The notes beneath the pieces were generated by a model. That model searched no databases and was not told the origin of the DNA. It saw only the letters and a program-made list of their open reading frames with translations. The position numbers were made by a program, and so were the translations under genes. A DNA stretch of 64,000 nucleotides, taken from contig JARLHL010000064.1 of assembly GCA_031292275.1 (NCBI GenBank), positions 1 to 64,000 on the forward strand, read 5' to 3'. The first letter of the stretch is position 1; each line of letters starts with the position of its first letter. This document shows, piece after piece, positions 1 through 64,000 of this stretch. Source of the stretch: Desulfocapsaceae bacterium (GTDB lineage Bacteria > Desulfobacterota > Desulfobulbia > Desulfobulbales > Desulfocapsaceae).

Positions 1-93
1 CAGGTCCGCGCCGTCATACCAGCGGCCCGCGCCGTCAACCTTGAATTTCGATTCCATATCCGGAACCTGCTTGATACACACCAGTATATTCAT
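1..93 (-). CDS. etfB: Electron transfer flavoprotein beta subunit (N-terminal part, cut by window edge)
   Basis: Only the first 31 codons lie in the window. They read MNILVCIKQVPD followed by a short Asp/Gly-rich stretch, which is the typical start of EtfB, the AMP-binding small subunit of electron transfer flavoprotein. EtfAB takes electrons from acyl-CoA dehydrogenases in the cytoplasm. A strong Shine-Dalgarno (AAGGAGG, 100-106) sits 6 bases before the ATG. The gene lies 79 bp downstream of the membrane Fe-S oxidoreductase gene in the same direction, so the two are probably co-transcribed and work as an ETF/quinone electron path. EtfA is expected just outside the window. Confidence 0.88.
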   Translation of the reverse strand, partial: MNILVCIKQVPDMESKFKVDGAGRWYDGADL

Positions 94-99
94 TATCTT

Positions 100-106
100 C
101 CTCCTT
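100..106 (-). promoter_or_regulatory. Ribosome binding site of etfB
   Basis: Perfect AAGGAGG on the minus strand, 6 bases before the etfB ATG; it fixes the start codon of this truncated gene. Confidence 0.8.
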
Positions 107-172
107 AATTGGTGGTTAGATCTTTATCATTCATCCCCCTTAAGACAACCCGCACTCAGGGGCTCGGACTGC

Positions 173-2158
173 TCAGACCTCCAGACGCTCCGCCAGAACC
201 TCCGCTATGTCACGCGCACGCAACCTCCCCTCCAGGTCTGCCCCCTTCACTCCGTCTTCGAACATGGTCAGACAGAAGGGGCAGTTGGAAATCAGAGTCT
301 CGGCCCGGGTCTCGGCCGCCATCTGCACCCGTTTAATATTGATGCGGTTCCCCAGTTTCTCCTCAGCCAGGATCCGGCCGCCGCCGGCGCTGCAGCAGAA
401 CGACTGGTCGGCACACCTCTCCATCTCAGTAATCCGCCCGCCGGCTGCGGCAATCAGTTCCCGGGGCTCATTATAGATGGCGTTATGCCGTCCCAGATAG
501 CAGGAATCATGGTAGGTACAGGAGAGGTCCTGGGCCTTGACCTTCAGCTTGCCCGCTCTGAGCAAACCGGTCAGGAAGACCACATAGGATTCGACTTCAG
601 TCTCCAACCCCAGATCCCGATAGTCCTTGGCCAGGGTGTTGTAGCAATGCGGGCAGGTGGTGACGATCTTCTTCACTCCGTAGCCCTTGATCATCTCGAT
701 GTTTTCGGCTGCCATGGTCTGATAAAGATACTCGTTGCCCATCTTCCGCATCGGCTCACCACAGCACTTCTCCTCCTTGCCCAGAATCCCGACCTTGATC
801 CCCGCAGCCCGGCAGAGGGCGATGAAGCTGGTAGCCACCGCGATATTGCGCTTGTCGAAGGAAGAGTAACAACCTACAAAGTAAAGGATGTCTACCTCCG
901 GATCCTCGGCCAGGGTCTTGACCCCGAGTTTCTCGGCCCACTCTCCCCGGGAGGCATAGCCGACGCCCAGCGGATTGCCGTTGACCTCGGTCTGCTCCAT
1001 GGCGGTCATCACCTCTTCTCCGGGAAACTCCCCTTCCATCAGGACCATATTCCTGCGCATCTCGATGATCTTATTCACATGTTCGATCCCCGCAGGACAG
1101 ATGTCCTGGCAGGCCCGACAGGTGGTACAGGACCAAAGCGCGTCCTTGCCGATGGTCTCAATCAGGCTGGCCTCCGGACTCTGGAAGGCCACCTGACCGA
1201 TCTGGTTGATGACCTTCATAGGCGACAGCGGCTTATCGGTGGCCCAGGCCGGGCAGCGGTCCTGGCAGCGTTTGCACTTGGTGCAGGCATCGGTATCGAA
1301 AATGTCCTTCCAGGTGAGGTCAGCCACCTGCACGGCCCCGAAACTCTCCGCCTCCTCATTCTCCATATCGATGGTGGTCAGCTTGCCGGTGGGTCCAAGA
1401 TCAACCAGGAACATGTTGGCGCTGGTGGTGAAGATATGCCGAAACTTCGTGTAGGGAATGGAGGCGATAAACGTCACGGCCAGCAGCAGATGGAACCACC
1501 AGGTCCCGGCATGCAGGGCCCGCAGTCCATCCTCTCCCATCCCGGCCATGGCCTTGGCAAAGATAAGCCCCACCGGCGACCAATACGACAGCGGCGTCCC
1601 CAGTTCGGTGACCGCCATCCGGGCCCCCTCAATAATAAAGCCGGTGAACAGGATCACGAAGAGCATGCCGTGCATGAAGGCATCCTCCCAACTGGTCTCC
1701 AGGCCTTCGGGCCTCAATACGTAGCGGCGTACAAACATGGCCCCCATGCTGACAATGGCGGCAAGCCCGGCGATGTCGAGCACCACAGAGAAAAGCAGAT
1801 AGAAAGTCCCCTTCAGGAATTTTATTCCAAAGAGCAGGTCCATGAAGTCCGCCTGCCCCATGATCAGCAGGGTGCCGATGAAGAGCAGGAAGAAGGCCCA
1901 GAAAAACAGCCCGTGGGCCAGCCCCGGCCAGCGCACCCGGATCACTTTGCTCTGGAAAAGGACGGACTTCAGCGCCAGCACCAGCCGCTCAACCGGACGA
2001 TCGATCCGGTTAACGGCCTTGCCCTGCCTGTAGACCTTCACCCCTCGCATAAAGCCGTACACCAGTACTCCAATAGCCCCGAAGGCCAGCAGATACATCG
2101 GCAAGAGCGTGGCCCATCCATGACCGATATTCCAATAAATTTCACGACTCGCTTCCAT
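173..2158 (-). CDS. Membrane-bound Fe-S oxidoreductase, ETF:(mena)quinone oxidoreductase type
   Basis: This 661-residue protein has about five membrane segments in residues 15-240, resembling the cytochrome b-like gamma subunit of nitrate reductase. Two 4Fe-4S motifs follow (CTKCKRCQDRCP near 294 and CTTCRACQDICP near 345). Two CCG-type heterodisulfide reductase domains come last (CCGEP near 466, CCSAGGGR near 588). This order matches the DUF224-type oxidoreductase proposed in syntrophic and sulfate-reducing bacteria to pass electrons from EtfAB to menaquinone. The etfB gene directly downstream supports that role. The ATG is preceded by GGAGGG. Known: the architecture. Inferred: the quinone partner. 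It could serve another electron donor, but the neighbourhood makes ETF most likely. Confidence 0.85.
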   Translation of the reverse strand: MEASREIYWNIGHGWATLLPMYLLAFGAIGVLVYGFMRGVKVYRQGKAVNRIDRPVERLVLALKSVLFQSKVIRVRWPGLAHGLFFWAFFLLFIGTLLIMGQADFMDLLFGIKFLKGTFYLLFSVVLDIAGLAAIVSMGAMFVRRYVLRPEGLETSWEDAFMHGMLFVILFTGFIIEGARMAVTELGTPLSYWSPVGLIFAKAMAGMGEDGLRALHAGTWWFHLLLAVTFIASIPYTKFRHIFTTSANMFLVDLGPTGKLTTIDMENEEAESFGAVQVADLTWKDIFDTDACTKCKRCQDRCPAWATDKPLSPMKVINQIGQVAFQSPEASLIETIGKDALWSCTTCRACQDICPAGIEHVNKIIEMRRNMVLMEGEFPGEEVMTAMEQTEVNGNPLGVGYASRGEWAEKLGVKTLAEDPEVDILYFVGCYSSFDKRNIAVATSFIALCRAAGIKVGILGKEEKCCGEPMRKMGNEYLYQTMAAENIEMIKGYGVKKIVTTCPHCYNTLAKDYRDLGLETEVESYVVFLTGLLRAGKLKVKAQDLSCTYHDSCYLGRHNAIYNEPRELIAAAGGRITEMERCADQSFCCSAGGGRILAEEKLGNRINIKRVQMAAETRAETLISNCPFCLTMFEDGVKGADLEGRLRARDIAEVLAERLEV

Positions 2159-2327
2159 TTTTCCCTCCTGTTTCTTTTCTTCCTGCCTGCAGTATCAACT
2201 CATTCCTGACTCCTCAGGACGCCCTGCCAGCTCCGCGTCCCGCGTCCGGCGACATGCTCATTGTTTATATAAAAACTCCCCGGAAGCAACAGCCTCGCCC
2301 TGCCAAAGTGATGCGCTTTCATTTCAC

Positions 2328-2363
2328 GTTGTGGCCGGCCAGTACGGTCCAGCCATGCAGGTT
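2328..2363 (+). repeat. 36-bp dispersed intergenic repeat, copy A
   Basis: One of four 36-base copies found in the window. It begins GTTGTGGCCGG and ends AGCCATGCAGGTT. It lies in the gap downstream of the acyl-CoA dehydrogenase gene. It differs from copy B at only a few positions. Confidence 0.75.
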
Positions 2364-2576
2364 CGAAAAAGCCCCTGAAAAGCTGGCTCTGGCCATACCG
2401 GAGAGAAAAACTTCGACAATGCGCAGTGAGCTTGATTCAGCTATGCTGATTAACAGTGATTATCGGCAAATGCATCAAAATTCGACGAAAAAACCATGGA
2501 TTCCCTGGATGATTGCCCCCCTCTGACGAAAGCAGGCTCGCACGATTCTGACGCTATGACCGTCTTTTCCCTCTCC

Positions 2577-2611
2577 GGCAATCCACCCCGGCAGCGCCGG
2601 GGTGGATTGCC
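2577..2611 (-). terminator. Long perfect stem-loop after the acyl-CoA dehydrogenase gene
   Basis: Arms of 15 bases (2577-2591 and 2597-2611, core CCACCCCGG/CCGGGGTGG) pair perfectly around a 5-base loop. It begins 10 bases past the stop codon on the minus strand. No T-run follows, so it may be a 3'-end stabiliser or pause element rather than a classic rho-independent terminator. Confidence 0.6.
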
Positions 2612-2621
2612 ATACCGCAGA

Positions 2622-3767
2622 TCAGCGGGTCAGCGCAGTACCGATGACAATCCTCTGGACCTCGCTGGTGCCCTCATAGATCTCGGTGATCTTGGCATCC
2701 CGCATCATTCTCTCAACGGGGAATTCGCGGGTATAGCCGTAACCGCCGTGGAGCTGCACCGACTGGGTGGTGACCCGCATCGCGGTCTCGCTTGCCATCA
2801 ATTTGGCCATGGCCGATTCCTGGGAATAGGCAAGTCCGGCACTGGCCCGGTAGGCGGCATTATAGATCAGCAGCCGCGCGGCCTCCACCTGGGTGGCCAT
2901 ATCGGCCAGCTGAAACTGCACGCCCTGGAAAGTGGCGATACTGACATCAAACTGTTTGCGCTCCTTAGTATAGGCGATGGCCGCGTCCAGCGCGCCCTGG
3001 GCAATCCCCAGGGCCTGCGATCCGATACCGATCCTGCCGCCGTCCAGGGTCTTCATCGCAACCTTGAATCCCTTTCCTTCCTCGCCCAGCAGGTTCTCCT
3101 TGGGTATCCGGCAACCCTCGAAGACCAGCTCCATGGTCGGCGACGAACGGATCCCCATCTTCTTTTCCTTCTTGCCGAAGGTAAAACCGGGAGTCCCCTT
3201 CTCGACAATAAAGGCACTGATGCCATGGTGTTTCTGGGCGTTCTTGTCGGTGCGGGCAAAGACCACATAGGTATCGGCCTCGCCGGCGTTGGTTATAAAG
3301 ATCTTGGTCCCGTTCAGGACCCAGTCGTTACCATCGCGGACGGCGGTGGTCTTGGTGCCGCCGGCATCCGAACCGGCTGAAGGTTCGGTCAGTCCGAAGG
3401 CGCCCATCTTCTGGCCCTGGGCCAGGGGAGCCAGGTATTGCATCTTCTGTTCTTCATTCCCGAAGAGATAGATGGGATTGGCCCCCAGGGACAGATGCGC
3501 CGACAGGGTCACACCGGTGGAGGCGCAGACCCGCGACAGTTCTTCCACGGCAATGGCATAGCTGATGTAATCGGCGCCTGCCCCGCCGTACTGCTCGGGA
3601 AAGACAATCCCGGTGAGTCCCAGCTCTGCCAGGCGGTCGAACATCAGCGCCCGGTCGAAATGCTCCTCTTCATCACGCTGGGCAGCCGAAGGGGCCACCT
3701 CTTTCTCTGCAAATTCACGGACCATCTCCCTGATAAGATTCTGTTCTTCTGTAAGTTCGAAATTCAT
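2622..3767 (-). CDS. Acyl-CoA dehydrogenase, short-chain (butyryl-CoA dehydrogenase-like)
   Basis: The 381-residue protein has the full acyl-CoA dehydrogenase family length. FAD-contact motifs are present ([14 protein letters not shown] near 125, [13 protein letters not shown] near 150). The C-terminal signature includes [20 protein letters not shown], and YEGTSE carries the expected catalytic glutamate. It oxidises an acyl-CoA to the 2-enoyl-CoA and passes electrons to EtfAB in the cytoplasm. Butyryl-CoA or a similar short chain is likely from length and context, but chain length cannot be read from the sequence. AAGGAG precedes the ATG. It is the last gene of a run with thioesterase, 3-hydroxyacyl-CoA dehydrogenase and thiolase, and EtfB lies further downstream. 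Confidence 0.92.
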
Positions 3768-3815
3768 TGCAATGACTCCTTTTTAAAGTATGGACAATCT
3801 ATTTATGAATGAGGA

Positions 3816-4286
3816 TCATATATTCTCTTTTTCGGGCGCAGGCCCGTCGGGGATCTGGACCATCACCGCCCTCCCCTCGGCACACAGCCTGCCGCCAGCT
3901 GACAGCGTCAGAGCAACCAACACTTTTCGCCCTTTGATCTCCGTGGCCCTGCCCCGGATCTCAAGCTCGGTATCGATGGGGGTCGGAGCCCGGAAGTCCA
4001 CCTGCAGGGAGGCGGTTACAAACCGGGCCAGCGGCCTTCCCTCAGCCCGGGCCTTGGCGGCCGAAGCTGTCGCCGCCCCATGACAGTCAATAAGGGAGGC
4101 TATCATTCCTCCATAGAGAAAGCCTGGAAATCCTCCTGTATATCGAGAGTCAGGGGTGTAATGACAGACCGTCTCATCGCCATCCCAATAGCTCTTGATC
4201 TGCAGACCGCGCGCATTGAGCCTGCCGCAACCATAGCAGTTGGCAAATTCAGCGGGATAGTGATCCTGAAAGGCCTTTTCAGTCAT
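3816..4286 (-). CDS. PaaI-family hotdog thioesterase
   Basis: 156 residues with the single hotdog-fold pattern: FLYGGMIASLIDCHGAATA in the middle, carrying the acidic active-site residue typical of PaaI-like enzymes, then a beta-rich half (LQVDFRAPTPIDTELEIRG). A Cys pair near the N-terminus (NCYGCG) is common in this subfamily. The frame is open upstream, but I chose the ATG at 4286 because the longer version would run into the preceding gene. The chosen start lies 14 bp after the 3-hydroxyacyl-CoA dehydrogenase stop. It probably hydrolyses acyl-CoA intermediates to recycle CoA; the substrate is unknown. Confidence 0.8.
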   Translation of the reverse strand: MTEKAFQDHYPAEFANCYGCGRLNARGLQIKSYWDGDETVCHYTPDSRYTGGFPGFLYGGMIASLIDCHGAATASAAKARAEGRPLARFVTASLQVDFRAPTPIDTELEIRGRATEIKGRKVLVALTLSAGGRLCAEGRAVMVQIPDGPAPEKENI

Positions 4287-4300
4287 CTTCGCCCCCGGGT

Positions 4301-5155
4301 CTATTTCAGATAGGTGTAAAAACCACGGCCAGACTTGCGGCCCAGCCATCCGGCCTCCACATACTGACGCAACATCGGACAGGGACGGTATTTCGGGTCG
4401 CCCAGTCCCTGCTGGAGGGTGTTCATGATCGCCAGGCAGGTATCAAGGCCGATGAGGTCGGCCAGGGCCAGCGGCCCCATGGGATGGTTCATGCCGAGCT
4501 TCATCACCGTGTCGATATCCTCACGACTGCCTACCCCGTGATAGAGGCAAAAGATGGCCTCGTTGATCATCGGCAGCAGGATTCTATTGGCGATAAAGCC
4601 TGGAAAATCATGGGACTGAGCGGGAGTCTTGCTGAATTTCAGGGTCAGGTCCCTGGTGACCGCATAGGTCTCGTCGGAGGTGGCCAGGCCCCGGATGATC
4701 TCAACCAGCTGCATCACCGGCACCGGGTTCATAAAATGCATGCCGATGACCTTCTCCTGCCTCCCGGTCCTGGCGGCGATCCTGCCTATGGGAATGGACG
4801 AGGTATTGGAGGCCAGAATCGTGTGCGGGGCGCATACTTTATCCAGGGTTTCAAAGAGCTTGAACTTGATGTCCTCGTTTTCTGAAGCAGCCTCGACCAC
4901 AAAATCGGCGGCGGCCATCTTCTTCAAATCGATAGAGGTGGTGATGCGTCCCAGGATCTGGGCCTTCTCCTCCGCCGAAAGGCGGCCTTTCTCCACCAGC
5001 CGCTGCAGGTTGTCGCCAATCCGGCCAAACCCGGCTTCGACGAACTCGGTCTTAATATCATGCAGAATGACCTGAAGGCCGCTGGCCGCAGCGACCTGAG
5101 CAATTCCGCCACCCATCTGGCCGGCCCCAATGACACCGAATGTTTGTATTTCCAT
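4301..5155 (-). CDS. hbd: 3-hydroxybutyryl-CoA (3-hydroxyacyl-CoA) dehydrogenase
   Basis: 284 residues, the standard length for the stand-alone dehydrogenase. The NAD-binding Rossmann motif GAGQMGGGIAQVAA starts at residue 10. The catalytic His region (IGMHFMNPVPVMQLVEII) and the C-terminal helical domain (GMNHPMGPLALADLIGLD, GRKSGRGFYTY) are present. It oxidises L-3-hydroxyacyl-CoA with NAD+ in beta-oxidation, or runs in reverse in butyrate formation. It lies between the thiolase and thioesterase genes with short gaps, so it is part of the same transcript. Confidence 0.93.
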   Translation of the reverse strand: MEIQTFGVIGAGQMGGGIAQVAAASGLQVILHDIKTEFVEAGFGRIGDNLQRLVEKGRLSAEEKAQILGRITTSIDLKKMAAADFVVEAASENEDIKFKLFETLDKVCAPHTILASNTSSIPIGRIAARTGRQEKVIGMHFMNPVPVMQLVEIIRGLATSDETYAVTRDLTLKFSKTPAQSHDFPGFIANRILLPMINEAIFCLYHGVGSREDIDTVMKLGMNHPMGPLALADLIGLDTCLAIMNTLQQGLGDPKYRPCPMLRQYVEAGWLGRKSGRGFYTYLK

Positions 5156-5217
5156 AACGTCACACGCTCCGTCGAATTAATAAAATAATTTGAAATTCAA
5201 TCTCTTACCAATCACGT

Positions 5218-6504
5218 CTACCGACTCACCACCATGGCCATACCCATACCGCCGCCGATACACATGCTAACCAGGCCGGTCCCATAGCCTTTGCGCTGCA
5301 TCTGATACATGCCGGTGACCATCTGCCGGGCGCCCGTTGCTCCCACCGGATGCCCCATGGAAATGCCGCTGCCCAGCTCATTGGGCTTTTCAATATCGAT
5401 ACCCAGTTCCAGCATGCAGCCGATGGCCTGGGACGCAAAGGCCTCGTTGAGTTCGATCATGTCCAGATCCGCGACGGTCATCTTCAGCTGCCCCAGTACC
5501 TTGCGGACCGCCGGTACCGGACCGAGTCCCATATATGCCGGATCAAGCCCGCCCGAGGCGAAACCCTCAATGGTGACGATAGGCGTAAGCCCCAGTTCGC
5601 TGGCCTTGGCCTCACTCATCATCAGGACTGAGGCAGCACCGTCATTGATGCCGGAGGCGTTGCCTGCAGTAACGGTGCCGGCAGGATCGAAAGCGGGCTT
5701 CAGCCGCGCCATCTTCTCCATATTGGTATCCATGGGCCGCTCGTCGGTGATGAACTGGATCTCCTCTTTCCGTGATTTTATCTTGACCGGCACTATTTCC
5801 GGGGTAAAGATTCCTTCGGCCATGCCTCTGCAGGCCCGGGCATGGCTCAAGACGCTGAGCTTGTCCTGATCCTCCCGGCTGATGGCATAGAGCTTGGCAA
5901 TGTTTTCGGCGGTCACGCCCATGTGATAGCCGTAGAAGATTTCGTAGAGGGCATCGAAGACCATCAGGTCGGAAATCTCGCCTTTGCCCGACAACTCCAT
6001 ACGGTAGCCCCAGCGGGCCTTGGGAAGGGCCAGCGGGGCCCGACTCATGTTCTCCATTCCACCGGCCAGGATGACTTCCGCCTGACCTGCCATGATGGCC
6101 TGGGCGCCCAGGGCAATAGCCTTAAGGCCGGAACCGCAGATCTTGTTGATGGTCACGGCCGGAGTCTCCTTGGGGATTCCTGCCGTGATCATGGCCTGCC
6201 TGGCCGGATTCTGGCCCTGTCCTGCCTGCAGGACGTTCCCCATGATAACCTCGTCGATGGTTACCGGCACCGTGGCCTTATCCCAGGAATTGTGCTGAAT
6301 CTCCAGGGCAATCGGCCCCTGCCCCTGCAACCTGTCCGGTCCGGCCATGACCATCGTCTTGCTGGCAGCCGGCCTGAGGCCTGCCTTTCTAAGGGTCTCC
6401 CGGAGGACGGTGGCGCCAAGTTGCATAGCCGGCACATCTTTCAGAGCCCCACCGAAGGCCCCCACTGCGGTTCGGCTTCCGCTCACGATTACAGCCTTGT
6501 TCAT
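5218..6504 (-). CDS. Acetyl-CoA C-acyltransferase (thiolase) with an internal insertion
   Basis: A 428-residue thiolase. All catalytic elements are visible: the nucleophile in NKICGSGLKA, NEAFA, the histidine in GHPVGATGAR and the C-terminal cysteine in CIGGGMGMAM. It cleaves 3-ketoacyl-CoA (or condenses acetyl-CoA) in the cytoplasm. Compared with E. coli AtoB (394 residues), about 35 extra residues sit before the DEVIMGNVLQAG motif, roughly residues 45-82. Two ATGs are close together; I chose the second (6504) because AAGGAG is 8 bases from it and only 2 from the first. It is followed by the 3-hydroxyacyl-CoA dehydrogenase gene after 62 bp. Confidence 0.92.
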   Translation of the reverse strand: MNKAVIVSGSRTAVGAFGGALKDVPAMQLGATVLRETLRKAGLRPAASKTMVMAGPDRLQGQGPIALEIQHNSWDKATVPVTIDEVIMGNVLQAGQGQNPARQAMITAGIPKETPAVTINKICGSGLKAIALGAQAIMAGQAEVILAGGMENMSRAPLALPKARWGYRMELSGKGEISDLMVFDALYEIFYGYHMGVTAENIAKLYAISREDQDKLSVLSHARACRGMAEGIFTPEIVPVKIKSRKEEIQFITDERPMDTNMEKMARLKPAFDPAGTVTAGNASGINDGAASVLMMSEAKASELGLTPIVTIEGFASGGLDPAYMGLGPVPAVRKVLGQLKMTVADLDMIELNEAFASQAIGCMLELGIDIEKPNELGSGISMGHPVGATGARQMVTGMYQMQRKGYGTGLVSMCIGGGMGMAMVVSR

Positions 6505-6592
6505 GATCATATCTCCTTATAATCTCAAGTTATTTTCGACAATCCCTGTTTTTTTCGATATCACGATTTCGCCGCCCGGAAAGGCCCAAAGA

Positions 6593-6608
6593 GAGATGCC
6601 CGCATCTC
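6593..6608 (-). terminator. Small stem-loop at the end of the crotonase gene
   Basis: GAGATGC and GCATCTC pair around two bases and overlap the stop codon on the minus strand. A short pyrimidine stretch (TCTTT) follows. It is a weak candidate for attenuation before the thiolase gene. Confidence 0.35.
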
Positions 6609-7398
6609 AGCCGTTCAAGGCCCCTGTAAAGACCGGTTTGCGCTTCTCCAGAAAGGCTTTGGTCCCCTCCCGGGCATCGGGACTCGCCATGCAGAGGGCG
6701 AAGGCATCGCATTCGATGACCAACCCAGTAGCAAGATCCGTATTCAGCCCCTGGTTGACCGCCTGTTTGGCGGCCCGCAGGGCGGCTTTGCCCCTGGAGG
6801 CCATGATTTTCGCAGTTGCCAGGGCGCCGCCCATAAGTTCCTGAGGCGCAAAGACCTGGGAAACCAGCCCGATGCGACAGGCCTCGGAGGCTGCGACATA
6901 CTTGCCGGTCAGGATCATCTCTTTGGCTGCATGGGGACCTATGAGTCGAGGCAGACGCTGGGTGCCGCCGAATCCGGGAATCAGCCCCAGGCTGATCTCA
7001 GGAAGGCCGAAGGTGGCCTTCTCGGAGGCATAAATGAAATCACAGGCCAGGGCCAATTCGCAGCCGCCGCCCAGGGCGTAGCCGTTTACCGCCGCGATCA
7101 CCGGAATGGCCAGGCCCTGCAGCCTGCTGATAACCGCCTGCCCCTTGCCGGCAAAGGCCTTGGCCTGGAGCGGGGTGAAAGTCGCCATTTCGCTGATGTC
7201 GGCCCCGGCGACGAAGGCCTTTTCTCCGCTTCCGGTCAGAATCAGCACCCGGACTTCCTGGTTTGAGGCAATCTGGTCAACAGCCTGGGATAATTCTTCC
7301 AGCGTCAGGGAGTTCAAGGCGTTAAGGGCCTGCGGACGGCTGATAGTGATAGTTGCGATGCCGTCCTCAATCGTACATTGAAGAGTTGAATATGCCAC
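6607..7398 (-). CDS. Enoyl-CoA hydratase (crotonase family)
   Basis: 263 residues, normal for a single-domain crotonase. The CoA-binding/oxyanion-hole segment (VAGADISEM near 65) and the two catalytic-glutamate regions (ALGGGCELALACDF near 107 and FGLPEISLGLIPGFGG near 130) are intact. It hydrates crotonyl-CoA or similar 2-enoyl-CoA. The start is GTG, with AGGAG 6 bases upstream; no ATG fits as well. It lies 102 bp before the thiolase gene, completing the set of beta-oxidation steps in this block. Confidence 0.92.
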   Translation of the reverse strand: MAYSTLQCTIEDGIATITISRPQALNALNSLTLEELSQAVDQIASNQEVRVLILTGSGEKAFVAGADISEMATFTPLQAKAFAGKGQAVISRLQGLAIPVIAAVNGYALGGGCELALACDFIYASEKATFGLPEISLGLIPGFGGTQRLPRLIGPHAAKEMILTGKYVAASEACRIGLVSQVFAPQELMGGALATAKIMASRGKAALRAAKQAVNQGLNTDLATGLVIECDAFALCMASPDAREGTKAFLEKRKPVFTGALNG

Positions 7399-7627
7399 GC
7401 TTTTCTCCTGAAGAGGTTTAAGGGATAAGGGAACCGCCCCGAAAGGCGGAAACCGGACTGGGCCTGGACGCGGCTGCCGTCGGCCTACCCAGCTGACCGG
7501 CCCGGACTTCGCGCGTGCAGATAATATGTGACCGCCCCCTCTTCTTCAATCGGAGGAAAGCCGATATTTAATTGCCCGATAATCTGAAAGGCGCCAGGTT
7601 AATAACCTAGAATTCTTTCCCCTCGCC

Positions 7628-7647
7628 GATCCCGGACAAACGGGATC
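7628..7647 (-). terminator. Stem-loop at the stop of the acyl-CoA synthetase gene
   Basis: GATCCCG and CGGGATC pair perfectly around a 6-base loop directly at the stop codon on the minus strand. No T-run follows, so true termination is uncertain. Confidence 0.35.
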
Positions 7648-9256
7648 AGTTAACCTTTTTGTCCCGCCCTTCCCATTCCTTGCGGCGCAGCACGAACTTC
7701 TGGACCTTGCCGGTGGAGGTCTTGGGCAGATCGACAAACTCAATGGATTTAGGGGCCTTGAACCGGGCCAGATTCTCCTTGCAGAAGGCAATCAGCTCTT
7801 CAGCCGTGGGATTGCAGCCGGGCTTGGGTGTAACGAAGGCCTTGGGGACCTCTCCCCATTTTTCGTCAGGCACCGCCACCACCGCCACCTCCATTACCTC
7901 GGGATGGCGATAGAGCACGTTTTCCACTTCCACCGTGGAGATATTCTCACCGCCGGAGATGATGATATCCTTCTCACGGTCAAGGATCTGGATGTAATTA
8001 TTGGGGTGCATCACTGCCAGATCCCCGGTGTGAAACCAGTCGCCCCGGAAGGCCTTGGCTGTGGCCTCGGGATCCTTATAGTAGCCGAGCATGACAATAT
8101 TGCCGCGCATAACCACCTCGCCGATGGTCTTGCTGTCCCGGGGCACCGGCTCCATGGTCGTCTGGTCAAAGACATCGAGGAATTGGCTAACCGTATAGGC
8201 CACGCCCTGATGCGAACGGATCGAGGCCTGCTCGCTTGCCGGCAGGGCATTCCACTCCTCCTGCCAGGCGCAGATCGTATAGGGGCCGTAGACCTCGGTG
8301 AGACCGTAAACGTGATTCACCTCGGCGCCGATGGATTCCATCTTCTGGATGATGGTGGGAGACGGCGGGGCACCGCCCACGGCAATTTTCAGCCTTCTTG
8401 CAAGTTTCAGACCGTCAAAATCCGGATGATTGGCCATGCCGATCAGGATGATGGGCGCGGCACACATGTGGCTCACCTTTTCGGCCACGACCAACCTGAG
8501 GATATTGTCCGGCACCACCTTACGCAGGCAGATATGGGTGGCCCCGGCCGCCGTGACGGCCCAGGGGAAGCACCAGCCGTTGCAGTGGAACATGGGCAGG
8601 GTCCACAGGTAGACGGACTCGCTGGTCATGCCGGTCTCCAGGCAGTCCCCCAGACTGTTCAGATAGGCGCCGCGATGATGATACATGACCCCTTTGGGCC
8701 GGCCGGTGGTGCCGCTGGTATAGTTGATTGAGCAGACCGCTCGCTCATCCTCTATGTCGATGTCCATGGGGTCGGGGCTGCCGGTCAGGAGCAGAGACTC
8801 GTAATCGGTCCCCTGAAGCGGACAGTCGTCACTGGCATCACAGATGTTGACAAAGGTGCCGATACCGCTCAGATCGTCAAGCTCGGCCAGAATGGGCTCC
8901 GCGAACTCATTATCGACAAAACAGACTTTCGCGTCGGAATGATTGAGAATGTAGGAGACCTCCGGCCCCGAAAGGCGAATGTTGACCGGAACCAGGGCCG
9001 CACCGATCATAGGCACGGCGAAATGGGCCTCAAGCATTGGCGCGGTATTGGGAGAGAGAAAGGCAACCTTGTCGCCGCGGCCGACGCCCAGCTTCTTCAG
9101 GGCACTGGCCAGACGATTGATGCGGGCGTAATGCTCCCTGTAGGTATATCGCTTATCACCGTTGACCACCGCAAGCTTTGCAGGATAAACCTCGGCGCTG
9201 CGCTTGACGAAATTCACTGGTGTCAGCAACTCGTAATTAACATGTGGAAGACTCAT
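7646..9256 (-). CDS. Acyl-CoA synthetase (AMP-forming, fatty acid-CoA ligase type)
   Basis: 536 residues with the full ANL-superfamily set: the P-loop-like YTSGTTGRPKGVMYHH near 180, GLTEVYGP near 310, WFHTGDLAVMHPNNYIQILDREKDIIISGGENIS near 400, and the C-terminal catalytic lysine in PKTSTGKVQKF. It activates a fatty or other carboxylic acid to the acyl-CoA with ATP, the entry step for the downstream enzymes. The frame extends upstream, but AAGGAG 7 bases before the ATG at 9256 fixes the start. Known: the family and reaction. Substrate chain length is inference only; medium-chain or aromatic acids are possible. Confidence 0.88.
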   Translation of the reverse strand: MSLPHVNYELLTPVNFVKRSAEVYPAKLAVVNGDKRYTYREHYARINRLASALKKLGVGRGDKVAFLSPNTAPMLEAHFAVPMIGAALVPVNIRLSGPEVSYILNHSDAKVCFVDNEFAEPILAELDDLSGIGTFVNICDASDDCPLQGTDYESLLLTGSPDPMDIDIEDERAVCSINYTSGTTGRPKGVMYHHRGAYLNSLGDCLETGMTSESVYLWTLPMFHCNGWCFPWAVTAAGATHICLRKVVPDNILRLVVAEKVSHMCAAPIILIGMANHPDFDGLKLARRLKIAVGGAPPSPTIIQKMESIGAEVNHVYGLTEVYGPYTICAWQEEWNALPASEQASIRSHQGVAYTVSQFLDVFDQTTMEPVPRDSKTIGEVVMRGNIVMLGYYKDPEATAKAFRGDWFHTGDLAVMHPNNYIQILDREKDIIISGGENISTVEVENVLYRHPEVMEVAVVAVPDEKWGEVPKAFVTPKPGCNPTAEELIAFCKENLARFKAPKSIEFVDLPKTSTGKVQKFVLRRKEWEGRDKKVN

Positions 9257-9504
9257 GAGCAAACTCCTTATCAGGTGACTGACCTCAATAATGCCGATCT
9301 TCCCCGCCCCCCCGTTACGAGACATCCCCTTGCCGGGAAGACACGGATATTGCTTCTGCCCGACTGCCCTGGATGGTGAAAACCGACGCGCAAGACAGCC
9401 GAGAAATTTTACCGCAGTCCTCAGACGATTCCGAGCAAAAAATCAGGGCGAAATATCTCCGCCCACGGACTCAATCGATCAAGCTCATGAAATTGCACAT
9501 ACTT

Positions 9505-10755
9505 TTAGAGAATCTCCAGCGCGCAGGCCATGGAGACACCGCCGCCGCCGCAGAGGGTGGCAAGCCCCAATCCCTTGCCTCTTTTTTTCATGGCAGACAG
9601 GAGAGTAACCATGATCCGGCAGCCGGTGGCCCCCACGGGATGTCCCAGGCCGATGCCTGAGCCGTTGACATTGGTAATCTCCCGTTTCAGGCCAAGCTCA
9701 CGTTCACAGCCGATGTACTGGGCCGCAAAGGCCTCATTGACCTCCACCATGTCAAAATCGCCGATGCTCAGACCGCTGCGGGTCAGGAGATCGCGGACGG
9801 CAGGCACAGGAGAGAGGCCCATTAAGGCGGGATGGCAGGCGCCGCGGCCCACGGCCCGGATCCTGGCCAGGGGTTTGACGCCCAACTCCCGCGCCTTGTC
9901 CGCCGACATGATCATCATGGCAGCGGAACCGTCATTGAGACCGCTGGCGTTACCGGCTGTGACCTTGCCGGTCTCCGGCACAAAAGCCGGCGGCAGTTTG
10001 CGCAGCTGGTCCATGGTCAGCCCCGGCCGGAAATGCTCATCCTTGTCGAAGATAAGCGGTTCGTTTTTCCGGCGCGGGATCGCGACCGGTACAATCTCCT
10101 CGACAAAAGAACCGTCGTTGGTGGCCCTTTCGGCATTATTCTGACTGCGCAGGGCGACCTCATCCATCTCCTCCCTGCTGATCCCCAGCTTCTGGGCAAC
10201 GAATTCTGCCGTGTGCCCCATGATATACGGTTTGCCGAGGAATGCCGATGCCGGGGCCTCACCGGTTTCCAGAGGGGCATCAGTCCCCAAGGGCAGCATA
10301 TAGGAGCCGCAGTGCAGGGCATGGATCATAGCATCGATGAAGCCCTGGTCCTGAAGCCTGGCGCCCCAACGGGCACTGGGCACGGTATACGGCACGCCGG
10401 ACATGTGTTCTACACCGCCGGCCAGGATGGTCTCCGCCATGCCTGCCTGGATCATGGCCATGCCGGAAATCACTGCCTCCATTCCCGAGATGCAGACCCG
10501 GTTGACAGTCGCCGCCGGTACCGTCTCCGGGATTCCGGCCAGCAGGGCCGCCACCCTGGTGACGTTGAGGTTGTCATGATGCTCCATACAGCAGCCATAG
10601 CGGACATCATCGATGACGGCCGGATTGATCCCGGCCCTTTTGACAGCCTCCGCCATGGTCACCGCAGCCAGCTGCGGACCGTTCATACTCTTTAATGTCC
10701 CGCCAAAGGCGCCGATTGCCGTTCGGCAGGCACTTGCTATAACCACATCTCTCAT
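9505..10755 (-). CDS. Second acetyl-CoA acyltransferase (thiolase)
   Basis: A 416-residue thiolase of a different subtype from the one at 5218. The nucleophile motif is VNRVCISGMEA, and NEAFA, GHPVGATGCR and a final CGGGG motif are present. It lacks the insertion seen in the other copy. It would cleave 3-ketoacyl-CoA of different chain length, or act in branched-chain degradation. AAGGGGG precedes the chosen ATG at 10755. It faces the divergent sigma-54 activator gene, and a candidate -24/-12 promoter lies 60 bp upstream, so it may be the first gene of the controlled unit. The 248-bp gap to the next gene leaves open a separate promoter there. Confidence 0.9.
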   Translation of the reverse strand: MRDVVIASACRTAIGAFGGTLKSMNGPQLAAVTMAEAVKRAGINPAVIDDVRYGCCMEHHDNLNVTRVAALLAGIPETVPAATVNRVCISGMEAVISGMAMIQAGMAETILAGGVEHMSGVPYTVPSARWGARLQDQGFIDAMIHALHCGSYMLPLGTDAPLETGEAPASAFLGKPYIMGHTAEFVAQKLGISREEMDEVALRSQNNAERATNDGSFVEEIVPVAIPRRKNEPLIFDKDEHFRPGLTMDQLRKLPPAFVPETGKVTAGNASGLNDGSAAMMIMSADKARELGVKPLARIRAVGRGACHPALMGLSPVPAVRDLLTRSGLSIGDFDMVEVNEAFAAQYIGCERELGLKREITNVNGSGIGLGHPVGATGCRIMVTLLSAMKKRGKGLGLATLCGGGGVSMACALEIL

Positions 10756-10814
10756 GAAAAACCCCCTTGTCTGTGCATCTGCATGCATTGTTCATAAATA
10801 TCCCCTGCTTTAAA

Positions 10815-10829
10815 GCAAGAATCATGCAA
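10815..10829 (-). promoter_or_regulatory. Candidate sigma-54 (-24/-12) promoter of the thiolase gene
   Basis: On the minus strand this reads TTGCATGATTCTTGC, matching 13 of 15 positions of TGGCACG-N4-TTGC. It has TG instead of the highly conserved GG at -24, which weakens the call. It lies 60 bp before the ATG and beside a gene for a sigma-54 activator. Confidence 0.4.
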
Positions 10830-10892
10830 GTTTTAAATACGTTGCAATTCAGCAATCTTACAAATACACGATTTCGTTTCTACCCCTTGGAA

Positions 10893-10905
10893 CAGTTTTA
10901 AACTG
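10893..10905. promoter_or_regulatory. Operator-like palindrome between divergent genes
   Basis: CAGTTT-T-AAACTG, a perfect 6+1+6 inverted repeat in the thiolase/activator divergent region. It could be a binding site for the Fis-type HTH of the adjacent regulator; no direct evidence. Confidence 0.35.
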
Positions 10906-10936
10906 GACTATAGGACAGAAATATGCCATTCTGGAA

Positions 10937-10942
10937 TATAAT
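10937..10942 (+). promoter_or_regulatory. Candidate -10 element of the sigma-54 activator gene
   Basis: A perfect TATAAT 24 bases before the ATG. The matching -35 region is poor, so an activator or an extended contact would be needed. Confidence 0.4.
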
Positions 10943-10966
10943 CCGGTTTAAGAGGAGGAATCCATC

Positions 10967-12607
10967 ATGACCATTGACGAGAGCGAGTTTTTCCGCGAGG
11001 CAACCCTGCGCATCTGCGGCAGTCTCGAGATTGAAAGCGCCATGCAGCAGTGCCTGCAGTACCTTACCCGGTATCTGCCTGCCACCAGTATGTCCTTCCA
11101 TATTTACGACCGTGAGCTGGGTATTGTCGAGACCATCGCCATGGCCACCCTTGACAGCTGCCGGGCCATGTCGCTGCGGACCCCGCTGTCCGCCCGCGGC
11201 AGGCGACAGGTGGAAGAACAGCGCTCCAACCGGGCCAAGCTCATGGAACGCTCGGGGGACGACGCGGTGGCTGGCCCGGTGGTCCGCCAGCTGGGCATCA
11301 CCGACCATCCCGGTCTCCTCCTTGATCTGGCCCTGGAAGGCAAATTCGTCGGGACACTCTCGGTCTTCAGCGAACCGGACATCAAGTTCAACCGCCACCA
11401 TGTAGGCCTGCTCTCCCTGCTCAACAAGCCCTTCGCAATCGCCCTGACCAACAGCCTGCGCTACCGCGAACTCCAGACCCTGCGCGACATCCTTGCCGAC
11501 GACAACCGCTATCTCCAGGACGAACTGCGCACCCTCTCCGGCGGCGAGGTGATCGGGGCCGAATTCGGCCTGAAGCGGGTCATGGATATGGTCCGGCAGG
11601 TAGCGCCGCTGAAGAGCCCGGTTCTCCTCATGGGGGAGACCGGCGTCGGCAAGGAGGTCATCGCCAACGCCATCCACAATCTCTCGCTGCGCTCCAACGG
11701 GCCCTTCATCCGGGTGAACTGCGGGGCCATTCCGCCGACCCTGATGGACAGTGAGCTCTTTGGTCATGAAAAGGGGGCCTTTACGGGGGCCCTGTTTCAA
11801 AAACGAGGGAGGTTCGAACGGGCCGACCGCGGCACGATCTTTCTCGATGAGATCGGTGAACTGCCCCCGGAGGCCCAGGTCCGTCTCCTGCGGGTCCTGC
11901 AGGAAAAGGAGATCGAGCGGGTGGGCGGAACCGAGACCATCCAGGTGGACATCAGGGTCATCGCCGCGACACACCGCAATCTTGAGAAAATGCTGGATGA
12001 AGGCCGTTTTCGCAAGGACATCTACTTCCGCCTGCGGGTCTTCCCCATCACCATTCCGCCCCTGCGCCAGCGCCCGGAGGACATCCCCGTTCTCGCCCAG
12101 CACTTCATCCAGAAGAAATCGCTGGAGATGAAGGCCGCACGCATCCCCTCACTTGCCCCCGGCGCCCTGAACCGTCTGATGCAGTATAGCTGGCCCGGCA
12201 ACGTACGGGAACTGGAGAATGCGGTGGAACGGGAATTGATTGTCAGCAAGGGAAACCTGCTCTCCTTCGGCGACCTGGAGTTCAAGCTCCAGACGGCTGC
12301 GGAAGGAAAGCCCGAACCGGCTGCGGAAAACGCAGGAGGCGTCCTTGAGCTGGACACCTTCGTCAGCCGTCACATCCAGAGAGTCCTGGCCCTGTGCCAC
12401 GGACGGGTTGAGGGCGAAAACGGCGCCGCCAGACGGCTGAACGTCCACCCCTCCACCCTGCGCAAGAAGATGAAGAAGCTGGGAATGATCTACGGCCGGC
12501 GGGCCTCTCAGGGGGCCGGCACTGACAGGCAGGGACAAGAGGCCTCGCCTCACCTGGATTTGCAGGCAGGTGAGGCCCGCGAAGAAGAGCCTCAGTTTAA
12601 ATCGTAG
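10967..12607 (+). CDS. Sigma-54-dependent transcriptional activator with N-terminal GAF domain
   Basis: 546 residues in three parts. Residues about 10-165 look like a GAF sensor domain. Residues about 195-420 are the AAA+ domain with Walker A GETGVGKE (near 224), GAFTGA (near 268, the sigma-54 contact loop) and Walker B FLDEIGE (near 291). A Fis-type helix-turn-helix (AARRLNVHPSTLRKKMKKLG) lies near 480. A strong AGGAGG precedes the ATG. It probably senses a small molecule (perhaps an acyl-CoA or fatty acid) and activates the divergent beta-oxidation genes; this is inferred from position. Its last 16 bases overlap the convergent carboxypeptidase gene, and the last 25-30 residues look like an unstructured tail. 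Confidence 0.92.
   Translation: MTIDESEFFREATLRICGSLEIESAMQQCLQYLTRYLPATSMSFHIYDRELGIVETIAMATLDSCRAMSLRTPLSARGRRQVEEQRSNRAKLMERSGDDAVAGPVVRQLGITDHPGLLLDLALEGKFVGTLSVFSEPDIKFNRHHVGLLSLLNKPFAIALTNSLRYRELQTLRDILADDNRYLQDELRTLSGGEVIGAEFGLKRVMDMVRQVAPLKSPVLLMGETGVGKEVIANAIHNLSLRSNGPFIRVNCGAIPPTLMDSELFGHEKGAFTGALFQKRGRFERADRGTIFLDEIGELPPEAQVRLLRVLQEKEIERVGGTETIQVDIRVIAATHRNLEKMLDEGRFRKDIYFRLRVFPITIPPLRQRPEDIPVLAQHFIQKKSLEMKAARIPSLAPGALNRLMQYSWPGNVRELENAVERELIVSKGNLLSFGDLEFKLQTAAEGKPEPAAENAGGVLELDTFVSRHIQRVLALCHGRVEGENGAARRLNVHPSTLRKKMKKLGMIYGRRASQGAGTDRQGQEASPHLDLQAGEAREEEPQFKS
12547..12576 (+). terminator. Stem-loop inside the 3' end of the activator gene
   Basis: GCCTCACCTG and CAGGTGAGGC pair perfectly (10 bp) around a 10-base loop, about 30 bases before the stop. 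No T-run follows. It may separate the two convergent transcripts. Confidence 0.35.
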
Positions 12608-14100
12608 AGTTCCCCATATTTTTTCTGCAGATAGCGAATATAAGGGTCGATGGCAAGCGGGCGGCCAGTGGCCAGCTCCACGACCTCTCCGGCGGTAAAT
12701 TTGCGGCCGTGACGGTAGATGTTCTCCGTCAGCCAGACCTGCAGCCCGCCGAACATGCCGGCCCGCATTTCTGACGGGATCTCGGGACGGGCCCCAAGCG
12801 CCGCCTCATAAAACTGCGCACTCATGATATTGCCCAGGGTATAGCCCTGAAAAGCGCCGCCGATGGTCCCCCCATACCAATGCACATCCTGGAGGACACC
12901 GTCACGGTCGTCCTCAGGCACCATTCCGAAATCATTATAAAACCGCTGGCGCCAGGCCTCAGGAAGATCGGCGACCTCCATTGAGCCCTCCAGGAGGGCC
13001 AGCTCGAAATCGAAGCGCAGCATGACGTGCAGGTTATAGGTCACCTCATCGGCATCGGTACGGATAAGTGAGCGTTCCACCCTGTTCACAGCCCGGTAAA
13101 ACTGTTCCGGCGAAACCGCAGTCAGCTGATCGGGGAAGACCGACTGGAGCCGGGGATAGAAATACTCCCAGAAATCGCGGCTGCGTCCGACCAGGTTCTC
13201 CCAGGTCCGCGACTGACTTTCATGCAGGCCCGAAGAGGCCCCTTCCCCCAAAGGTCCGGCCTCATAGACCTGGGCAATCCCCTGCTCATAAATGGCATGC
13301 CCCGCCTCATGTATAGTGCTGAAGAGGGCCTCGCCCAGAAAATCTTCCCTGACCCGGGTGGCGATACGGACATCGCCCAGGGAAAACTTGGTCATGAAGG
13401 GATGGCGGGTCTTGTCGATGCGACCGCGGGAGAAGTCGTAGCCCAGACGGCGGACCACCTCTTCGGCAAACGCCAGCTGCCGTGCCTCGGGATAGTGGAG
13501 GCGCAAACAGGAATCGTCTGCAGGCTCCTGGGCCGTGATGGTCCTGACCATGGGCACCAACCGGGCACGCAATTGAGAAAACAGGCCGCGCAAGGCCGAG
13601 ACAGTGACCCCGTAATCGGACAGGTTGATGAGCGGGTCGGCGATATGCGCGTAGCCCGGGAAAAAATCGGCATACCTGCGACTGAAATCAAGCGTCCTTT
13701 CCAGCAGCGGCCGGACCATGGAGAAATCACCCGCTGGCCGCGCCTGCGCCCAGACCTGGTAGGAATCGGCGATATGGATATTGAATTCCGCCAGAAACTG
13801 CGGCGGGACCTTAAGGGCCAGTTCATAGTCACGGCGGGCGATACGAATGAGGCTGGCCTCGTCGGAGTCAGAGGGAAGGCTCTGGCCATAAGGGAGCAGA
13901 TCATCAAGCAATCTGCCTACGGCTGGATCGATAAATTTTTCCTGGGAGATCCTGGCGAGGGTCGCCAGCTGGCGGCCGCGGGCAGGAGCTCCCCCGGAAG
14001 GCATGAAGGTGTGCTGATCCCAGGAGAGCAGGGCGGCAGCCATGTTGAGATCGTTGATTTCGGCCAGGCGTGCCTTCAACTTCTCAAGCGACTCGTGCAT
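12592..14100 (-). CDS. Metallocarboxypeptidase, M32 (Taq carboxypeptidase) family
   Basis: 502 residues, the family's usual length. The zinc motif HEAGH is at about residues 263-267 within STIHEAGHAIYEQG. Other family signatures include SWDQHTFMPSGG near the N-terminus, ESQSRTWENLVGRS, and the C-terminal GRPLAIDPYIRYLQKKYGELY. It removes single residues from peptide C-termini in the cytoplasm using zinc. AAGGAGG precedes the ATG. It stands alone, convergent with the sigma-54 activator. Confidence 0.93.
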   Translation of the reverse strand: MHESLEKLKARLAEINDLNMAAALLSWDQHTFMPSGGAPARGRQLATLARISQEKFIDPAVGRLLDDLLPYGQSLPSDSDEASLIRIARRDYELALKVPPQFLAEFNIHIADSYQVWAQARPAGDFSMVRPLLERTLDFSRRYADFFPGYAHIADPLINLSDYGVTVSALRGLFSQLRARLVPMVRTITAQEPADDSCLRLHYPEARQLAFAEEVVRRLGYDFSRGRIDKTRHPFMTKFSLGDVRIATRVREDFLGEALFSTIHEAGHAIYEQGIAQVYEAGPLGEGASSGLHESQSRTWENLVGRSRDFWEYFYPRLQSVFPDQLTAVSPEQFYRAVNRVERSLIRTDADEVTYNLHVMLRFDFELALLEGSMEVADLPEAWRQRFYNDFGMVPEDDRDGVLQDVHWYGGTIGGAFQGYTLGNIMSAQFYEAALGARPEIPSEMRAGMFGGLQVWLTENIYRHGRKFTAGEVVELATGRPLAIDPYIRYLQKKYGELYDLN

Positions 14101-14166
14101 TCGGACCTCCTTGACGGGCCGTCCCTCTCATCGGACTGTCCGGCTGCGCCCCTCCCCCCGTACGGA

Positions 14167-14355
14167 TCATCTCGACAAAGGGGACATCAGATAGACCGCC
14201 AGCAAGATGAAAACGACCCCTGCAGCAATCGCTATCAGGTATCGAAAGGACGGCAACTGTGTCCCGCCGCAATAGGGGCACTCTCCGGCAGATACATTTA
14301 TCAGATGCCCGCATTCCTTGCATCGCCTCAGAGACATAATTTTGACCCCATACAC
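14167..14355 (-). CDS. Small zinc-ribbon membrane protein
   Basis: 62 residues when started at the GTG at 14355, which has AGGAGG 5 bases upstream; an internal ATG at 14337 has no such site. The N-terminal half holds two CxxC knuckles (CKECGH and CPYCGG), a zinc-ribbon pattern. The C-terminal half is one hydrophobic segment (YLIAIAAGVVFILLAVYLM). It should be anchored in the inner membrane with the ribbon in the cytoplasm. Function is unknown. It follows the carboxypeptidase start by 66 bp on the same strand. Confidence 0.65.
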   Translation of the reverse strand: MYGVKIMSLRRCKECGHLINVSAGECPYCGGTQLPSFRYLIAIAAGVVFILLAVYLMSPLSR

Positions 14356-14771
14356 GAATTCCTCCTGTTCTATACACCTTCTGATCCAGGCCCTGCCACA
14401 GGGCGCGCCAGCACTCCTGCAGGAACGAGAATACCGCCAGGGGTTGCCCGGACGAGGCCGAGCTGCTGCTCCGACATGGCATCGACCGTCCAATCCCGGC
14501 ATGCATGGCGTATATCACAGATCGTCTCCTCATCCAATCACTCCGCATCGTTAAACTTTATATGTTATCCCCTGGTTTTGTCAAGGTAAGGATCCCTTTG
14601 CACGCCCCGGAGGGAAGATCCTGGAGGCCTTTCGCACCACAGGCAGGGCTGCGGATGCCTATAAATACCACCCTGTCGTAGGCACCTGTCTGGATTTCAT
14701 AAAAAAATTCCAGATATTGGACCCTATATTTTTTTAAACCAGGCCTGGTTTTTCTTGACCCCGGCGGCAGA
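14356..14771. other. Intergenic region with no supported gene
   Basis: 416 bases between the zinc-ribbon gene and the hybrid kinase gene. It contains the 16-bp palindrome at 14736-14751. A minus-strand open frame (14558-14872) has no ribosome site and invades the kinase gene; I do not call it. Confidence 0.5.
14736..14751 (+). terminator. AT-flanked palindrome upstream of the hybrid kinase
   Basis: AAACCAGG/CCTGGTTT is a perfect 16-base palindrome preceded by T-rich and followed by TTTCTT on the plus strand. It looks like a rho-independent terminator, or a dyad operator 20 bases before the kinase start. Confidence 0.45.
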
Positions 14772-17237
14772 ATGATTGATGATAGCGCTATCGAAGAAAA
14801 TGAAGCGGGGCGCAGAGACAGCCGTCCTTCTCCTCCCACGATTTTAAAGAAAAATCTGTACATTCCTCCCATTAAAAGCCATCAACAATACCACGATATG
14901 AATGCAATAAACGCGGTTATGGTCGCCACAGGAGCCCTGATACTCATTGTATCGGTGTATTCCTGCCGGCATCTGCAGCATATCGTTCCTCCCGCATTAA
15001 AGTCGAAATGGTTCGTCCTGACCCTTCTCATCTGCTGCTTCGCCTTCGGGTATTGCAGCTATCTCGCGATACAGCTCACGACCACCGGTTTTTCTCAAGA
15101 CACTCTGATCAGTGCTATTTTTCTGGGAGGATCCGTCTTTGTTTACAGCATCATTTTGCTGATCAGCCATACCCTCCTTACCGTGAAGAACCTGCAGAGC
15201 GACCTGGAAAATCAGGTTGACAGACGGACCCGGCAACTCAACGACCTGAATCAGTCCCTTGTTGATTCAAAAAAAGAATTTGCCCGGCAGAACCATTTCC
15301 TGGGCTCAGTGATTGATTCATTCCCCCATCCCTTCTATGTGATCGATGTTACATCCTATGAGATTGTTCTTGCCAACAAAGCCGCAGATTTCAATCCTTC
15401 CGGACCGCCGCATTCCTGCCACTGGCTCACCCATGGCAAAAGGCAACCCTGCCAGGGCAACGAGCATCCCTGCCCTATCATGGAGATTAGAAAGAACGGC
15501 GCAGCCGTCGTGGTTGAGCACTCCCACCTGGATGCAGAGGGAATGAAAGAAATTGTTGAAATCCATGGCTCACCGATCTACAACGAGGCAGGAGAGCTGA
15601 CGCAAATAATTGAGTATTGCATTAATATAACAAAGAGAAAACGAACAGAGCTAGCCCTGATGAAGGCGAAGCGAACGGCTGAAACCGCCAATCAGGCCAA
15701 GAGCCAGTTTCTCGCAAACATGTCCCACGAAATCCGCACGCCGATGAACGCTATCATGGGCATGTCCTATCTGGCACTGCAGACCGATCTGGACTCCAGG
15801 CAGCGCAATTATATTGAGAAGGTCAATATCTCTGCCAACCATCTTCTCGGCATAATTGATGACATTCTTGATATTTCAAAAATGGAGGCCGGCCAACTCC
15901 ATCTGAGCAACGTCTCTTTCGACCTGCACCAGCTGCTGGAGGGCATCATATCCACAGTAGGTGTCCTGGCAGGGGAGAAAGGACTGGATCTTCAGACAGC
16001 CCTGCCTGACATCCTTCCTCCGGCCTTTATCGGAGACGATATGCGGCTGCGGCAGATTCTCCTCAATCTTGTCGGCAATGCCGTCAAATTCACCAATCAG
16101 GGCTCCGTCACCATTGCCGTCACGCGGGAGGAAGAGGCAAACGGGAAGATCCCGTTGCATTTCGTCGTAACCGATACAGGCATCGGCATTCCACCGGAAA
16201 AACTTGCGCTGATCTTCAACAGTTTCGAACAGACCGATACTTCCCATGCCAGGCAGTACGGAGGTTCAGGCCTGGGACTGTCCATCTGCAGGCAGCTGGT
16301 GGCCCTGATGGGGGGACATATCTGGGTTGAAAGCCTAATGGATTCAGGCAGCTCTTTCCACTTCATCATCAGGTTGCCGCCCAGCCTGGAAGAACCGGCA
16401 GCCAAGACCCCTGCAACGGGAAACGATCCGGAGGCGAGACCCAGGGGCCTGAACATTCTGCTTGTCGACGATAACGAAATGAACCGCGAAGTGGCCTGCC
16501 TGATGCTCGAGCGGGACCATCTGGTCACCACCGCCAGGAGCGGCATCGAGGCCTTGAGAGCGCTGTCGAAAAACGCCTTCGACCTCATCTTCATGGACGT
16601 ACAGATGCCGGAAATGGACGGCCTGCGGGCAACCTCCATCATCCGCACCCTGGAGAAGGGGGCCTCTGTATCCGGGATGCTCCCCAAAGACATCCGCGAC
16701 CTTCTCGAAAACAGGCTCAACGGCCGGCATGTGCCGATTGTTGCCATGACTGCCCAGGCCATGGACGAGGACAGGAAACGGTGTCTGGCTGCGGGCATGG
16801 ACGATTATATTAGCAAGCCTTTCCAGTATGACCAAATCATTGACACCATAGATTCATTGGTGCAATCCTCAGGGCGCAAGGCCAGGAGCAGGGTGGCTGA
16901 CCCCGCCGCAACCGACTCGACCATGATGGTCTTCCAGTATATTAAAAAAACCACTGAGCTTGCCGATGATCATATTCCCCGGCTAATGGCCATTGCCAGG
17001 AGGAACCTCGTGGAAATCCTGGGAAATGCTGAAAAGGCCCTGCTGGAGAACAACAGGGCCGCTCTCGGCAATCAGGCCCACAAGCTGAAAGGGATCCTGC
17101 TCCAATGCGGATTCGCCGCCATGGCGGAACGGGCCCAGGCGATACATACCTGCGCCAGGGCCTCCCAGGATTTCGCCTTTGAAGAGGCTCTGGCAGAAAT
17201 ACGCAAGGGGATAGACGATTTTCTGTCAGGTCCGTAG
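14772..17237 (+). CDS. Hybrid sensor histidine kinase (membrane, PAS, HisKA, HATPase, receiver, Hpt)
   Basis: 821 residues from the first ATG. The start is uncertain: neither this ATG nor the one at 14898 has a clear ribosome site. About three membrane helices lie in residues 45-140. A PAS domain (about 175-300) carries an unusual Cys/His-rich stretch near 215-236 ([15 protein letters not shown] then PCPI). The HisKA box has the phosphoacceptor His near 320 (SHEIRTPMN), followed by a HATPase with GTGI-type and GGSGLGLSI boxes. The receiver domain has its Asp near 609 ([11 protein letters not shown]), and the Hpt domain has its His near 770 (AHKLKG). It is a complete intramolecular phosphorelay; the output regulator is not identified. 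It converges on the NarL-type regulator gene. Confidence 0.9.
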
Positions 17238-17248
17238 TCTGCAGACTG

Positions 17249-17911
17249 TCACCGCTGAATCCTGTCCGACCAGTGGACGGCAAACTTAACCAACTCAGTA
17301 AAATGCTTAAGATTCAACTTCTCTTTGATATTCTCCCGATACGTGCCGATGGTCTTGATGCTGAGATGCAGACGTTCAGCGATTTCCTTGGTGGACAGCC
17401 CCTCGCCCACCAGGCGGAAGACCTCCAGTTCCCTGTTGGTAAGGACATCAAGGGGGGATTTGGCGGAGGTAAACTGGGGAGAAGTCAGACGTTGAAAGAC
17501 CTTTTCCTTGACTGCGGCGCTGGCATAGACATCCCCTGCCAGAACCGTCCGGATGGCCTTCACCACTGAGCCCACCGCCTCCTGCTTCATGATATATCCC
17601 CGGCCTCCGGCCATCAGGGCCCGTTCGGCGTAGAGCGACTCGTCATACATGGACAGGACCAGGACCGGCAGACCGGCGAAATGAATCTTTATTTTCTCCA
17701 CCAGATCAATGCCGTTGCCGTCCTGCAGAGAAATATCGACAATGGCCAGATCGGGATTCAGCGTGCTGATGGCCTCGCAGGCCTTCTTGGCGCTCTCGAC
17801 GCTGCCGCAGACGAAGAGATCGCTCTCTTTGTTGATAAGCTCACTCATCCCCAGACAGAATATGGGATGATCGTCGACTATCAAGACCCTGTACTTCTCT
17901 CCCTGTTTCAT
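17249..17911 (-). CDS. NarL/FixJ-type response regulator (receiver plus LuxR HTH)
   Basis: 220 residues. The receiver has the acidic pair (VDDHP, residues 13-14), phosphoacceptor Asp59 (LAIVDIS) and the conserved Lys near 110 (YIMKQEA). The C-terminus is a LuxR-type helix-turn-helix (LTNRELEVFRLVGEGLSTKE, then KTIGTYRENIKEKL). It should bind DNA when phosphorylated by the sensor kinase encoded 70 bp upstream on the same strand. I chose the ATG at 17911 with GGTG upstream; an in-frame TTG four codons earlier is less likely. Confidence 0.92.
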   Translation of the reverse strand: MKQGEKYRVLIVDDHPIFCLGMSELINKESDLFVCGSVESAKKACEAISTLNPDLAIVDISLQDGNGIDLVEKIKIHFAGLPVLVLSMYDESLYAERALMAGGRGYIMKQEAVGSVVKAIRTVLAGDVYASAAVKEKVFQRLTSPQFTSAKSPLDVLTNRELEVFRLVGEGLSTKEIAERLHLSIKTIGTYRENIKEKLNLKHFTELVKFAVHWSDRIQR

Positions 17912-17981
17912 CAGATCACCCAAGTCCCGTTTATATGCTTGACTCCGAGGGCAGAGCGTTTTCCGACCCTTGACAAAACCA

Positions 17982-20168
17982 TCATTTCTGACCCTTTAAA
18001 AAGACGTGGATCGCGGTCCCCGCGGCTTGGCCCGCTTTGATCTCCATGCTGGCACCGATCACACTGGCTCGATACTTCATGATCAGCATGCCGATGCCAT
18101 GCGAAGGCGATCCGACGCCAAGCCCCCTGCCGTCATCGCTGATGTCAAGATGAATATACCCGTCTTTCTGGTATAAAGACAAATCAATTAGATCAGCCTG
18201 CGCGTGTTTCACCGCATTGTTGACCGCCTCCTGAGCAATATAAAACAAATGGGTCGCCACCGTATTGTCGTCAATGTCAACTTTATCGTCGCCGTTGAAG
18301 CGGCAGGTCAGCCCCGACATCTGTTCGGTCTTGGCAGCTATCTCCCTGAGCGCCGACTGCAGCCCATGGGAGACCAGATGGACGGGACACAGTCCCCGGG
18401 CCAGGTCCCTGGCCTTGCCCGTGGCCTCTTCGATCAGGTGCTCTATCTTCCCCGCCAGGACGGAATTTTGCGGAGAGTCCTTTCCCAGATTAGACTCGAG
18501 GACGGCGGTAAGCCCGGCAATGCCGATGAGATGCGGGCAGAGATCGTCGTGGAGGTCCTGACCGATATTCTGCCGGACCCGGTCGCCGATATCCATCAGC
18601 TGCCTGGTCAGGCGCTTATTCTCAGTGATATCCCTCAGGATGATGACACTCCCCGCCAGTTCCTGGCTGCTGTCCCGATAGACGGCGCCGCTGACGCTGA
18701 CATTCAGGACGCTGCCGTTTTTGGTGTAGCGCAGGGTCTCCGTTGCAGGCACTGTCTCGCCTGAAAGGATGGTCCTGATCATCACCCCCGTCTCCTCCCA
18801 GCTTTCCTGGGGGACGAAATAGTCCATCTTCCGCCCCTGGCATTCGGCAAGCTCCCAGCCGAAGACCCTGGTGAAGGCCGGATTGAAATAAATCACCCTG
18901 CCGCCCATATCATAGATGATGATGGGGTCGGCTGCGGCCTCCATGATTGAACGGTATCGTTCCTCGCTCTCGCAGAGGGTATTTTCCACCTCCCTGCGGA
19001 CCTGGATCTGCTTTTTCAGATCATCGCTATACGTAGTCAATTGCTCCATAAATCTGTTGAAATACTGCGACAGCTGGCCGATCTCATCCATTGAGGAGGT
19101 GATCATGCGCTGGGAGAAATCGCCGGAGCTGGCATTTTCAAAGTGCTGTCGCAACCTCTGCAGGGGACGGGTGATGGAGTTACTGATCCCATAGGTCAGC
19201 GTCAGGACCATCAGGAGGGTGACAGTGAATATCGTGATGATGAGCTTGTTGATAGTGGTGAGGGGTTTTAAAAATTCCGACTCGTAGCTGGAGGAAGCGA
19301 CGATCCAGTCATACTCGGGAATATAATTGAAAATACAGAGCTTAAGCCGTGGTTCCAAGTCACCGGGATTCTGCCATGCATAGACCAGCTGGCCCGTCTT
19401 GCGTTCAAGCATCTCCTGTAGAAACCGGCGGGGAAAGAGGTTTTCAGCCAGGACATTGACCCCCTTCAGTTTGGGATGAATCACCGCATTGCCGCTGCTG
19501 TCGAGGACGAAGGAATATCCGGTCTCGCTGAAATGCAGGGCCAGGACACTCTCTTCAAAATCCTCGACCCGCACCAGCCCCTTAAACTCCTTTCGGTACG
19601 AGGACACGGCGATAATCCAGTCCCAGGGAGCGAAATAGAGCATATACAGGGCCTTAGGCTGTTCTTCGCTTTCTCCCGGATTTTTCCAGTCATACTCCAT
19701 ATAGCCTTTTTTTCTCTTTACCATCTCCTGGACAAAATCATGGCCCGAGACATCCGCGTCCAGCAGGGCCGACCGAGGGTGAACCACCACCTTGCCGCTG
19801 CTGTCCAGGCAGTAAATATATCCCGAATCGCCGATGGTCTGACTCAACAGGACGCTCGAGGCCAGCTTCTTCGCCTCTTTTTCAGTGAGTTTCCCTGAGC
19901 GATACTGGTCATAATAAAAACTGACGATCTCGGCGTCCTTTTCGGCAATGCCCCGCAGATAATTCTTGATGGAAACTGTGGCCGAGGCCTTGACCAGGTT
20001 CAGGATGGAGGTGGTGGTATTCTGCAGTTCACTCTCAATATTGGCCACGATATTTTTTCGTACAATCGAGTAGAGCGCGGCAAAGCCCAGGGACATCGCG
20101 ATGACGAAGACCAGGGAATAGCTGAACAGCAATTTGTGGCGAATCTGCAGTGAACGGAAGATTTTCAT
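17982..20168 (-). CDS. Sensor histidine kinase with double Cache, HAMP, PAS and HisKA_3 domains
   Basis: 728 residues. A membrane helix (12-34) is followed by a large periplasmic part (40-310) with two Cache-like repeats (GYIYCLDSSGKVVVHPRS and GYSFVLDSSGNAVIHPKL). A second helix near 312-335, HAMP, and a PAS domain (ADPIIIYDMGGRVIYFNP) come next. The HisKA_3 dimerisation segment has the phosphoacceptor His in IGQDLHDDLCPHL, and a HATPase completes the kinase. This is the NarX/DegS-type kinase class that pairs with LuxR-type regulators, such as the one encoded just downstream. The periplasmic Cache repeats suggest it senses a small organic ligand; the ligand is unknown. Confidence 0.93.
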   Translation of the reverse strand: MKIFRSLQIRHKLLFSYSLVFVIAMSLGFAALYSIVRKNIVANIESELQNTTTSILNLVKASATVSIKNYLRGIAEKDAEIVSFYYDQYRSGKLTEKEAKKLASSVLLSQTIGDSGYIYCLDSSGKVVVHPRSALLDADVSGHDFVQEMVKRKKGYMEYDWKNPGESEEQPKALYMLYFAPWDWIIAVSSYRKEFKGLVRVEDFEESVLALHFSETGYSFVLDSSGNAVIHPKLKGVNVLAENLFPRRFLQEMLERKTGQLVYAWQNPGDLEPRLKLCIFNYIPEYDWIVASSSYESEFLKPLTTINKLIITIFTVTLLMVLTLTYGISNSITRPLQRLRQHFENASSGDFSQRMITSSMDEIGQLSQYFNRFMEQLTTYSDDLKKQIQVRREVENTLCESEERYRSIMEAAADPIIIYDMGGRVIYFNPAFTRVFGWELAECQGRKMDYFVPQESWEETGVMIRTILSGETVPATETLRYTKNGSVLNVSVSGAVYRDSSQELAGSVIILRDITENKRLTRQLMDIGDRVRQNIGQDLHDDLCPHLIGIAGLTAVLESNLGKDSPQNSVLAGKIEHLIEEATGKARDLARGLCPVHLVSHGLQSALREIAAKTEQMSGLTCRFNGDDKVDIDDNTVATHLFYIAQEAVNNAVKHAQADLIDLSLYQKDGYIHLDISDDGRGLGVGSPSHGIGMLIMKYRASVIGASMEIKAGQAAGTAIHVFLKGQK

Positions 20169-20492
20169 ATTTTTGTGGCCTCGGAATCATGGGCGGCGCC
20201 CCTCGGGATGGATATGCCGGGACCGGCGGCCCAGGCCCTCCCCAGAACAGCTTACTCTAGCCCCTGTCTCTCCACTTGGCAACCGGTATTCCCGCCGGCC
20301 TTTTCGCCGATCGGAAAAAAGTCAGCGCGCCTTGGAAAAGCCCTCCCGCCAAGCGTGGATCAAAATTTTTTTTACTTTTGATGTTATTTATTATTCCGAT
20401 AATAAACATATACCGTTAAATAGAGATAGTACTCTTTTTTACAGAAAGCCGGGACAGCCCCGGACACGAAACCTCCAATTCGGTCGGCAACA
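20169..20492. other. Divergent intergenic region
   Basis: 324 bases between the sensor kinase start and the lipoprotein start. The half nearest the lipoprotein is AT-rich and contains a likely sigma-70 promoter (20378-20405). The other half is GC-rich with no clear signal for the kinase. Confidence 0.5.
20378..20405 (+). promoter_or_regulatory. Candidate sigma-70 promoter of the lipoprotein gene
   Basis: TTGATG (20378-20383), a 16-base spacer and TAATAA (20400-20405) in an AT-rich stretch, 87 bases before the GTG start. Confidence 0.45.
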
Positions 20493-21236
20493 GTGCGATA
20501 CAATCCTCCCACGATCGTGTTTCTTATCGGTGCAAGCCTCCTGCTTTTCAGTTGCGCTCCGACCGAGGAACCCCAGAAAGACATGGAGATGAGCAGGCAG
20601 AACGCCGCCCTGACGCAGGAGAAGAGGGAACTCGTAAAAGAAATTGAGGCCAAAAACGCCCTGACGGTCAAACTGCAGAAGAAGATCAGCGAAAAGAATG
20701 CGGAGATCGGCGCCCTCAAGGCAATGAAGAACCATCTCAGCCAGGAGGTCATACGCTCCAAGACCAAGGTGCTTACCCCGAAGAACAAGGCCGAGGCAGT
20801 CTCCCTGCTGGCCGGAGTCGAGACCGATATCGCCGAGGTCAGGGAACAAGCCCCGGCCGACAGCAGGCAGGCCTTCGAAACGGCCGATCAGCTGATTGCC
20901 CAGGCCAGGACCGAACTCGGCCAGGGCAATTACACGGAGGCAAGCGCACTGGCAGGCAAGGCCATGGAGATCATCCAGCCAATACAGCTGAATTGGGTCG
21001 CCCGGAACCGGAAAAAGGCCGGAGCGCCTTCCCATTTTCCGCTTGCCGTGCGGATACTCAAAAAAAGCCACATCCGGAAACTTCCCGGCATCAAGGCCGA
21101 AACGGTGTGCATCCTCAACCCGGAAGCAGTGGTTACAGCCACCGGCCGGCAGGGGCGCTGGATCAGGATCATCCTGACGGACCGGAAGCAGACCGGATGG
21201 ATACACCAGACATTAGTCGCCGAGGTCCAAAAATAA
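20493..21236 (+). CDS. Lipoprotein with coiled coil and SH3-type C-terminal domain
   Basis: 247 residues. The N-terminus is a lipoprotein signal peptide ending in LLLFSC, so Cys21 should be lipidated. A long charged helix follows (about 30-95, many E/K/Q heptads), then a short helical segment (PADSRQAFETADQLIAQART) and a C-terminal bacterial SH3-like domain (SHIRKLPGIKAETVCILNP to GRWIRIILTDRKQTGWIH). SH3b domains often bind cell-wall or protein ligands, so it may sit in the periplasm contacting peptidoglycan. The start is GTG with a weak ribosome site. It converges on the diguanylate cyclase gene. No specific function is recognised. Confidence 0.75.
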   Translation: MRYNPPTIVFLIGASLLLFSCAPTEEPQKDMEMSRQNAALTQEKRELVKEIEAKNALTVKLQKKISEKNAEIGALKAMKNHLSQEVIRSKTKVLTPKNKAEAVSLLAGVETDIAEVREQAPADSRQAFETADQLIAQARTELGQGNYTEASALAGKAMEIIQPIQLNWVARNRKKAGAPSHFPLAVRILKKSHIRKLPGIKAETVCILNPEAVVTATGRQGRWIRIILTDRKQTGWIHQTLVAEVQK

Positions 21237-21260
21237 CAGGAAGGGCGAAAAGAAGCCCTG

Positions 21261-22910
21261 TCAGGAGACGATCCTCGAGGCAGGGCCTCCCAACACCGCC
21301 CGGTTCCGTCCCTGAGCCTTCGCCTCGTAAAGGGCGTTGTCGGCCCGTCCGATCAGACTGGCCTCCGTATCCTCCTTACCCAGGATCTCAACCACGCCGA
21401 TGCTGATGGTAACGGAGATACGCAGATCCTCGTTCATAAAGGGATAGGCCTCAACGGCCTGCCTGATCCTCTCGGCGGTGGCCATGGCCTCTTCACTGTC
21501 CGTCTTTCCCAGGATAATCATGAATTCCTCGCCACCGTAACGGCCGGCCACATCCATGGTCCGCAGTACATGCCTGAAGATCTGCCCGATCCGGGAGAGG
21601 ACCTGGTCTCCCACCAGATGTCCATGGCTGTCGTTGATCACTTTGAAGTGGTCAATATCTATCATCAGGAGGGAGAACTCCGAGGCGTATCTCCTGTACT
21701 GCTCAATGTGGGTGTTTAAAACCGTCATGATCTGCTTGCGATTGACCAAGCCGGTGAGAGAATCGGTCGTGGCCAGCTGTTCTAGTTCGCACTGATTCTT
21801 CTTGAGCCGTATCACCATCTGGTTGAACATGCCGGTGACGATACCGAATTCATCGTTTCTCCGCACCGGCAGGGAGACATCCAGTTCGCCGCTGCCCACA
21901 CGCAGCACTCCGCGGGTCAAGGTCTTCAACGGCAGGATGATCTGCCCGGCCACGATGGAGGCGCAGACCCCTATGACCAGGGAGAAGAGGATGGCGGCCA
22001 GGGTGATCTGATCCTGTAATTGCATCACACCGGCAAAGGCTGTGTCATAATCCCTTGCGATCAGGCATCCCCAGGGAAAATCTTTGAACCAGACGGCAAG
22101 GCCGACAGTTCGATCCTCCCCCAGAAACTTTTGCATTTTGTACGGCTTGGCCAACAGCTGGGTCTTCCGCCCCGGTTCCAGCAGCATAACCTTCCCGCCT
22201 TCAGGCTGGGCGACCGTGAGCATGAGGCGACCGTCTTCCTGAACAAACAGAATCTCGCCGATTCCTCCTTCCATGTCGACCAGGACGGTTTTCAAGAGCG
22301 GCTTCAGCGCCTCGGGGCTGACCTCCATGGCGAGCAGGCAGGGCGGGACCGCCGGCCCCGCAGGCAATGGAATACCAATCACTATCACCGGCGCCGGACC
22401 GCCTTCGGGAGAGGACGCCGCGCCGACAAACCGGTCAAACGTCTGAATCTGGCGTTTCCAGTCGGCAGGCAGGCTCAGGGGATGATCGGCTCCGAAAGAG
22501 TCTGAGGCGGCAATGACCTTCCCTTCCGCATCCAGCAGGACCAGGGAATCATAATCTATATATTGGCTCTTTATCAGATTCAGATAGGCGACAATCCGCT
22601 TCAGGGAAGTTGCCCCCCCGCCCTTGCCGACCTGTGCATAATACTGGGTCAGGTTATTGCTGATGATAAAAGAAGATGCAAAGATGTGCAGGTCATGGTG
22701 CCGCTCCTTCAACCACAGGCCCACCGTATATCCGACCCTGTCCACCGAGGCCTTCAGCTTCTGCTCGGTCATGTCGGCCGTCGCCCGGTAGGCCATCAGG
22801 TAAAACAGCCGTCCCATCCCGAAGGAGGGGACCAGCGTCACCAGAACAGCAAACAGCAGGATGCGGTTCCGAAGGGAGAAAATGCCCATTGTCTTTTTGT
22901 ATGTATCCAT
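21261..22910 (-). CDS. Membrane diguanylate cyclase (sensor domain, HAMP, GGDEF)
   Basis: 549 residues. Two membrane helices (13-35 and about 300-322) flank a periplasmic Cache-like sensor domain (SLVLLDAEGKVIAASD). HAMP follows, then a GGDEF domain with an active GGEEF signature (RYGGEEFMIIL). An RxxD motif (RTMD) lies exactly five residues before GGEEF, the position of the product-inhibition I-site, so the enzyme should make cyclic di-GMP and be feedback-inhibited. The last gene before it on this strand is lpdA, 139 bp upstream. A copy of the 36-bp repeat ends 11 bases before its start. Confidence 0.93.
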   Translation of the reverse strand: MDTYKKTMGIFSLRNRILLFAVLVTLVPSFGMGRLFYLMAYRATADMTEQKLKASVDRVGYTVGLWLKERHHDLHIFASSFIISNNLTQYYAQVGKGGGATSLKRIVAYLNLIKSQYIDYDSLVLLDAEGKVIAASDSFGADHPLSLPADWKRQIQTFDRFVGAASSPEGGPAPVIVIGIPLPAGPAVPPCLLAMEVSPEALKPLLKTVLVDMEGGIGEILFVQEDGRLMLTVAQPEGGKVMLLEPGRKTQLLAKPYKMQKFLGEDRTVGLAVWFKDFPWGCLIARDYDTAFAGVMQLQDQITLAAILFSLVIGVCASIVAGQIILPLKTLTRGVLRVGSGELDVSLPVRRNDEFGIVTGMFNQMVIRLKKNQCELEQLATTDSLTGLVNRKQIMTVLNTHIEQYRRYASEFSLLMIDIDHFKVINDSHGHLVGDQVLSRIGQIFRHVLRTMDVAGRYGGEEFMIILGKTDSEEAMATAERIRQAVEAYPFMNEDLRISVTISIGVVEILGKEDTEASLIGRADNALYEAKAQGRNRAVLGGPASRIVS

Positions 22911-22921
22911 ATGATGACCTA

Positions 22922-22957
22922 AACCGGCATGGCCGGATCAGCATCCCCGGCCACGAC
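22922..22957 (-). repeat. 36-bp dispersed intergenic repeat, copy C
   Basis: Read on the minus strand it begins GTCGTGGCCGGGG and ends ATCCGGCCATGCCGGTT. It lies between the lpdA stop and the diguanylate cyclase start, 11 bases before the latter. Confidence 0.72.
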
Positions 22958-23049
22958 ATATCATGAAAGATCCTCACTTCGGCCCCGCAATGCCGCCGCT
23001 CTGAGGAGACGTTTATATAAAGGGCAAAAGAAAAGAGCGTGCGGGGCTC

Positions 23050-24471
23050 TCAGGCCTTTCGGGCCAGAATATGGGTTGAACTGCCAAGATAGAGCTCCGC
23101 AGCCTCGCCTTCGGTCTCGGAAAGGGTCGGATGGGGATGAAGACTCAAGGCCATATCCTCGGCAAGGACCCCCATTTCCACGGCCAGACTCCCCTCGGAG
23201 ATCAGCCCTTCCGCCCCGCGGCCGACGGCGCCGACCCCCACAATCCGCCCGGTCTCCGGGTCTGCAATGAGCTTGGTCAATCCCTCCGGCGCCCCCATGG
23301 TGTGAGCCCGGCCTGAAAATTTCCATGGAAATCGCAGGACCTTGACGTCAATGCCGGCGGCGCGGGCCTGATCCTCGGTCAGACCGCACCAGGCGATCTG
23401 CGGGTCGGTATAGATGATCGCCGGGATCGATCTGACATCATAGGCCGACGATTTACCTGCAATCGCCTCGGCGGCCACCTTCCCTTCCCGGCTGGCCTTG
23501 TTGGCAAGCATCATGCCGCCCGCCACATCGCCCACCGCAAAGATAGCGGGATCGGCGGTGCGGAGCTGCTCATCCACCAGGATGAAACCGCGCTCATCGG
23601 TGGTCACCCCGGTCCTGGCGAGGTCCAGCTCTGTGCTTGCGGGCCTGCGGCCGATGGCCACCAGCACCCGGTCAAACCGCTGCTCCGCCTGGATGCCGGG
23701 ACCCTCGAACAGGACATCCACCCCGTCATCCCGTTCCTGTAAGGCCGCAACCCTGGTCTGAAGATGGATATGGACAAAGGCCTGGAGCCGGCGCTGCAGG
23801 GGAGCCACCAGATCCCTATCCACACCAGGCAAGAGCGTCTGCGCCATCTCCACCACGGTCACCCGGCTGCCCAGGGCGGCAAAGGCGGTCCCCAGTTCCA
23901 GCCCCACATAGCCGCCGCCGATGATGAGCAGCGTCTCCGGGATATCGGCCAGGGCCAGGGCCCCGGCGGAATCCATGATCCGCCCCCCCGGCACAAAGGG
24001 CCGGCCCGGATAGGGGATGGTCTCGGAGCCGGTGGCGATAACGGCGTGTTTGAACGTGACGCGGCGCAGCTCCGAATCCTGAAGGCGGACGGTGTGCGAG
24101 CCTTCAAATCTGGCCCGTCCCTGCAGGAGCTGGATGCCTCGCTGCCTGCAGAGGCTCGTCAAACCGCCTGCCATTGAGCCGATCACCTCGGCCTTCCACC
24201 CGCGCAGGGCGGCAAGGTCGATGCGCGGCGGACCAAAGGCGACCCCCATATGCTCGGACCGCGCCGCATCGTGAATCAGTTCCGAGAGAAAGAGCAGGGT
24301 CTTTGACGGAATGCAGCCCGAAAAAAGGCAGACCCCGCCCGGCTGCGGCTGGGGATCGACCATGGTCACATCCAGGCCCAGATCCGCCGCCCTGAAGGCC
24401 GCGGCATAGCCGCCTGGTCCGCTGCCGATAACAAGCAGCCCGGTCTCCTGTTCCAGCTCACCCATAACCAT
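23050..24471 (-). CDS. lpdA: Dihydrolipoyl dehydrogenase (E3)
   Basis: 473 residues. The FAD motif GSGPGGYAAAFRA starts at residue 16. The redox disulfide Cys48/Cys53 lies in GGVCLFSGCIPSK. The NAD-binding GGGYVGLELGTAFAALG is near 185, the second FAD motif near 300 (FAVGDVAGGMMLANKA), and the C-terminal catalytic His/Glu in HPHPTLSE. It reoxidises the lipoyl arm of the E2 with NAD+. The start follows AAGGAG. It is the last gene of the E1-E2-E3 run, 24 bp after E2. Confidence 0.95.
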   Translation of the reverse strand: MVMGELEQETGLLVIGSGPGGYAAAFRAADLGLDVTMVDPQPQPGGVCLFSGCIPSKTLLFLSELIHDAARSEHMGVAFGPPRIDLAALRGWKAEVIGSMAGGLTSLCRQRGIQLLQGRARFEGSHTVRLQDSELRRVTFKHAVIATGSETIPYPGRPFVPGGRIMDSAGALALADIPETLLIIGGGYVGLELGTAFAALGSRVTVVEMAQTLLPGVDRDLVAPLQRRLQAFVHIHLQTRVAALQERDDGVDVLFEGPGIQAEQRFDRVLVAIGRRPASTELDLARTGVTTDERGFILVDEQLRTADPAIFAVGDVAGGMMLANKASREGKVAAEAIAGKSSAYDVRSIPAIIYTDPQIAWCGLTEDQARAAGIDVKVLRFPWKFSGRAHTMGAPEGLTKLIADPETGRIVGVGAVGRGAEGLISEGSLAVEMGVLAEDMALSLHPHPTLSETEGEAAELYLGSSTHILARKA

Positions 24472-24495
24472 GGCATATCTCCTTTTCGCCCTGCC

Positions 24496-25770
24496 TCAAA
24501 TCATGGACATCAGCAGCTCTTCCGGATCCTGCAGGGCCTCGATCACAACTTTCATGAAGCGGATGGAATCAGCCCCGTCCACCACCCGGTGATCGAAGCA
24601 GAGGACCACGGGCATGAGCAGGCGGGGAGCAATTTCGTAACCGTTGCCCTCCATCGGCACAGCCGCGGGCTGCATGCGCCCATGGCCGAAGCCCAGGATC
24701 GCCACCTGGGGAAAGTTGATGATGGGGGTGAAGAATCCCCCTCCCATGGCGCCGGCATTGGTGATGGTGAAGGTGCCGCCCAGCAGGTCATCGAGGGCGG
24801 CTTTGCGAGACCGGGTCCGCTGGACGCATGCATGCAGCTCAACGGCAAGCTCCCTGATGCTCTTGCGGTCCACATCGCGGATCACCGGCACGATGAGGCC
24901 GTCCTCGGTATCCACCGCCACGCCGATATTGAAATATTTCTTGACCACGATCTCCTGGCTGACAAGATCCAGGCTGGAGTTGAACATCGGATAGGCCTTC
25001 AGCGCCGTGGCCGCCGCCTTCATCGCAAAGACAGTCAGGGTCAAACGCCCCCCCGCCGCCTTTATCTCCTCCTTATGCTTCTGACGGAAGCTTTCAAGTC
25101 TGGTGATATCCACCAGATCCTGGGCAGTTACATGAGGTATCTGGCTCCAGGCGGTGACCATCTGCCTGGCTGTGGCCCGTCGTATGGAACGAAAAGGCCT
25201 GCGCTCCACCTCCCCCCATTGGGAAAAATCGGGCAGCACCGGTACCGGCAGGGCAAACGGCTCGAAAGGCAAGGGGGCAGGAGCGGTCTCCACGACCGCC
25301 GCCACCTGTGAACCCGCGGCAGCAGCCCGGACATCCTCGGCGGTCACCAGTCCTGCCGCGCCGGTGGGCGTGACCCTCTGCAGGTCAACACCCATTTCCC
25401 TGGCCAGCCGGCGGGTGGCAGGCGAGGCCGGGATATTGCCCGACGGTTTGCCCGGCGGGGATGCGGCAGCATGAGCAGCGGGAGCCGCAGACGATACAGC
25501 CGGGGTCTTAGGTCCGGGAGTCTCCGCCGCTTTACCCTCGGCAAAGACGATCATCACCTCGCCGACCCTGGCGGAATCGCCCTCCTTGACCAGGACCTCG
25601 GCAACCGTACCGGTGAACGGAGACGGGATCTCCACCGCAGCCTTATCAGTCTCCACCTCCAGCAGGGGATCCCCCTCCCGGACCTGCTGCCCCACATCGA
25701 CATGGACGGCCAGGACCTCAGCCTCGTGCACCCCTTCCCCCAGATCCGGCAGTGTAAACGCTCTGCTCAT
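24496..25770 (-). CDS. 2-oxoacid dehydrogenase E2 (dihydrolipoamide acyltransferase)
   Basis: 424 residues with one lipoyl domain (lipoylated Lys43 in VETDKAAVEI), a Pro/Ala-rich linker, a peripheral-subunit-binding domain (PASPATRRLAREMGVDLQRV near 130) and a C-terminal catalytic domain with the active-site histidine in CFDHRVVDGADS. It transfers the acyl group from E1 to CoA and forms the core of the complex. Whether the complex uses pyruvate or branched-chain 2-oxoacids cannot be settled from sequence by eye; the single lipoyl domain and alpha/beta E1 fit either. The start has AGGAGG upstream. Confidence 0.93.
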   Translation of the reverse strand: MSRAFTLPDLGEGVHEAEVLAVHVDVGQQVREGDPLLEVETDKAAVEIPSPFTGTVAEVLVKEGDSARVGEVMIVFAEGKAAETPGPKTPAVSSAAPAAHAAASPPGKPSGNIPASPATRRLAREMGVDLQRVTPTGAAGLVTAEDVRAAAAGSQVAAVVETAPAPLPFEPFALPVPVLPDFSQWGEVERRPFRSIRRATARQMVTAWSQIPHVTAQDLVDITRLESFRQKHKEEIKAAGGRLTLTVFAMKAAATALKAYPMFNSSLDLVSQEIVVKKYFNIGVAVDTEDGLIVPVIRDVDRKSIRELAVELHACVQRTRSRKAALDDLLGGTFTITNAGAMGGGFFTPIINFPQVAILGFGHGRMQPAAVPMEGNGYEIAPRLLMPVVLCFDHRVVDGADSIRFMKVVIEALQDPEELLMSMI

Positions 25771-25843
25771 CTCCCCTCCTCTGTGTTATTACAGCAGCAT
25801 ATGGACAGTATAAATAATTATAATCTGATTACCTCTGCAAAGC

Positions 25844-26824
25844 TCAGTTTTTCAGCGTCCTTCTGGCAGCGGCGACAATTCGTTCAAGGCCCGGAAGATA
25901 GCTCTTTTCCCTGGCGAAAAGCGGGATGACGACATCAAAGCCCGCAACCCGTTCAAGGGGGGCCTGCAGAAAATAGAAGGCCTTTTCCATGATTCGGGAG
26001 ACGATCTCGGCCCCGGGACCAAAGCTGCGGGGGGCCTCATGGACGATCACCGCCCTGCCGGTCTTCTGCACGGACTGCACCAGCGGCCCCTCATCCAGCG
26101 GCGAGAGGGTCAGAAGATCGATCACCTCGGCCTCCACCCCGTCCTGTTCCCGCAAGACATCGGCAGCCTCAAGGGTCGGGCGGAGCATGGCCCCGTAGGC
26201 GATCATGGTCAGACCGCCGCCCTCCCGCACCACCTGCGGCCGCCCGATAGGCAGGGTCTCCTCCTCATCCGGGACCTCCTCCCGGAAGGCCCGGTAGAGG
26301 GCCTTGGCCTCGTAGAAGATCACCGGATCGGGATCGCGAATGGCACTCACCATCAGGGCCCTGGCATTGCGCGGCCCCGAGGGAATGACCATCTTCAACC
26401 CCGGCGTATGGGCCCAGTAAGCCTCCCGGCTCTCGGAGTGATGTTCCAGGGCCCGCACCCCGCCACCGTAGGGGGCCCGCAGCACCATGGATACCGGATA
26501 CCTGCCCTGGGAGCGCCAGCGCAGACGGGCGGCGTGGTTTTCGATCTGGTGAAAATTATGATAGGAAAAGCCGGAGAACTGGATCTCGCAGACCGGCTTC
26601 AGGCCGTAGGCCGCCATGCCGATGGACATGCCGACTATGCCCGACTCGGCCAGAGGCGTGTCCACCACCCGCTGTTCGCCGAATTGGTCGGCAAGCCCTT
26701 CGGTCACCCGGAAAACGCCGCCGTCACGCCCCACATCCTCGCCCAGAAGGACAATGCTGTCATCCTTCTCCATTTCCTGCCTCAGGGCCAGGTTCAGCGC
26801 CTGGACCATGGTCATTTTGGTCAT
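25844..26824 (-). CDS. 2-oxoacid dehydrogenase E1 component, beta subunit
   Basis: 326 residues, typical for the beta subunit of alpha2beta2 E1 enzymes. Visible signatures include ALNLALRQEMEKDDSIVLLGEDVG at the start, RVVDTPLAESGIVGMSIGMAAYG and the conserved YGGGVRALEHHSES segment. With E1 alpha it decarboxylates a 2-oxoacid with thiamine diphosphate and loads the acyl group onto E2. Its ATG overlaps the E1 alpha stop by 4 bases, so the two are translationally coupled in equal amounts. Confidence 0.93.
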   Translation of the reverse strand: MTKMTMVQALNLALRQEMEKDDSIVLLGEDVGRDGGVFRVTEGLADQFGEQRVVDTPLAESGIVGMSIGMAAYGLKPVCEIQFSGFSYHNFHQIENHAARLRWRSQGRYPVSMVLRAPYGGGVRALEHHSESREAYWAHTPGLKMVIPSGPRNARALMVSAIRDPDPVIFYEAKALYRAFREEVPDEEETLPIGRPQVVREGGGLTMIAYGAMLRPTLEAADVLREQDGVEAEVIDLLTLSPLDEGPLVQSVQKTGRAVIVHEAPRSFGPGAEIVSRIMEKAFYFLQAPLERVAGFDVVIPLFAREKSYLPGLERIVAAARRTLKN

Positions 26825-27921
26825 GATCGAACCTCCCCGCCTGAGGCCAGCTCACGGGCCAGCTCTTCCTTCTGGGCAGCGAGGGATGGCGGCAGCTCGG
26901 CATAGAAATGATCGAACATCTCCAGCGGATCGCCCATGGACTGCATCTGTTTTTCGGCATTTTCGACGGCGGCCTGGATCTGCTGAAGCACCTCTTCTTC
27001 AAGTTCCTTCTGCTCAGCCCCGGAGAGCACGCCCTTACCCAGCAGATAGCGCTGAAACCGGGGCAGAGGATCCCGCTGCCGCCAGACCTCCACCTCGGCG
27101 TCGGTGCGGTACCGTTTGGGGTCGTCGGCGGTGGTATGCATCATCACCCGGTAGGTGAGACACTCTATGAAGGTCGGGCCATCGCCGGCCCGGGCCCTGT
27201 CCGCGGCCTCCTTGGCCGCCGACCAGACTGCCAGGATGTCGTTGCCGTCCACGCGGATCCCCGGCATCCCGTAGGCCACGGCCTTTTGGGCGAGGGTCGC
27301 GGAGCGGGTCTGCCGAAAGAGGGGCGTAGAGATGGCCCACTGGTTGTTCTGGCAGACGAAGACCACCGGAGCCTGAAACACCGCCCCGAAATTCATACCT
27401 TCATGAAAATCGCCCTCGGAGGTGGCCCCGTCGCCGAAAAAGGTCATGACGATCTCGTCTGTCTTGCGATAACTGGCGGCCCAGCCCAGACCGACCGCAT
27501 GCAGGACCTGGGAGCCCACCGGCACAGAAACCGGCAGGTCATTGTGCCCCTGCAGGCCCCGGGCGCCTTCGCTGAATCCGTTGTTGCAGATGATCACGCT
27601 CTCCAGGGATCGCCCGCGCCAGAGTTCTGCCGCGGTTTCCCGAAAGGAAGGCACAAACCAGTCGTCGGACCGCAGATGGGACACCGCCCCGATCTGGGCG
27701 GCCTCCTGTCCCTTCACAGGCGGAAAGGTGCCGATGCGCCCCTGCCGCTGCAGATCCAGCAAACGCTCGTCAAACCTGCGGCCCAGAAGCATGGCGCGGT
27801 AGAGTTTGAGCAGCATTTCTCCAGAGATATCCGGCTCCAGGCCGGCGTCAAGCTGCCCCGTTTCATCCAGTATGGAAAGAGAATCGATGCTTGTAGCAAG
27901 AGCAAGAGGTGTTCGTGGCAT
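26821..27921 (-). CDS. 2-oxoacid dehydrogenase E1 component, alpha subunit
   Basis: 366 residues with the thiamine-diphosphate motif GDGATSEGDFHEGMNFGAVF (near 165) and the phosphorylation-loop region (RVMMHTTADDPKRYR). The chosen ATG at 27921 has CAGGAG 6 bases upstream; an ATG nine codons earlier lacks one. It is the first gene of the complex cluster and overlaps E1 beta by 4 bases. The N-terminus is typical of the longer Gram-positive/branched-chain type E1 alpha, which is a hint, not proof, of substrate. Confidence 0.93.
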   Translation of the reverse strand: MPRTPLALATSIDSLSILDETGQLDAGLEPDISGEMLLKLYRAMLLGRRFDERLLDLQRQGRIGTFPPVKGQEAAQIGAVSHLRSDDWFVPSFRETAAELWRGRSLESVIICNNGFSEGARGLQGHNDLPVSVPVGSQVLHAVGLGWAASYRKTDEIVMTFFGDGATSEGDFHEGMNFGAVFQAPVVFVCQNNQWAISTPLFRQTRSATLAQKAVAYGMPGIRVDGNDILAVWSAAKEAADRARAGDGPTFIECLTYRVMMHTTADDPKRYRTDAEVEVWRQRDPLPRFQRYLLGKGVLSGAEQKELEEEVLQQIQAAVENAEKQMQSMGDPLEMFDHFYAELPPSLAAQKEELARELASGGEVRS

Positions 27922-28093
27922 GAGAGGCTCCTGTATTAGACGTTTCATACTGAGAAGAAAGCCAGAGAACGGCTTTCCTCAAAAGGATACCTGAACGGAA
28001 GGCCCTTTTTCCGCCCTCTTTCAATAGTACTCATGATACGGTTTTTTTCAACTATTACAGAGGAAAGCCAAGGCATGCCACCGCCTGTTCGGG

Positions 28094-29716
28094 TCACAGA
28101 AAGAGATACGTGGCCAGGAGGCCTGTGATACTCAGGGTAATGGTGTAGGGCAGGGCCAGCATCACCATCCGGCCATAGCTCAGGCGGATGACCGGGGCCA
28201 GGGCCGAAGTCAGGAGAAAGAGAAAGGCAGCCTGTCCATTGGGCGTGGCGACGCTGGGAATATTGGTGCCGGCATTAATTGCCACCGCCAGTTTATCAAA
28301 CTGGTCCATGACGGCCTTGACCTGCAGGGCGACATCTCCGGGCAGGGAGGCGTACACATCGGTACGGCTCTGGCTCACCACGGTCAGTTTCGCCATCAGC
28401 TCGGCGCCGGTCATGCCGATACCGGGCAGCTGGTCAAGGACCTGGACAAAATGGACCTTGGTCTGAGCAATATAGACCGTGGCGACAAAGACATTGTCGG
28501 AGATCATGGACAGGAGGCCATTGGCGATATAATAGGCCGCCAGCTGGCCCTGGCCCTGCAGGCTGAGGACATACTCCACCACCGGTTTGAAGAGATGCTG
28601 GTCATGAATGATCGCAACCACGGCAAAAAAGACCACCAACAGGGCGGTGAAAGGCAGGGCCTCCTCGAAGGCATGGCCGAGCCGATGTTCCTCGATGGTC
28701 CCGTTCAGAGCGGTCAGCAGGATAATCACCGACAGGCCGATCAGGCCGACGGCCCCCAGATGAAAGGCTAAGGCAATGATGAGCCAGACCCCCGCCAGTC
28801 CCTGCACGACCAGCTTGGCCGTTCCCCGCCTGCTGCGCTCCGCATCCATTCTCTCCGTCACCTCGATAAGATAGGAGCGGATATTTTCAGGAATCTTGAA
28901 TCCATACCCGAAGAGCCCTGCTTTCTCGACCAGCAGGCAGGTCAACAGCCCCACAGCCAGCACCGGCATCGAAACCGGCGCCACCTCCATAAAGAACTCA
29001 GAGAAATGCCAGCCCATCTCGCCGCTGATCAGCAGGTTCTGCGGTTCACCCACCAGCGTGCAGACTCCGCCCAAGGCCGTACCGACGGCCCCGTGCATCA
29101 CAAGATTCCTGAGAAAGCCCCGATACTGTTTGAGCTCATCCCGCTGCTGGTCCTTGAGGGTCTGATCGCAGGACAGATCATGGACTGCCTGCAGGTCCCG
29201 GCCCGAGACATACCGGTGATAGATATTGTAAAAGGCATAGGCAACGGCCATGATCACCGCCGTCACCGTCAGGGCATCGAGAAAGGCGGAAAGGAAGGCG
29301 CCAAGAAAGCAGAAAAGAAGCGATATCATCCACTTTGATCGAACCCGAAGCAGAATCCGGGTAAAAACAAACTCCAGGAAATCCTTCATAAAATAAATGC
29401 CTGCCACCATGAAGATCAACAGAAGGATGACTTCAAAATTGGCCAGGACCTCCTTATAGACCATCTCCGGACTGGTCATGCCCAGGACCACGGCCTCAAG
29501 GGCCAAAAGACCTCCCGCCGGCAGCGGATAACACTTCAGGGCCATGGCCAGGCTGAAGATAAACTCGGCTATCAGCAGCCAGCCGGTGATAAAGGGACCG
29601 GCCGTGTACAGCAGGATGGGGTTGGCAATCAGGAAGGCAAGGATCGACAGCTTGTACCAGGAAGGGGCATCCCCCAGAAAGTTGCGGCCATAGGGGCCGG
29701 CCAGTGCGCTTATCAT
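28094..29716 (-). CDS. nhaB: Na+/H+ antiporter NhaB
   Basis: 540 residues, slightly longer than the E. coli protein (513). The N-terminal segment ([13 protein letters not shown], then [20 protein letters not shown]) and [15 protein letters not shown] and [16 protein letters not shown] match NhaB closely. About 12 membrane helices are visible. It expels Na+ in exchange for H+ across the inner membrane, aiding pH and sodium homeostasis. GAGGAAC precedes the ATG. It is 172 bp upstream of the E1 alpha gene on the same strand; any link to the complex is only positional. Confidence 0.93.
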
Positions 29717-30189
29717 GCGTGTTCCTCGTTGGTGGTGAATTATTATCAGGTATACGACATAATCATCTGAGACTACAGGGGAATATGCAATGCTTCACAA
29801 TCGGATGGTATGACCGTATGCATACCATAAGGGGCCGCGACGCTCAAGGTTTTCCGACCTGATTCCGTTAAATTGCCCCAGTCCTCCCTCGATATCGGCG
29901 AGGAAAGCTCCCTGCTCGGGGCAGATGCTCGGCCGCGGCAAGGGATTGAGAGGATCAGGCCGTTGCCGCTCTGCTCCCGAACGCCTTGGGCTGCGCGCAA
30001 CGCAATTGACGCAGCGCCGGCGCCTGCTTATTGTATCTACAGCGATATGAGGCCGAAAAGGTCCGACCAGCCCTCTACGCAGATGTCTGCATCCTCTCAC
30101 ACATCAGGATGTTCCCCTCCGGCCGCAGTGACCTCTTCCGGACTCATCTCTCCGCGATGCACCGTCCAGACAGTCTCAGGAGGTATACC
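29717..30189. other. Divergent intergenic region between nhaB and sodA
   Basis: 473 bases without a supported gene. It contains a perfect 8-bp inverted repeat (29805-29828). Minus-strand open frames here have no ribosome site and an Arg/Pro-rich composition typical of shadow frames. Promoters for both genes should lie here; none stands out. Confidence 0.5.
29805..29828. promoter_or_regulatory. Operator-like inverted repeat between nhaB and sodA
   Basis: ATGGTATG and CATACCAT, separated by 8 bases, form a perfect inverted repeat about 90 bp from the nhaB start. The size fits a dimeric repressor site. The regulator is unknown. Confidence 0.4.
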
Positions 30190-30795
30190 ATGAGCCACAC
30201 ATTGCCAGCACTTCCCTATTCCTATGATGCGTTGGAGCCCTATATTGATGCCCGCACCATGGAAATCCATCACACGAAACATCATCAGGGCTACGTCAAC
30301 AATCTCAATGCCGCCCTCAAGGACCAGCCCAGGCTCGAAAAATTGAGCGTCGAGCAGCTTATCCGCAACCTGAAGGAGATCCCCGAAACTCTCCGTCGTG
30401 CAGTACGAAACCAGGGAGGCGGCCACGCCAACCACTCTTTTTTCTGGCCTCTGCTCAAGAAAGGCGTCGCGCCTTCAGGCCCTGCCCTGGATGCAATCGC
30501 CTTGAGTTTCGGCAGCCTGGACAGGTTCAAGGACGACTTTGCCAAGGCGGCAGTCAGGCTATTCGGCAGCGGCTGGGTCTGGTTGGTCATGCATAAGGGA
30601 AAACTGGAGATCGAGACCACGCCCAATCAGGACAATCCGCGCAGCACGGGCAAGATCCCCCTTCTGGGCCTTGATGTATGGGAGCACGCCTACTATCTGC
30701 TCTATCAGAACCGCAGACCGGATTATGTCGCCGCCTTTTTCCATATCGTCAACTGGGAAAAGGTCAACGAACATTTCCTGCAGGCCATGAAGTAG
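30190..30795 (+). CDS. sodA: Superoxide dismutase, Mn type
   Basis: 201 residues. Metal ligands are in place: His27 (MEIHHTKHH), His82 (GGHANHSFFW), Asp162 and His166 (DVWEHAYY). GGGHANHS and the Gln147-Asp148 pair point to the Mn (or cambialistic) type rather than a pure Fe enzyme. It converts superoxide to hydrogen peroxide in the cytoplasm. AGGAGG 7 bases before the ATG at 30190 fixes the start; the frame extends further upstream without one. Metal use needs assay; the sequence call is Mn-type. Confidence 0.92.
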   Translation: MSHTLPALPYSYDALEPYIDARTMEIHHTKHHQGYVNNLNAALKDQPRLEKLSVEQLIRNLKEIPETLRRAVRNQGGGHANHSFFWPLLKKGVAPSGPALDAIALSFGSLDRFKDDFAKAAVRLFGSGWVWLVMHKGKLEIETTPNQDNPRSTGKIPLLGLDVWEHAYYLLYQNRRPDYVAAFFHIVNWEKVNEHFLQAMK

Positions 30796-30910
30796 CCCTT
30801 GCGCCCGGCCAGCGTCACAGCGCCCCTGCTATGCCGAAAAGGGGACATTCTTGGTTAGATGGGGGCAGGGTTGAATTCTGTCCCCACGAAGAGCACCCTT
30901 GTGCACTCTG

Positions 30911-30936
30911 TAAAAAATGAACCGGCCTGCCGGTTG
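30911..30936 (-). terminator. Rho-independent terminator of the yciA-type gene
   Basis: AACCGG/CCGGTT arms (30920-30935) followed on the minus strand by a T6 run (30912-30917). It lies about 60 bases past the thioesterase stop, with repeat copy B in between. Confidence 0.75.
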
Positions 30937-30961
30937 AGGGAATAAGACTCCTTGATCATTC

Positions 30962-30997
30962 GTTGTGGCAGGCAGGTACGGTCCGGCCATGCCGGTT
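30962..30997 (+). repeat. 36-bp dispersed intergenic repeat, copy B
   Basis: Begins GTTGTGGCAGG and ends GTCCGGCCATGCCGGTT. Its last base is the last base of the stop codon of the convergent thioesterase gene, so it sits exactly between that gene and its terminator. Confidence 0.75.
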
Positions 30998-31416
30998 TAA
31001 AGGACGCTGCCAGTGTCTCGCAAGACGGGATGTTTCCTGCCTTCGTCATCCACAGCCACATAGGTAAAGACGGCCTGGGTCACCTTAAGCATGGGGATCA
31101 CCCCCTCCCCTCGGGTTTGGGCGGGTTTGACCCAGACCTCGAGATTGATGGCAATGGATGTTCGGCCGATCTTCGTGACCTGGCCGTAACACCCCACAAC
31201 ATCTCCCACATGGACAGGCTTGATGAAGGTGATCGAGTCCACCGCCACGGTGACGACACGAGACCTGGAGATCTCATTGGCCATGATCCCGCCAGCGATA
31301 TCCATCTGCGACATGATCCAGCCGCCAAAGATATCTCCCCGGGGGTTGGTGTCCGCCGGCATGGCCAGGGTCCTGAGTACGAGTTCGCCGCCGGGTTCAG
31401 ATGTATGTTTCTGCAT
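30997..31416 (-). CDS. Acyl-CoA thioesterase, YciA type (hotdog fold)
   Basis: 139 residues. The pattern TLAMPADTNPRGDIFGGWIM, then SQMDIAGGIMA, with the catalytic-type Asp and the Gly-Gly turn, is characteristic of YciA/BACH-like acyl-CoA thioesterases, as is the TVAVDSITFIKPVHVGDVV strand. It hydrolyses acyl-CoA in the cytoplasm. I start it at the ATG at 31416 with GGAAGG upstream rather than an in-frame GTG four codons earlier. It is the last gene of a minus-strand run behind the ketopantoate reductase, followed by a terminator. Confidence 0.88.
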   Translation of the reverse strand: MQKHTSEPGGELVLRTLAMPADTNPRGDIFGGWIMSQMDIAGGIMANEISRSRVVTVAVDSITFIKPVHVGDVVGCYGQVTKIGRTSIAINLEVWVKPAQTRGEGVIPMLKVTQAVFTYVAVDDEGRKHPVLRDTGSVL

Positions 31417-31512
31417 GATACCTTCCACTCTCGTTTTTCATAGTCTTCAAAAGCCGCCCCGCAAAGACCGGCACAACCCACAATACAGGACCGAACAAGG
31501 AATCCGGCCGCC

Positions 31513-32511
31513 TCAAGCCCGTGCCCCGCCAGGCCTGACGGGCAGAGCGGCATCCGCGGCAGGACGGGGATGCGCCAGACGTTCTTTGAAACGCACCAGA
31601 TCAGCCACCAGATCGCAGACATGCGTGGGTACTGCCGCCTCCCGCCCCCTGGCCGAGACAAAACCCAGCAGGGCCTCAATCTCAGTGGGCTTCCTGTTTT
31701 CCAGATCCTGCAGCATGGACGGGCGGTGGTTGGCGGTCGCAGGCACCAGCCGGCCGTAAAACACTTCCTTATACCGGCCTGAGTCGGGCCAGGGCGTCTT
31801 GCCGCCGATCGCCCGGATGACAGCCAGGGTCTCCTCAATGATACCGTCCATAATGGCTCGCGTCCCCTCGTCCTCGGCCAAAGCCCCGTAACGCACCCCG
31901 AGGATCGCCCCAAGGGGATTCAAGGTGCAGTTATATAAAAGCTTGGCATAGAGATCCTGGTGGATGTCGGAAACGGTGCAGCAAGGAAGTCCGGCCTGGG
32001 CTATAAGCCCGGCCAGCACCTCGGCGGCCGGAGGCACGGGGCCGCTGACGGCTCCCCCCACATGGACCTGATCGGCGGTGACGGTGACGGCGATATGTCC
32101 CGGAGCCACTATCTCAAATCCGGTTATCACCCGGGCCCCCAGACTTCGCTCAGCGCCGAAACGCCCGAGGACCTGCTCGACATTGCCGCAACCATTCTGC
32201 ATGGAGACCACAGGGCAAGTACAGCCGGAGAGTGAGCCTATGGCTGCAACCGCCCGGCCGGTATCATAGGCCTTCGTGGTTATCAGTATGAAATCATAGG
32301 GAACACAGGCCGCCGAAATATCCTCCAGCAGGCCGATCCTTCCGGCGGCCGCAGCAAAGTCGCCAAAGATCCCCGACACTCGCAGCCCCTGCTTTTTCAG
32401 GACATCGATATATCGCCGCCTGAGAACCAGATCCACATGATGTCCGGCCGCGGCGAGCATGCAGCCCAGGGCCTGGCCCAGCGCCCCGGCCCCGAAAATC
32501 AGAAATCGCAT
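31513..32511 (-). CDS. panE: 2-dehydropantoate 2-reductase (ketopantoate reductase)
   Basis: 332 residues. The N-terminal NADPH motif is GAGALGQALG (residues 7-16), and MQNGCGNVEQV follows near 104. The catalytic lysine is Lys190 in YAKLLYNCTLNPLGA, with the conserved Asn residues 194 and 198. It reduces ketopantoate to pantoate for pantothenate and CoA synthesis. I start it at 32511 where the protein begins MRFLIFGAG; the upstream extension looks non-homologous. Paralogues with other 2-keto substrates exist, so the exact substrate is probable rather than certain. Confidence 0.85.
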   Translation of the reverse strand: MRFLIFGAGALGQALGCMLAAAGHHVDLVLRRRYIDVLKKQGLRVSGIFGDFAAAAGRIGLLEDISAACVPYDFILITTKAYDTGRAVAAIGSLSGCTCPVVSMQNGCGNVEQVLGRFGAERSLGARVITGFEIVAPGHIAVTVTADQVHVGGAVSGPVPPAAEVLAGLIAQAGLPCCTVSDIHQDLYAKLLYNCTLNPLGAILGVRYGALAEDEGTRAIMDGIIEETLAVIRAIGGKTPWPDSGRYKEVFYGRLVPATANHRPSMLQDLENRKPTEIEALLGFVSARGREAAVPTHVCDLVADLVRFKERLAHPRPAADAALPVRPGGARA

Positions 32512-32603
32512 CCCGTCCCCACGCCCCCGTTTCTCTCCGTCTTGACTGCCCGGCGCCACCCCGACGCCCGTCCGGTCCATCCCATTTCAAAGTCTCCCTG
32601 TGA

Positions 32604-33962
32604 TTATACCAGCAACTCGACTACCGACAGATGCCTGTAGCGTTCAGAGGAAAGATCAACCTGCAGGGGCTCGTTAGACAGGAGTTCCCGGCCCGACGGA
32701 TCATGGGTGATCTCGACGGTGGGCCTGTCGATCTGCGCCCCGACCCAGGCGACGTTGCCGCGGCTGCCATCGGAAAGGACAACAGTGTTTCCCGGGGGAT
32801 AGATGCCGATCACATGGATGAAGGAGGCCAGAAGCGAGGGCTGAAAGGCCGACAGATCGGCCATCATGATTCCGAAGGCATCACTGGGGGTGAGCTGGAC
32901 CTTATAGGGCCGCGCCGCCGTCAGGGCCTCGAAGACATCGCAGATCTGCAGCAGGGCGATGATCGGGTGCCGGACCATCCACGGGGCCTGCGGCGGATAG
33001 CCGCCGCCATCATGCCGGATATGGTGTCCCCAGGCGGCGGCAATATCGAGCGGAGTCGTATGTTTCTGGGCCAGCAGGATCTCGGCCCCCAGCCGGGGGT
33101 GGGATTTGATCACTCCCATCTCCTCATCGGTCAGCCGCCCCTTTTTAAACAGTATCTCCTGGGGCATCATTCCCTTTCCGACATCGTGCAGCAGTCCCGC
33201 CGTCCCCAGGGCCAGCAGCAGGTCCCTGTTCCAGCCGAAGGCCCAGGCAACAAAGACCGCCAGGGTGGCCACCCGGACCGAATGGCCGACGGTATAGCTG
33301 TCATAATCCGGATAATGGACGTACTGCATCACGTCGGAAAACCGTGTTTTGGTAAAATGCAGCAGATATTCGCTGACGCTGCGGGCCCTGTCCACATCGA
33401 TATCATCCCCGCTGGCTACACTGGTATGGGCTCTGGACACCGCATCGAAGAGCGCCTGATAGACCAGTGTCGGCGACTGCAGAACCTCGCCGGTATCCTG
33501 CCCCCGCCAGGCCTCCTGCTCGTCTTCCGGGTCTGAGCTGCCGATATAGTAGCCGGCTATTTCAATATTGGTGATTCCCCGCGACCGCAGCAGCTCTCTG
33601 GCCTCGCCCAGCCCGGCCACCGGCTGGGTCAGCTCTGAGGTCAGATTCAGCAGTTCCCCGAACTCCCTCTCCGTGACCTGACGCGAAAAGGAAAAGCCGC
33701 CGCAGTGAAGGCGGTCGGCAAAGTCAATGAGCTGACGGCCGATAATCGAGGGGCCGACCAGAATCTTACCCTCGTAGACCAGCTCGCCCTTGACGACGCC
33801 TACGAACAGCCTCTTGCTCTCGCTCTCCCTGCAGAAGTCTTCAAGAGAGGTCATGAATTCTCGAGAAAACTCCATCACCTTGGGATGACTCGGGAAATAC
33901 AGCTTCCTGGTGGAGATGCTCCGACACAGAATGAGCAGGATGGTGTTGAGTTTTTCTATCAT
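32604..33962 (-). CDS. HD-GYP domain protein (probable cyclic di-GMP phosphodiesterase)
   Basis: 452 residues. Residues about 1-190 are an unrecognised N-terminal region. The HD-GYP domain follows: GHSVRVATLAV near 230, LLHDVGKGMMPQEILFKKG near 262, and HHIRHDGGGYP near 318. The usual HHE-x-x-DGxGYP has Ile instead of Glu here. A small C-terminal domain (about 380-452) begins PPGNTVVLSDGSRGNV, a pattern seen in other HD-GYP proteins. It should bind or hydrolyse cyclic di-GMP in the cytoplasm. Its start overlaps the stop of the preceding unknown protein by 4 bases, so the two are likely made together. Confidence 0.85.
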   Translation of the reverse strand: MIEKLNTILLILCRSISTRKLYFPSHPKVMEFSREFMTSLEDFCRESESKRLFVGVVKGELVYEGKILVGPSIIGRQLIDFADRLHCGGFSFSRQVTEREFGELLNLTSELTQPVAGLGEARELLRSRGITNIEIAGYYIGSSDPEDEQEAWRGQDTGEVLQSPTLVYQALFDAVSRAHTSVASGDDIDVDRARSVSEYLLHFTKTRFSDVMQYVHYPDYDSYTVGHSVRVATLAVFVAWAFGWNRDLLLALGTAGLLHDVGKGMMPQEILFKKGRLTDEEMGVIKSHPRLGAEILLAQKHTTPLDIAAAWGHHIRHDGGGYPPQAPWMVRHPIIALLQICDVFEALTAARPYKVQLTPSDAFGIMMADLSAFQPSLLASFIHVIGIYPPGNTVVLSDGSRGNVAWVGAQIDRPTVEITHDPSGRELLSNEPLQVDLSSERYRHLSVVELLV

Positions 33963-35896
33963 TTCCGGGGTGCCTTTGCAGTCCTGTCTCTGCGGATCAT
34001 TTTCCTGGCGGCCTCCCTGGCAGACTTACGGCAGGCTGCAGGCCATTCCGGGATCACAAGTAACCGTTTATTGTTTTCAATCTGCCGCAGAAGCTCCCGC
34101 CCGCCCTCCGCCGGCAGATCGGCGATAAAGCTGATGGTATCCGGAACCCATGGCTGGCCCCGTTGTTCCTGGGACAGAGCAGCCAATCCCTTGACAATGA
34201 TATTCCCCGCCATAAGCTTGACGCCTTCGTCGAGCGCCCCCTGCCGGGAATGCCGCAAGTAGCTGTCAAGAAAGGTTTTATGTTCTGCTAAAGTCGGATC
34301 AAGGAGCAGGGCGACAGCCTGGATCCGCATATCCGAGGACGAATTCCTCAAACCGGCGATCACATGTCCCCCGATCTGGGGCCCGATGGAGGTGCGCAGC
34401 AGAAAGGCGCAGAGAGGATAGCAGGATGGGCTGATCTCCGTAAAAACATCTGCGGCGACCACCCCCCGCGTAAACGCATCGAGCCCCTGCAGCACCGGCA
34501 GGGATCGCACCATATCCTTCCAGGGCAGCCCGGCCAGATGGATATAGATCTGCCGATAGGTGTCGATATTGCCGCTGCTGCCGCAGATGAGCAGCTCGTT
34601 GAGGGCGAAGGGCCAGAGGATATTGACTTCGGTCTCTTTACAAAGCGCTATGGTCTTCAGAAACAGGACCAGAGAGTCATCCCGCCCCAGGCGCCTCAGA
34701 GGTTCGATGATCAGCCGGATCGCCACAGAAAGATTCATCCGGTTTCCACTCCTGACAATATCATACAGGCCGTGGGTGAGGATCTCCCATATCCTGTCAT
34801 TAGGAGGGGCGATCAGGATGTCGTTCAAGAACTGCAGCATTTGTGTCTGGTTCTGTACGGACTGCCTGTCCTGGGCCAGCTGCAGCAGCACGGAGAGGGT
34901 TTCATAGGCAGCGGGGATATCCTGAATCTTCAGCAAAATCGCCGCAGACAGCATGTTTTTATTTGTAAAATCCTGCAATTCCGACACAGAGGCATCAATG
35001 ATGTCCCTCTGCCGCGCCGCTGGCACCTCCTCTTTACTCTCTTCAATCAGAGCTGGCTTCCTGATGATCGAGACCAGCAGATTTATGGCCTCCCGGGCTT
35101 TTCTATCCTGGGTATCCCTTTCCAGATTACTCAGGATTGAGGCCAGCATATCAAGATTGCCGTGGGAAGAGCTCCTGCTGCTCAGGGGTTTGCCCTGAAC
35201 AGCCTGGGCCAGCAGGGCAGCGACATCATTCCAGTTGGCGAAGGGCAGATCAGCTGACTTGAGCGCGATCTTCCCCATCTGCCTGGGCAGCGAGGCAAGC
35301 AGACGGCGACATTCGTTAATCTGGTCCTCTGATAATCCGTGGCTGGCAAGGGCATCAAAAAAGGCGGTCAGGCTCCGGCCCGCGTTGTCCAGCCGCCCGT
35401 CTTCAGAATCGTTCTCGGGGGCCAGAAACTGCTTATGGGTAATCGAGACCGATGCGGGAAGATCAGAGATCTCGATCAGGGCAAACTGTTTGGAATTGGC
35501 CCCCAGGGACCGGATGGCGATCATCTTCTGGACGAAGAGGCGCAGTTCCTCCCGGGTTATACTCCGGTTGATCTCCATGGCCACCACATTCAGGGAGGCC
35601 ATCAGTTTTTTGAATTCAACGACAAAGGACTGGGAGGCATCAAGCTTGATCTTTTCCAGCAGGAGATCGTCTCCATCCTCCTCAATACGGACAAAATGCT
35701 TCTGCTGGGCAACAGCGGCCAAGAGGGTCAGAAATCGATCCGTGGCCTGATCGAGGATGATGTGGCCGGACGGATAATAGACCCCTATCCTGAACAGACG
35801 CTGCAGCGCATTCATGAAGTCGGCCAGAACAAGCGGATTGCTCACCGACTCCACATATTCTGCGGAGGCGTCAGGATGTAGTATGAACTGTTCCAT
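33959..35896 (-). CDS. Large helical protein of unknown function, coupled to the HD-GYP protein
   Basis: 645 residues with no motif I recognise and no signal peptide or membrane helix. The N-terminus (FMNALQRLFRIGVYYPSGH) resembles the opening of the partner HD-GYP protein (ILLILCRSISTRKLYFPSHP), hinting at a shared domain. The rest is leucine-rich and mostly helical; the last 250 residues look like irregular HEAT-type repeats (VIAGLRNSSSDMRIQAVALLL). It overlaps the HD-GYP gene by 4 bases. A scaffold or regulator of that enzyme is a reasonable guess, nothing more. Confidence 0.75.
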   Translation of the reverse strand: MEQFILHPDASAEYVESVSNPLVLADFMNALQRLFRIGVYYPSGHIILDQATDRFLTLLAAVAQQKHFVRIEEDGDDLLLEKIKLDASQSFVVEFKKLMASLNVVAMEINRSITREELRLFVQKMIAIRSLGANSKQFALIEISDLPASVSITHKQFLAPENDSEDGRLDNAGRSLTAFFDALASHGLSEDQINECRRLLASLPRQMGKIALKSADLPFANWNDVAALLAQAVQGKPLSSRSSSHGNLDMLASILSNLERDTQDRKAREAINLLVSIIRKPALIEESKEEVPAARQRDIIDASVSELQDFTNKNMLSAAILLKIQDIPAAYETLSVLLQLAQDRQSVQNQTQMLQFLNDILIAPPNDRIWEILTHGLYDIVRSGNRMNLSVAIRLIIEPLRRLGRDDSLVLFLKTIALCKETEVNILWPFALNELLICGSSGNIDTYRQIYIHLAGLPWKDMVRSLPVLQGLDAFTRGVVAADVFTEISPSCYPLCAFLLRTSIGPQIGGHVIAGLRNSSSDMRIQAVALLLDPTLAEHKTFLDSYLRHSRQGALDEGVKLMAGNIIVKGLAALSQEQRGQPWVPDTISFIADLPAEGGRELLRQIENNKRLLVIPEWPAACRKSAREAARKMIRRDRTAKAPRK

Positions 35897-36334
35897 AGGA
35901 TGGCACCAGATTACCAGGAAGGCTTACTCGTTCGTCCACGCACTTTGGTATCAAGAAATTTGGCCCCGGGTAGCGTTTCGTCTGCGGTGCTTTTTTCCGC
36001 CTGTCTCGTTTGTACATCCTCATCGTGCAGAGCGGCCTTTCTTCACATGGCTCAACAAACAGATCTGTCAGAATCTCTTGAAGAATTCTAACATGGAGGC
36101 CCCTGATTTTCAATGCTATTCCCCCTATCAAGAGACAATAGCGCCCCAGGCCCGTTGACCTGGAAGAATACGGGCCGATCGCCAAGACCGGCAGCCGAAA
36201 GAGATTGAAAACCGCAGATGAACCTGATAGGCTAGCCACCGATCTTCATCATTCCCAATGACATGACCTTTCCCTTCAAAATTTAATACTATGTATTTAA
36301 TAACGAATACGCAAAATATTAATCGGGAAAATAC
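35897..36334. other. Divergent intergenic region upstream of the selenium block
   Basis: 438 bases with no supported gene or RNA. The last 70 bases before yedF are AT-rich and probably contain its promoter, but no clear -35/-10 pair stands out. Confidence 0.5.
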
Positions 36335-36949
36335 ATGAAACGCATAGTAATAGACGCTCGAGGCACAGTCTGCCCGAAGCCATTGATCCTGACCAGAAAA
36401 CAGCTGCAGGAGACGCCTCCCGCCGAGACCTTCGTTCTCCTTGTCGACAACGACACCTCCAAAGAAAATGTAGAGAGATTCCTGAGCGATAACCGGATAA
36501 TGTTTCAGACCTCCCGGCAAGGGGACACCTCCTCCATTCTGATCACCAAACCCCTGGAGGAGTTGGACCACCCGGAGGCGGAAGACTTTTGCCGGCCCGC
36601 AGGCGGGCTTTCCGGCCGCCATGTCTACTGCTTCACCGGCGACCAGATGGGCAGCGGCCCGGCAGAGCTGGGCCAGATCCTGATTCAGGCCTGCATCAAC
36701 ACCATCAGGGAGGTGGAGCCACGCCCGGCGGCACTGGTTTTCTACAACAGCGGCGTCAGGCTGACCACAGATGATTCACCTGTCCTCCAGGCCCTCCAGG
36801 CTCTGGAAAAATCAGGGGTATCCATCCTTGTCTGCGGGACCTGCGCCAATTTTTTTCAGATAAAAGAGCAGGTCAGCGTCGGATCTATATCCAATATGTA
36901 CACCATCCTGGAGACCTTATCCCGGGCCGGTCACGTGATCTCCCCCTGA
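36335..36949 (+). CDS. yedF: YedF: TusA-like/DsrE-like selenium metabolism protein
   Basis: 204 residues. The N-terminal 75 residues are a TusA-like domain with the sulfur/selenium-carrier cysteine (Cys13 in GTVCPKPLI). The C-terminal half is DsrE-like (GSGPAELGQILIQACINTIRE, ILVCGTCANFF with two further cysteines). This two-domain protein is known to accompany selD in selenium-using bacteria. Its stop shares one base with the next start (TGATG), so it is coupled to the cysteine-desulfurase-like gene. A role in carrying selenium to SelD is inferred from this context. Confidence 0.92.
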   Translation: MKRIVIDARGTVCPKPLILTRKQLQETPPAETFVLLVDNDTSKENVERFLSDNRIMFQTSRQGDTSSILITKPLEELDHPEAEDFCRPAGGLSGRHVYCFTGDQMGSGPAELGQILIQACINTIREVEPRPAALVFYNSGVRLTTDDSPVLQALQALEKSGVSILVCGTCANFFQIKEQVSVGSISNMYTILETLSRAGHVISP

Positions 36950-38094
36950 TGTCGCCAGCGTCCTCCTTCCACCGTCTGAACGGCTATTTTGACTGCGGGG
37001 CCACCTCTTTCCCGAAACCTCGGGAGGTGGCCCGCGAGATGAGCCGGTATCTCGACAAGGTCGGCGGTCCCTATGGCCGGAGCTTTTACCACAGGGCCAT
37101 TGAGGTCTCGGGACTGGTGGAGGAGACCCGGTCCCTGCTGGCCGCCCTGCTGAAGGCCAGGCGCCCCGAAAACCTTATTTTCACTCACAATGCCACACAT
37201 GCCGTCAATATTGTCCTAAAAGGACTTGCCCTGACGGGCAGGGAGATCTGGATCAGCCCGCTTGAACATAATGCCGTGGCACGCCCCCTGCGCAGGCTGA
37301 AACAGGAGGGGCGGATCAGGGTCCGGTTTCTGCCGGCCGCAGCCGACGGCAGGGTCATACCGGAAAGGCTGGCCGGATGCTTCTCCCGGCGGACCGGACT
37401 CATCGTCGTCAATCACCAGAGCAATGTGAACGGAGTCATCCAGCCTATCGACGAGATCAAAAAACAGGCCGGCGACATCCCCGTTCTGGTGGACGCGGCC
37501 CAGTCGCTGGGCCACCAGTCCATCGATGTTGAAGGCTCCGGAATCGACTTTGTGGCCTTCACCGGCCACAAGGGACTGCTGGGGCCCACGGGAACAGGCG
37601 GGCTCTATCTTGCCGATCACCTGCTGAAACCGCTGATTGAAGGAGGGACGGGCAGCCGTTCGGAGAGCAGCGCCATGCCGGACTTTCTCCCCGACAGGTT
37701 TGAGGCAGGGACCCCCAACATCGCCGGGATCTTCGGTCTTCGAGCCGCCCTGCTGCACAGGCCGGCGGCGGCCCATTCCAGAGACGATTTCCTGAATCTC
37801 ATGCAGGCTTTGCGCCGACTGCCGGGGATTCAAGTCCTGGCGGCAGCTTCGGCGGAACACCAGGGGGAGCTCTTTTCGATAACCTCCACGGCCATGGAGA
37901 GTTCCACTCTGGGGATGCGCCTCTACGAGAAGGGGATCGAGACCAGACTGGGGCTGCATTGTGCGCCGCTGGCCCACCGCCATCTGGGAACCTTCCCCCG
38001 GGGCACGGTCCGGATCTCGCCCTCGATCTATCACCGGCCCCGGGACTTTGACATCCTGCTGGCCGCCCTGACCGCCATCTCCACACGAGGCTGA
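36949..38094 (+). CDS. Class V aminotransferase-fold enzyme, cysteine desulfurase-like
   Basis: 381 residues. The pyridoxal phosphate lysine is Lys208 (AFTGHKGLLGPTGTGG), with the cofactor Asp in LVDAAQS and the His in LEHNAV. Cys338 (GLHCAPLAHR) is in the place of the catalytic cysteine of SufS-type enzymes. It should release sulfur or selenium from cysteine or selenocysteine. Position between yedF and selD suggests selenium mobilisation, probably as a selenocysteine-lyase-like activity; this is inference. It starts on the yedF stop codon. Confidence 0.85.
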   Translation: MSPASSFHRLNGYFDCGATSFPKPREVAREMSRYLDKVGGPYGRSFYHRAIEVSGLVEETRSLLAALLKARRPENLIFTHNATHAVNIVLKGLALTGREIWISPLEHNAVARPLRRLKQEGRIRVRFLPAAADGRVIPERLAGCFSRRTGLIVVNHQSNVNGVIQPIDEIKKQAGDIPVLVDAAQSLGHQSIDVEGSGIDFVAFTGHKGLLGPTGTGGLYLADHLLKPLIEGGTGSRSESSAMPDFLPDRFEAGTPNIAGIFGLRAALLHRPAAAHSRDDFLNLMQALRRLPGIQVLAAASAEHQGELFSITSTAMESSTLGMRLYEKGIETRLGLHCAPLAHRHLGTFPRGTVRISPSIYHRPRDFDILLAALTAISTRG

Positions 38095-38095
38095 C

Positions 38096-38350
38096 ATGCT
38101 GCTGCTCTTTCAATCGACCCACGATGTGATCATCTCGGAAAAGGCCCTGCGGCAGCGGGGGATACCCCGCCGGGTGATCCCGGTACCCCGCTCGATCTCC
38201 TCCCAGTGCGGCATGGCCCTGGAAATCCCTGCCGAGCATGCCGAAGCAGCCGTCGGGATCCTCGATTCCAGCGTATTTCCGGAAACTTCCTCAGAAGGGG
38301 GAGAGGCTGGTAAGCGCTATCATATCTTTATACCGGAGAGTGATGCATGA
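38096..38350 (+). CDS. DUF3343 protein (putative sulfur/selenium carrier)
   Basis: 84 residues. The fold is short beta-alpha (LLLFQSTHDVIISEKALRQR) with a conserved cysteine, Cys38 in SISSQCGMALEIP, typical of DUF3343 proteins often found beside selD and yedF. The start is 1 base after the previous stop, and its stop overlaps the selD start by 4 bases. A role as a small carrier between the desulfurase-like enzyme and SelD is inferred. Confidence 0.85.
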   Translation: MLLLFQSTHDVIISEKALRQRGIPRRVIPVPRSISSQCGMALEIPAEHAEAAVGILDSSVFPETSSEGGEAGKRYHIFIPESDA

Positions 38351-39396
38351 AAGCGCCCTTTGATCTCCTCCAGACCGTGGAACAGGGAGGCTGCTCAGCA
38401 AAACTGCCGGCCCAGCTGCTGGATACCCTTGTCAAAGGCATTCCGGTCTTAAACAGGAAGGAACTCCTGGTGGGCAGCGATACCCACGACGATGCGGCTG
38501 TCTGGAAGGTGGATGCGGATACGGCCATCATCAGCACCACCGACTTTTTCCCTCCTCTCTGTTCCGACCCCTTCGAATTCGGCCAGATCGCCGCGGCCAA
38601 CGCCCTCTCCGACGTTTTCGCCATGGGCGGCACCGCCATAATGGCCCTGAATCTGGTCATGTTCCCCTCCTCCAAGATCGATATTGCCGTCCTGAAGGAG
38701 ATCCTGCTCGGGGGCGCCGACAAGGTAGCGGAGGCCGGCGCGGCCCTGGCCGGCGGTCACACCATCGACGATTACCCTCCCAAATACGGTCTGGCGGTAA
38801 CGGGAACCGTGCATCCGGACCGGATCATCACCAACCGCAGGGCTCTGCCGGGTGAGGTCCTGGTCCTGGCCAAGCCCATCGGCACCGGAACCATTATCGC
38901 CGGCCAACGCATCGGCAAGGTCTCGGCCGCACACTATCAGGCGGCACTGGACGGGATGAAAGTACTCAATGGAAAGGGAGCGGAGGTCATGCAGGCCCAC
39001 GGGATCCGCTGCGCCACCGACATCACCGGCTTCGGCCTGCTGGGACACATCTGCGAGATGGCCGTCGGCAGCGCCGTGACCATACGGATTGCAGGCACCG
39101 CAGTCCCCCTGCTGGAAAGGGCCTACGACCTGACCGACATGGGCTGCATTCCCGGGGCATCCTTCAGGAATCTGCGGTATGTGGACTCCCTGGTCCATTT
39201 CTCCCGGGGCCTGGATTACAACCTGAAGATGCTGCTGGTGGATGCCCAGACCTCAGGCGGGCTGCTCCTCTGCTGCCCGCCTGAGCAGGTTGGGGCAATC
39301 ACCTGTGCGTTGCAGTCCGCAGGCTACCCCGCCAGCGCCGCCATCGGCAGAGTCGAGCAAAAAACTCCGCAGTTCCCGGCAGTGATCGTGGAGTAA
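38347..39396 (+). CDS. selD: Selenide, water dikinase (selenophosphate synthetase)
   Basis: 349 residues. The N-terminal active-site pair is Cys16 and Lys19 (QGGCSAKL). The position that is selenocysteine in some SelD proteins is cysteine here. The ATP-binding glycine-rich parts (DDAAVW, FAMGGTAIMALNL, AGGHTIDD) and the C-terminal GFGLLGHICEMA and DAQTSGGLL are present. It makes selenophosphate from selenide and ATP for selenocysteine or selenouridine synthesis. No selA, selB or tRNA-Sec is visible in the window, so which use applies cannot be told here. Confidence 0.95.
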   Translation: MKAPFDLLQTVEQGGCSAKLPAQLLDTLVKGIPVLNRKELLVGSDTHDDAAVWKVDADTAIISTTDFFPPLCSDPFEFGQIAAANALSDVFAMGGTAIMALNLVMFPSSKIDIAVLKEILLGGADKVAEAGAALAGGHTIDDYPPKYGLAVTGTVHPDRIITNRRALPGEVLVLAKPIGTGTIIAGQRIGKVSAAHYQAALDGMKVLNGKGAEVMQAHGIRCATDITGFGLLGHICEMAVGSAVTIRIAGTAVPLLERAYDLTDMGCIPGASFRNLRYVDSLVHFSRGLDYNLKMLLVDAQTSGGLLLCCPPEQVGAITCALQSAGYPASAAIGRVEQKTPQFPAVIVE

Positions 39397-39420
39397 TCCG
39401 GGCGTCCCGCACCGCCCCCG

Positions 39421-41316
39421 TTATTTTTTGACAGTGTCGGAATCGGCCATCTCGTCGAAACGGCAGGAGAGCGTCAGCGATTCACCGTCAAAGGAGGTGT
39501 TGACCCGGTAAGGCAGGGACTTGAACAGGCTGATCATCCCCCGGTTCTGGGGAGAGGTATAGGCAAGCAGACCCGAGATACCGTTATAGCGTGCAGCCCG
39601 GGCCAGTTTGCGGATCAACAGCGAGCCGATCCCCTTGCCCTGATAGTCGCTGGAGATCGAGAAGGCCACCTCGGCCAGATTGCAGTCGACCAGCAGCAGG
39701 TATTCGCCGACCCCGACGACCCTCCCGAAACCGAACTCCCCCACCACGGCCACCAGGGTCAGGTCCTTGATGTAGTCCACCTGGGACGCAGGCTCCACAT
39801 CGTTGCGGCCGAAGCTCGCCTTGTCATGAAAAAACCGGCGCTGGATATCGCTCCGCTCCAGGCTGTAATAGTGCTCCTGGATCCTGCGCTCATCCACCGG
39901 TTTGGATGGCCGAATGGTGATTTCCTCTCCATCCCGGATGATGGTTTCCTCCAGATGCACCGGGTAGATCCCGCGGATCGCATCGCGCAGTTTTCTCTCC
40001 CGACCGATGAGCCTGGCCTCTTTTGCCTCTTCGAAGAGACGCTCGCGATGATCAGGGTGCGCGATCTCAATCAGGGCCAGGACCCGCTCCTGCAGGCTTT
40101 TGCCAAAGAGGTTGACGACCCCGTATTCGGTGGCGACATAATGGGTATCGGCCCGGGGCAGCACCACGGCGGTATCCTTCAGGGAGGTGACGATATTGCT
40201 CTCCTTGCCGTCACGGGAGGAGGAATAAAGCATCATGATGGACTTGCCGCCCTTTGACCGCTTGGCGCCGCGGACAAAATCCGGGATGCCTGAAACGCCG
40301 GCGAAAAAAGTATGCTCCGAGGCCTCGGCCGAGACCTGCCCGGTCAGATCTATGGACTTGGCCACGTTCAGACTGACCATCCGGTTATGCTGGGAAATGA
40401 TAAAGGGGTCGTTGACATAGTTTGAGGGCCGGAATTCCACCCCGGGGTTGTCATTCAGGAACTCGTAGAGATTGGGGCTGCCGATCCCGCAGGAGGCCAC
40501 CAGTTTTCCGTTATTCAAGCCTTTTTTTCGGTTGGTGATGGCGCCTGAGGCAAAGAGATGCATGACGTCATCGGTGATATACTGCGAATGAAAGCCCAGG
40601 TCATTCTTCTCATCCAGGGCCTTGACCGTGGCCTTGGAGGCCGCGTCCAGACCGATCTGAATGGTCGAGCCATCCTCAATAAAACGGGCGATATGCTTAC
40701 CGATCCATTCCGTTACCGGGATCTGGTCCCGCATGGGGGTGGACAGGAGCGGTTCGGTATACTCCACAATGGCATGAACATTGTTGACATGGATGAAGCT
40801 CTGCCCCATGGTCCGCGGCATCATCGGATTGACCTGGGCGATGACCAGATCGGCACTCTGAGCTGCCGCCAGGGTCACATCGACGGAAATCCCCAGGCTC
40901 ATCCAACCGAAATCATCAGGCGGCGACACCTGGACCAGCGCCACATGCAAGGGAAGCTTCCGGGAGAGGAAGAGGTCGGGGATCTCCGACATGTTGACCG
41001 GGGTGATAAAGCGCATATGCCGGGCTATCTGCTCGTTTTCCGTGGAACCGAGATAGAGGGTCCGAATGGAGAGACTGTGATCTTTCGTCTTGTCGGCTAT
41101 GGCGGAAAGCGAGGTCGTCTCCCGACTCATCATCCTGACGATCTCCAGCCCGTTGACCCAGGAGGCCGCCTCGGACAAGGCTCTGACCAGTTCCTGCGGC
41201 TCACCGCAGGCCGAGCCGATGAAGACCCGCTTGCCGGGACGAATCAGGGCGATCGCCTCAGCAGCCGTCATCAGTTTTTCCCTATAGCCATCCGCCCAGT
41301 ATAGTGAACGTGTCAT
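39421..41316 (-). CDS. Acetyl-CoA hydrolase/CoA-transferase fused to a GNAT acetyltransferase
   Basis: 631 residues. Residues about 1-430 are an acetyl-CoA hydrolase/4-hydroxybutyrate CoA-transferase domain (PGKRVFIGSACGEP near 27, NPMMPRTMGQSF near 163, FAGVSGIPDFVRGA near 335). Residues about 470-631 are a GNAT domain with the acetyl-CoA loop DYQGKGIGSLLI near 575. The fusion is known as a bifunctional family. At the expected catalytic glutamate (the 'TE' in HTEM-like segments) this protein has Gln245 (GFHSQYITDD), which would block the usual covalent glutamyl-CoA step if the alignment is right. AGGAG precedes the ATG. Confidence 0.88.
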   Translation of the reverse strand: MTRSLYWADGYREKLMTAAEAIALIRPGKRVFIGSACGEPQELVRALSEAASWVNGLEIVRMMSRETTSLSAIADKTKDHSLSIRTLYLGSTENEQIARHMRFITPVNMSEIPDLFLSRKLPLHVALVQVSPPDDFGWMSLGISVDVTLAAAQSADLVIAQVNPMMPRTMGQSFIHVNNVHAIVEYTEPLLSTPMRDQIPVTEWIGKHIARFIEDGSTIQIGLDAASKATVKALDEKNDLGFHSQYITDDVMHLFASGAITNRKKGLNNGKLVASCGIGSPNLYEFLNDNPGVEFRPSNYVNDPFIISQHNRMVSLNVAKSIDLTGQVSAEASEHTFFAGVSGIPDFVRGAKRSKGGKSIMMLYSSSRDGKESNIVTSLKDTAVVLPRADTHYVATEYGVVNLFGKSLQERVLALIEIAHPDHRERLFEEAKEARLIGRERKLRDAIRGIYPVHLEETIIRDGEEITIRPSKPVDERRIQEHYYSLERSDIQRRFFHDKASFGRNDVEPASQVDYIKDLTLVAVVGEFGFGRVVGVGEYLLLVDCNLAEVAFSISSDYQGKGIGSLLIRKLARAARYNGISGLLAYTSPQNRGMISLFKSLPYRVNTSFDGESLTLSCRFDEMADSDTVKK

Positions 41317-41624
41317 ATCTGTCTCCTCTTTTATCCTTCCGGTGCCAGTCGGACGCGCCGTCGACCCGGTTGAGATTCCCACCGCGGTGCGGCGGCACCG
41401 GGTATATGCGCATGATAGGACATGACATCGGCTGGTGTCAAGTACAGTCACAGGGAAGTGCGCTGAAACACGGCCCTATCCATATCCTGCGATCTATAGT
41501 TTTTTTCTATTTGTTTTATTTAATTATTCTTGCTACACAGTATCAATTCTGCGACCAGACCGGGCCCAGGTCGGGCCTGTCACCGCTCCGGGGACACAGA
41601 CAAAAAAAATTCAGGAGAACGCCT
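41317..41624. other. Divergent intergenic region
   Basis: 308 bases between the CoA-transferase fusion and the YdjY-type gene. The stretch near 41505-41535 is AT-rich and is a likely promoter area for the YdjY-type gene; no exact promoter can be set. Confidence 0.45.
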
Positions 41625-42254
41625 ATGAAGATGCTGATGCCCATGATCGCTCTGCTGCTGTTGCTGCCGACACGCTCCGCCTTTTCGGAAACGCCGCCAC
41701 TGCCAACCAAGGATACACCCATCGTCTGTGACAAGGCAGCCCGGACTGTATCGTTTCTGGCCCAGGTCAACGGCAAGTATTTTTATCAACCCACCCGGCA
41801 TTTTGCCGTTTCGGCCTCCGGCAGCAACGGGGATAAGGCCATCCTGCGCGGGCTTGTCTCCGCTATCGATTTTCACAATGCCCTTCTGGAAATAGGCGCT
41901 GTCGCCGGCGAAAATATGAGCCCGGAGAACAAGGAGGTCACCCATGTCCAGGGCTCTGCCTTCACCGTACGTGTCAGCTGGGAGGGGGCAGACCGGCCCT
42001 ACGGCATTGACGAGGTGGTCATCGACTCCAACAAGAAGCCCATCCAGATGAAATTCGGCGGCAATCTGGCAAACGCCAAAAAAATGAATACCGGCTGTCT
42101 GCTCTGCCTGGACAGCTGTCCGGTGGGGATTGTCAGCAACTCCCAATATACTTACGGGGCCATAGAGAAGAGGGGCGAGGTGGAGATGCGGGGGAACAAA
42201 GCGGTCCTGCCCCCGGACGGTACCACGGTCATCGTCACCCTGCAGCTCCTGTGA
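41625..42254 (+). CDS. Secreted YdjY-domain protein with a Cys cluster
   Basis: 209 residues with a clear signal peptide (MKMLMPMIALLLLLPTRSAFS, with cleavage likely before ETPP). The mature part resembles the YdjY domain (VSFLAQVNGKYFYQPTRHF, GIDEVVIDSNKKPIQMKFGG). A cysteine cluster CLLCLDSCPVGI sits about 50 residues from the end and could hold a metal or Fe-S cluster outside the cytoplasm. AGGAG precedes the ATG. A small membrane protein gene follows 46 bp later, so the two may form a membrane/periplasm pair. The redox role is a guess. Confidence 0.75.
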   Translation: MKMLMPMIALLLLLPTRSAFSETPPLPTKDTPIVCDKAARTVSFLAQVNGKYFYQPTRHFAVSASGSNGDKAILRGLVSAIDFHNALLEIGAVAGENMSPENKEVTHVQGSAFTVRVSWEGADRPYGIDEVVIDSNKKPIQMKFGGNLANAKKMNTGCLLCLDSCPVGIVSNSQYTYGAIEKRGEVEMRGNKAVLPPDGTTVIVTLQLL

Positions 42255-42300
42255 TCTGCTGCGGAGAAGCGAAAAGGAGGAAGGGGAGAAAACAGCCTTG

Positions 42301-42738
42301 ATGAAGATCCTGCAATCGGCCTTCGCGGGCCTTGTGGCCGGCCTGATCCTGTCGCTGCTCGCCAGCCGGTCCATCTGGCTGGAGATGCGCATCAACACAG
42401 GACTTCTGCTGCCCCTGGCCGCTGTCTGCACCATCCTGACGGGCTTCCCCGCCCGCAGGAAACGGAGCTGCATTCTCGGGCTGGAGGTCCTGCTGGTCCT
42501 GCTGCTGCTCGTGACATACGGCTTTGATCCCCGCGCCCTGCTCGTTGTGCCCGCCGCGCTCTTCAGAGAGGGCTTCTTCCTGCAGGCCTGCGACAGCCGT
42601 TCGATCAACGGCATCCTGGCCGGATGTCTCATCCTGGGCAATAGTCTGCTTATTCCAGGCCCAGCAGCCGTGCGGCATTGGCGCCGCAGACGGACCGCTT
42701 TCGGGCCGCGGACAGACCGGCCTGATCCATCTCCTTGA
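42301..42738 (+). CDS. Small membrane protein of unknown function
   Basis: 145 residues from the ATG at 42301, mostly four or five hydrophobic helices (FAGLVAGLILSLL, LLLPLAAVCTILTG, LEVLLVLLLLVTYGF, GILAGCLILGNSLLI) and a short Arg-rich C-terminal tail. Purine-rich sequence with GGGGAG lies upstream. It shares the transcript direction of the YdjY-type gene. Its last 89 bases overlap the convergent amidohydrolase gene, so either its tail or that gene's end is unusually placed. Confidence 0.6.
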   Translation: MKILQSAFAGLVAGLILSLLASRSIWLEMRINTGLLLPLAAVCTILTGFPARRKRSCILGLEVLLVLLLLVTYGFDPRALLVVPAALFREGFFLQACDSRSINGILAGCLILGNSLLIPGPAAVRHWRRRRTAFGPRTDRPDPSP

Positions 42739-43492
42739 AATACCGTTCAGGCTGCAACAGCGGAAAATCGGACCCCATCAGGATCTTCTCCTCTCCGGCC
42801 AGGTCCAGAGCCTGGGAATAGATCTGCGGCCGATAGAGATAAGGAGAGGCTGCGGTATCGAACCAGACATTGGCCAGGGCCTCCCGGACCTCTTTTTTCA
42901 GCAGGGCGTAAAAGAAGATGCCGCCGCCCCAATGGGCCAGGATCAGACGATTGTCGAAAAACCGCCGGACCAGGGCATAGATCTGAGCCAGGGTATTGGG
43001 GCTCTTGCCGGGATACTGATGGCCGACGGGCTCGTTGGTATGCAGCATCACCGGGCGGTCGAACCGGCGGGCCAGGGCCATGATCGGCGCCAGGCTGTCC
43101 AGACAGCGGCCATCGATGCCCGAGGTATAGAAGGCCAGCTCGCCGATCCCATGCAGCCCCGCCTGCAGGCAGCGTTCCACCTCGTCTGCCGCCCCGGGGT
43201 GCAGAGGATCTACGCAGCAGAAGCCCAGAAGCCTGTCAGGGTGCCGGGTCACAGCCTCCAGGATGGCGTCGTTGTTCTGTCTGCAGGTCTCGATGTTCCG
43301 CCAGGGAAAACCGAAGATCACACTCTTGTCGACGCCCTGCGCATCCATCATCGCCAGGGTGTCTGCAGCCCCCACCAGCTGCGAACCGGGCGAATCATAG
43401 AGGAGGCGAAAGGCCGGTTCATCCTCAAAAAAGCGGGCCCGGTCAGTGCAGACCGCAACCGGGAAAACGTGGGTATGGATGTCGATTATCAT
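42650..43492 (-). CDS. Metal-dependent amidohydrolase family protein
   Basis: 280 residues, a TIM-barrel amidohydrolase of the 2-amino-3-carboxymuconate-semialdehyde decarboxylase-like group. Metal ligands appear as HTH (residues 6-8), His in VMLHTNEP, His in LILAHWGGG and Asp in LMGSDFPLL. It should be a cytoplasmic hydrolase or decarboxylase; substrate unknown. Its 3' end overlaps the small membrane protein gene. Confidence 0.85.
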   Translation of the reverse strand: MIIDIHTHVFPVAVCTDRARFFEDEPAFRLLYDSPGSQLVGAADTLAMMDAQGVDKSVIFGFPWRNIETCRQNNDAILEAVTRHPDRLLGFCCVDPLHPGAADEVERCLQAGLHGIGELAFYTSGIDGRCLDSLAPIMALARRFDRPVMLHTNEPVGHQYPGKSPNTLAQIYALVRRFFDNRLILAHWGGGIFFYALLKKEVREALANVWFDTAASPYLYRPQIYSQALDLAGEEKILMGSDFPLLQPERYFKEMDQAGLSAARKRSVCGANAARLLGLE

Positions 43493-43889
43493 GCCGGACC
43501 ACCATGGCTTGCAGGGTCTGCGACCGTGCTGCGCGCCTCTCCCTGCCGTTACATTGTATTTTGAGCGGTATGGAAAATCACCCTGCCGACTTTTAATTGA
43601 GCGGCATCATCCCTATATAGACCGTTCACGGTGGTTTTTCCACCCTTATCTTGCCTTCGGGGGCGCAATTTCCTTGCCATGATACCGGCCTCATGCTAGA
43701 TTCTCCAATCTTCATACTGTCTCCAGCTGACTCCACTGCACCTTCATGCGATACGGCGGCGCGCTGCCGGCCCCGGCCCCTAGGCCCTGCCGCTGGCCCT
43801 GGCTCACCTCCTTCGGCATCGACAGCGACAGGATATCACAAGAAAAAATCAACGCATTCCCGCACAGGCACATATCCCAGGATCAAAAC
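43493..43889. other. Intergenic region with no supported gene
   Basis: 397 bases between divergent genes. A short GGTGG-TTTTT-CCACC hairpin lies near 43630. Open frames here have no family features. Confidence 0.45.
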
Positions 43890-45512
43890 ATGATACAGGC
43901 ATCCAACATCTCCCTTGCCTATGGCAAGAGGGTTATTTTCAAAGACGTCAACATTAAATTCACCGCCGGGAACTGTTACGGTGTCATCGGGGCCAACGGC
44001 GCCGGCAAGACCACCTTCCTGAGGATCCTGGCAGGCCAGTTTGACGCCGACAGAGGAGAGGTCTCCATCGGCACCGGCGAGCGGATCGCGGTGCTCAGCC
44101 AGGACCAGTTCGCCTTCGATGAGGAGACCGCGGCCGACACCGTCCTCATCGGCCACAAACGCCTCTATGAGGTGATGAAGGAAAGAGAGGCCATCTATGC
44201 CAAGAGCGAGTTCACCGAGGCGGACGGCATCAGAAGCGGCGAACTCGAGGCTGAATTCGCCGAAATGAACGGCTACGACATCGAGTCCGAGGCCGCCGTC
44301 CTGCTTTCGGGCCTGGGTATTCCCGAAGAAATCCGGGGCAAGAAGATGAAGGAACTGAGCGGCGGCGAGAAGGTCCGGGTCCTGCTGGCCCAGGCCCTCT
44401 TCGGCAATCCCGACATCCTGCTGCTGGATGAGCCCACCAACAATCTGGACCTGCGTTCCATAGCCTGGCTGGAAGGATTTCTCGAGCGGTTCCAGAACAC
44501 CGTCATCATTGTCTCCCATGACCGCCATTTTCTGAACCAGGTCTGCACCCACATGGCCGACATCGATTTCGGCCGGATTACCGTCTATACCGGCAACTAC
44601 GATTTCTGGTATCAGGCCAGTCAGCTGATGCAGAAGCAGAAGCAAGACCAGAGCCGCAAGGATGCCGCCAAGGCCAAGGAACTGAAGGAGTTCATCCAGC
44701 GCTTTTCCTCCAATGCCTCGAAGGCCCGGCAGGCCACTTCGAGAAAGAAGCTGCTGGAAAAATTGAACGTCGAAGACCTCCCGGCCTCGTCCCGGAAATA
44801 CCCCTTCATCGTCTTCAAGCCGGGCCGGCCCAGCGGCGATGTGATCCTGGAAATCGAAGGGCTCTGCAAGTCCGCAGACGGCGTCGAGCTGCTGCATGAC
44901 TTCAATCTCACCGTCAACAAGGGCGAGAAGATCGCCTTTGTCGGCACCAACGGCGTCCCCAAGACCGTCCTGTTCAGGATCCTGATGGGTGAGCTGCAGC
45001 CCGACGGAGGCAAGTTTCGCTGGGGAGTAACGATGTCCACATCCTATTTCCCAAAAGAAAACGGGAGCTTCTTTGAAAATGACATAAATCTGGTGGAATG
45101 GCTGGGTCAATATGCCCCACCCACCGAGGGCGAGAGTTTCTCCCGCGGTTTCCTGGGCAAGATGCTGTTCTCAGGCGACGAGGCCCTCAAGAAGACCAGC
45201 GTGCTATCCGGCGGCGAGAAGGTCCGCTGCATGCTGTCCCGGATGATGCTCAGCGACGCCAACTCCCTGATCCTGGACGAACCGACCAACCACCTGGACC
45301 TCGAATCGATCACCGCCCTGAATAACGGGCTGAGCGCCTTCCCAGAGATCATCCTCTTTTCCTCCCACGATCATACCCTGGTGGCCACAGTGGCCAACCG
45401 GATCATCGAGATCCTGCCGGGAGGGACCATCGACCGGATGATGCCCTACGACGACTATATTGAAGACGCAGAGGTGCAGAGGATGCGCGAGGAGTTCAGC
45501 CGCAAGAAATAA
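43890..45512 (+). CDS. ABC-F family ATPase, YbiT type
   Basis: 540 residues with two ATPase domains and no membrane helix. The first P-loop is GANGAGKTT (34-42), with LSGGEKVRVLLAQALF and LLLDEPTNNLDL. QDQFAF and THMADIDFG match E. coli YbiT. The linker (FSSNASKARQATSRKK) is the ABC-F interdomain region. The second P-loop is GTNGVPKTV (352-360): the GxGK glycine is proline, while its Walker B (LILDEPTNHLDLES) is intact. ABC-F proteins act on ribosomes. The frame is open upstream, but the protein clearly begins at this ATG by comparison with YbiT. Confidence 0.9.
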   Translation: MIQASNISLAYGKRVIFKDVNIKFTAGNCYGVIGANGAGKTTFLRILAGQFDADRGEVSIGTGERIAVLSQDQFAFDEETAADTVLIGHKRLYEVMKEREAIYAKSEFTEADGIRSGELEAEFAEMNGYDIESEAAVLLSGLGIPEEIRGKKMKELSGGEKVRVLLAQALFGNPDILLLDEPTNNLDLRSIAWLEGFLERFQNTVIIVSHDRHFLNQVCTHMADIDFGRITVYTGNYDFWYQASQLMQKQKQDQSRKDAAKAKELKEFIQRFSSNASKARQATSRKKLLEKLNVEDLPASSRKYPFIVFKPGRPSGDVILEIEGLCKSADGVELLHDFNLTVNKGEKIAFVGTNGVPKTVLFRILMGELQPDGGKFRWGVTMSTSYFPKENGSFFENDINLVEWLGQYAPPTEGESFSRGFLGKMLFSGDEALKKTSVLSGGEKVRCMLSRMMLSDANSLILDEPTNHLDLESITALNNGLSAFPEIILFSSHDHTLVATVANRIIEILPGGTIDRMMPYDDYIEDAEVQRMREEFSRKK

Positions 45513-45781
45513 TCCGTTGCGCCCCCTGATATGCAGCCAATCCTTGATTCTTTGTAATTTTTATTGTTAGTTATTGTTTTTTCCGATCGGGAATCGGTTT
45601 TCAGCGCCGGATTCCCGACCGACACACTTTTTAGGCCTGCGGAATAATCACCGTTTTTCCCTGAGACTCCCCTGGCGTAAGACTGCACCCGCCCGGAGAC
45701 AGGCGGCAGGCGCCGCCGGCGATTGATCAGAATGGCCTGCAACAGGTACCAGGCAGCCAATCCTGCCTGCGGGGCAATGAC

Positions 45782-46732
45782 ATGTATAAAAAAGAAATAA
45801 AGGTCATCGACTGCACGGTCCGTGACGGCGGCCTGATGAACAAATGGCAATTCACGGAAAAATTCGTCCGCAATGTCTACAACGCACTGGCCGACGCCGG
45901 TGTGGACTATATGGAAATCGGCTACCTGAGTTCCAAGGACGCCTTCGACCGCAAGACCCACGGACCGTGGAAGTTCTGTTTTGAGGAGGACCTGCGCACG
46001 ATCATCGGCAATGGGGAAAAGAGGCTCAAACTGTCGGCCATGGCCGATATCGGCCGGATCGAATACGACGATATCCCCCCATGCGATGAAAGCTCGCTGG
46101 ACATGGTCAGGGTTGCCTGCTATGCCCATCAGGTCGATTCGGCCATCGCCCTTGCCCATCATTGCATAGAAAAAGGCTATGAGACCACCATCAACCTGAT
46201 GGCGGTGTCCACTGTCGGCCTCAGGGAGCTCAACGAATGCCTGGAAGACCTGAATAAGAGTCAGGTGCCGATAATTTACCTGGTCGACTCCTTCGGGGCC
46301 TTCTACTCGGAGGACATCGACACCCTGGCCCAGAAATACCAGGAGCGGCTGCCCGGCAAGACCATCGGCGGCCACTTCCACAACAACCAGCAGCTGGCCT
46401 TTGCCAACACCATCTCCGCCATCATCAACGGCGTCAACTTCCTCGACGCGACCCTCTACGGCATAGGCCGGGGGGCCGGAAACTGCCCCCTGGAGCTGCT
46501 CCTCTCCTTCCTGAAAAATCCCAAGTTCAAGGTCAGGCCCATTATCAAATGCATTGAAGAGGAGATCTTCCCCTGGCGGGAAAAGATAGAATGGGGCTAT
46601 TCGGTGCCCTATATGGTGACCGGGGTCATGAACCAGCACCCCCGCACGGCCATGGCAGTGATGGAATCTGACAAAAAAGATCTCATAACCGAGTATTACG
46701 ACTCGATCTGCGGCACGGTCGAGACCCATTGA
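45782..46732 (+). CDS. DRE-TIM aldolase/lyase (HMG-CoA lyase-like)
   Basis: 316 residues. The N-terminal catalytic motif is VIDCTVRDGGL (Arg14, Asp15), and the metal-binding HFHNN lies near residue 200. Both are hallmarks of the DRE-TIM superfamily (isopropylmalate synthase, HMG-CoA lyase, 4-hydroxy-2-oxovalerate aldolase). It lacks the long C-terminal domains of synthases and so is probably a pyruvate-dependent aldolase. The substrate is unknown and no pathway neighbours are nearby. A terminator follows 7 bases after the stop. Confidence 0.82.
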   Translation: MYKKEIKVIDCTVRDGGLMNKWQFTEKFVRNVYNALADAGVDYMEIGYLSSKDAFDRKTHGPWKFCFEEDLRTIIGNGEKRLKLSAMADIGRIEYDDIPPCDESSLDMVRVACYAHQVDSAIALAHHCIEKGYETTINLMAVSTVGLRELNECLEDLNKSQVPIIYLVDSFGAFYSEDIDTLAQKYQERLPGKTIGGHFHNNQQLAFANTISAIINGVNFLDATLYGIGRGAGNCPLELLLSFLKNPKFKVRPIIKCIEEEIFPWREKIEWGYSVPYMVTGVMNQHPRTAMAVMESDKKDLITEYYDSICGTVETH

Positions 46733-46739
46733 CGCAACC

Positions 46740-46772
46740 GGCAGCAGCGGCCCGGCTGCCGCTGCCCTTTTT
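46740..46772 (+). terminator. Rho-independent terminator of the aldolase gene
   Basis: GGCAGC (46740-46745) pairs with GCTGCC (46761-46766) with further GC pairing inside, followed by T5 (46768-46772). Confidence 0.75.
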
Positions 46773-46918
46773 GTGCAAGCTCCCCGGAAACACCAGCATG
46801 CCGGAGCGGGGACTTCAAAATATGGGGGGGCTGAACTTATTGAAATGACCTCCTCCCGGTGCAGCAGCATCCGGCCTCTGCCACTTGCCCCACGGCAGAT
46901 TTCTGTTATACTGGGTAT

Positions 46919-48466
46919 ATGAAATCCACTTGGCGCCTTCAGGACATCATCGATCTCGAGTATTTTTTCTATCAGGATCAGGCAGAGAGTACTCCTGAAA
47001 AGCTGCAGGAGATCCGGGAACGGGACAGGTTCATATACCAGGAGGCATGCCGCGGGCATGAGCGCCTGCCTGACCGCAGTCTCCTGCCCGGACTGTGGCT
47101 GCGGGCCCGAAGGCAGCAGGAAGAGGCTGCGGGAAACCGGATCCTGCCGGGACAGCTCAGCCAGGAGATCTATGACAGGACCCAGCTCCTGTTCTGGCTT
47201 GCCGGCCTTCTGATCGGCACAGGCTCGTCCCTGTCCTTCTTTACCTACACGGGGACGGCTCCGCTCAACGTCTTTCATTATCTGGCGGCCTTTGTCTTCC
47301 TTCAGCTGGCGATCCTGCTGCTTTTGATCTGCTCGCTTGCCCTCAGACTGAAAGGCCCCTCGCCACCGCCGTCCCTGATCGCATCCCTTGTGGCCTCTCT
47401 GCTTATCAGACTGTCCCGGACGGCCGCCCGGCGGCTCCTGGCCGAAATCCCGGCCGAGAGGAAGAACGGATTTCAGGCCGTGCTCGGCACGCTGAAGGCA
47501 AAGCGGCAGTATTCAGCCCTGCTCTTCTGGTCGGTTTTCTGGCTCATCCAGCTCTTTGCCGTCGGTTTCAATATGGGAGTGCTGGCCCTGACCCTTTTCA
47601 AAATCGCCTCCACCGACATCGCCTTCGGCTGGCAATCCACCATCCAGTTCAGCGGCGAGGCGGTCTTCCGTCTGGTCCGGTCGCTGGCACTCCCCTGGTC
47701 CTGGTGCCTGGACAGCGGTACGGCCTTCCCCACGCCGGAGCAGATTGAAGGGAGCCGGATCATCCTGAAGGACGGCATCTATCATCTCGCCACCGGCGAT
47801 CTGACCTCCTGGTGGCCCTTTCTCTGTCTGGCCCTGACCGTATATGGCCTCTTGCCCCGGATCCTGCTGCTGGCAACCGCCTGGTTCAGGAGAAAAAGCT
47901 GCCTCGCGGGCCTTACCTTCGATCAGGCCGTATTCGACCGGCTTCTGGTCCGGATGCAGACCCCGCTGGTCTCAAGTCAGGCAAGGCCGGAAGACAGAGG
48001 ACGGGAGGCGGAGTCCGGACCGACGGCTATCCAGCAGCCCCCTGGCCCCGGCACGGGCCTGGTGGCGCTGGTCCCCGACGAGATCTTCGACCGCTGCCAT
48101 GAGACGGAGCTTGCCGCCATCCTTGCCCGAGAGGGAAAGTCGCTGGCCGGCAGAATCAGGATGGGGGAGGACTACGGCTCCGACCGGCAGATCCTGGCAG
48201 ATCTCGCCGCCTCAACGGAACAGAGGGATGTCCTGATCCTGGCTGAGGCCTGGATGCCGCCCATCGCCGACCTGCTGGTCTTCGTCCAGGACCTGCGCCT
48301 GGCCCTGAGGGGAAAGACATTCATCCGAATCGGCCTGCTGGGCAGACCGGATCAGACCACCATCTTCACCCCGGTGGACCCCGCCGCGATGAAGGTATGG
48401 CGACAGAAAACAGCCGCCCTGGGCGATCCCTATCTCGCCGTTGAAAGTCTCGCAGGACAGATTTGA
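46919..48466 (+). CDS. DUF2868 membrane protein
   Basis: 515 residues from the ATG at 46919 (MKSTWRLQDIIDLEYFF). The opening and the multi-helix layout match DUF2868. At least four membrane helices are visible (LLFWLAGLLIGTGSSLSFF, LAAFVFLQLAILLLLICSL, LLFWSVFWLIQLFAVGF, FLCLALTVYGLLPRILLLA), then a cytoplasmic C-terminal region. DUF2868 genes are known neighbours of DUF3482 GTPase genes, as here (49 bp gap). Function is unknown; a GTPase-controlled membrane assembly is a guess. Confidence 0.85.
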   Translation: MKSTWRLQDIIDLEYFFYQDQAESTPEKLQEIRERDRFIYQEACRGHERLPDRSLLPGLWLRARRQQEEAAGNRILPGQLSQEIYDRTQLLFWLAGLLIGTGSSLSFFTYTGTAPLNVFHYLAAFVFLQLAILLLLICSLALRLKGPSPPPSLIASLVASLLIRLSRTAARRLLAEIPAERKNGFQAVLGTLKAKRQYSALLFWSVFWLIQLFAVGFNMGVLALTLFKIASTDIAFGWQSTIQFSGEAVFRLVRSLALPWSWCLDSGTAFPTPEQIEGSRIILKDGIYHLATGDLTSWWPFLCLALTVYGLLPRILLLATAWFRRKSCLAGLTFDQAVFDRLLVRMQTPLVSSQARPEDRGREAESGPTAIQQPPGPGTGLVALVPDEIFDRCHETELAAILAREGKSLAGRIRMGEDYGSDRQILADLAASTEQRDVLILAEAWMPPIADLLVFVQDLRLALRGKTFIRIGLLGRPDQTTIFTPVDPAAMKVWRQKTAALGDPYLAVESLAGQI

Positions 48467-48515
48467 GGTTTTATGATACTCTTCAAATACCCTATAAAGA
48501 TGCCTTCGTGCAGAC

Positions 48516-49970
48516 ATGAACATCAGAGTCTCCCGCCCCCCCCATGATGCCATGATCCCTGAATTCGCCATAATCGGTCACCCCAACGAGGGCAAATCCT
48601 CGGTACTCTCCACTCTCGCCGAAGACGACTCCGTCCGGATCAGTCCAACGCCCGGCGAGACCACGGAGTGCCGCACCTTTCCGGTGGTCATTGACGGCGT
48701 CGAGGTCCTCCGCTTCACCGATACCCCGGGCTTTCAGCACCCCAGGCGGGTGCTGCACGAGCTGCAGCATTTCACCGGCCCCGGCATGATTGGCCGGTTC
48801 AGGGAGACTTTCGCATCGGTAGCCGAACTCCGGCACGACTGCGAGCTCCTGCTGCCGGTGGCCCGGGGCGCCGGGATCATCTATGTGGTCGACGGGTCCC
48901 GTCCCGTAAGAAACATCGACCGGGCAGAGATGGAAATCCTGCGTCTGACCGGCAGACCCCGCATGGCCGTCATCAACTGCAAGGATGAAGGAACCGCTCA
49001 TCTCGGCGACTGGCGGGAAGAATTTCGCAAGACCTTCAACGCCAACCGGATATTCAACGCCCACCGAGCCACCTACGCCGAGCGGATCCTGCTGCTGGAG
49101 GCACTGAAGAATATCGATCAGGACTGGCATGGACCGCTCGACCTGGTGGTGTCCGGCTTCAAGAAGGACTGGGCAGCCCGCAACGACCGGACGGCGGAGC
49201 TGATCCTGAACCTGCTCACCGATTGCCTGACCTTCACGGCCGCCGGAGACCTTGAGGCCGGGATGGACGAGACCGCCCTGAGGGCCCGGCTGGCCCGGAC
49301 CTACGCCGACGCCATCCGGACCAAAGAAAAGAAGACCCACCGGCAGATCCGCGGTCTGTTCAAACACAATATCTTCAACTATGACCTGCCGCCCTGCTCA
49401 ATCCTGCATGCGGACCTTTTCAACGAGAAGACCTGGCAGTTTCTGGGCCTGAGCCGAGGCCAGATGGCCTTGGCCGGAGGCCTGAGCGGGGCCGCGGTGG
49501 GAGCGGGGATCGATATCGCCCACGCCGGTCTGAGCCTGGGCATCTATGCCGCGCTGGGCGGGGCCATCGGCACCGCAGGCGCCCTTCTGGGCGGCAGGAG
49601 CCTGTCCACCAGGGCCCGGCTTTTGGGCGTGGGACTGGGAGGGGAGCAGATGCAGGTGGGCATGGGCGACTCAATCCAGTTCTTCCATATCCTGCTTGAC
49701 CGGGCCCTGCTCTTCTATGCCCATATCATCAACTGGGCCCATGGGCGGCGGGACTATTCCGCAGATCAGAGGCAAACCGGCGCGCCGGATTCCCTGCCTC
49801 AGGGAATCTGCAGCGGTCAATGGCCGGGTGCCTCGCTGAAGGTCTGCCGCGACTATTTTCAGGCCGTCAGAAAGGGGGATGAGGCCAGACAAGACATCCA
49901 GAAAAGGCTCCTGCACAAGATCCTCACAGACACCCTGATGGTGATTTCCTGCGGAGAGACCGCGGACTGA
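48516..49970 (+). CDS. Membrane-associated GTPase (DUF3482 family)
   Basis: 484 residues. G1 is GHPNEGKSS (21-29), G3 is DTPG (near 69) and G4 is NCKDE (near 150), an Era/TrmE-like GTPase domain. The C-terminal part has a glycine-rich hydrophobic region (LAGGLSGAAVGAGIDIAHAG, then GIYAALGGAIGTAGALLGG) that probably sits in the membrane. It follows the DUF2868 gene and precedes rtcB by only 4 bases, so the three are likely one transcript. The role of the GTPase is unknown. Confidence 0.85.
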   Translation: MNIRVSRPPHDAMIPEFAIIGHPNEGKSSVLSTLAEDDSVRISPTPGETTECRTFPVVIDGVEVLRFTDTPGFQHPRRVLHELQHFTGPGMIGRFRETFASVAELRHDCELLLPVARGAGIIYVVDGSRPVRNIDRAEMEILRLTGRPRMAVINCKDEGTAHLGDWREEFRKTFNANRIFNAHRATYAERILLLEALKNIDQDWHGPLDLVVSGFKKDWAARNDRTAELILNLLTDCLTFTAAGDLEAGMDETALRARLARTYADAIRTKEKKTHRQIRGLFKHNIFNYDLPPCSILHADLFNEKTWQFLGLSRGQMALAGGLSGAAVGAGIDIAHAGLSLGIYAALGGAIGTAGALLGGRSLSTRARLLGVGLGGEQMQVGMGDSIQFFHILLDRALLFYAHIINWAHGRRDYSADQRQTGAPDSLPQGICSGQWPGASLKVCRDYFQAVRKGDEARQDIQKRLLHKILTDTLMVISCGETAD

Positions 49971-49974
49971 AGCT

Positions 49975-51150
49975 ATGATCAGGACCATCACCTCAGAAAA
50001 AAAGCCGATCAAGCTGTGGCTGGACGACATTGAGGAGGGGGCCCTGGCCCAGGCCAAGAACCTGGCAAACCTGCCCTTCACCTTCAGGCATGTGGCGATC
50101 ATGGCCGATGCCCACTTGGGCTACGGCATGCCCATCGGCGGTGTTCTGGCCACCGAGGATGTCATTATCCCCAACGCGGTGGGCGCGGATATCGGCTGCG
50201 GGATGTGCGCGGTAAGGACCTCCCTCGACCGGATCCTCCCCGAAGACCTGAAAACGATCATGCGGCGGATCCGGGGCGAGATCCCGGTGGGCTTCAAGCA
50301 CCACAGCCGACCGCAGGACCAGAGCCTGATGCCCCTTGCGCCTGCGGACAAGCCTTCCTCGGGCCTGCCTATGGTTGAGAGGGAATACGAAAACGGCCTG
50401 CGCCAGCTCGGCACCCTGGGAGGCGGCAACCATTTCATCGAGATCCAGCGGGGAGACGACGGGCATATCTGGATCATGATCCATTCGGGCAGCCGCAATA
50501 TCGGCTTCCGGGTGGCGAACCATTACAACAGGCTGGCCATCGATCTGAACGCCAGACACAAATCCGCCGTCCCGTCCGCCTGGCAGCTGGCTCATCTGCC
50601 GTTGTCCTCCGAGACCGGCAGGCAGTACCTGGCCGAAATGCAGTTCTGCGTCGAATTCGCCTTGGCCAACCGACAACTGATGATGGAGCGGATCCAGGAT
50701 ATCTTCGCCTCCGGGTACCCCTTTGCGACCTTTGCCGATCCGGTCAATATTGCCCACAACTATGCCAGGCTGGAGCATCATTTCGGCAGGGAGGTGCTGG
50801 TCCACCGAAAGGGAGCGACCAGCGCCCGGCTGGGGGAAACCGGCATAATCCCCGGCTCCCAGGGGACACGGAGCTGCATCGTCCGCGGCCTGGGCAATGC
50901 CGACAGCTTCACCTCATGCTCACACGGTGCCGGCAGGATAATGGGAAGGAAGCAGGCCCAGCGGCAACTGGACCTGCAGGCAGAGATCAGAAGACTCGAC
51001 GCCCAGGGCGTCATCCATGGAATCAGGGGCAGAAAGGATCTTGACGAGGCCGCAGGCGCCTACAAGGACATCGGCAAGGTCCTGGAGGCCCAGACCGACC
51101 TCATCGAGGTGCTGGTCAATCTGCAGCCCCTGGCGGTGATCAAAGGCTGA
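49975..51150 (+). CDS. rtcB: tRNA-splicing/RNA repair ligase RtcB
   Basis: 391 residues, the shorter bacterial form. The metal-binding motifs DAHLGYGMPIGG and GADIGCGMCA are near 47 and 72, GTLGGGNHFIEI near 147, and the catalytic histidine His317 lies in SCSHGAGRIMG. RtcB joins RNA 2',3'-cyclic phosphate (or 3'-phosphate) ends to 5'-OH ends using GTP and Mn2+. No rtcA or rtcR is adjacent, unlike in E. coli; instead it follows the DUF3482 GTPase gene by 4 bases. Confidence 0.95.
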   Translation: MIRTITSEKKPIKLWLDDIEEGALAQAKNLANLPFTFRHVAIMADAHLGYGMPIGGVLATEDVIIPNAVGADIGCGMCAVRTSLDRILPEDLKTIMRRIRGEIPVGFKHHSRPQDQSLMPLAPADKPSSGLPMVEREYENGLRQLGTLGGGNHFIEIQRGDDGHIWIMIHSGSRNIGFRVANHYNRLAIDLNARHKSAVPSAWQLAHLPLSSETGRQYLAEMQFCVEFALANRQLMMERIQDIFASGYPFATFADPVNIAHNYARLEHHFGREVLVHRKGATSARLGETGIIPGSQGTRSCIVRGLGNADSFTSCSHGAGRIMGRKQAQRQLDLQAEIRRLDAQGVIHGIRGRKDLDEAAGAYKDIGKVLEAQTDLIEVLVNLQPLAVIKG

Positions 51151-51170
51151 GAGTTCTGCCACCGCCCTGT

Positions 51171-51806
51171 TTAAGGGGCCAGCCGCTCGATCTTCCAGCC
51201 ATCCCCTGAAGGGGTATAGCAGAAACGGTCGTGGAGCCGGTTCTCGCGCCCCTGCCAGAATTCGATTGCGCTCGGCGCCACTTTAAACCCGCCCCAGAAG
51301 GACGGCAGGGGGATTTTCCCCTCGCCGAACTTGGTCTTCATCTCATGAAACTTCTGCAGCAGCATCTGCCGCGAAGAGAGGGGGTGGCTCTGGCTGGACA
51401 CCCAGGCGGCCACCTGGCTGTCCTTGGGCCGGGACATGAAATAGCGGGCCGAGTCGGCGGTGGAGATACGGCTTGCGATCCCGGAGATACTGACCTGCCT
51501 CTCCAGCTCCAGCCAGACGAAGAGCAGACTGACCCTGGCATTGCCGGAGATTTCAGTGGCCTTTTTGCTGCCGTAATTGGTGAAGAAGACAAAACCGCCG
51601 GCGTCAAAATACTTCAGGAGGACGGTACGCTGGCTGGGCTGCCCCTCGCTGCTGACCGTTGCCAGGACCATCGCAGTGGGATCGGCGATATTGGTTTTTC
51701 TGGCCTGTTCGAACCAGGAACTGAACTGAAGAATCGGATCGGGGTTGAGGGCCTCGCGCTGCAGACCGCCTTTCAGGTAGTCGCGTCGAAAATGACTGAT
51801 ATCCAA
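51171..51806 (-). CDS. pdxH: Pyridoxamine 5'-phosphate oxidase
   Basis: 211 residues. FMN- and substrate-binding features include ATVSSEGQPSQRTVLLKYFDAGGFVFFTNY and the C-terminal FWQGRENRLHDRF motif of PdxH. It oxidises pyridoxine or pyridoxamine phosphate to PLP. I start it at a TTG (51806, protein then begins DISHFRRDYLKGGL after Met) with GAGG 6 bases upstream; a TTG four codons earlier is possible. It converges on rtcB. Confidence 0.9.
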   Translation of the reverse strand: MDISHFRRDYLKGGLQREALNPDPILQFSSWFEQARKTNIADPTAMVLATVSSEGQPSQRTVLLKYFDAGGFVFFTNYGSKKATEISGNARVSLLFVWLELERQVSISGIASRISTADSARYFMSRPKDSQVAAWVSSQSHPLSSRQMLLQKFHEMKTKFGEGKIPLPSFWGGFKVAPSAIEFWQGRENRLHDRFCYTPSGDGWKIERLAP

Positions 51807-51888
51807 AATAAACCTCAAATAACTCCAGGCCTCTCAGGCCAAAACGCAAAGAGGAGAACAAAGGCGGAAATCCCCCCCTGCTCCCCCG

Positions 51889-51916
51889 AAAAAGAGGGGC
51901 CCTCCTGCAAGGGCCC
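51889..51916 (-). terminator. Rho-independent terminator of the Tim44-like gene
   Basis: AGGGCCC and GGGCCCT pair around 6 bases, followed on the minus strand by CTCTTTTT. It lies about 35 bases past the stop at 51951. Confidence 0.7.
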
Positions 51917-51950
51917 ATCACTGCTGATAACAGGCAATCGAGCCTGCGGC

Positions 51951-52874
51951 TCAGCCGCCCACGACTTTGACTCCCTCCAGTTTCCAGCTGTCTGTCCCGG
52001 TGGGACGCGCCCAGGTCCATTCTTCCTCAAATTTGACCGGCACGGTCATGGATCCTTCGACCAGGCTGCCCGTCTTGTCGTCCACGGTATAATCAAGCAG
52101 GTTGGCGGAAAAGAGGACGGTGGCGAAATCCTCGTTTCCGTCGACACCCGCATCCACCAGTTCAACCTTGCGGATTGCGATGCTCTCCAGCTTGTTGATA
52201 TGTCCGCGCTGGCGCATCTCGGCAAAACGGGCTTCATATTCGCCGGCCAGCTGTGAGCCGAGAAGATGGCGATAGGAGTTCAGATCCCGGTGCATCCATC
52301 CGGCCTGGACCTGGAAGAAGACATCCGAGGCTATCTCCGTAAAATATTTCGGGTCGAAGGATGGGTCCATCCTGCGGATATCGGCAAGCCCCTGTTCAAG
52401 CCCGCCGGAAGAAACGGCAGAGGGGGGCGGCCCCGAACCGCCGAAAGCACCCGAACCGCCGAAGGATGCCGGACCGCCGTCGCCATACTGATTCTGATTC
52501 GAAAACGGAGGGAATCCCCCTCCGGAAGAACGGTTGGAAAACTTCTTGTAGAGGTAATACCCAATCCCTCCCAGAATCAGAATGGGCAGGATGCCGATTC
52601 CGCCGCCGCCGTGGCCGCCGAACATGGAGCCGAACAGCATCCCGCCCAGGGCCCCGCCCAGAAGCCCTCCTGCCAGTCCGCGGGAAAAGCTGCCGGTCTG
52701 GTTGTTGAGAGGAGGCTGATAGCTGGGGGTGGGAGATTGCCGCGGGGATGGCCGGCTGTAGGATCTTCCGCCCGAACCGGAGCGGGCCTCGGCATACTGC
52801 GCCGACATCCCGGCCTCAAACAGGAAACAGGTCAACAGAACAAGGGCAAGGGGCACTATGTTTTTTATACTCAT
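51951..52874 (-). CDS. Secreted or membrane Tim44-like domain protein
   Basis: 307 residues. The N-terminus (MSIKNIVPLALVLLTCFLFE) is a signal peptide, followed by a Ser/Pro-rich stretch, a very Gly-rich hydrophobic segment (GGLLGGALGGMLFGSMFGG, then GILPILILGGIGYYLYKKF) that should be a membrane helix, and a C-terminal Tim44/TIM44-like domain (QGLADIRRMDPSFDPKYF). Bacterial Tim44-like proteins are common, and their role is poorly known. The start at 52874 has only a weak ribosome site. A terminator follows. Confidence 0.8.
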   Translation of the reverse strand: MSIKNIVPLALVLLTCFLFEAGMSAQYAEARSGSGGRSYSRPSPRQSPTPSYQPPLNNQTGSFSRGLAGGLLGGALGGMLFGSMFGGHGGGGIGILPILILGGIGYYLYKKFSNRSSGGGFPPFSNQNQYGDGGPASFGGSGAFGGSGPPPSAVSSGGLEQGLADIRRMDPSFDPKYFTEIASDVFFQVQAGWMHRDLNSYRHLLGSQLAGEYEARFAEMRQRGHINKLESIAIRKVELVDAGVDGNEDFATVLFSANLLDYTVDDKTGSLVEGSMTVPVKFEEEWTWARPTGTDSWKLEGVKVVGG

Positions 52875-53365
52875 GGTCACTTCTGCAGGGTAAAGGTTGA
52901 TAAACGTATCAAGATAAAGCATCCAAGAAGAAATAGCCATTCACGGGGCACTTGTCATGCACAAAGTGAACAAAAAAGTCAAAATAGCCCATTTTTCCTA
53001 TCCGATTGTTCCGGCAGAAACCGGTCGGCCGGCACCCGCAATGGGGGTTCTGCAGGGATTTTCTTTGCACCGGATTTGACAAAGCCCCTTCTCCCATTAT
53101 AGAATTTTTTCAGCATGCAGAAGATCTTCGATAAATGCAGGAGCGCTGCCCTATGAATCCTTTTACCAGCAGTTCCCAGGAATGCGACAGATCCCTCCCC
53201 TGCTCCTTATCTCTCTTCCACGATAATCAAGCATACACAGGATTCCAGATGGTTTGAACGGCGACTCGTCAGGGGTACATCCGGGCCTTCAGCCAACCAG
53301 CCAGCCTCCGGACTGCACCTCAGGTGACGACGTGCGACAACATATAATAATTTGTGAGGAATCAG
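52875..53365. other. Intergenic region with a long leader for the chemotaxis receptor gene
   Basis: 491 bases. It holds a strong promoter candidate (53076-53103) whose transcript would have a leader of about 250 bases. I found no riboswitch motif in the leader, and no supported gene. A 34-codon open frame (53153) lacks a ribosome site. Confidence 0.5.
53076..53103 (+). promoter_or_regulatory. Candidate sigma-70 promoter upstream of the chemotaxis receptor gene
   Basis: TTGACA (53076-53081), 16-base spacer, TATAGA (53098-53103). It lies 262 bases before the ATG. Confidence 0.55.
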
Positions 53366-55477
53366 ATGAAAATGACTCTCGGCAAGAAACTGTACACCAG
53401 TTTCCTGGGGCTGGCGATACTCGTCCTGCTGTCAGGCGTTGTGGGCATGATAATCCTGTACAAGGTGACTGATTCCGCAGATATCGTCGGCAAGAACAAA
53501 GCCCCCGTCCAATACGTAGTGATGAACGCCGCCCTTGCCCTGGAGACGGTCCAGAAATATTCGATTGAGTACAACGGCGCCACCACCGGCCTCCAGGTCC
53601 TGGAGGGCAAGCTCATCGCCTCTCTCGATGAATTCGACATGTGGATCTCCATGCTGCGTTTCGGCACGGAATCCAAAGAGTTTAAGGACAGCACATTCGG
53701 CAGGATTTATGCCCGGAAGGGGACAGGAGTCGTCACCCCGAAAGGTTCCGAGAAGATCCAGCAGGTCACCCAGGGCATCATGCAGGAAAGCGCCAATCTC
53801 AGGGGCAACACCGCCGATCTGATCCGGGCCCATCAGGAATACGCATCGTATGCGGTGATCACCAAGGACAAGAAGATCTATTCCCTGCCCTCTTTTCTCG
53901 ATCTCACCCAGCGGCTCCAGTCGGAATGGGTCCAGCAGCTCAAGGACGCCGCTGCCATGGAGGCCGTTTTTGCCGGAGAGACCTCCCCCGGGGCAGGACT
54001 GATGGGCGAGTGGCTTGCCACCTACAGGGTGGAAAACAAGGATCTGATGAAGCTGGTCGAACAGCTCGCCGGCCAGACGGAAAAAATCAGGGCCCAGGCA
54101 ACCGAGATCAACAAGATGAGTTCGGCAGCGGACAAGACCATGGGTTTTAATCGCACGATCACCATCACATCCAGAATCGAGCGCTATTTCAGGGAACTGC
54201 ACAGTCTTAGCGAGACCCTCTACCAAAATCTGGAGACAACCGAACAGACCAAACAGCTGGCGATGGCGGCCTCCGAAAGCGTAATCAACAAGGAGTTGGA
54301 CGACCTGATAACCGGGGCAGACATGGAGATGAAGGAGGCCCTGCGTGTCTCCGACGCGGTGAAGACCAGAGGGACCACGACCCTGATCCTCCTGACCCTG
54401 GCCGCAGTCATCACTGCCGCAGTCCTGGGGACGCTGATCAGCCGATACCTGACCGGCCGGATCCGCTCTCTGGCCGATACCACCAGGGATATCGCCGGCG
54501 GCAATCTCCGAAAAAAAGTGCAGGTGACCTCCAGCGACGAACTGGGATCGCTGGCCTGCGATACAAACTCGATGATTGACAATCTTCGGGATATAATCGG
54601 CCGGATCCGCAATTTTTCGGGCAATCTGTCGGATTCCTCCACCGGCCTCGGAGGCGTCTCGCTCGACCTCCATAATAATGCCCAGGATCTGAACACCAAA
54701 TCCACAGAGGCCTCCCGGGCCACGGGAGAGATGTCTTCCTCTATCCTGGACATATCAGCAATTGCCAACGATTCCATGGAAAAAGTCCAGAGCGTGGCCA
54801 TGGCCACCGAGGAGATGAGCTCCACCATCAATGAGATTGCCCACAACGCCGAGCAGGCCAGGGCGGTGACGGCAAAGGCCGTTATCACTGTCGAAAACAC
54901 CACCCAAAAGATGACGGAATTGTCCTGCGCAGCCAAAGAGGTCGGAAAAGTTGCCGATGTCATAGTCAATATTGCCAACCAGACCAACCTTCTCTCTCTC
55001 AACGCCACCATAGAGGCGGCCAGGGCCGGGGACGCGGGAAAGGGATTTGCCGTAGTCGCCAACGAGGTCAAGGAACTGGCGAGCCAGACCAACCAGGCCA
55101 CGGAGGATATCAGGCAGAAGATCACCGCCATCCAGCAATCCAGCGACATGACCATCACCGCCATCAACGAGATATCCCAGGTCATCAACAACATCAATTC
55201 AATCGTTGTCGTTATTGCCGGGGCCGTTGAAGAGCAGGCAGTGACCACCGCCCAGATCACCCAGGATATCGGCTCGGTCTCGACAGGGATTGAGGATATG
55301 AACAGGCATGTCACCTCGGCCACGGAGATCATGGGGTCGGTCTCCGAGGATATCGGGGTGGTCAATGTAACCAGCAACCAGGTGCAAAACGGGAGCGCCC
55401 AGATCAAGCAAAGCGCCGCAGACCTGAAAAACCTGGCGGAGGAACTCCAGTCCCTGGTGGGAAAATTCAGTCTCTGA
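53366..55477 (+). CDS. Methyl-accepting chemotaxis protein, helical sensor domain
   Basis: 703 residues from the ATG at 53366, which has GTGAGGA upstream. A membrane helix ([19 protein letters not shown]) leads to a long helical periplasmic domain (about 35-320), a second helix ([19 protein letters not shown]), HAMP, and a signalling domain with the hairpin tip [20 protein letters not shown]. It lacks a C-terminal CheR-binding pentapeptide. It should control CheA through the Che system; no che genes are in the window. The free secreted Cache protein gene follows in the same direction. Confidence 0.92.
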
Positions 55478-55530
55478 CCGGCTCAGAGGCCCCGGGCGCC
55501 AGTCCTGATCCGGCATGACGGTCCGCAAGA

Positions 55531-55557
55531 CCTCCCGGGCAGATCGGGGGGCTTTAT
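55531..55557 (+). terminator. Weak terminator candidate after the chemotaxis receptor gene
   Basis: CCTCCCG and CGGGGGG form a 7-pair stem including one G-T pair, followed by CTTTATT. It is not a strong terminator. Confidence 0.4.
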
Positions 55558-55665
55558 TCCCACTCTGCAGACGTCCAGCGGTGCTGCCCGAACAATGTCC
55601 CGCATCCGGAGGGAAGGCCTGCACCACAAACCATAATCTCTCAACACCCGAACAGGAGAAGACCT

Positions 55666-56196
55666 ATGACCAGAAAAATCTACACAATCATCATCGCAGC
55701 TGTTATGTTATTCGCCTTTACGCCGCAAGGCTCCGCCGAGCAGCTGACGCCCGAACTCTGCAAACAGAAGGCGAAAGCCGCTGCTGCGCTGGTTAAGGCC
55801 GAAGGGGAGGCGGCCTTCGACAAGCTTAAAGATCCGAAGGGCGAATTCATATTCGGAGACGGCGAAGGATATGTGTGGGTTCATAATCTGGAGGGAAAGA
55901 TGGTCATGCATCCGATCAAGCCGTCCCTGAACGGTTCAAACCTTTTGGATATGCGGGACGTCAACGGTGTCTATCTCTTTGCCGCCATGAATGATCTGGT
56001 CCAGGATAAGGGCGAGGGCTGGGTCCCTTACGCCTGGCCGAAACCGGGCCAGAAGGAGAGCTCCCCCAAGGTCTCCTACGTCATTCTGGTCAAGCACGGC
56101 GACAAGAACTATGTTGTCGGCAGCGGCATGTACGATGTCACCGCCTCAGATATAGCCAAAAAATTTCCGGGAGATGCCATCTACCAGGACAAATAG
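55666..56196 (+). CDS. Secreted single Cache domain protein
   Basis: 176 residues. A signal peptide (MTRKIYTIIIAAVMLFAFTP, with cleavage near GSAEQ) is followed by one Cache domain (GDGEGYVWVHNLEGKMVMHP to YAWPKPGQKES, NYVVGSGMYDV). There is no membrane helix, HAMP or signalling domain. The sequence MVMHPIKP is shared with the two Cache repeats of the receptor gene at 58463-60616. It is likely a free periplasmic ligand binder, possibly passing ligand to a receptor. AGGAG precedes the ATG. A good terminator lies about 75 bases downstream. Confidence 0.85.
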   Translation: MTRKIYTIIIAAVMLFAFTPQGSAEQLTPELCKQKAKAAAALVKAEGEAAFDKLKDPKGEFIFGDGEGYVWVHNLEGKMVMHPIKPSLNGSNLLDMRDVNGVYLFAAMNDLVQDKGEGWVPYAWPKPGQKESSPKVSYVILVKHGDKNYVVGSGMYDVTASDIAKKFPGDAIYQDK

Positions 56197-56269
56197 GCCA
56201 CCCTCCTGAGACCGCCTGCCGCCTGCTGCCCCGCACCCGGGGCGCCGGTGGGCGACCAGTACAATCGGC

Positions 56270-56313
56270 AGCCCTTTTCCGACCCGCTGATGGTGTCTGA
56301 AAAGGGCTTTTCT
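56270..56313 (+). terminator. Rho-independent terminator of the Cache protein gene
   Basis: AGCCCTTTTC (56270-56279) pairs with GAAAAGGGCT (56299-56308), followed by a T-rich tail (TTTCTC). Confidence 0.75.
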
Positions 56314-56375
56314 CTGGCCGCTTCAGCAGCCGCCGCACTGCGTTCCGGCCCGTCTCTTCAGATCGAACAGTTCCT

Positions 56376-57908
56376 ATGCTTCTGATTTTTCCACCGGCAG
56401 CCAAACCCTGCGAACCTCCGGCGGGTATCGCCTCTCTTGCCGGCGCCCTGCGCGCCCACGGTTTGCCCTGCACCCTGTTCGACGCCAACCTGGAGGGCCT
56501 GCTCTATCTGCTCACGACTGCCGGGCCTGCACAAGACACCTGGGGCAGGAGGGCGCAGCGCAATATGGCGCGCAATCTCGCCAGCCTGCGTTCGCCCGCA
56601 CTGTACACCAACCCTGCCCGCTACCGGCGGGCTGTAGCGGATGTCAACCACCTGCTGGATCAGGCCGGCCGGCGGCGTGATCTCGATATCAGTCTGGCCA
56701 ACTACCAGGATCACCTTTCGCCCCTGAAGAGCCACGATCTGCTCCGGGCCGCGGCCCGACCGGAGGATAATATTTTCTTTCCCTGGTTTTCAGGCCGTCT
56801 GACCACGATCCTTGAAGACAGCAAACCCGCCTTCGTCGGCTTTTCGCTGAATTACCTCAGTCAGGCCATAACCGCCTTTGCGATGATGGGATGGCTGAAG
56901 GAGCAGCATCCCGGGCTGCCCATCATCCTGGGCGGTGGCCTGGTGACCTCCTGGATGAGCAATCCCGCCTGGAAGAATCCCTTTGCCGGCCTGGTGGATC
57001 ACCTCATCGCCGGCAGAGGCGAGGGCCCCCTGCTCAGGCTGCTGCAGCGGCAGGACCACGGCCATGGCCGCCCCGACTTCAGCGGCCTGCCGCGAGATGC
57101 CTATCTGGCTCCGGGCTTCATCCTCCCCTATCCGGCATCCTCCGGCTGTGCCTGGCGCAGGTGTTCCTTCTGCCCCGAGAATGCCGAAGAGACTCCCTAC
57201 CGCTCCGTTTCGACCGAGAAAACCATGGAAGATCTCCGTTTCCTGACCGCGGCCACCGCCCCCGTCCTGCTGCACTTTCTCGATAATGCCATGAGCCCGG
57301 CCCTGATGCAGGCCCTGATCAATGAAGGATTCGATATCCCGTGGTACAGCTTTGCCAGGGTCCATGCGGCCCTGACCGATACCGACTTTTGTCGGGGCCT
57401 GCGCCGGTCAGGCTGCAGGATGCTGAAGCTGGGAATCGAATCGGGCGACCAGTCTGTCCTGGACGCCATGGATAAGGGAATCGATCTGGACATGATGTCC
57501 AGGGCCCTGACGGCGCTGCAGGCGGCAGGAATCGCCACCTATGTCTATCTGCTCTTCGGCACGCCTGCGGAATCACTGCCCCAGGCCCGCAGGACGCTGT
57601 CCTTTGTGGCCCGGCACCATGAGGCCATCACCTTCCTGAACCTGGCGATCTTCAATATGCCGGTCTGCAGCAGGGAGGCAGCCGGCCTGGAGACCAGCGG
57701 CTTTTCTGAAGGCGACCTCTCTCTCTACACTGACTTCAGGCATCCTCTGGGCTGGGACCGGAAGGAGGTCCGCAGGTTTCTCGACCAGGAGTTCCGCCGC
57801 CATCCGCAGATCGCCCCGATCCTGCGAAATGATCCGCCCCTCTTCACCTCCAACCACGCCCCCTTCTTCTGCTATACGGCTCCGCAGGGAAAGGAGGCGC
57901 CGGATTAA
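56376..57908 (+). CDS. Radical SAM protein with N-terminal B12-binding-like domain
   Basis: 510 residues. The N-terminal part (about 1-225) resembles a cobalamin-binding region (SLAGALRAHGLPCTLFDANL, GLVDHLIAGRGEGPLLRLL). The radical SAM cluster cysteines are C258, C263 and C266 in SGCAWRRCSFCPE, a C-x4-C-x2-C spacing rather than C-x3-C-x2-C. GIESGDQSVLDAMDKGID follows near 350. It may act as a methyltransferase or on peptides; the substrate is unknown. The stop overlaps the convergent FKBP gene stop (shared TTAA). Confidence 0.88.
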   Translation: MLLIFPPAAKPCEPPAGIASLAGALRAHGLPCTLFDANLEGLLYLLTTAGPAQDTWGRRAQRNMARNLASLRSPALYTNPARYRRAVADVNHLLDQAGRRRDLDISLANYQDHLSPLKSHDLLRAAARPEDNIFFPWFSGRLTTILEDSKPAFVGFSLNYLSQAITAFAMMGWLKEQHPGLPIILGGGLVTSWMSNPAWKNPFAGLVDHLIAGRGEGPLLRLLQRQDHGHGRPDFSGLPRDAYLAPGFILPYPASSGCAWRRCSFCPENAEETPYRSVSTEKTMEDLRFLTAATAPVLLHFLDNAMSPALMQALINEGFDIPWYSFARVHAALTDTDFCRGLRRSGCRMLKLGIESGDQSVLDAMDKGIDLDMMSRALTALQAAGIATYVYLLFGTPAESLPQARRTLSFVARHHEAITFLNLAIFNMPVCSREAAGLETSGFSEGDLSLYTDFRHPLGWDRKEVRRFLDQEFRRHPQIAPILRNDPPLFTSNHAPFFCYTAPQGKEAPD

Positions 57909-58333
57909 CCGATGGCTACCAACTCTATCTGAAAGGTGAGATCCTTGCCGGCCAGGGGGGGGTTGGCATCCAGGCTCACGTGCGAGGGACCGATCTCGGT
58001 GACCACCACCTGCACCAGTTCTCCCCCCGGCCCTCCCATCTGCAGCCTCTGGCCGACCTGGGGGTCCAGGTCCGGCGGAATATGCTCCCGCGGGGCCTTG
58101 ATGATCAGGGCCTCATCGTATGCGCCGTAGGCCTTCTCGGCAGGGATGGTGACGGTTTTCGACTCGCCCACGCTCATGCCGAGGACGGCCTCTTCGAATC
58201 CTGCGATGACCTGCTCGCCGCCAATCTGAAAGCTCAGCGGATCATGCCCTGCCGAGGAATCAAACGTCGTGCCGTCGGCCAGTGTCCCTGTATAGTGTAT
58301 TTTGACTGTATCGCCCTTTTTTGCAGCTGCCAT
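57905..58333 (-). CDS. FKBP-type peptidyl-prolyl isomerase, SlyD-like
   Basis: 142 residues starting MAAAKKGDTVKIHYTGTLADG. The FKBP half (DGTTFDSSAG, GFEEAVLGMSVGE) contains an inserted IF domain (EKAYGAYDEALIIKAPREHI), as in SlyD. The C-terminal His-rich tail of E. coli SlyD is missing. It catalyses proline isomerisation and chaperones folding in the cytoplasm. AAAGGAG precedes the chosen ATG. Confidence 0.92.
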   Translation of the reverse strand: MAAAKKGDTVKIHYTGTLADGTTFDSSAGHDPLSFQIGGEQVIAGFEEAVLGMSVGESKTVTIPAEKAYGAYDEALIIKAPREHIPPDLDPQVGQRLQMGGPGGELVQVVVTEIGPSHVSLDANPPLAGKDLTFQIELVAIG

Positions 58334-58462
58334 TCCGTCTCCTTTATTATGAGTGGACGCCGATTCGCCCGGCGCCGCGATAAAAAAGAAAACACTATAG
58401 CATACTGTCCTTCCGATTGGTACCGGCAAAGAACCAGGCCGGCATCAATCGGAAGAGGGGGC

Positions 58463-60616
58463 TTATACCTTGAAGGTTCCGACCAGCTTGGTAAGGCCGG
58501 CGGAGAGTTCATGCAGACTTCCGGTGTTGGTATTGACCTTATTGGAATTTTCACTCATCTCCTGGGCCGCCCTGTTGACATCGGCAATATCCCCGGCAAT
58601 CTGAATGGAGACAGAGGAACTCTGCGACACATTCTCGTTGATCTCCTGGATGCCCTGGGAGATATGGGAGATGTTCTGGGAAATCTGGTCGACAGTCACA
58701 GCCTGCTCCTCGACGGCGGTGGCGATGGTATTGACGATGGAACTGTTCTGACTCACCACCTTGCTGATGCTGCCGATTTCAACGATGGTGTCCCTGGTGG
58801 TTTTCTGGATCTCTTCGATCAGGTCTCTGATCACATTCGTCGCAGCGGCGGTCTGCCGAGCCAGCTCCTTGATTTCACTGGCTACTACCGCGAATCCCTT
58901 CCCCGCATCACCGGCCCTTGCCGCCTCAATGGTCGCGTTCAGGGCCAACAGGTCAACCTGGTCCGAAATATCGGATATGGTTTCCAGGACCTTGGCGATC
59001 TCCTGGGCCGATTTCCCCAGGGCGTCCACCTGGGCGGAGGACCTGGCCGCCTCGCCCACAGCCTGATCGGTGATGACCCTGGCCTTCTCGGAGGTCTGGG
59101 CAATCTCCTTGATGGTCGCATTCATCTCCTCGACTGCGGCTGCCACCATGTCTACATTGGCAGTGGTCTCCCCCATGGAGGAGGCCACCGACGACATATT
59201 GGCAGACATCTCTTCAACGGCAGCCGAAACGGTATTCGCCCTGCCGGAGGTCTCCTCGGCCCCTTTGGACATTTCCCCGGCGATCCGGGACAGGGAGTCC
59301 ACCGAGGTGTTCAGCGCCTTGCCGTCATCGGCAATGTCCTTGATGATATTCTGCAATTTTTCGACGAAGACATTAAACCACTTGGCCAGATCTCCCAGTT
59401 CGTCTCCGGAGGAGACCTTCAGCCTGCGGGTCAGATCCCCTTCACCCTCGGCGATATCACGCAGCATCAGGCTGGCAGAACGGATCGGGGAGGATATCCT
59501 GTTGGCCAGAAAGGTCACAATACAGCCGACCACCGCAATCAGCACCGCGCTGCAGCCGGCGATCCACACCCCCTGCCGGGTAATGCTCGCCTGCATCCCC
59601 CGCTGCTGGGCCAGCAAGGCCTTATCGATGTCGTCGGCATAGATCCCGGTGCCGACAATCCAGTTCCACTGTTTGAACAGCCTGACATAGGAGATTTTCC
59701 TGACAGGATCTTTTTCGCCCGGCTTCGGCCACATATATTCTATATAGCCATCACCGTTTTCCTTGCCCAACCTGGCCATTTCAGCAAAGAATTTCTTACC
59801 CTGCGGATCCTGAAAATCGCTCATGTCCTTGCCGTCCAGCTCAGGCTTGATCGGATGCATGACAATCCTGGCTCCGGTATCGATGATGAAAAAATAGTCC
59901 TGATTGTCAGGACCGAAACGAAGACTGCCGATCTGCCGCTTGGCCTCGTCCATAAAACGCTCTTCCGCCGCCTGCATATACACACCGGTGCCAATTATCC
60001 AGTTCCAGGGTTTGAAGAGGCGGACATAGGAGAGCTTGGCCACCGGCTTTTCCTCGCCCGGCTTGGGCCACATATACTCCACAAACCCCTGCCCGTCCTT
60101 CTGGCAGACCTTGACCATCTCGACAAACAGTCTGGTGCCGTTGGGATCCCTGGCATCGGAAACGTTCTTGCCGTCCAGCTCCGGTTTTATGGGGTGCATC
60201 ACCATGACGGGCTGCATGTCATTGATCCACAGATAATTTCCGTCGGCATAGCGCATCTTCTCAACAATTGCGGCGGCCATTTTCTGCTTCTCGGCATCGG
60301 TCAGGTCTTTTTTTGCATAGACATCCTCAATGGATGAATAGGCCAGATCGACCACCGACTGCAGTTCCTGCTTATAGGCCTGGGCAACCTGGGCCGGGTC
60401 GTGGGCGGCCCGGTACTGGGTGGCCATGATCTCGAAGGTATTGCGGACCAGATCATTCAGCTTTTCGTTTTTATCGTTGACCATGATGGAATGGACCCGG
60501 TCAATGCTCTGTGATCCTTCATTTTGCAATGCCCTTATGCATATCCCCATACTGATCAGACCGAAGAGGAGAAAGAACGGCAGGGTTGTCAGCAGAATCT
60601 TACGCCTTATTGACAT
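58463..60616 (-). CDS. Methyl-accepting chemotaxis protein with double Cache domain
   Basis: 717 residues from the ATG at 60616 (GGAGG upstream). Between membrane helices near 10-30 and about 305-325 are two similar Cache repeats ([20 protein letters not shown] and [20 protein letters not shown], each followed by YMWPKPGE). HAMP and a signalling domain with [19 protein letters not shown] follow. The duplicated Cache repeats and the free Cache protein at 55666 look related. The ligand is unknown but organic acids are typical of this family. A strong sigma-70 promoter lies upstream (60728-60757). Confidence 0.94.
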
Positions 60617-60667
60617 ACAGTCCTCCAAAAAAGACAAAAAACAACCGTTTTCCCATCAGATACAGAA

Positions 60668-60689
60668 CAGATCGACAGATCGACAGATC
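60668..60689. repeat. Short tandem repeat in the receptor leader
   Basis: CAGATCGA occurs twice and a partial third time (CAGATC) in the 5' leader of the double-Cache receptor gene, between its promoter and its ribosome site. Confidence 0.6.
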
Positions 60690-60727
60690 CGCCTATACAA
60701 GCCCACTCTTGTTCAGAGATCACTAAA

Positions 60728-60757
60728 ATTATACGCTTCCGGAAAAATAAAAGTCAA
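60728..60757 (-). promoter_or_regulatory. Sigma-70 promoter of the double-Cache receptor gene
   Basis: On the minus strand: TTGACT, an 18-base spacer and a perfect TATAAT, about 110 bases before the ATG at 60616. Confidence 0.7.
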
Positions 60758-60944
60758 ACATCAAAACATCCGGCCCTGGTGAATACCCGTAGTAATTCTC
60801 CTTGAAAACGGCTATATCTGCACCCGTACCGCCATGGCCTGCAGAGATCGAGTCTCTCCCGGACGGCCAGGCGGTACGCTCCGGGGCCGATTGTTTTCGG
60901 CAGGCCGGGGAATACTCCTTCAAGGCAGTCTTAAAAATGATCCC

Positions 60945-62180
60945 ATGAAAACGGTACTCGTCGTCGGCGGCGGGCCGGCCGGTCTGATGGCGGCGGGCCA
61001 GGCGGCCATCAATGGAGCCCAGGTCATGCTGCTGGAGAAAATGCAGCGCCCGGGGCGAAAACTCTGCATCACCGGCAAGGGGCGCTGCAATCTGACAAAT
61101 ACAGCGGAACTTCCTGATTTCCTCATCCATTTCGGGAGGAACGGACAGTTTCTCCGGCAGGCCTTCGCCCGGTTCTTCACCAAAGAGCTCATGGACTTTC
61201 TCTCCGGGCTTGGCCTGGAACTGGTAACAGAGAGGGGAGGACGGGTCTTTCCCGCCAGCGGCAAGGCCCCGGACGTTCTCAAGGTCCTGCAGCACTGGAT
61301 CACCGCCTGCGGGGCAGTCATCAGGTGCAACTCGCCGGTGGAGGGCCTCATCATCAAGGCCGGCAGGATAGGCGGCGTACTCTGCTGCGGCCGGGAGATT
61401 GCAGGAGATGCGGTGATTGTCGCCACCGGCGGCGCCTCTTATCCGGCCACCGGCTCGACCGGCGCGGGATACCTGCTGGCCGAAAGCGCAGGCCATACCA
61501 TGGTCCCCGTCAGACCGGCCCTGGTACCGCTGGAGACGGCGACTGGCGGCACCTGCTCTATGGCGGGACTTGAACTGCGCAATATCGGGATCCGGCTGCT
61601 CATTGACGGCAAGAAAAGACAACAGGCCTTCGGGGAGATCGCCTTCACGGAAACCGGCCTGAGCGGGCCCCTCACCCTGACCTTCAGCGGTACTGTGGTC
61701 GACGCCCTGCGGGAGGGCAGGAAGGTGGCCTTCTCCATCGACCTGAAGCCGGCCCTGGACGAAGCCAAACTCGATGCCCGCCTCCTGCGCGATTTCACCG
61801 CCCGCACCAAGGAGCGTTTTGACAGCGTCCTGCGCGGCCTGCTGCCGCGTCAGTTGGTGCAGATCTGCCTGGATGCCACCGGCATCCCGCCCCAGCGCCC
61901 GGCCGGCGAGATCACAGCCCGGGAGCGCAGGGGTCTGCGCATCTGGATCAAGGACTTCCGGCTGGAGATCACCGGCCACAGGCCGCTGGCCGAGGCCATC
62001 GTCACCGCCGGCGGCGTGGACCTCGGGGAGATCGATCCGCGGACCATGGAATCCCGGCGGACCGCCGGGCTCTATCTCGCCGGAGAAATCCTCGACATCC
62101 AGGGCGACACCGGCGGCTACAATCTCCAGGCGGCATTCTCCACCGGCTGGCTGGCCGGCCGATCCGCCGCCGCCCCATAA
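60945..62180 (+). CDS. FAD-dependent oxidoreductase, HI0933/BaiN family
   Basis: 411 residues from the ATG at 60945 (MKTVLVVGGGPAGLMAAGQA). The N-terminal FAD motif is followed by the family signature GRKLCITGKGRCNLTN near 40, and the C-terminal signature is DTGGYNLQAAFSTG. Family members are flavoproteins of largely unknown reaction; BaiN is linked to bile acid reduction in gut clostridia, which does not apply here. The ribosome site is weak. A weak terminator follows. Confidence 0.88.
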   Translation: MKTVLVVGGGPAGLMAAGQAAINGAQVMLLEKMQRPGRKLCITGKGRCNLTNTAELPDFLIHFGRNGQFLRQAFARFFTKELMDFLSGLGLELVTERGGRVFPASGKAPDVLKVLQHWITACGAVIRCNSPVEGLIIKAGRIGGVLCCGREIAGDAVIVATGGASYPATGSTGAGYLLAESAGHTMVPVRPALVPLETATGGTCSMAGLELRNIGIRLLIDGKKRQQAFGEIAFTETGLSGPLTLTFSGTVVDALREGRKVAFSIDLKPALDEAKLDARLLRDFTARTKERFDSVLRGLLPRQLVQICLDATGIPPQRPAGEITARERRGLRIWIKDFRLEITGHRPLAEAIVTAGGVDLGEIDPRTMESRRTAGLYLAGEILDIQGDTGGYNLQAAFSTGWLAGRSAAAP

Positions 62181-62199
62181 GGGCCCGGGTAGACCGAGG

Positions 62200-62231
62200 A
62201 AGCAGACCTGACTGAATAGAGGGCTGCTTTT
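62200..62231 (+). terminator. Terminator candidate after the HI0933-type gene
   Basis: AAGCAG-A-CC and GG-G-CTGCTT pair with one mismatch, followed by T4. Confidence 0.45.
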
Positions 62232-62350
62232 CTGCCACCACGTCCCAGTTTCCCGTTGCATATTCCCGCCCCCGGCTATATCCTACCTGCATATCTTTCA
62301 CAATTTCCGGGGATTTATCGGCGCATAGCGACTTCACCGAATACACCACA

Positions 62351-62971
62351 ATGCTGAACTGGCTCACGACTCACAAGAGATGGCTCATTCCCACCGGCCT
62401 GGCCTCAATCCTGATTTTCATGTTCTTCTCGGTGACGCTGCATCTGCAGCATCGAAGGCAACAGGTACAGGAGGAGGCAATGGCGGTGAAGGTTGCAGCT
62501 GACATTGCCGAAAGGGCCGCCCAGAAAACACAGAAGACCGCAGACAGCCCCCCCGCCGATCTGCCGCCCGAAATGATCCCCGAGAAAGAGATTCCCCTTT
62601 ATGTACGCCAGCCCTCTCCCTCCGAGGTGACCGGCAGGATCGAGGGGACGGACAGCTATGGACGTAAAGCGGAGGAAGACAAGCTCAAAGACCTCCAGAT
62701 CGTCTGGCCCTTATACTTCTTCTCCATCATGAAACGCGACCAGGAGACGGCCAGAGTGATGCTGGACGCCTCGGAAAACGGATTCGGAGTCATTGTCGTC
62801 ACCGACATCAGCCTGAAGAAATACCCGGGCATACTCTCCTCCCGACCCGGCGACAGGATCTGGCTGGCCGGCAGGATCTCCGCGATCGACACCCAGGCTA
62901 CCGGCCAGATAGGCCTTGTCACCGATTACCTCGGTTTCGCCGACAACCATCCTTCTCATAACGAAAACTGA
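62351..62971 (+). CDS. Single-pass membrane protein of unknown function
   Basis: 206 residues. One N-terminal membrane helix (WLIPTGLASILIFMFFSVTL, about residues 11-30), then a charged helix (HRRQQVQEEAMAVKVAADIAE) and a soluble part ending in a compact beta-rich stretch (VIVVTDISLKKYPGILSSRP, GDRIWLAGRISAID). It should be anchored in the inner membrane. No family is recognised. It precedes arfB by 9 bases, so the two may be co-transcribed. Confidence 0.7.
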   Translation: MLNWLTTHKRWLIPTGLASILIFMFFSVTLHLQHRRQQVQEEAMAVKVAADIAERAAQKTQKTADSPPADLPPEMIPEKEIPLYVRQPSPSEVTGRIEGTDSYGRKAEEDKLKDLQIVWPLYFFSIMKRDQETARVMLDASENGFGVIVVTDISLKKYPGILSSRPGDRIWLAGRISAIDTQATGQIGLVTDYLGFADNHPSHNEN

Positions 62972-62980
62972 CAAACGCCC

Positions 62981-63391
62981 ATGCTACGGATCACAGGAAT
63001 CATAGCAGTGCCGCTGCACGAGATTGAAATCAGCCAGATTCGGGCCCAGGGGGCAGGAGGGCAGAACGTCAACAAGGTCGCAAGCGCTGTCCATCTCCGC
63101 TTCGATATCAGCAAATCCTCCCTGCCCCAGATCCTCAAAGGACGGCTTCTGGACATGCAGGATCAGCGACTGACCAAAGACGGCGCCATCGTGATCAAGG
63201 CCCAGCAATACCGGACCTTTGAGAGCAATAAGGAGGATGCGTTGGCACGGCTGGCCCAGATCATCCGCGGCGTCACCCTGATCCGCAAGAAGCGCAGGCC
63301 CACCCGGCCGTCGGCCACCTCACAGAAAAAAAGACTGGACCGGAAGACCCTGCACAGCCGGACGAAGATCCTGCGCAAGAAAGTCTGCTGA
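62981..63391 (+). CDS. arfB: Alternative ribosome-rescue factor ArfB (peptidyl-tRNA hydrolase)
   Basis: 136 residues with the catalytic GGQ (Gly26-Gln28 in RAQGAGGQNVNKVASAVHLR) and the basic C-terminal tail (KKRRPTRPSATSQKKRLDRK) that enters the mRNA channel. It releases ribosomes stalled without a stop codon. It lacks the long domains of RF1/RF2, which rules those out. It follows the membrane protein gene by 9 bases. Confidence 0.93.
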   Translation: MLRITGIIAVPLHEIEISQIRAQGAGGQNVNKVASAVHLRFDISKSSLPQILKGRLLDMQDQRLTKDGAIVIKAQQYRTFESNKEDALARLAQIIRGVTLIRKKRRPTRPSATSQKKRLDRKTLHSRTKILRKKVC

Positions 63392-63887
63392 CCCTGCTGC
63401 TGCCAGCCGTCGAGGAACCGGCATGGCTGGACCGGACTGTCTGGCCGCAACAAATCATAAAAGCGCATCATTCCTGTACCGTGCAGGCAGATTCCTTTTT
63501 ACCTGCAGAGCGCACAAAAAACAGATCCGGCCCCCTTTCCTCGCCCCCTTTTCCGATATAAAAAGCTTGCGCAATCCGGCCGGACCTGGTAATGACTTTC
63601 AGCTTAGTCAGTGCCTTTTCCAAAGATGGCTCACCCGTTTCCGATCACTGTTTCTTCCGGCGTTCAGTTTTCCCTCTTGTTCAGCCCGTGATTCATTTTT
63701 TGATTTCAAGCGGAGAGCCCGTTCTTTGCAGGCCGTATGTGTCAGACCAGGATAGAGGAAATACAGAACTCTCCCCCCGATTGCGGGATTGCGGAGAGAG
63801 TATATGGAACTGGCAGACACCCCACAGCCCGGACGGAAGCCCTTTTAGTCTGCCGGGATAAACCCAGTTTCATATACAGGAATTGCT
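63392..63887. other. Long leader region before the RNA helicase gene
   Basis: 496 bases without a supported gene. It contains repeat copy D (63416-63451). A long 5' leader is typical for cold-shock DEAD-box helicase genes; no riboswitch is recognised. Confidence 0.5.
63416..63451 (-). repeat. 36-bp dispersed intergenic repeat, copy D
   Basis: Read on the minus strand it begins GTTGCGGCCAG and ends TCCAGCCATGCCGGTT. It starts 25 bases past the arfB stop. Confidence 0.72.
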
Positions 63888-64000
63888 ATGTCTTTTGATA
63901 CCCAGGCCCCTCTTTTTTCCGATTTCAACCTCAGTCAACCCCTTTTGCAGGCCCTGGACGATGCCGGATACGAATCCCCGACGCCTATCCAGATAGAGAT
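63888..64000 (+). CDS. DEAD-box RNA helicase (N-terminal part, cut by window edge)
   Basis: The first 37 codons read MSFDTQAPLFSDFNLSQPLL, then a Q-motif (GYESPTPIQIE). This is the opening of RhlE/CsdA-type DEAD-box helicases. AGGA lies upstream of the ATG. The remainder is outside the window. Confidence 0.85.
   Translation, partial: MSFDTQAPLFSDFNLSQPLLQALDDAGYESPTPIQIE

Follow-up and report, generated by a model that had tools for sequence, protein, structure and literature searches.

The DUF2868 and DUF3482 genes are a near-obligate two-gene unit, inherited together, and in the Desulfocapsaceae DNA studied here this unit is followed closely by rtcB, a gene for an RtcB-family RNA ligase. 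We consider it probable that the two DUF proteins are subunits of one GTP-controlled inner-membrane complex, with rtcB as an independently working neighbour behind the pair. A functional link between RNA repair and the GTPase is not supported, judging from co-occurrence, from the spread of the arrangement and from comparison with a neutral neighbour, the convergent pyridoxamine 5'-phosphate oxidase-like (PNPOx) gene.

Pfam matches and coordinates place DUF2868, DUF3482 and rtcB in the window, the whole stretch of 64,000 nucleotides that was analysed, as the earlier note had claimed (Table 1). The gap between the DUF3482 stop (49970) and the rtcB ATG (49975) is 4 bases, and the rtcB start is consistent with relatives, the majority of which likewise encode 391 residues. 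From spacing and strand, the three genes could be a closely spaced operon-like unit, and this layout makes one transcription unit possible. Between DUF3482 and rtcB, the + strand shows no terminator-like site. Such sites are weak evidence, since the window contained 6 against 5.4 expected in shuffled sequence, and promoter-like and terminator-like sites were about as frequent in the shuffles. Downstream, the order rtcB-PNPOx-Tim44 recurs in relatives in the neighbourhood comparison. Scans of the window for tRNA and Rfam matches gave none, and one short tandem repeat (52432-52479, period 18, 2.7 copies) lies inside the Tim44-like gene; neither result bears on the question.

Table 1. Features of the DUF2868-DUF3482-rtcB locus, in window coordinates.
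Feature	Position	Strand	Remarks
HMGL-like gene	45782-46732	+	upstream of DUF2868
Intrinsic-terminator-like hairpin	46744..46765	+	between HMGL-like gene and DUF2868; 8 pairs, 7 G-C, T-rich tail
DUF2868 protein gene	46919..48466	+	515 aa; PF11067 E=1.9e-58
DUF3482 GTPase gene	48516..49970	+	484 aa; PF11981 E=8.9e-64, MMR_HSR1 2.1e-12
DUF3482 P-loop (G1), GHPNEGKS, residues 21-28	48576..48599	+	8/8 residues invariant in 53 aligned sequences
DUF3482 Gly-rich hydrophobic segment, residues 321-360	49476..49595	+	from hydropathy; predicted membrane contact or insertion
rtcB, RtcB-family RNA ligase	49975..51150	+	391 aa; PF01139 E=1e-107
PNPOx gene	51171..51818	-	PF01243 and PF10590; convergent with rtcB
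Tim44-like-domain gene	51951..52940	-	PF04280 E=8.8e-21; next in rtcB-PNPOx-Tim44 block

The two DUF genes are rarely found apart. Among 144 genomes of the order, DUF3482 occurs in 76 and DUF2868 in 77; both are present in 74, with DUF3482 alone in 2 and DUF2868 alone in 3. A DUF3482 family scan of GTDB relatives, from which the best 80 of 411 were retained, gave a DUF2868 match at 80/80 of the loci fetched from these species genomes, and in nearly all of these best 80 of 411 loci the two genes adjoin. At two loci (L096 and L103), exceptions to the tight spacing, other open reading frames separate them. PF11067 and PF11981 matches stand side by side on one strand in the window, and the pair was found in both Desulfobacterota and Gammaproteobacteria. 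The same two Pfam families are neighbours in Pseudomonas and Thiodictyon. In P. aeruginosa, the hypothetical proteins HP14 (DUF3482) and HP15 (DUF2868) carry consecutive IMG gene numbers (PMC12864544), and on a gammaproteobacterial Thiodictyon plasmid the two genes overlap by one base, with no rtcB after them. A Thiodictyon study lists a DUF2868 protein, the plasmid copy or another, as having higher abundance during the dark period (PMC6413534). The literature excerpts retrieved in our search contain almost nothing on DUF2868 or DUF3482, and those of them that name either family give no function.

The position behind DUF3482 is variable. About a dozen relatives have a PRiA4_ORF3-family gene of about 205-231 residues at the place that rtcB occupies in the window (loci including L033, L037, L039, L040, L043, L049, L053, L061, L065 and L078; the assignment to PF07929 was tested on the L043 copy). 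In the Desulfocapsa-like genomes with loci L067, L074, L076 and L087, the gene closely behind DUF3482 encodes a RecQ-like helicase (about 720 residues; named from reading the sequence and not from a family search) and is another lineage-specific neighbour of the pair.

The DUF3482 protein consists of an Era-like G domain (residues 11-206), a helical region, the Gly-rich hydrophobic segment and a helical C-terminus. In a structure comparison of the predicted model, the G domain matched Era (3iev_A) with Z 17.0 and an rmsd of 3.7 over 170 residues, and profile comparison matched the protein to Der (1mky, E=1.6e-12). A P-loop and a DTPG motif, the latter of the DxxG type found in G domains, are present in 53/53 aligned sequences. 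The G4 element (residues 154-156) reads N-x-K in 53/53 and follows the canonical NKxD pattern in 2/53, so that nucleotide specificity is uncertain; judging from the alignment, the unusual G4 may bear on it. DUF3482 is like Era, EngB (YsxC) and Der in the fold and sequence of the G domain, with P-loop and DTPG intact, but it differs from them in G4, in the DUF3482 region with its Gly-rich segment, and in that it reaches none of the curated NCBIfam cut-offs for Era, Der and EngB (for the Era equivalogs, TIGR00436 gave 32.7 bits vs 116.25 and NF000908 33.7 vs 237). The earlier note had described a GTPase with a hydrophobic C-terminus. The hydrophobic part exists, but it is internal, at about 321-360 of 484, and by hydropathy the last 80 or so residues are hydrophilic. 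In the model (mean pLDDT 78.3), pLDDT is below 50 at residues 323-375, covering most of this segment. An anti-phage defence role was rejected: the sole PADLOC match, a weak one to LeoA (E 4.6e-05), is confined to the P-loop region, and none extends over most of a protein.

For DUF2868, hydropathy predicts transmembrane helices at about residues 85-105, 119-143, 201-225 and 299-320. In the AlphaFold model (mean pLDDT 84.7), long helices coincide with these four hydrophobic stretches, and a C-terminal alpha/beta domain follows. The orientation was derived from the charge bias of the loops: the number of K and R per residue is 0.187 in loop 145-196, vs 0.029 and 0.051 in loops 105-118 and 222-298. 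Loop 145-196 is thus predicted to be cytoplasmic, as are the N-terminus and the C-domain (about 378-515), and the loops at about 105-118 and 222-298 are predicted to be periplasmic. These two predicted periplasmic loops are the most conserved parts of the protein, with mean column conservation of 0.68 and 0.69 vs 0.38-0.46 in the cytoplasmic parts.

The C-domain offers a further reading, which concerns the pair alone and is compatible with the explanation that we favour. If this domain were a degenerate EngB-like GTPase, the pair could be a heterodimer at the membrane, asymmetric in that one G domain is active and the other dead. In the VIA-align comparison of residues 372-515, the stretch 377-515 matched EngB best (1pui_B, Z 9.8, rmsd 3.0, 116 residues), the 50 matches listed also include other EngB/YsxC, Gtr1-Gtr2, RagA-RagC and SR-beta entries, and a P-loop motif is found in just 1 of 54 DUF2868 sequences and missing from the other 53. 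However, ketoreductase, Vps33 and TIR folds trail the EngB match by no more than 1 Z unit, with receiver domains close behind, and a profile comparison of the DUF2868 and DUF3482 alignments found no common domain and no DUF3482 match in the C-domain. Foldseek gave no match for DUF2868 below E 0.001, and PDB sequence relatives were absent beyond one row at E 0.36. The dead G domain is thus suggestive but level with other folds, and we regard the heterodimer, which would resemble the signal recognition particle receptor or Rag/Gtr pairs, as rather unlikely.

The rtcB product carries the motifs GADIGCG at 70, GGGNH at 149, HSGSR at 170, HN at 261 and SHGAGR at 316, which we take to be the metal- and GMP-binding active site. 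With these motifs and its PF01139 match, and aligned to the solved RtcB 1uc2, it belongs to the RtcB ligases. It shares family and motifs with RtcB of the RtcAB RNA repair operon, but in this genome, which is 99.98% complete, RtcA (PF01137), RtcR (PF06956) and archease all gave no match, and with rtcA and rtcR missing the locus is not an RtcA-RtcB-RtcR operon. Nor is it of the RtcB2-PrfH type (release_rtcB), the cut-offs not being reached (TIGR03073, 135.9 bits vs 271.8; PRK09588, 167 vs 407). The statement in the earlier note that RtcB usually sits with rtcA/rtcR fails in this order, where RtcB occurs in 107/144 genomes vs 16/144 for RtcA; archease occurs in 14/144. One relative (G045) has an RtcA match about 100 bases from a second RtcB copy, distinct from the copy behind the pair. 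The archease-RtcB operon likewise has a gene adjoining RtcB; in relatives with archease, the adjoining RtcB is generally a long form of about 490 residues. Among the papers listed in literature searches on RtcB neighbourhoods, RtcB2-PrfH, YcjX/YcjF/DUF697 and glycine-zipper GTPases, nothing pointed to the pair-rtcB arrangement.

The co-occurrence of RtcB with the pair is loose. Both are present in 59 of the 144 genomes, the complete pair only in 15, RtcB only in 48 and neither in 22, which gives p=0.13 in a Fisher test that ignores relatedness and in which absences from draft genomes may be assembly gaps. RtcB is thus lacking in 15 of 74 genomes with the pair, and 48 of the 107 RtcB-bearing genomes do not have the complete pair. 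Near-complete genomes are found on both sides, with the pair but no RtcB in G008, G024, G049 and G075 (99-100% complete) and RtcB but no pair in G022, G034 and G064 (99%).

Adjacency is rarer still. Read by eye from coordinates and then sequence-checked for the fetched loci, rtcB lies directly behind DUF3482 in 11 of the 59 genomes that carry the pair and RtcB (G000, G001, G003, G005, G015, G020, G032, G033, G038, G041 and G047). Synteny confined to this genome would have counted against the proposal of the earlier note; the arrangement recurs in 10 other genomes of several genera (g1, g2, g4 and g14 retain it), all of one family, with gaps of -38 to +56 bases. The distance is about 0.9 kb in G030, G045 and G051 and 3.4 kb in G028, and in the remaining genomes with both, rtcB is farther off or on another contig. 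In a phylum sample of 395 genomes, DUF3482 passed the cut-off in 35, of which 26 do not belong to the order. In the 25 of these 26 that were checked (G454, with a short partial DUF3482 match, was left out), rtcB was near DUF3482 in 0/25, though 23/25 carry RtcB. Within the best 80 of 411 GTDB loci, downstream sequence of 1.5 kb or more was available for 70. The gene immediately after DUF3482 is rtcB in 6 of these, and two further loci have it about 1 kb and 3.4 kb away, which makes 8/70 within 3.5 kb of DUF3482.

The trees point to how the arrangement arose. In a DUF3482 tree of 88 rows, built with a quick method, 11/11 adjacent rows fall inside one 34-row clade (SH-aLRT 99), and this suggests one old juxtaposition of rtcB and the pair, followed by decay, as the simplest account. 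An older pair-rtcB unit may instead have been lost repeatedly, which is a less simple history. The same clade also holds rows in which PRiA4_ORF3 intervenes, rtcB is missing or the pair is elsewhere. A special pair-linked RtcB subfamily was ruled out by the RtcB tree (62 rows), in which the pair-linked RtcBs sit in separate branches among others, with 3 changes. From gene order and trees, a vertically inherited three-gene operon with co-transcription is plausible.

The convergent PNPOx gene served as a control for gene order. It is convergent with rtcB in 29/62 examined RtcB loci, and the pair is directly upstream in 11/62; these loci (60 fetched, the window and L032) were hand-picked to include all adjacent ones and are not a random sample. 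PNPOx follows rtcB in 9/11 loci with the pair directly upstream, in 3/3 with the gap of about 0.9 kb and in 17 without the pair alongside, and rtcB-DUF3482 adjacency is less widely kept than rtcB-PNPOx. The order pseudouridine synthase-rtcB-PNPOx without the pair in between is found in G007, G010, G019, G023 and G037, whereas in G038 and G045 the pair lies between the pseudouridine synthase gene and rtcB-PNPOx, and L033 reads pseudouridine synthase-pair-PRiA4_ORF3-PNPOx with no rtcB. These orders show that the pair, rtcB and PNPOx are each present without the others. Since convergent genes share no transcript, the rtcB-PNPOx block has been conserved without co-expression.

This control bears directly on a purely regulatory coupling, in which the pair and rtcB would be co-transcribed for the same stress with no contact between their products. 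Close spacing, conserved in part of one family, would fit such a coupling, but the arrangement has been lost in most derived members of the clade, with PRiA4_ORF3 or other genes intervening, and PNPOx is kept more widely without a common transcript. We consider the coupling unlikely. That the three genes are one functional system, in which RtcB would partner the membrane GTPase or act as its effector and ligation, for example, would be tethered or gated at the inner membrane, seems clearly improbable to us. The short same-strand gaps in 11 genomes, the lack of a terminator-like site before rtcB, the adjacency across genera and the missing RtcA, RtcR and archease are all as such a system would have it, yet the pair lacks RtcB in 15 genomes and RtcB lacks the complete pair in 48, adjacency was seen in 0/25 genomes checked outside the order, and the clade has members in which the pair has relocated while rtcB stayed with PNPOx. 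The proposal of the earlier note that the locus connects RNA end repair with a membrane GTPase is accordingly not supported: there is no significant association (p=0.13), adjacency among the genomes examined is confined to one family and traces to one DUF3482 clade, and PNPOx is kept more widely. Less probable still is a version in which DUF2868-DUF3482 senses envelope damage and, via GTP, recruits or gates RtcB as its effector at the inner membrane.

We therefore return to a GTP-controlled complex of the two DUF proteins with rtcB as a bystander. DUF3482 would bind and hydrolyse GTP in the cytoplasm and dock on DUF2868 via the Gly-rich segment and the helical C-terminus, and its nucleotide state would switch DUF2868, which would act in the envelope; candidate roles are gating, transport, membrane remodelling and sensing. 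The Era-like G domain, the predicted DUF2868 topology and the conserved loops predicted to be periplasmic together suggest that a GTPase in the cytoplasm acts on a membrane protein facing the envelope. In this explanation, rtcB would be an RNA ligase gene complete in itself, placed behind the pair by a single event in an ancestor of some members of the family; it is probably transcribed together with the pair, yet would function on its own. A point against full neutrality is that rtcB has stayed next to DUF3482, at -38 to +56 bases, in several branches of the DUF3482 clade. Neutral neighbours would seldom persist for so long, and co-expression may therefore have some selective value.

The interesting object at this locus is the uncharacterised DUF2868-DUF3482 pair, rather than its link to RtcB. 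The convergent PNPOx gene offers a simple check on when a short distance between genes says something about function. Keeping the pair, which is the real unit, apart from its lineage-specific neighbour rtcB guides first experiments and avoids a misleading functional label.
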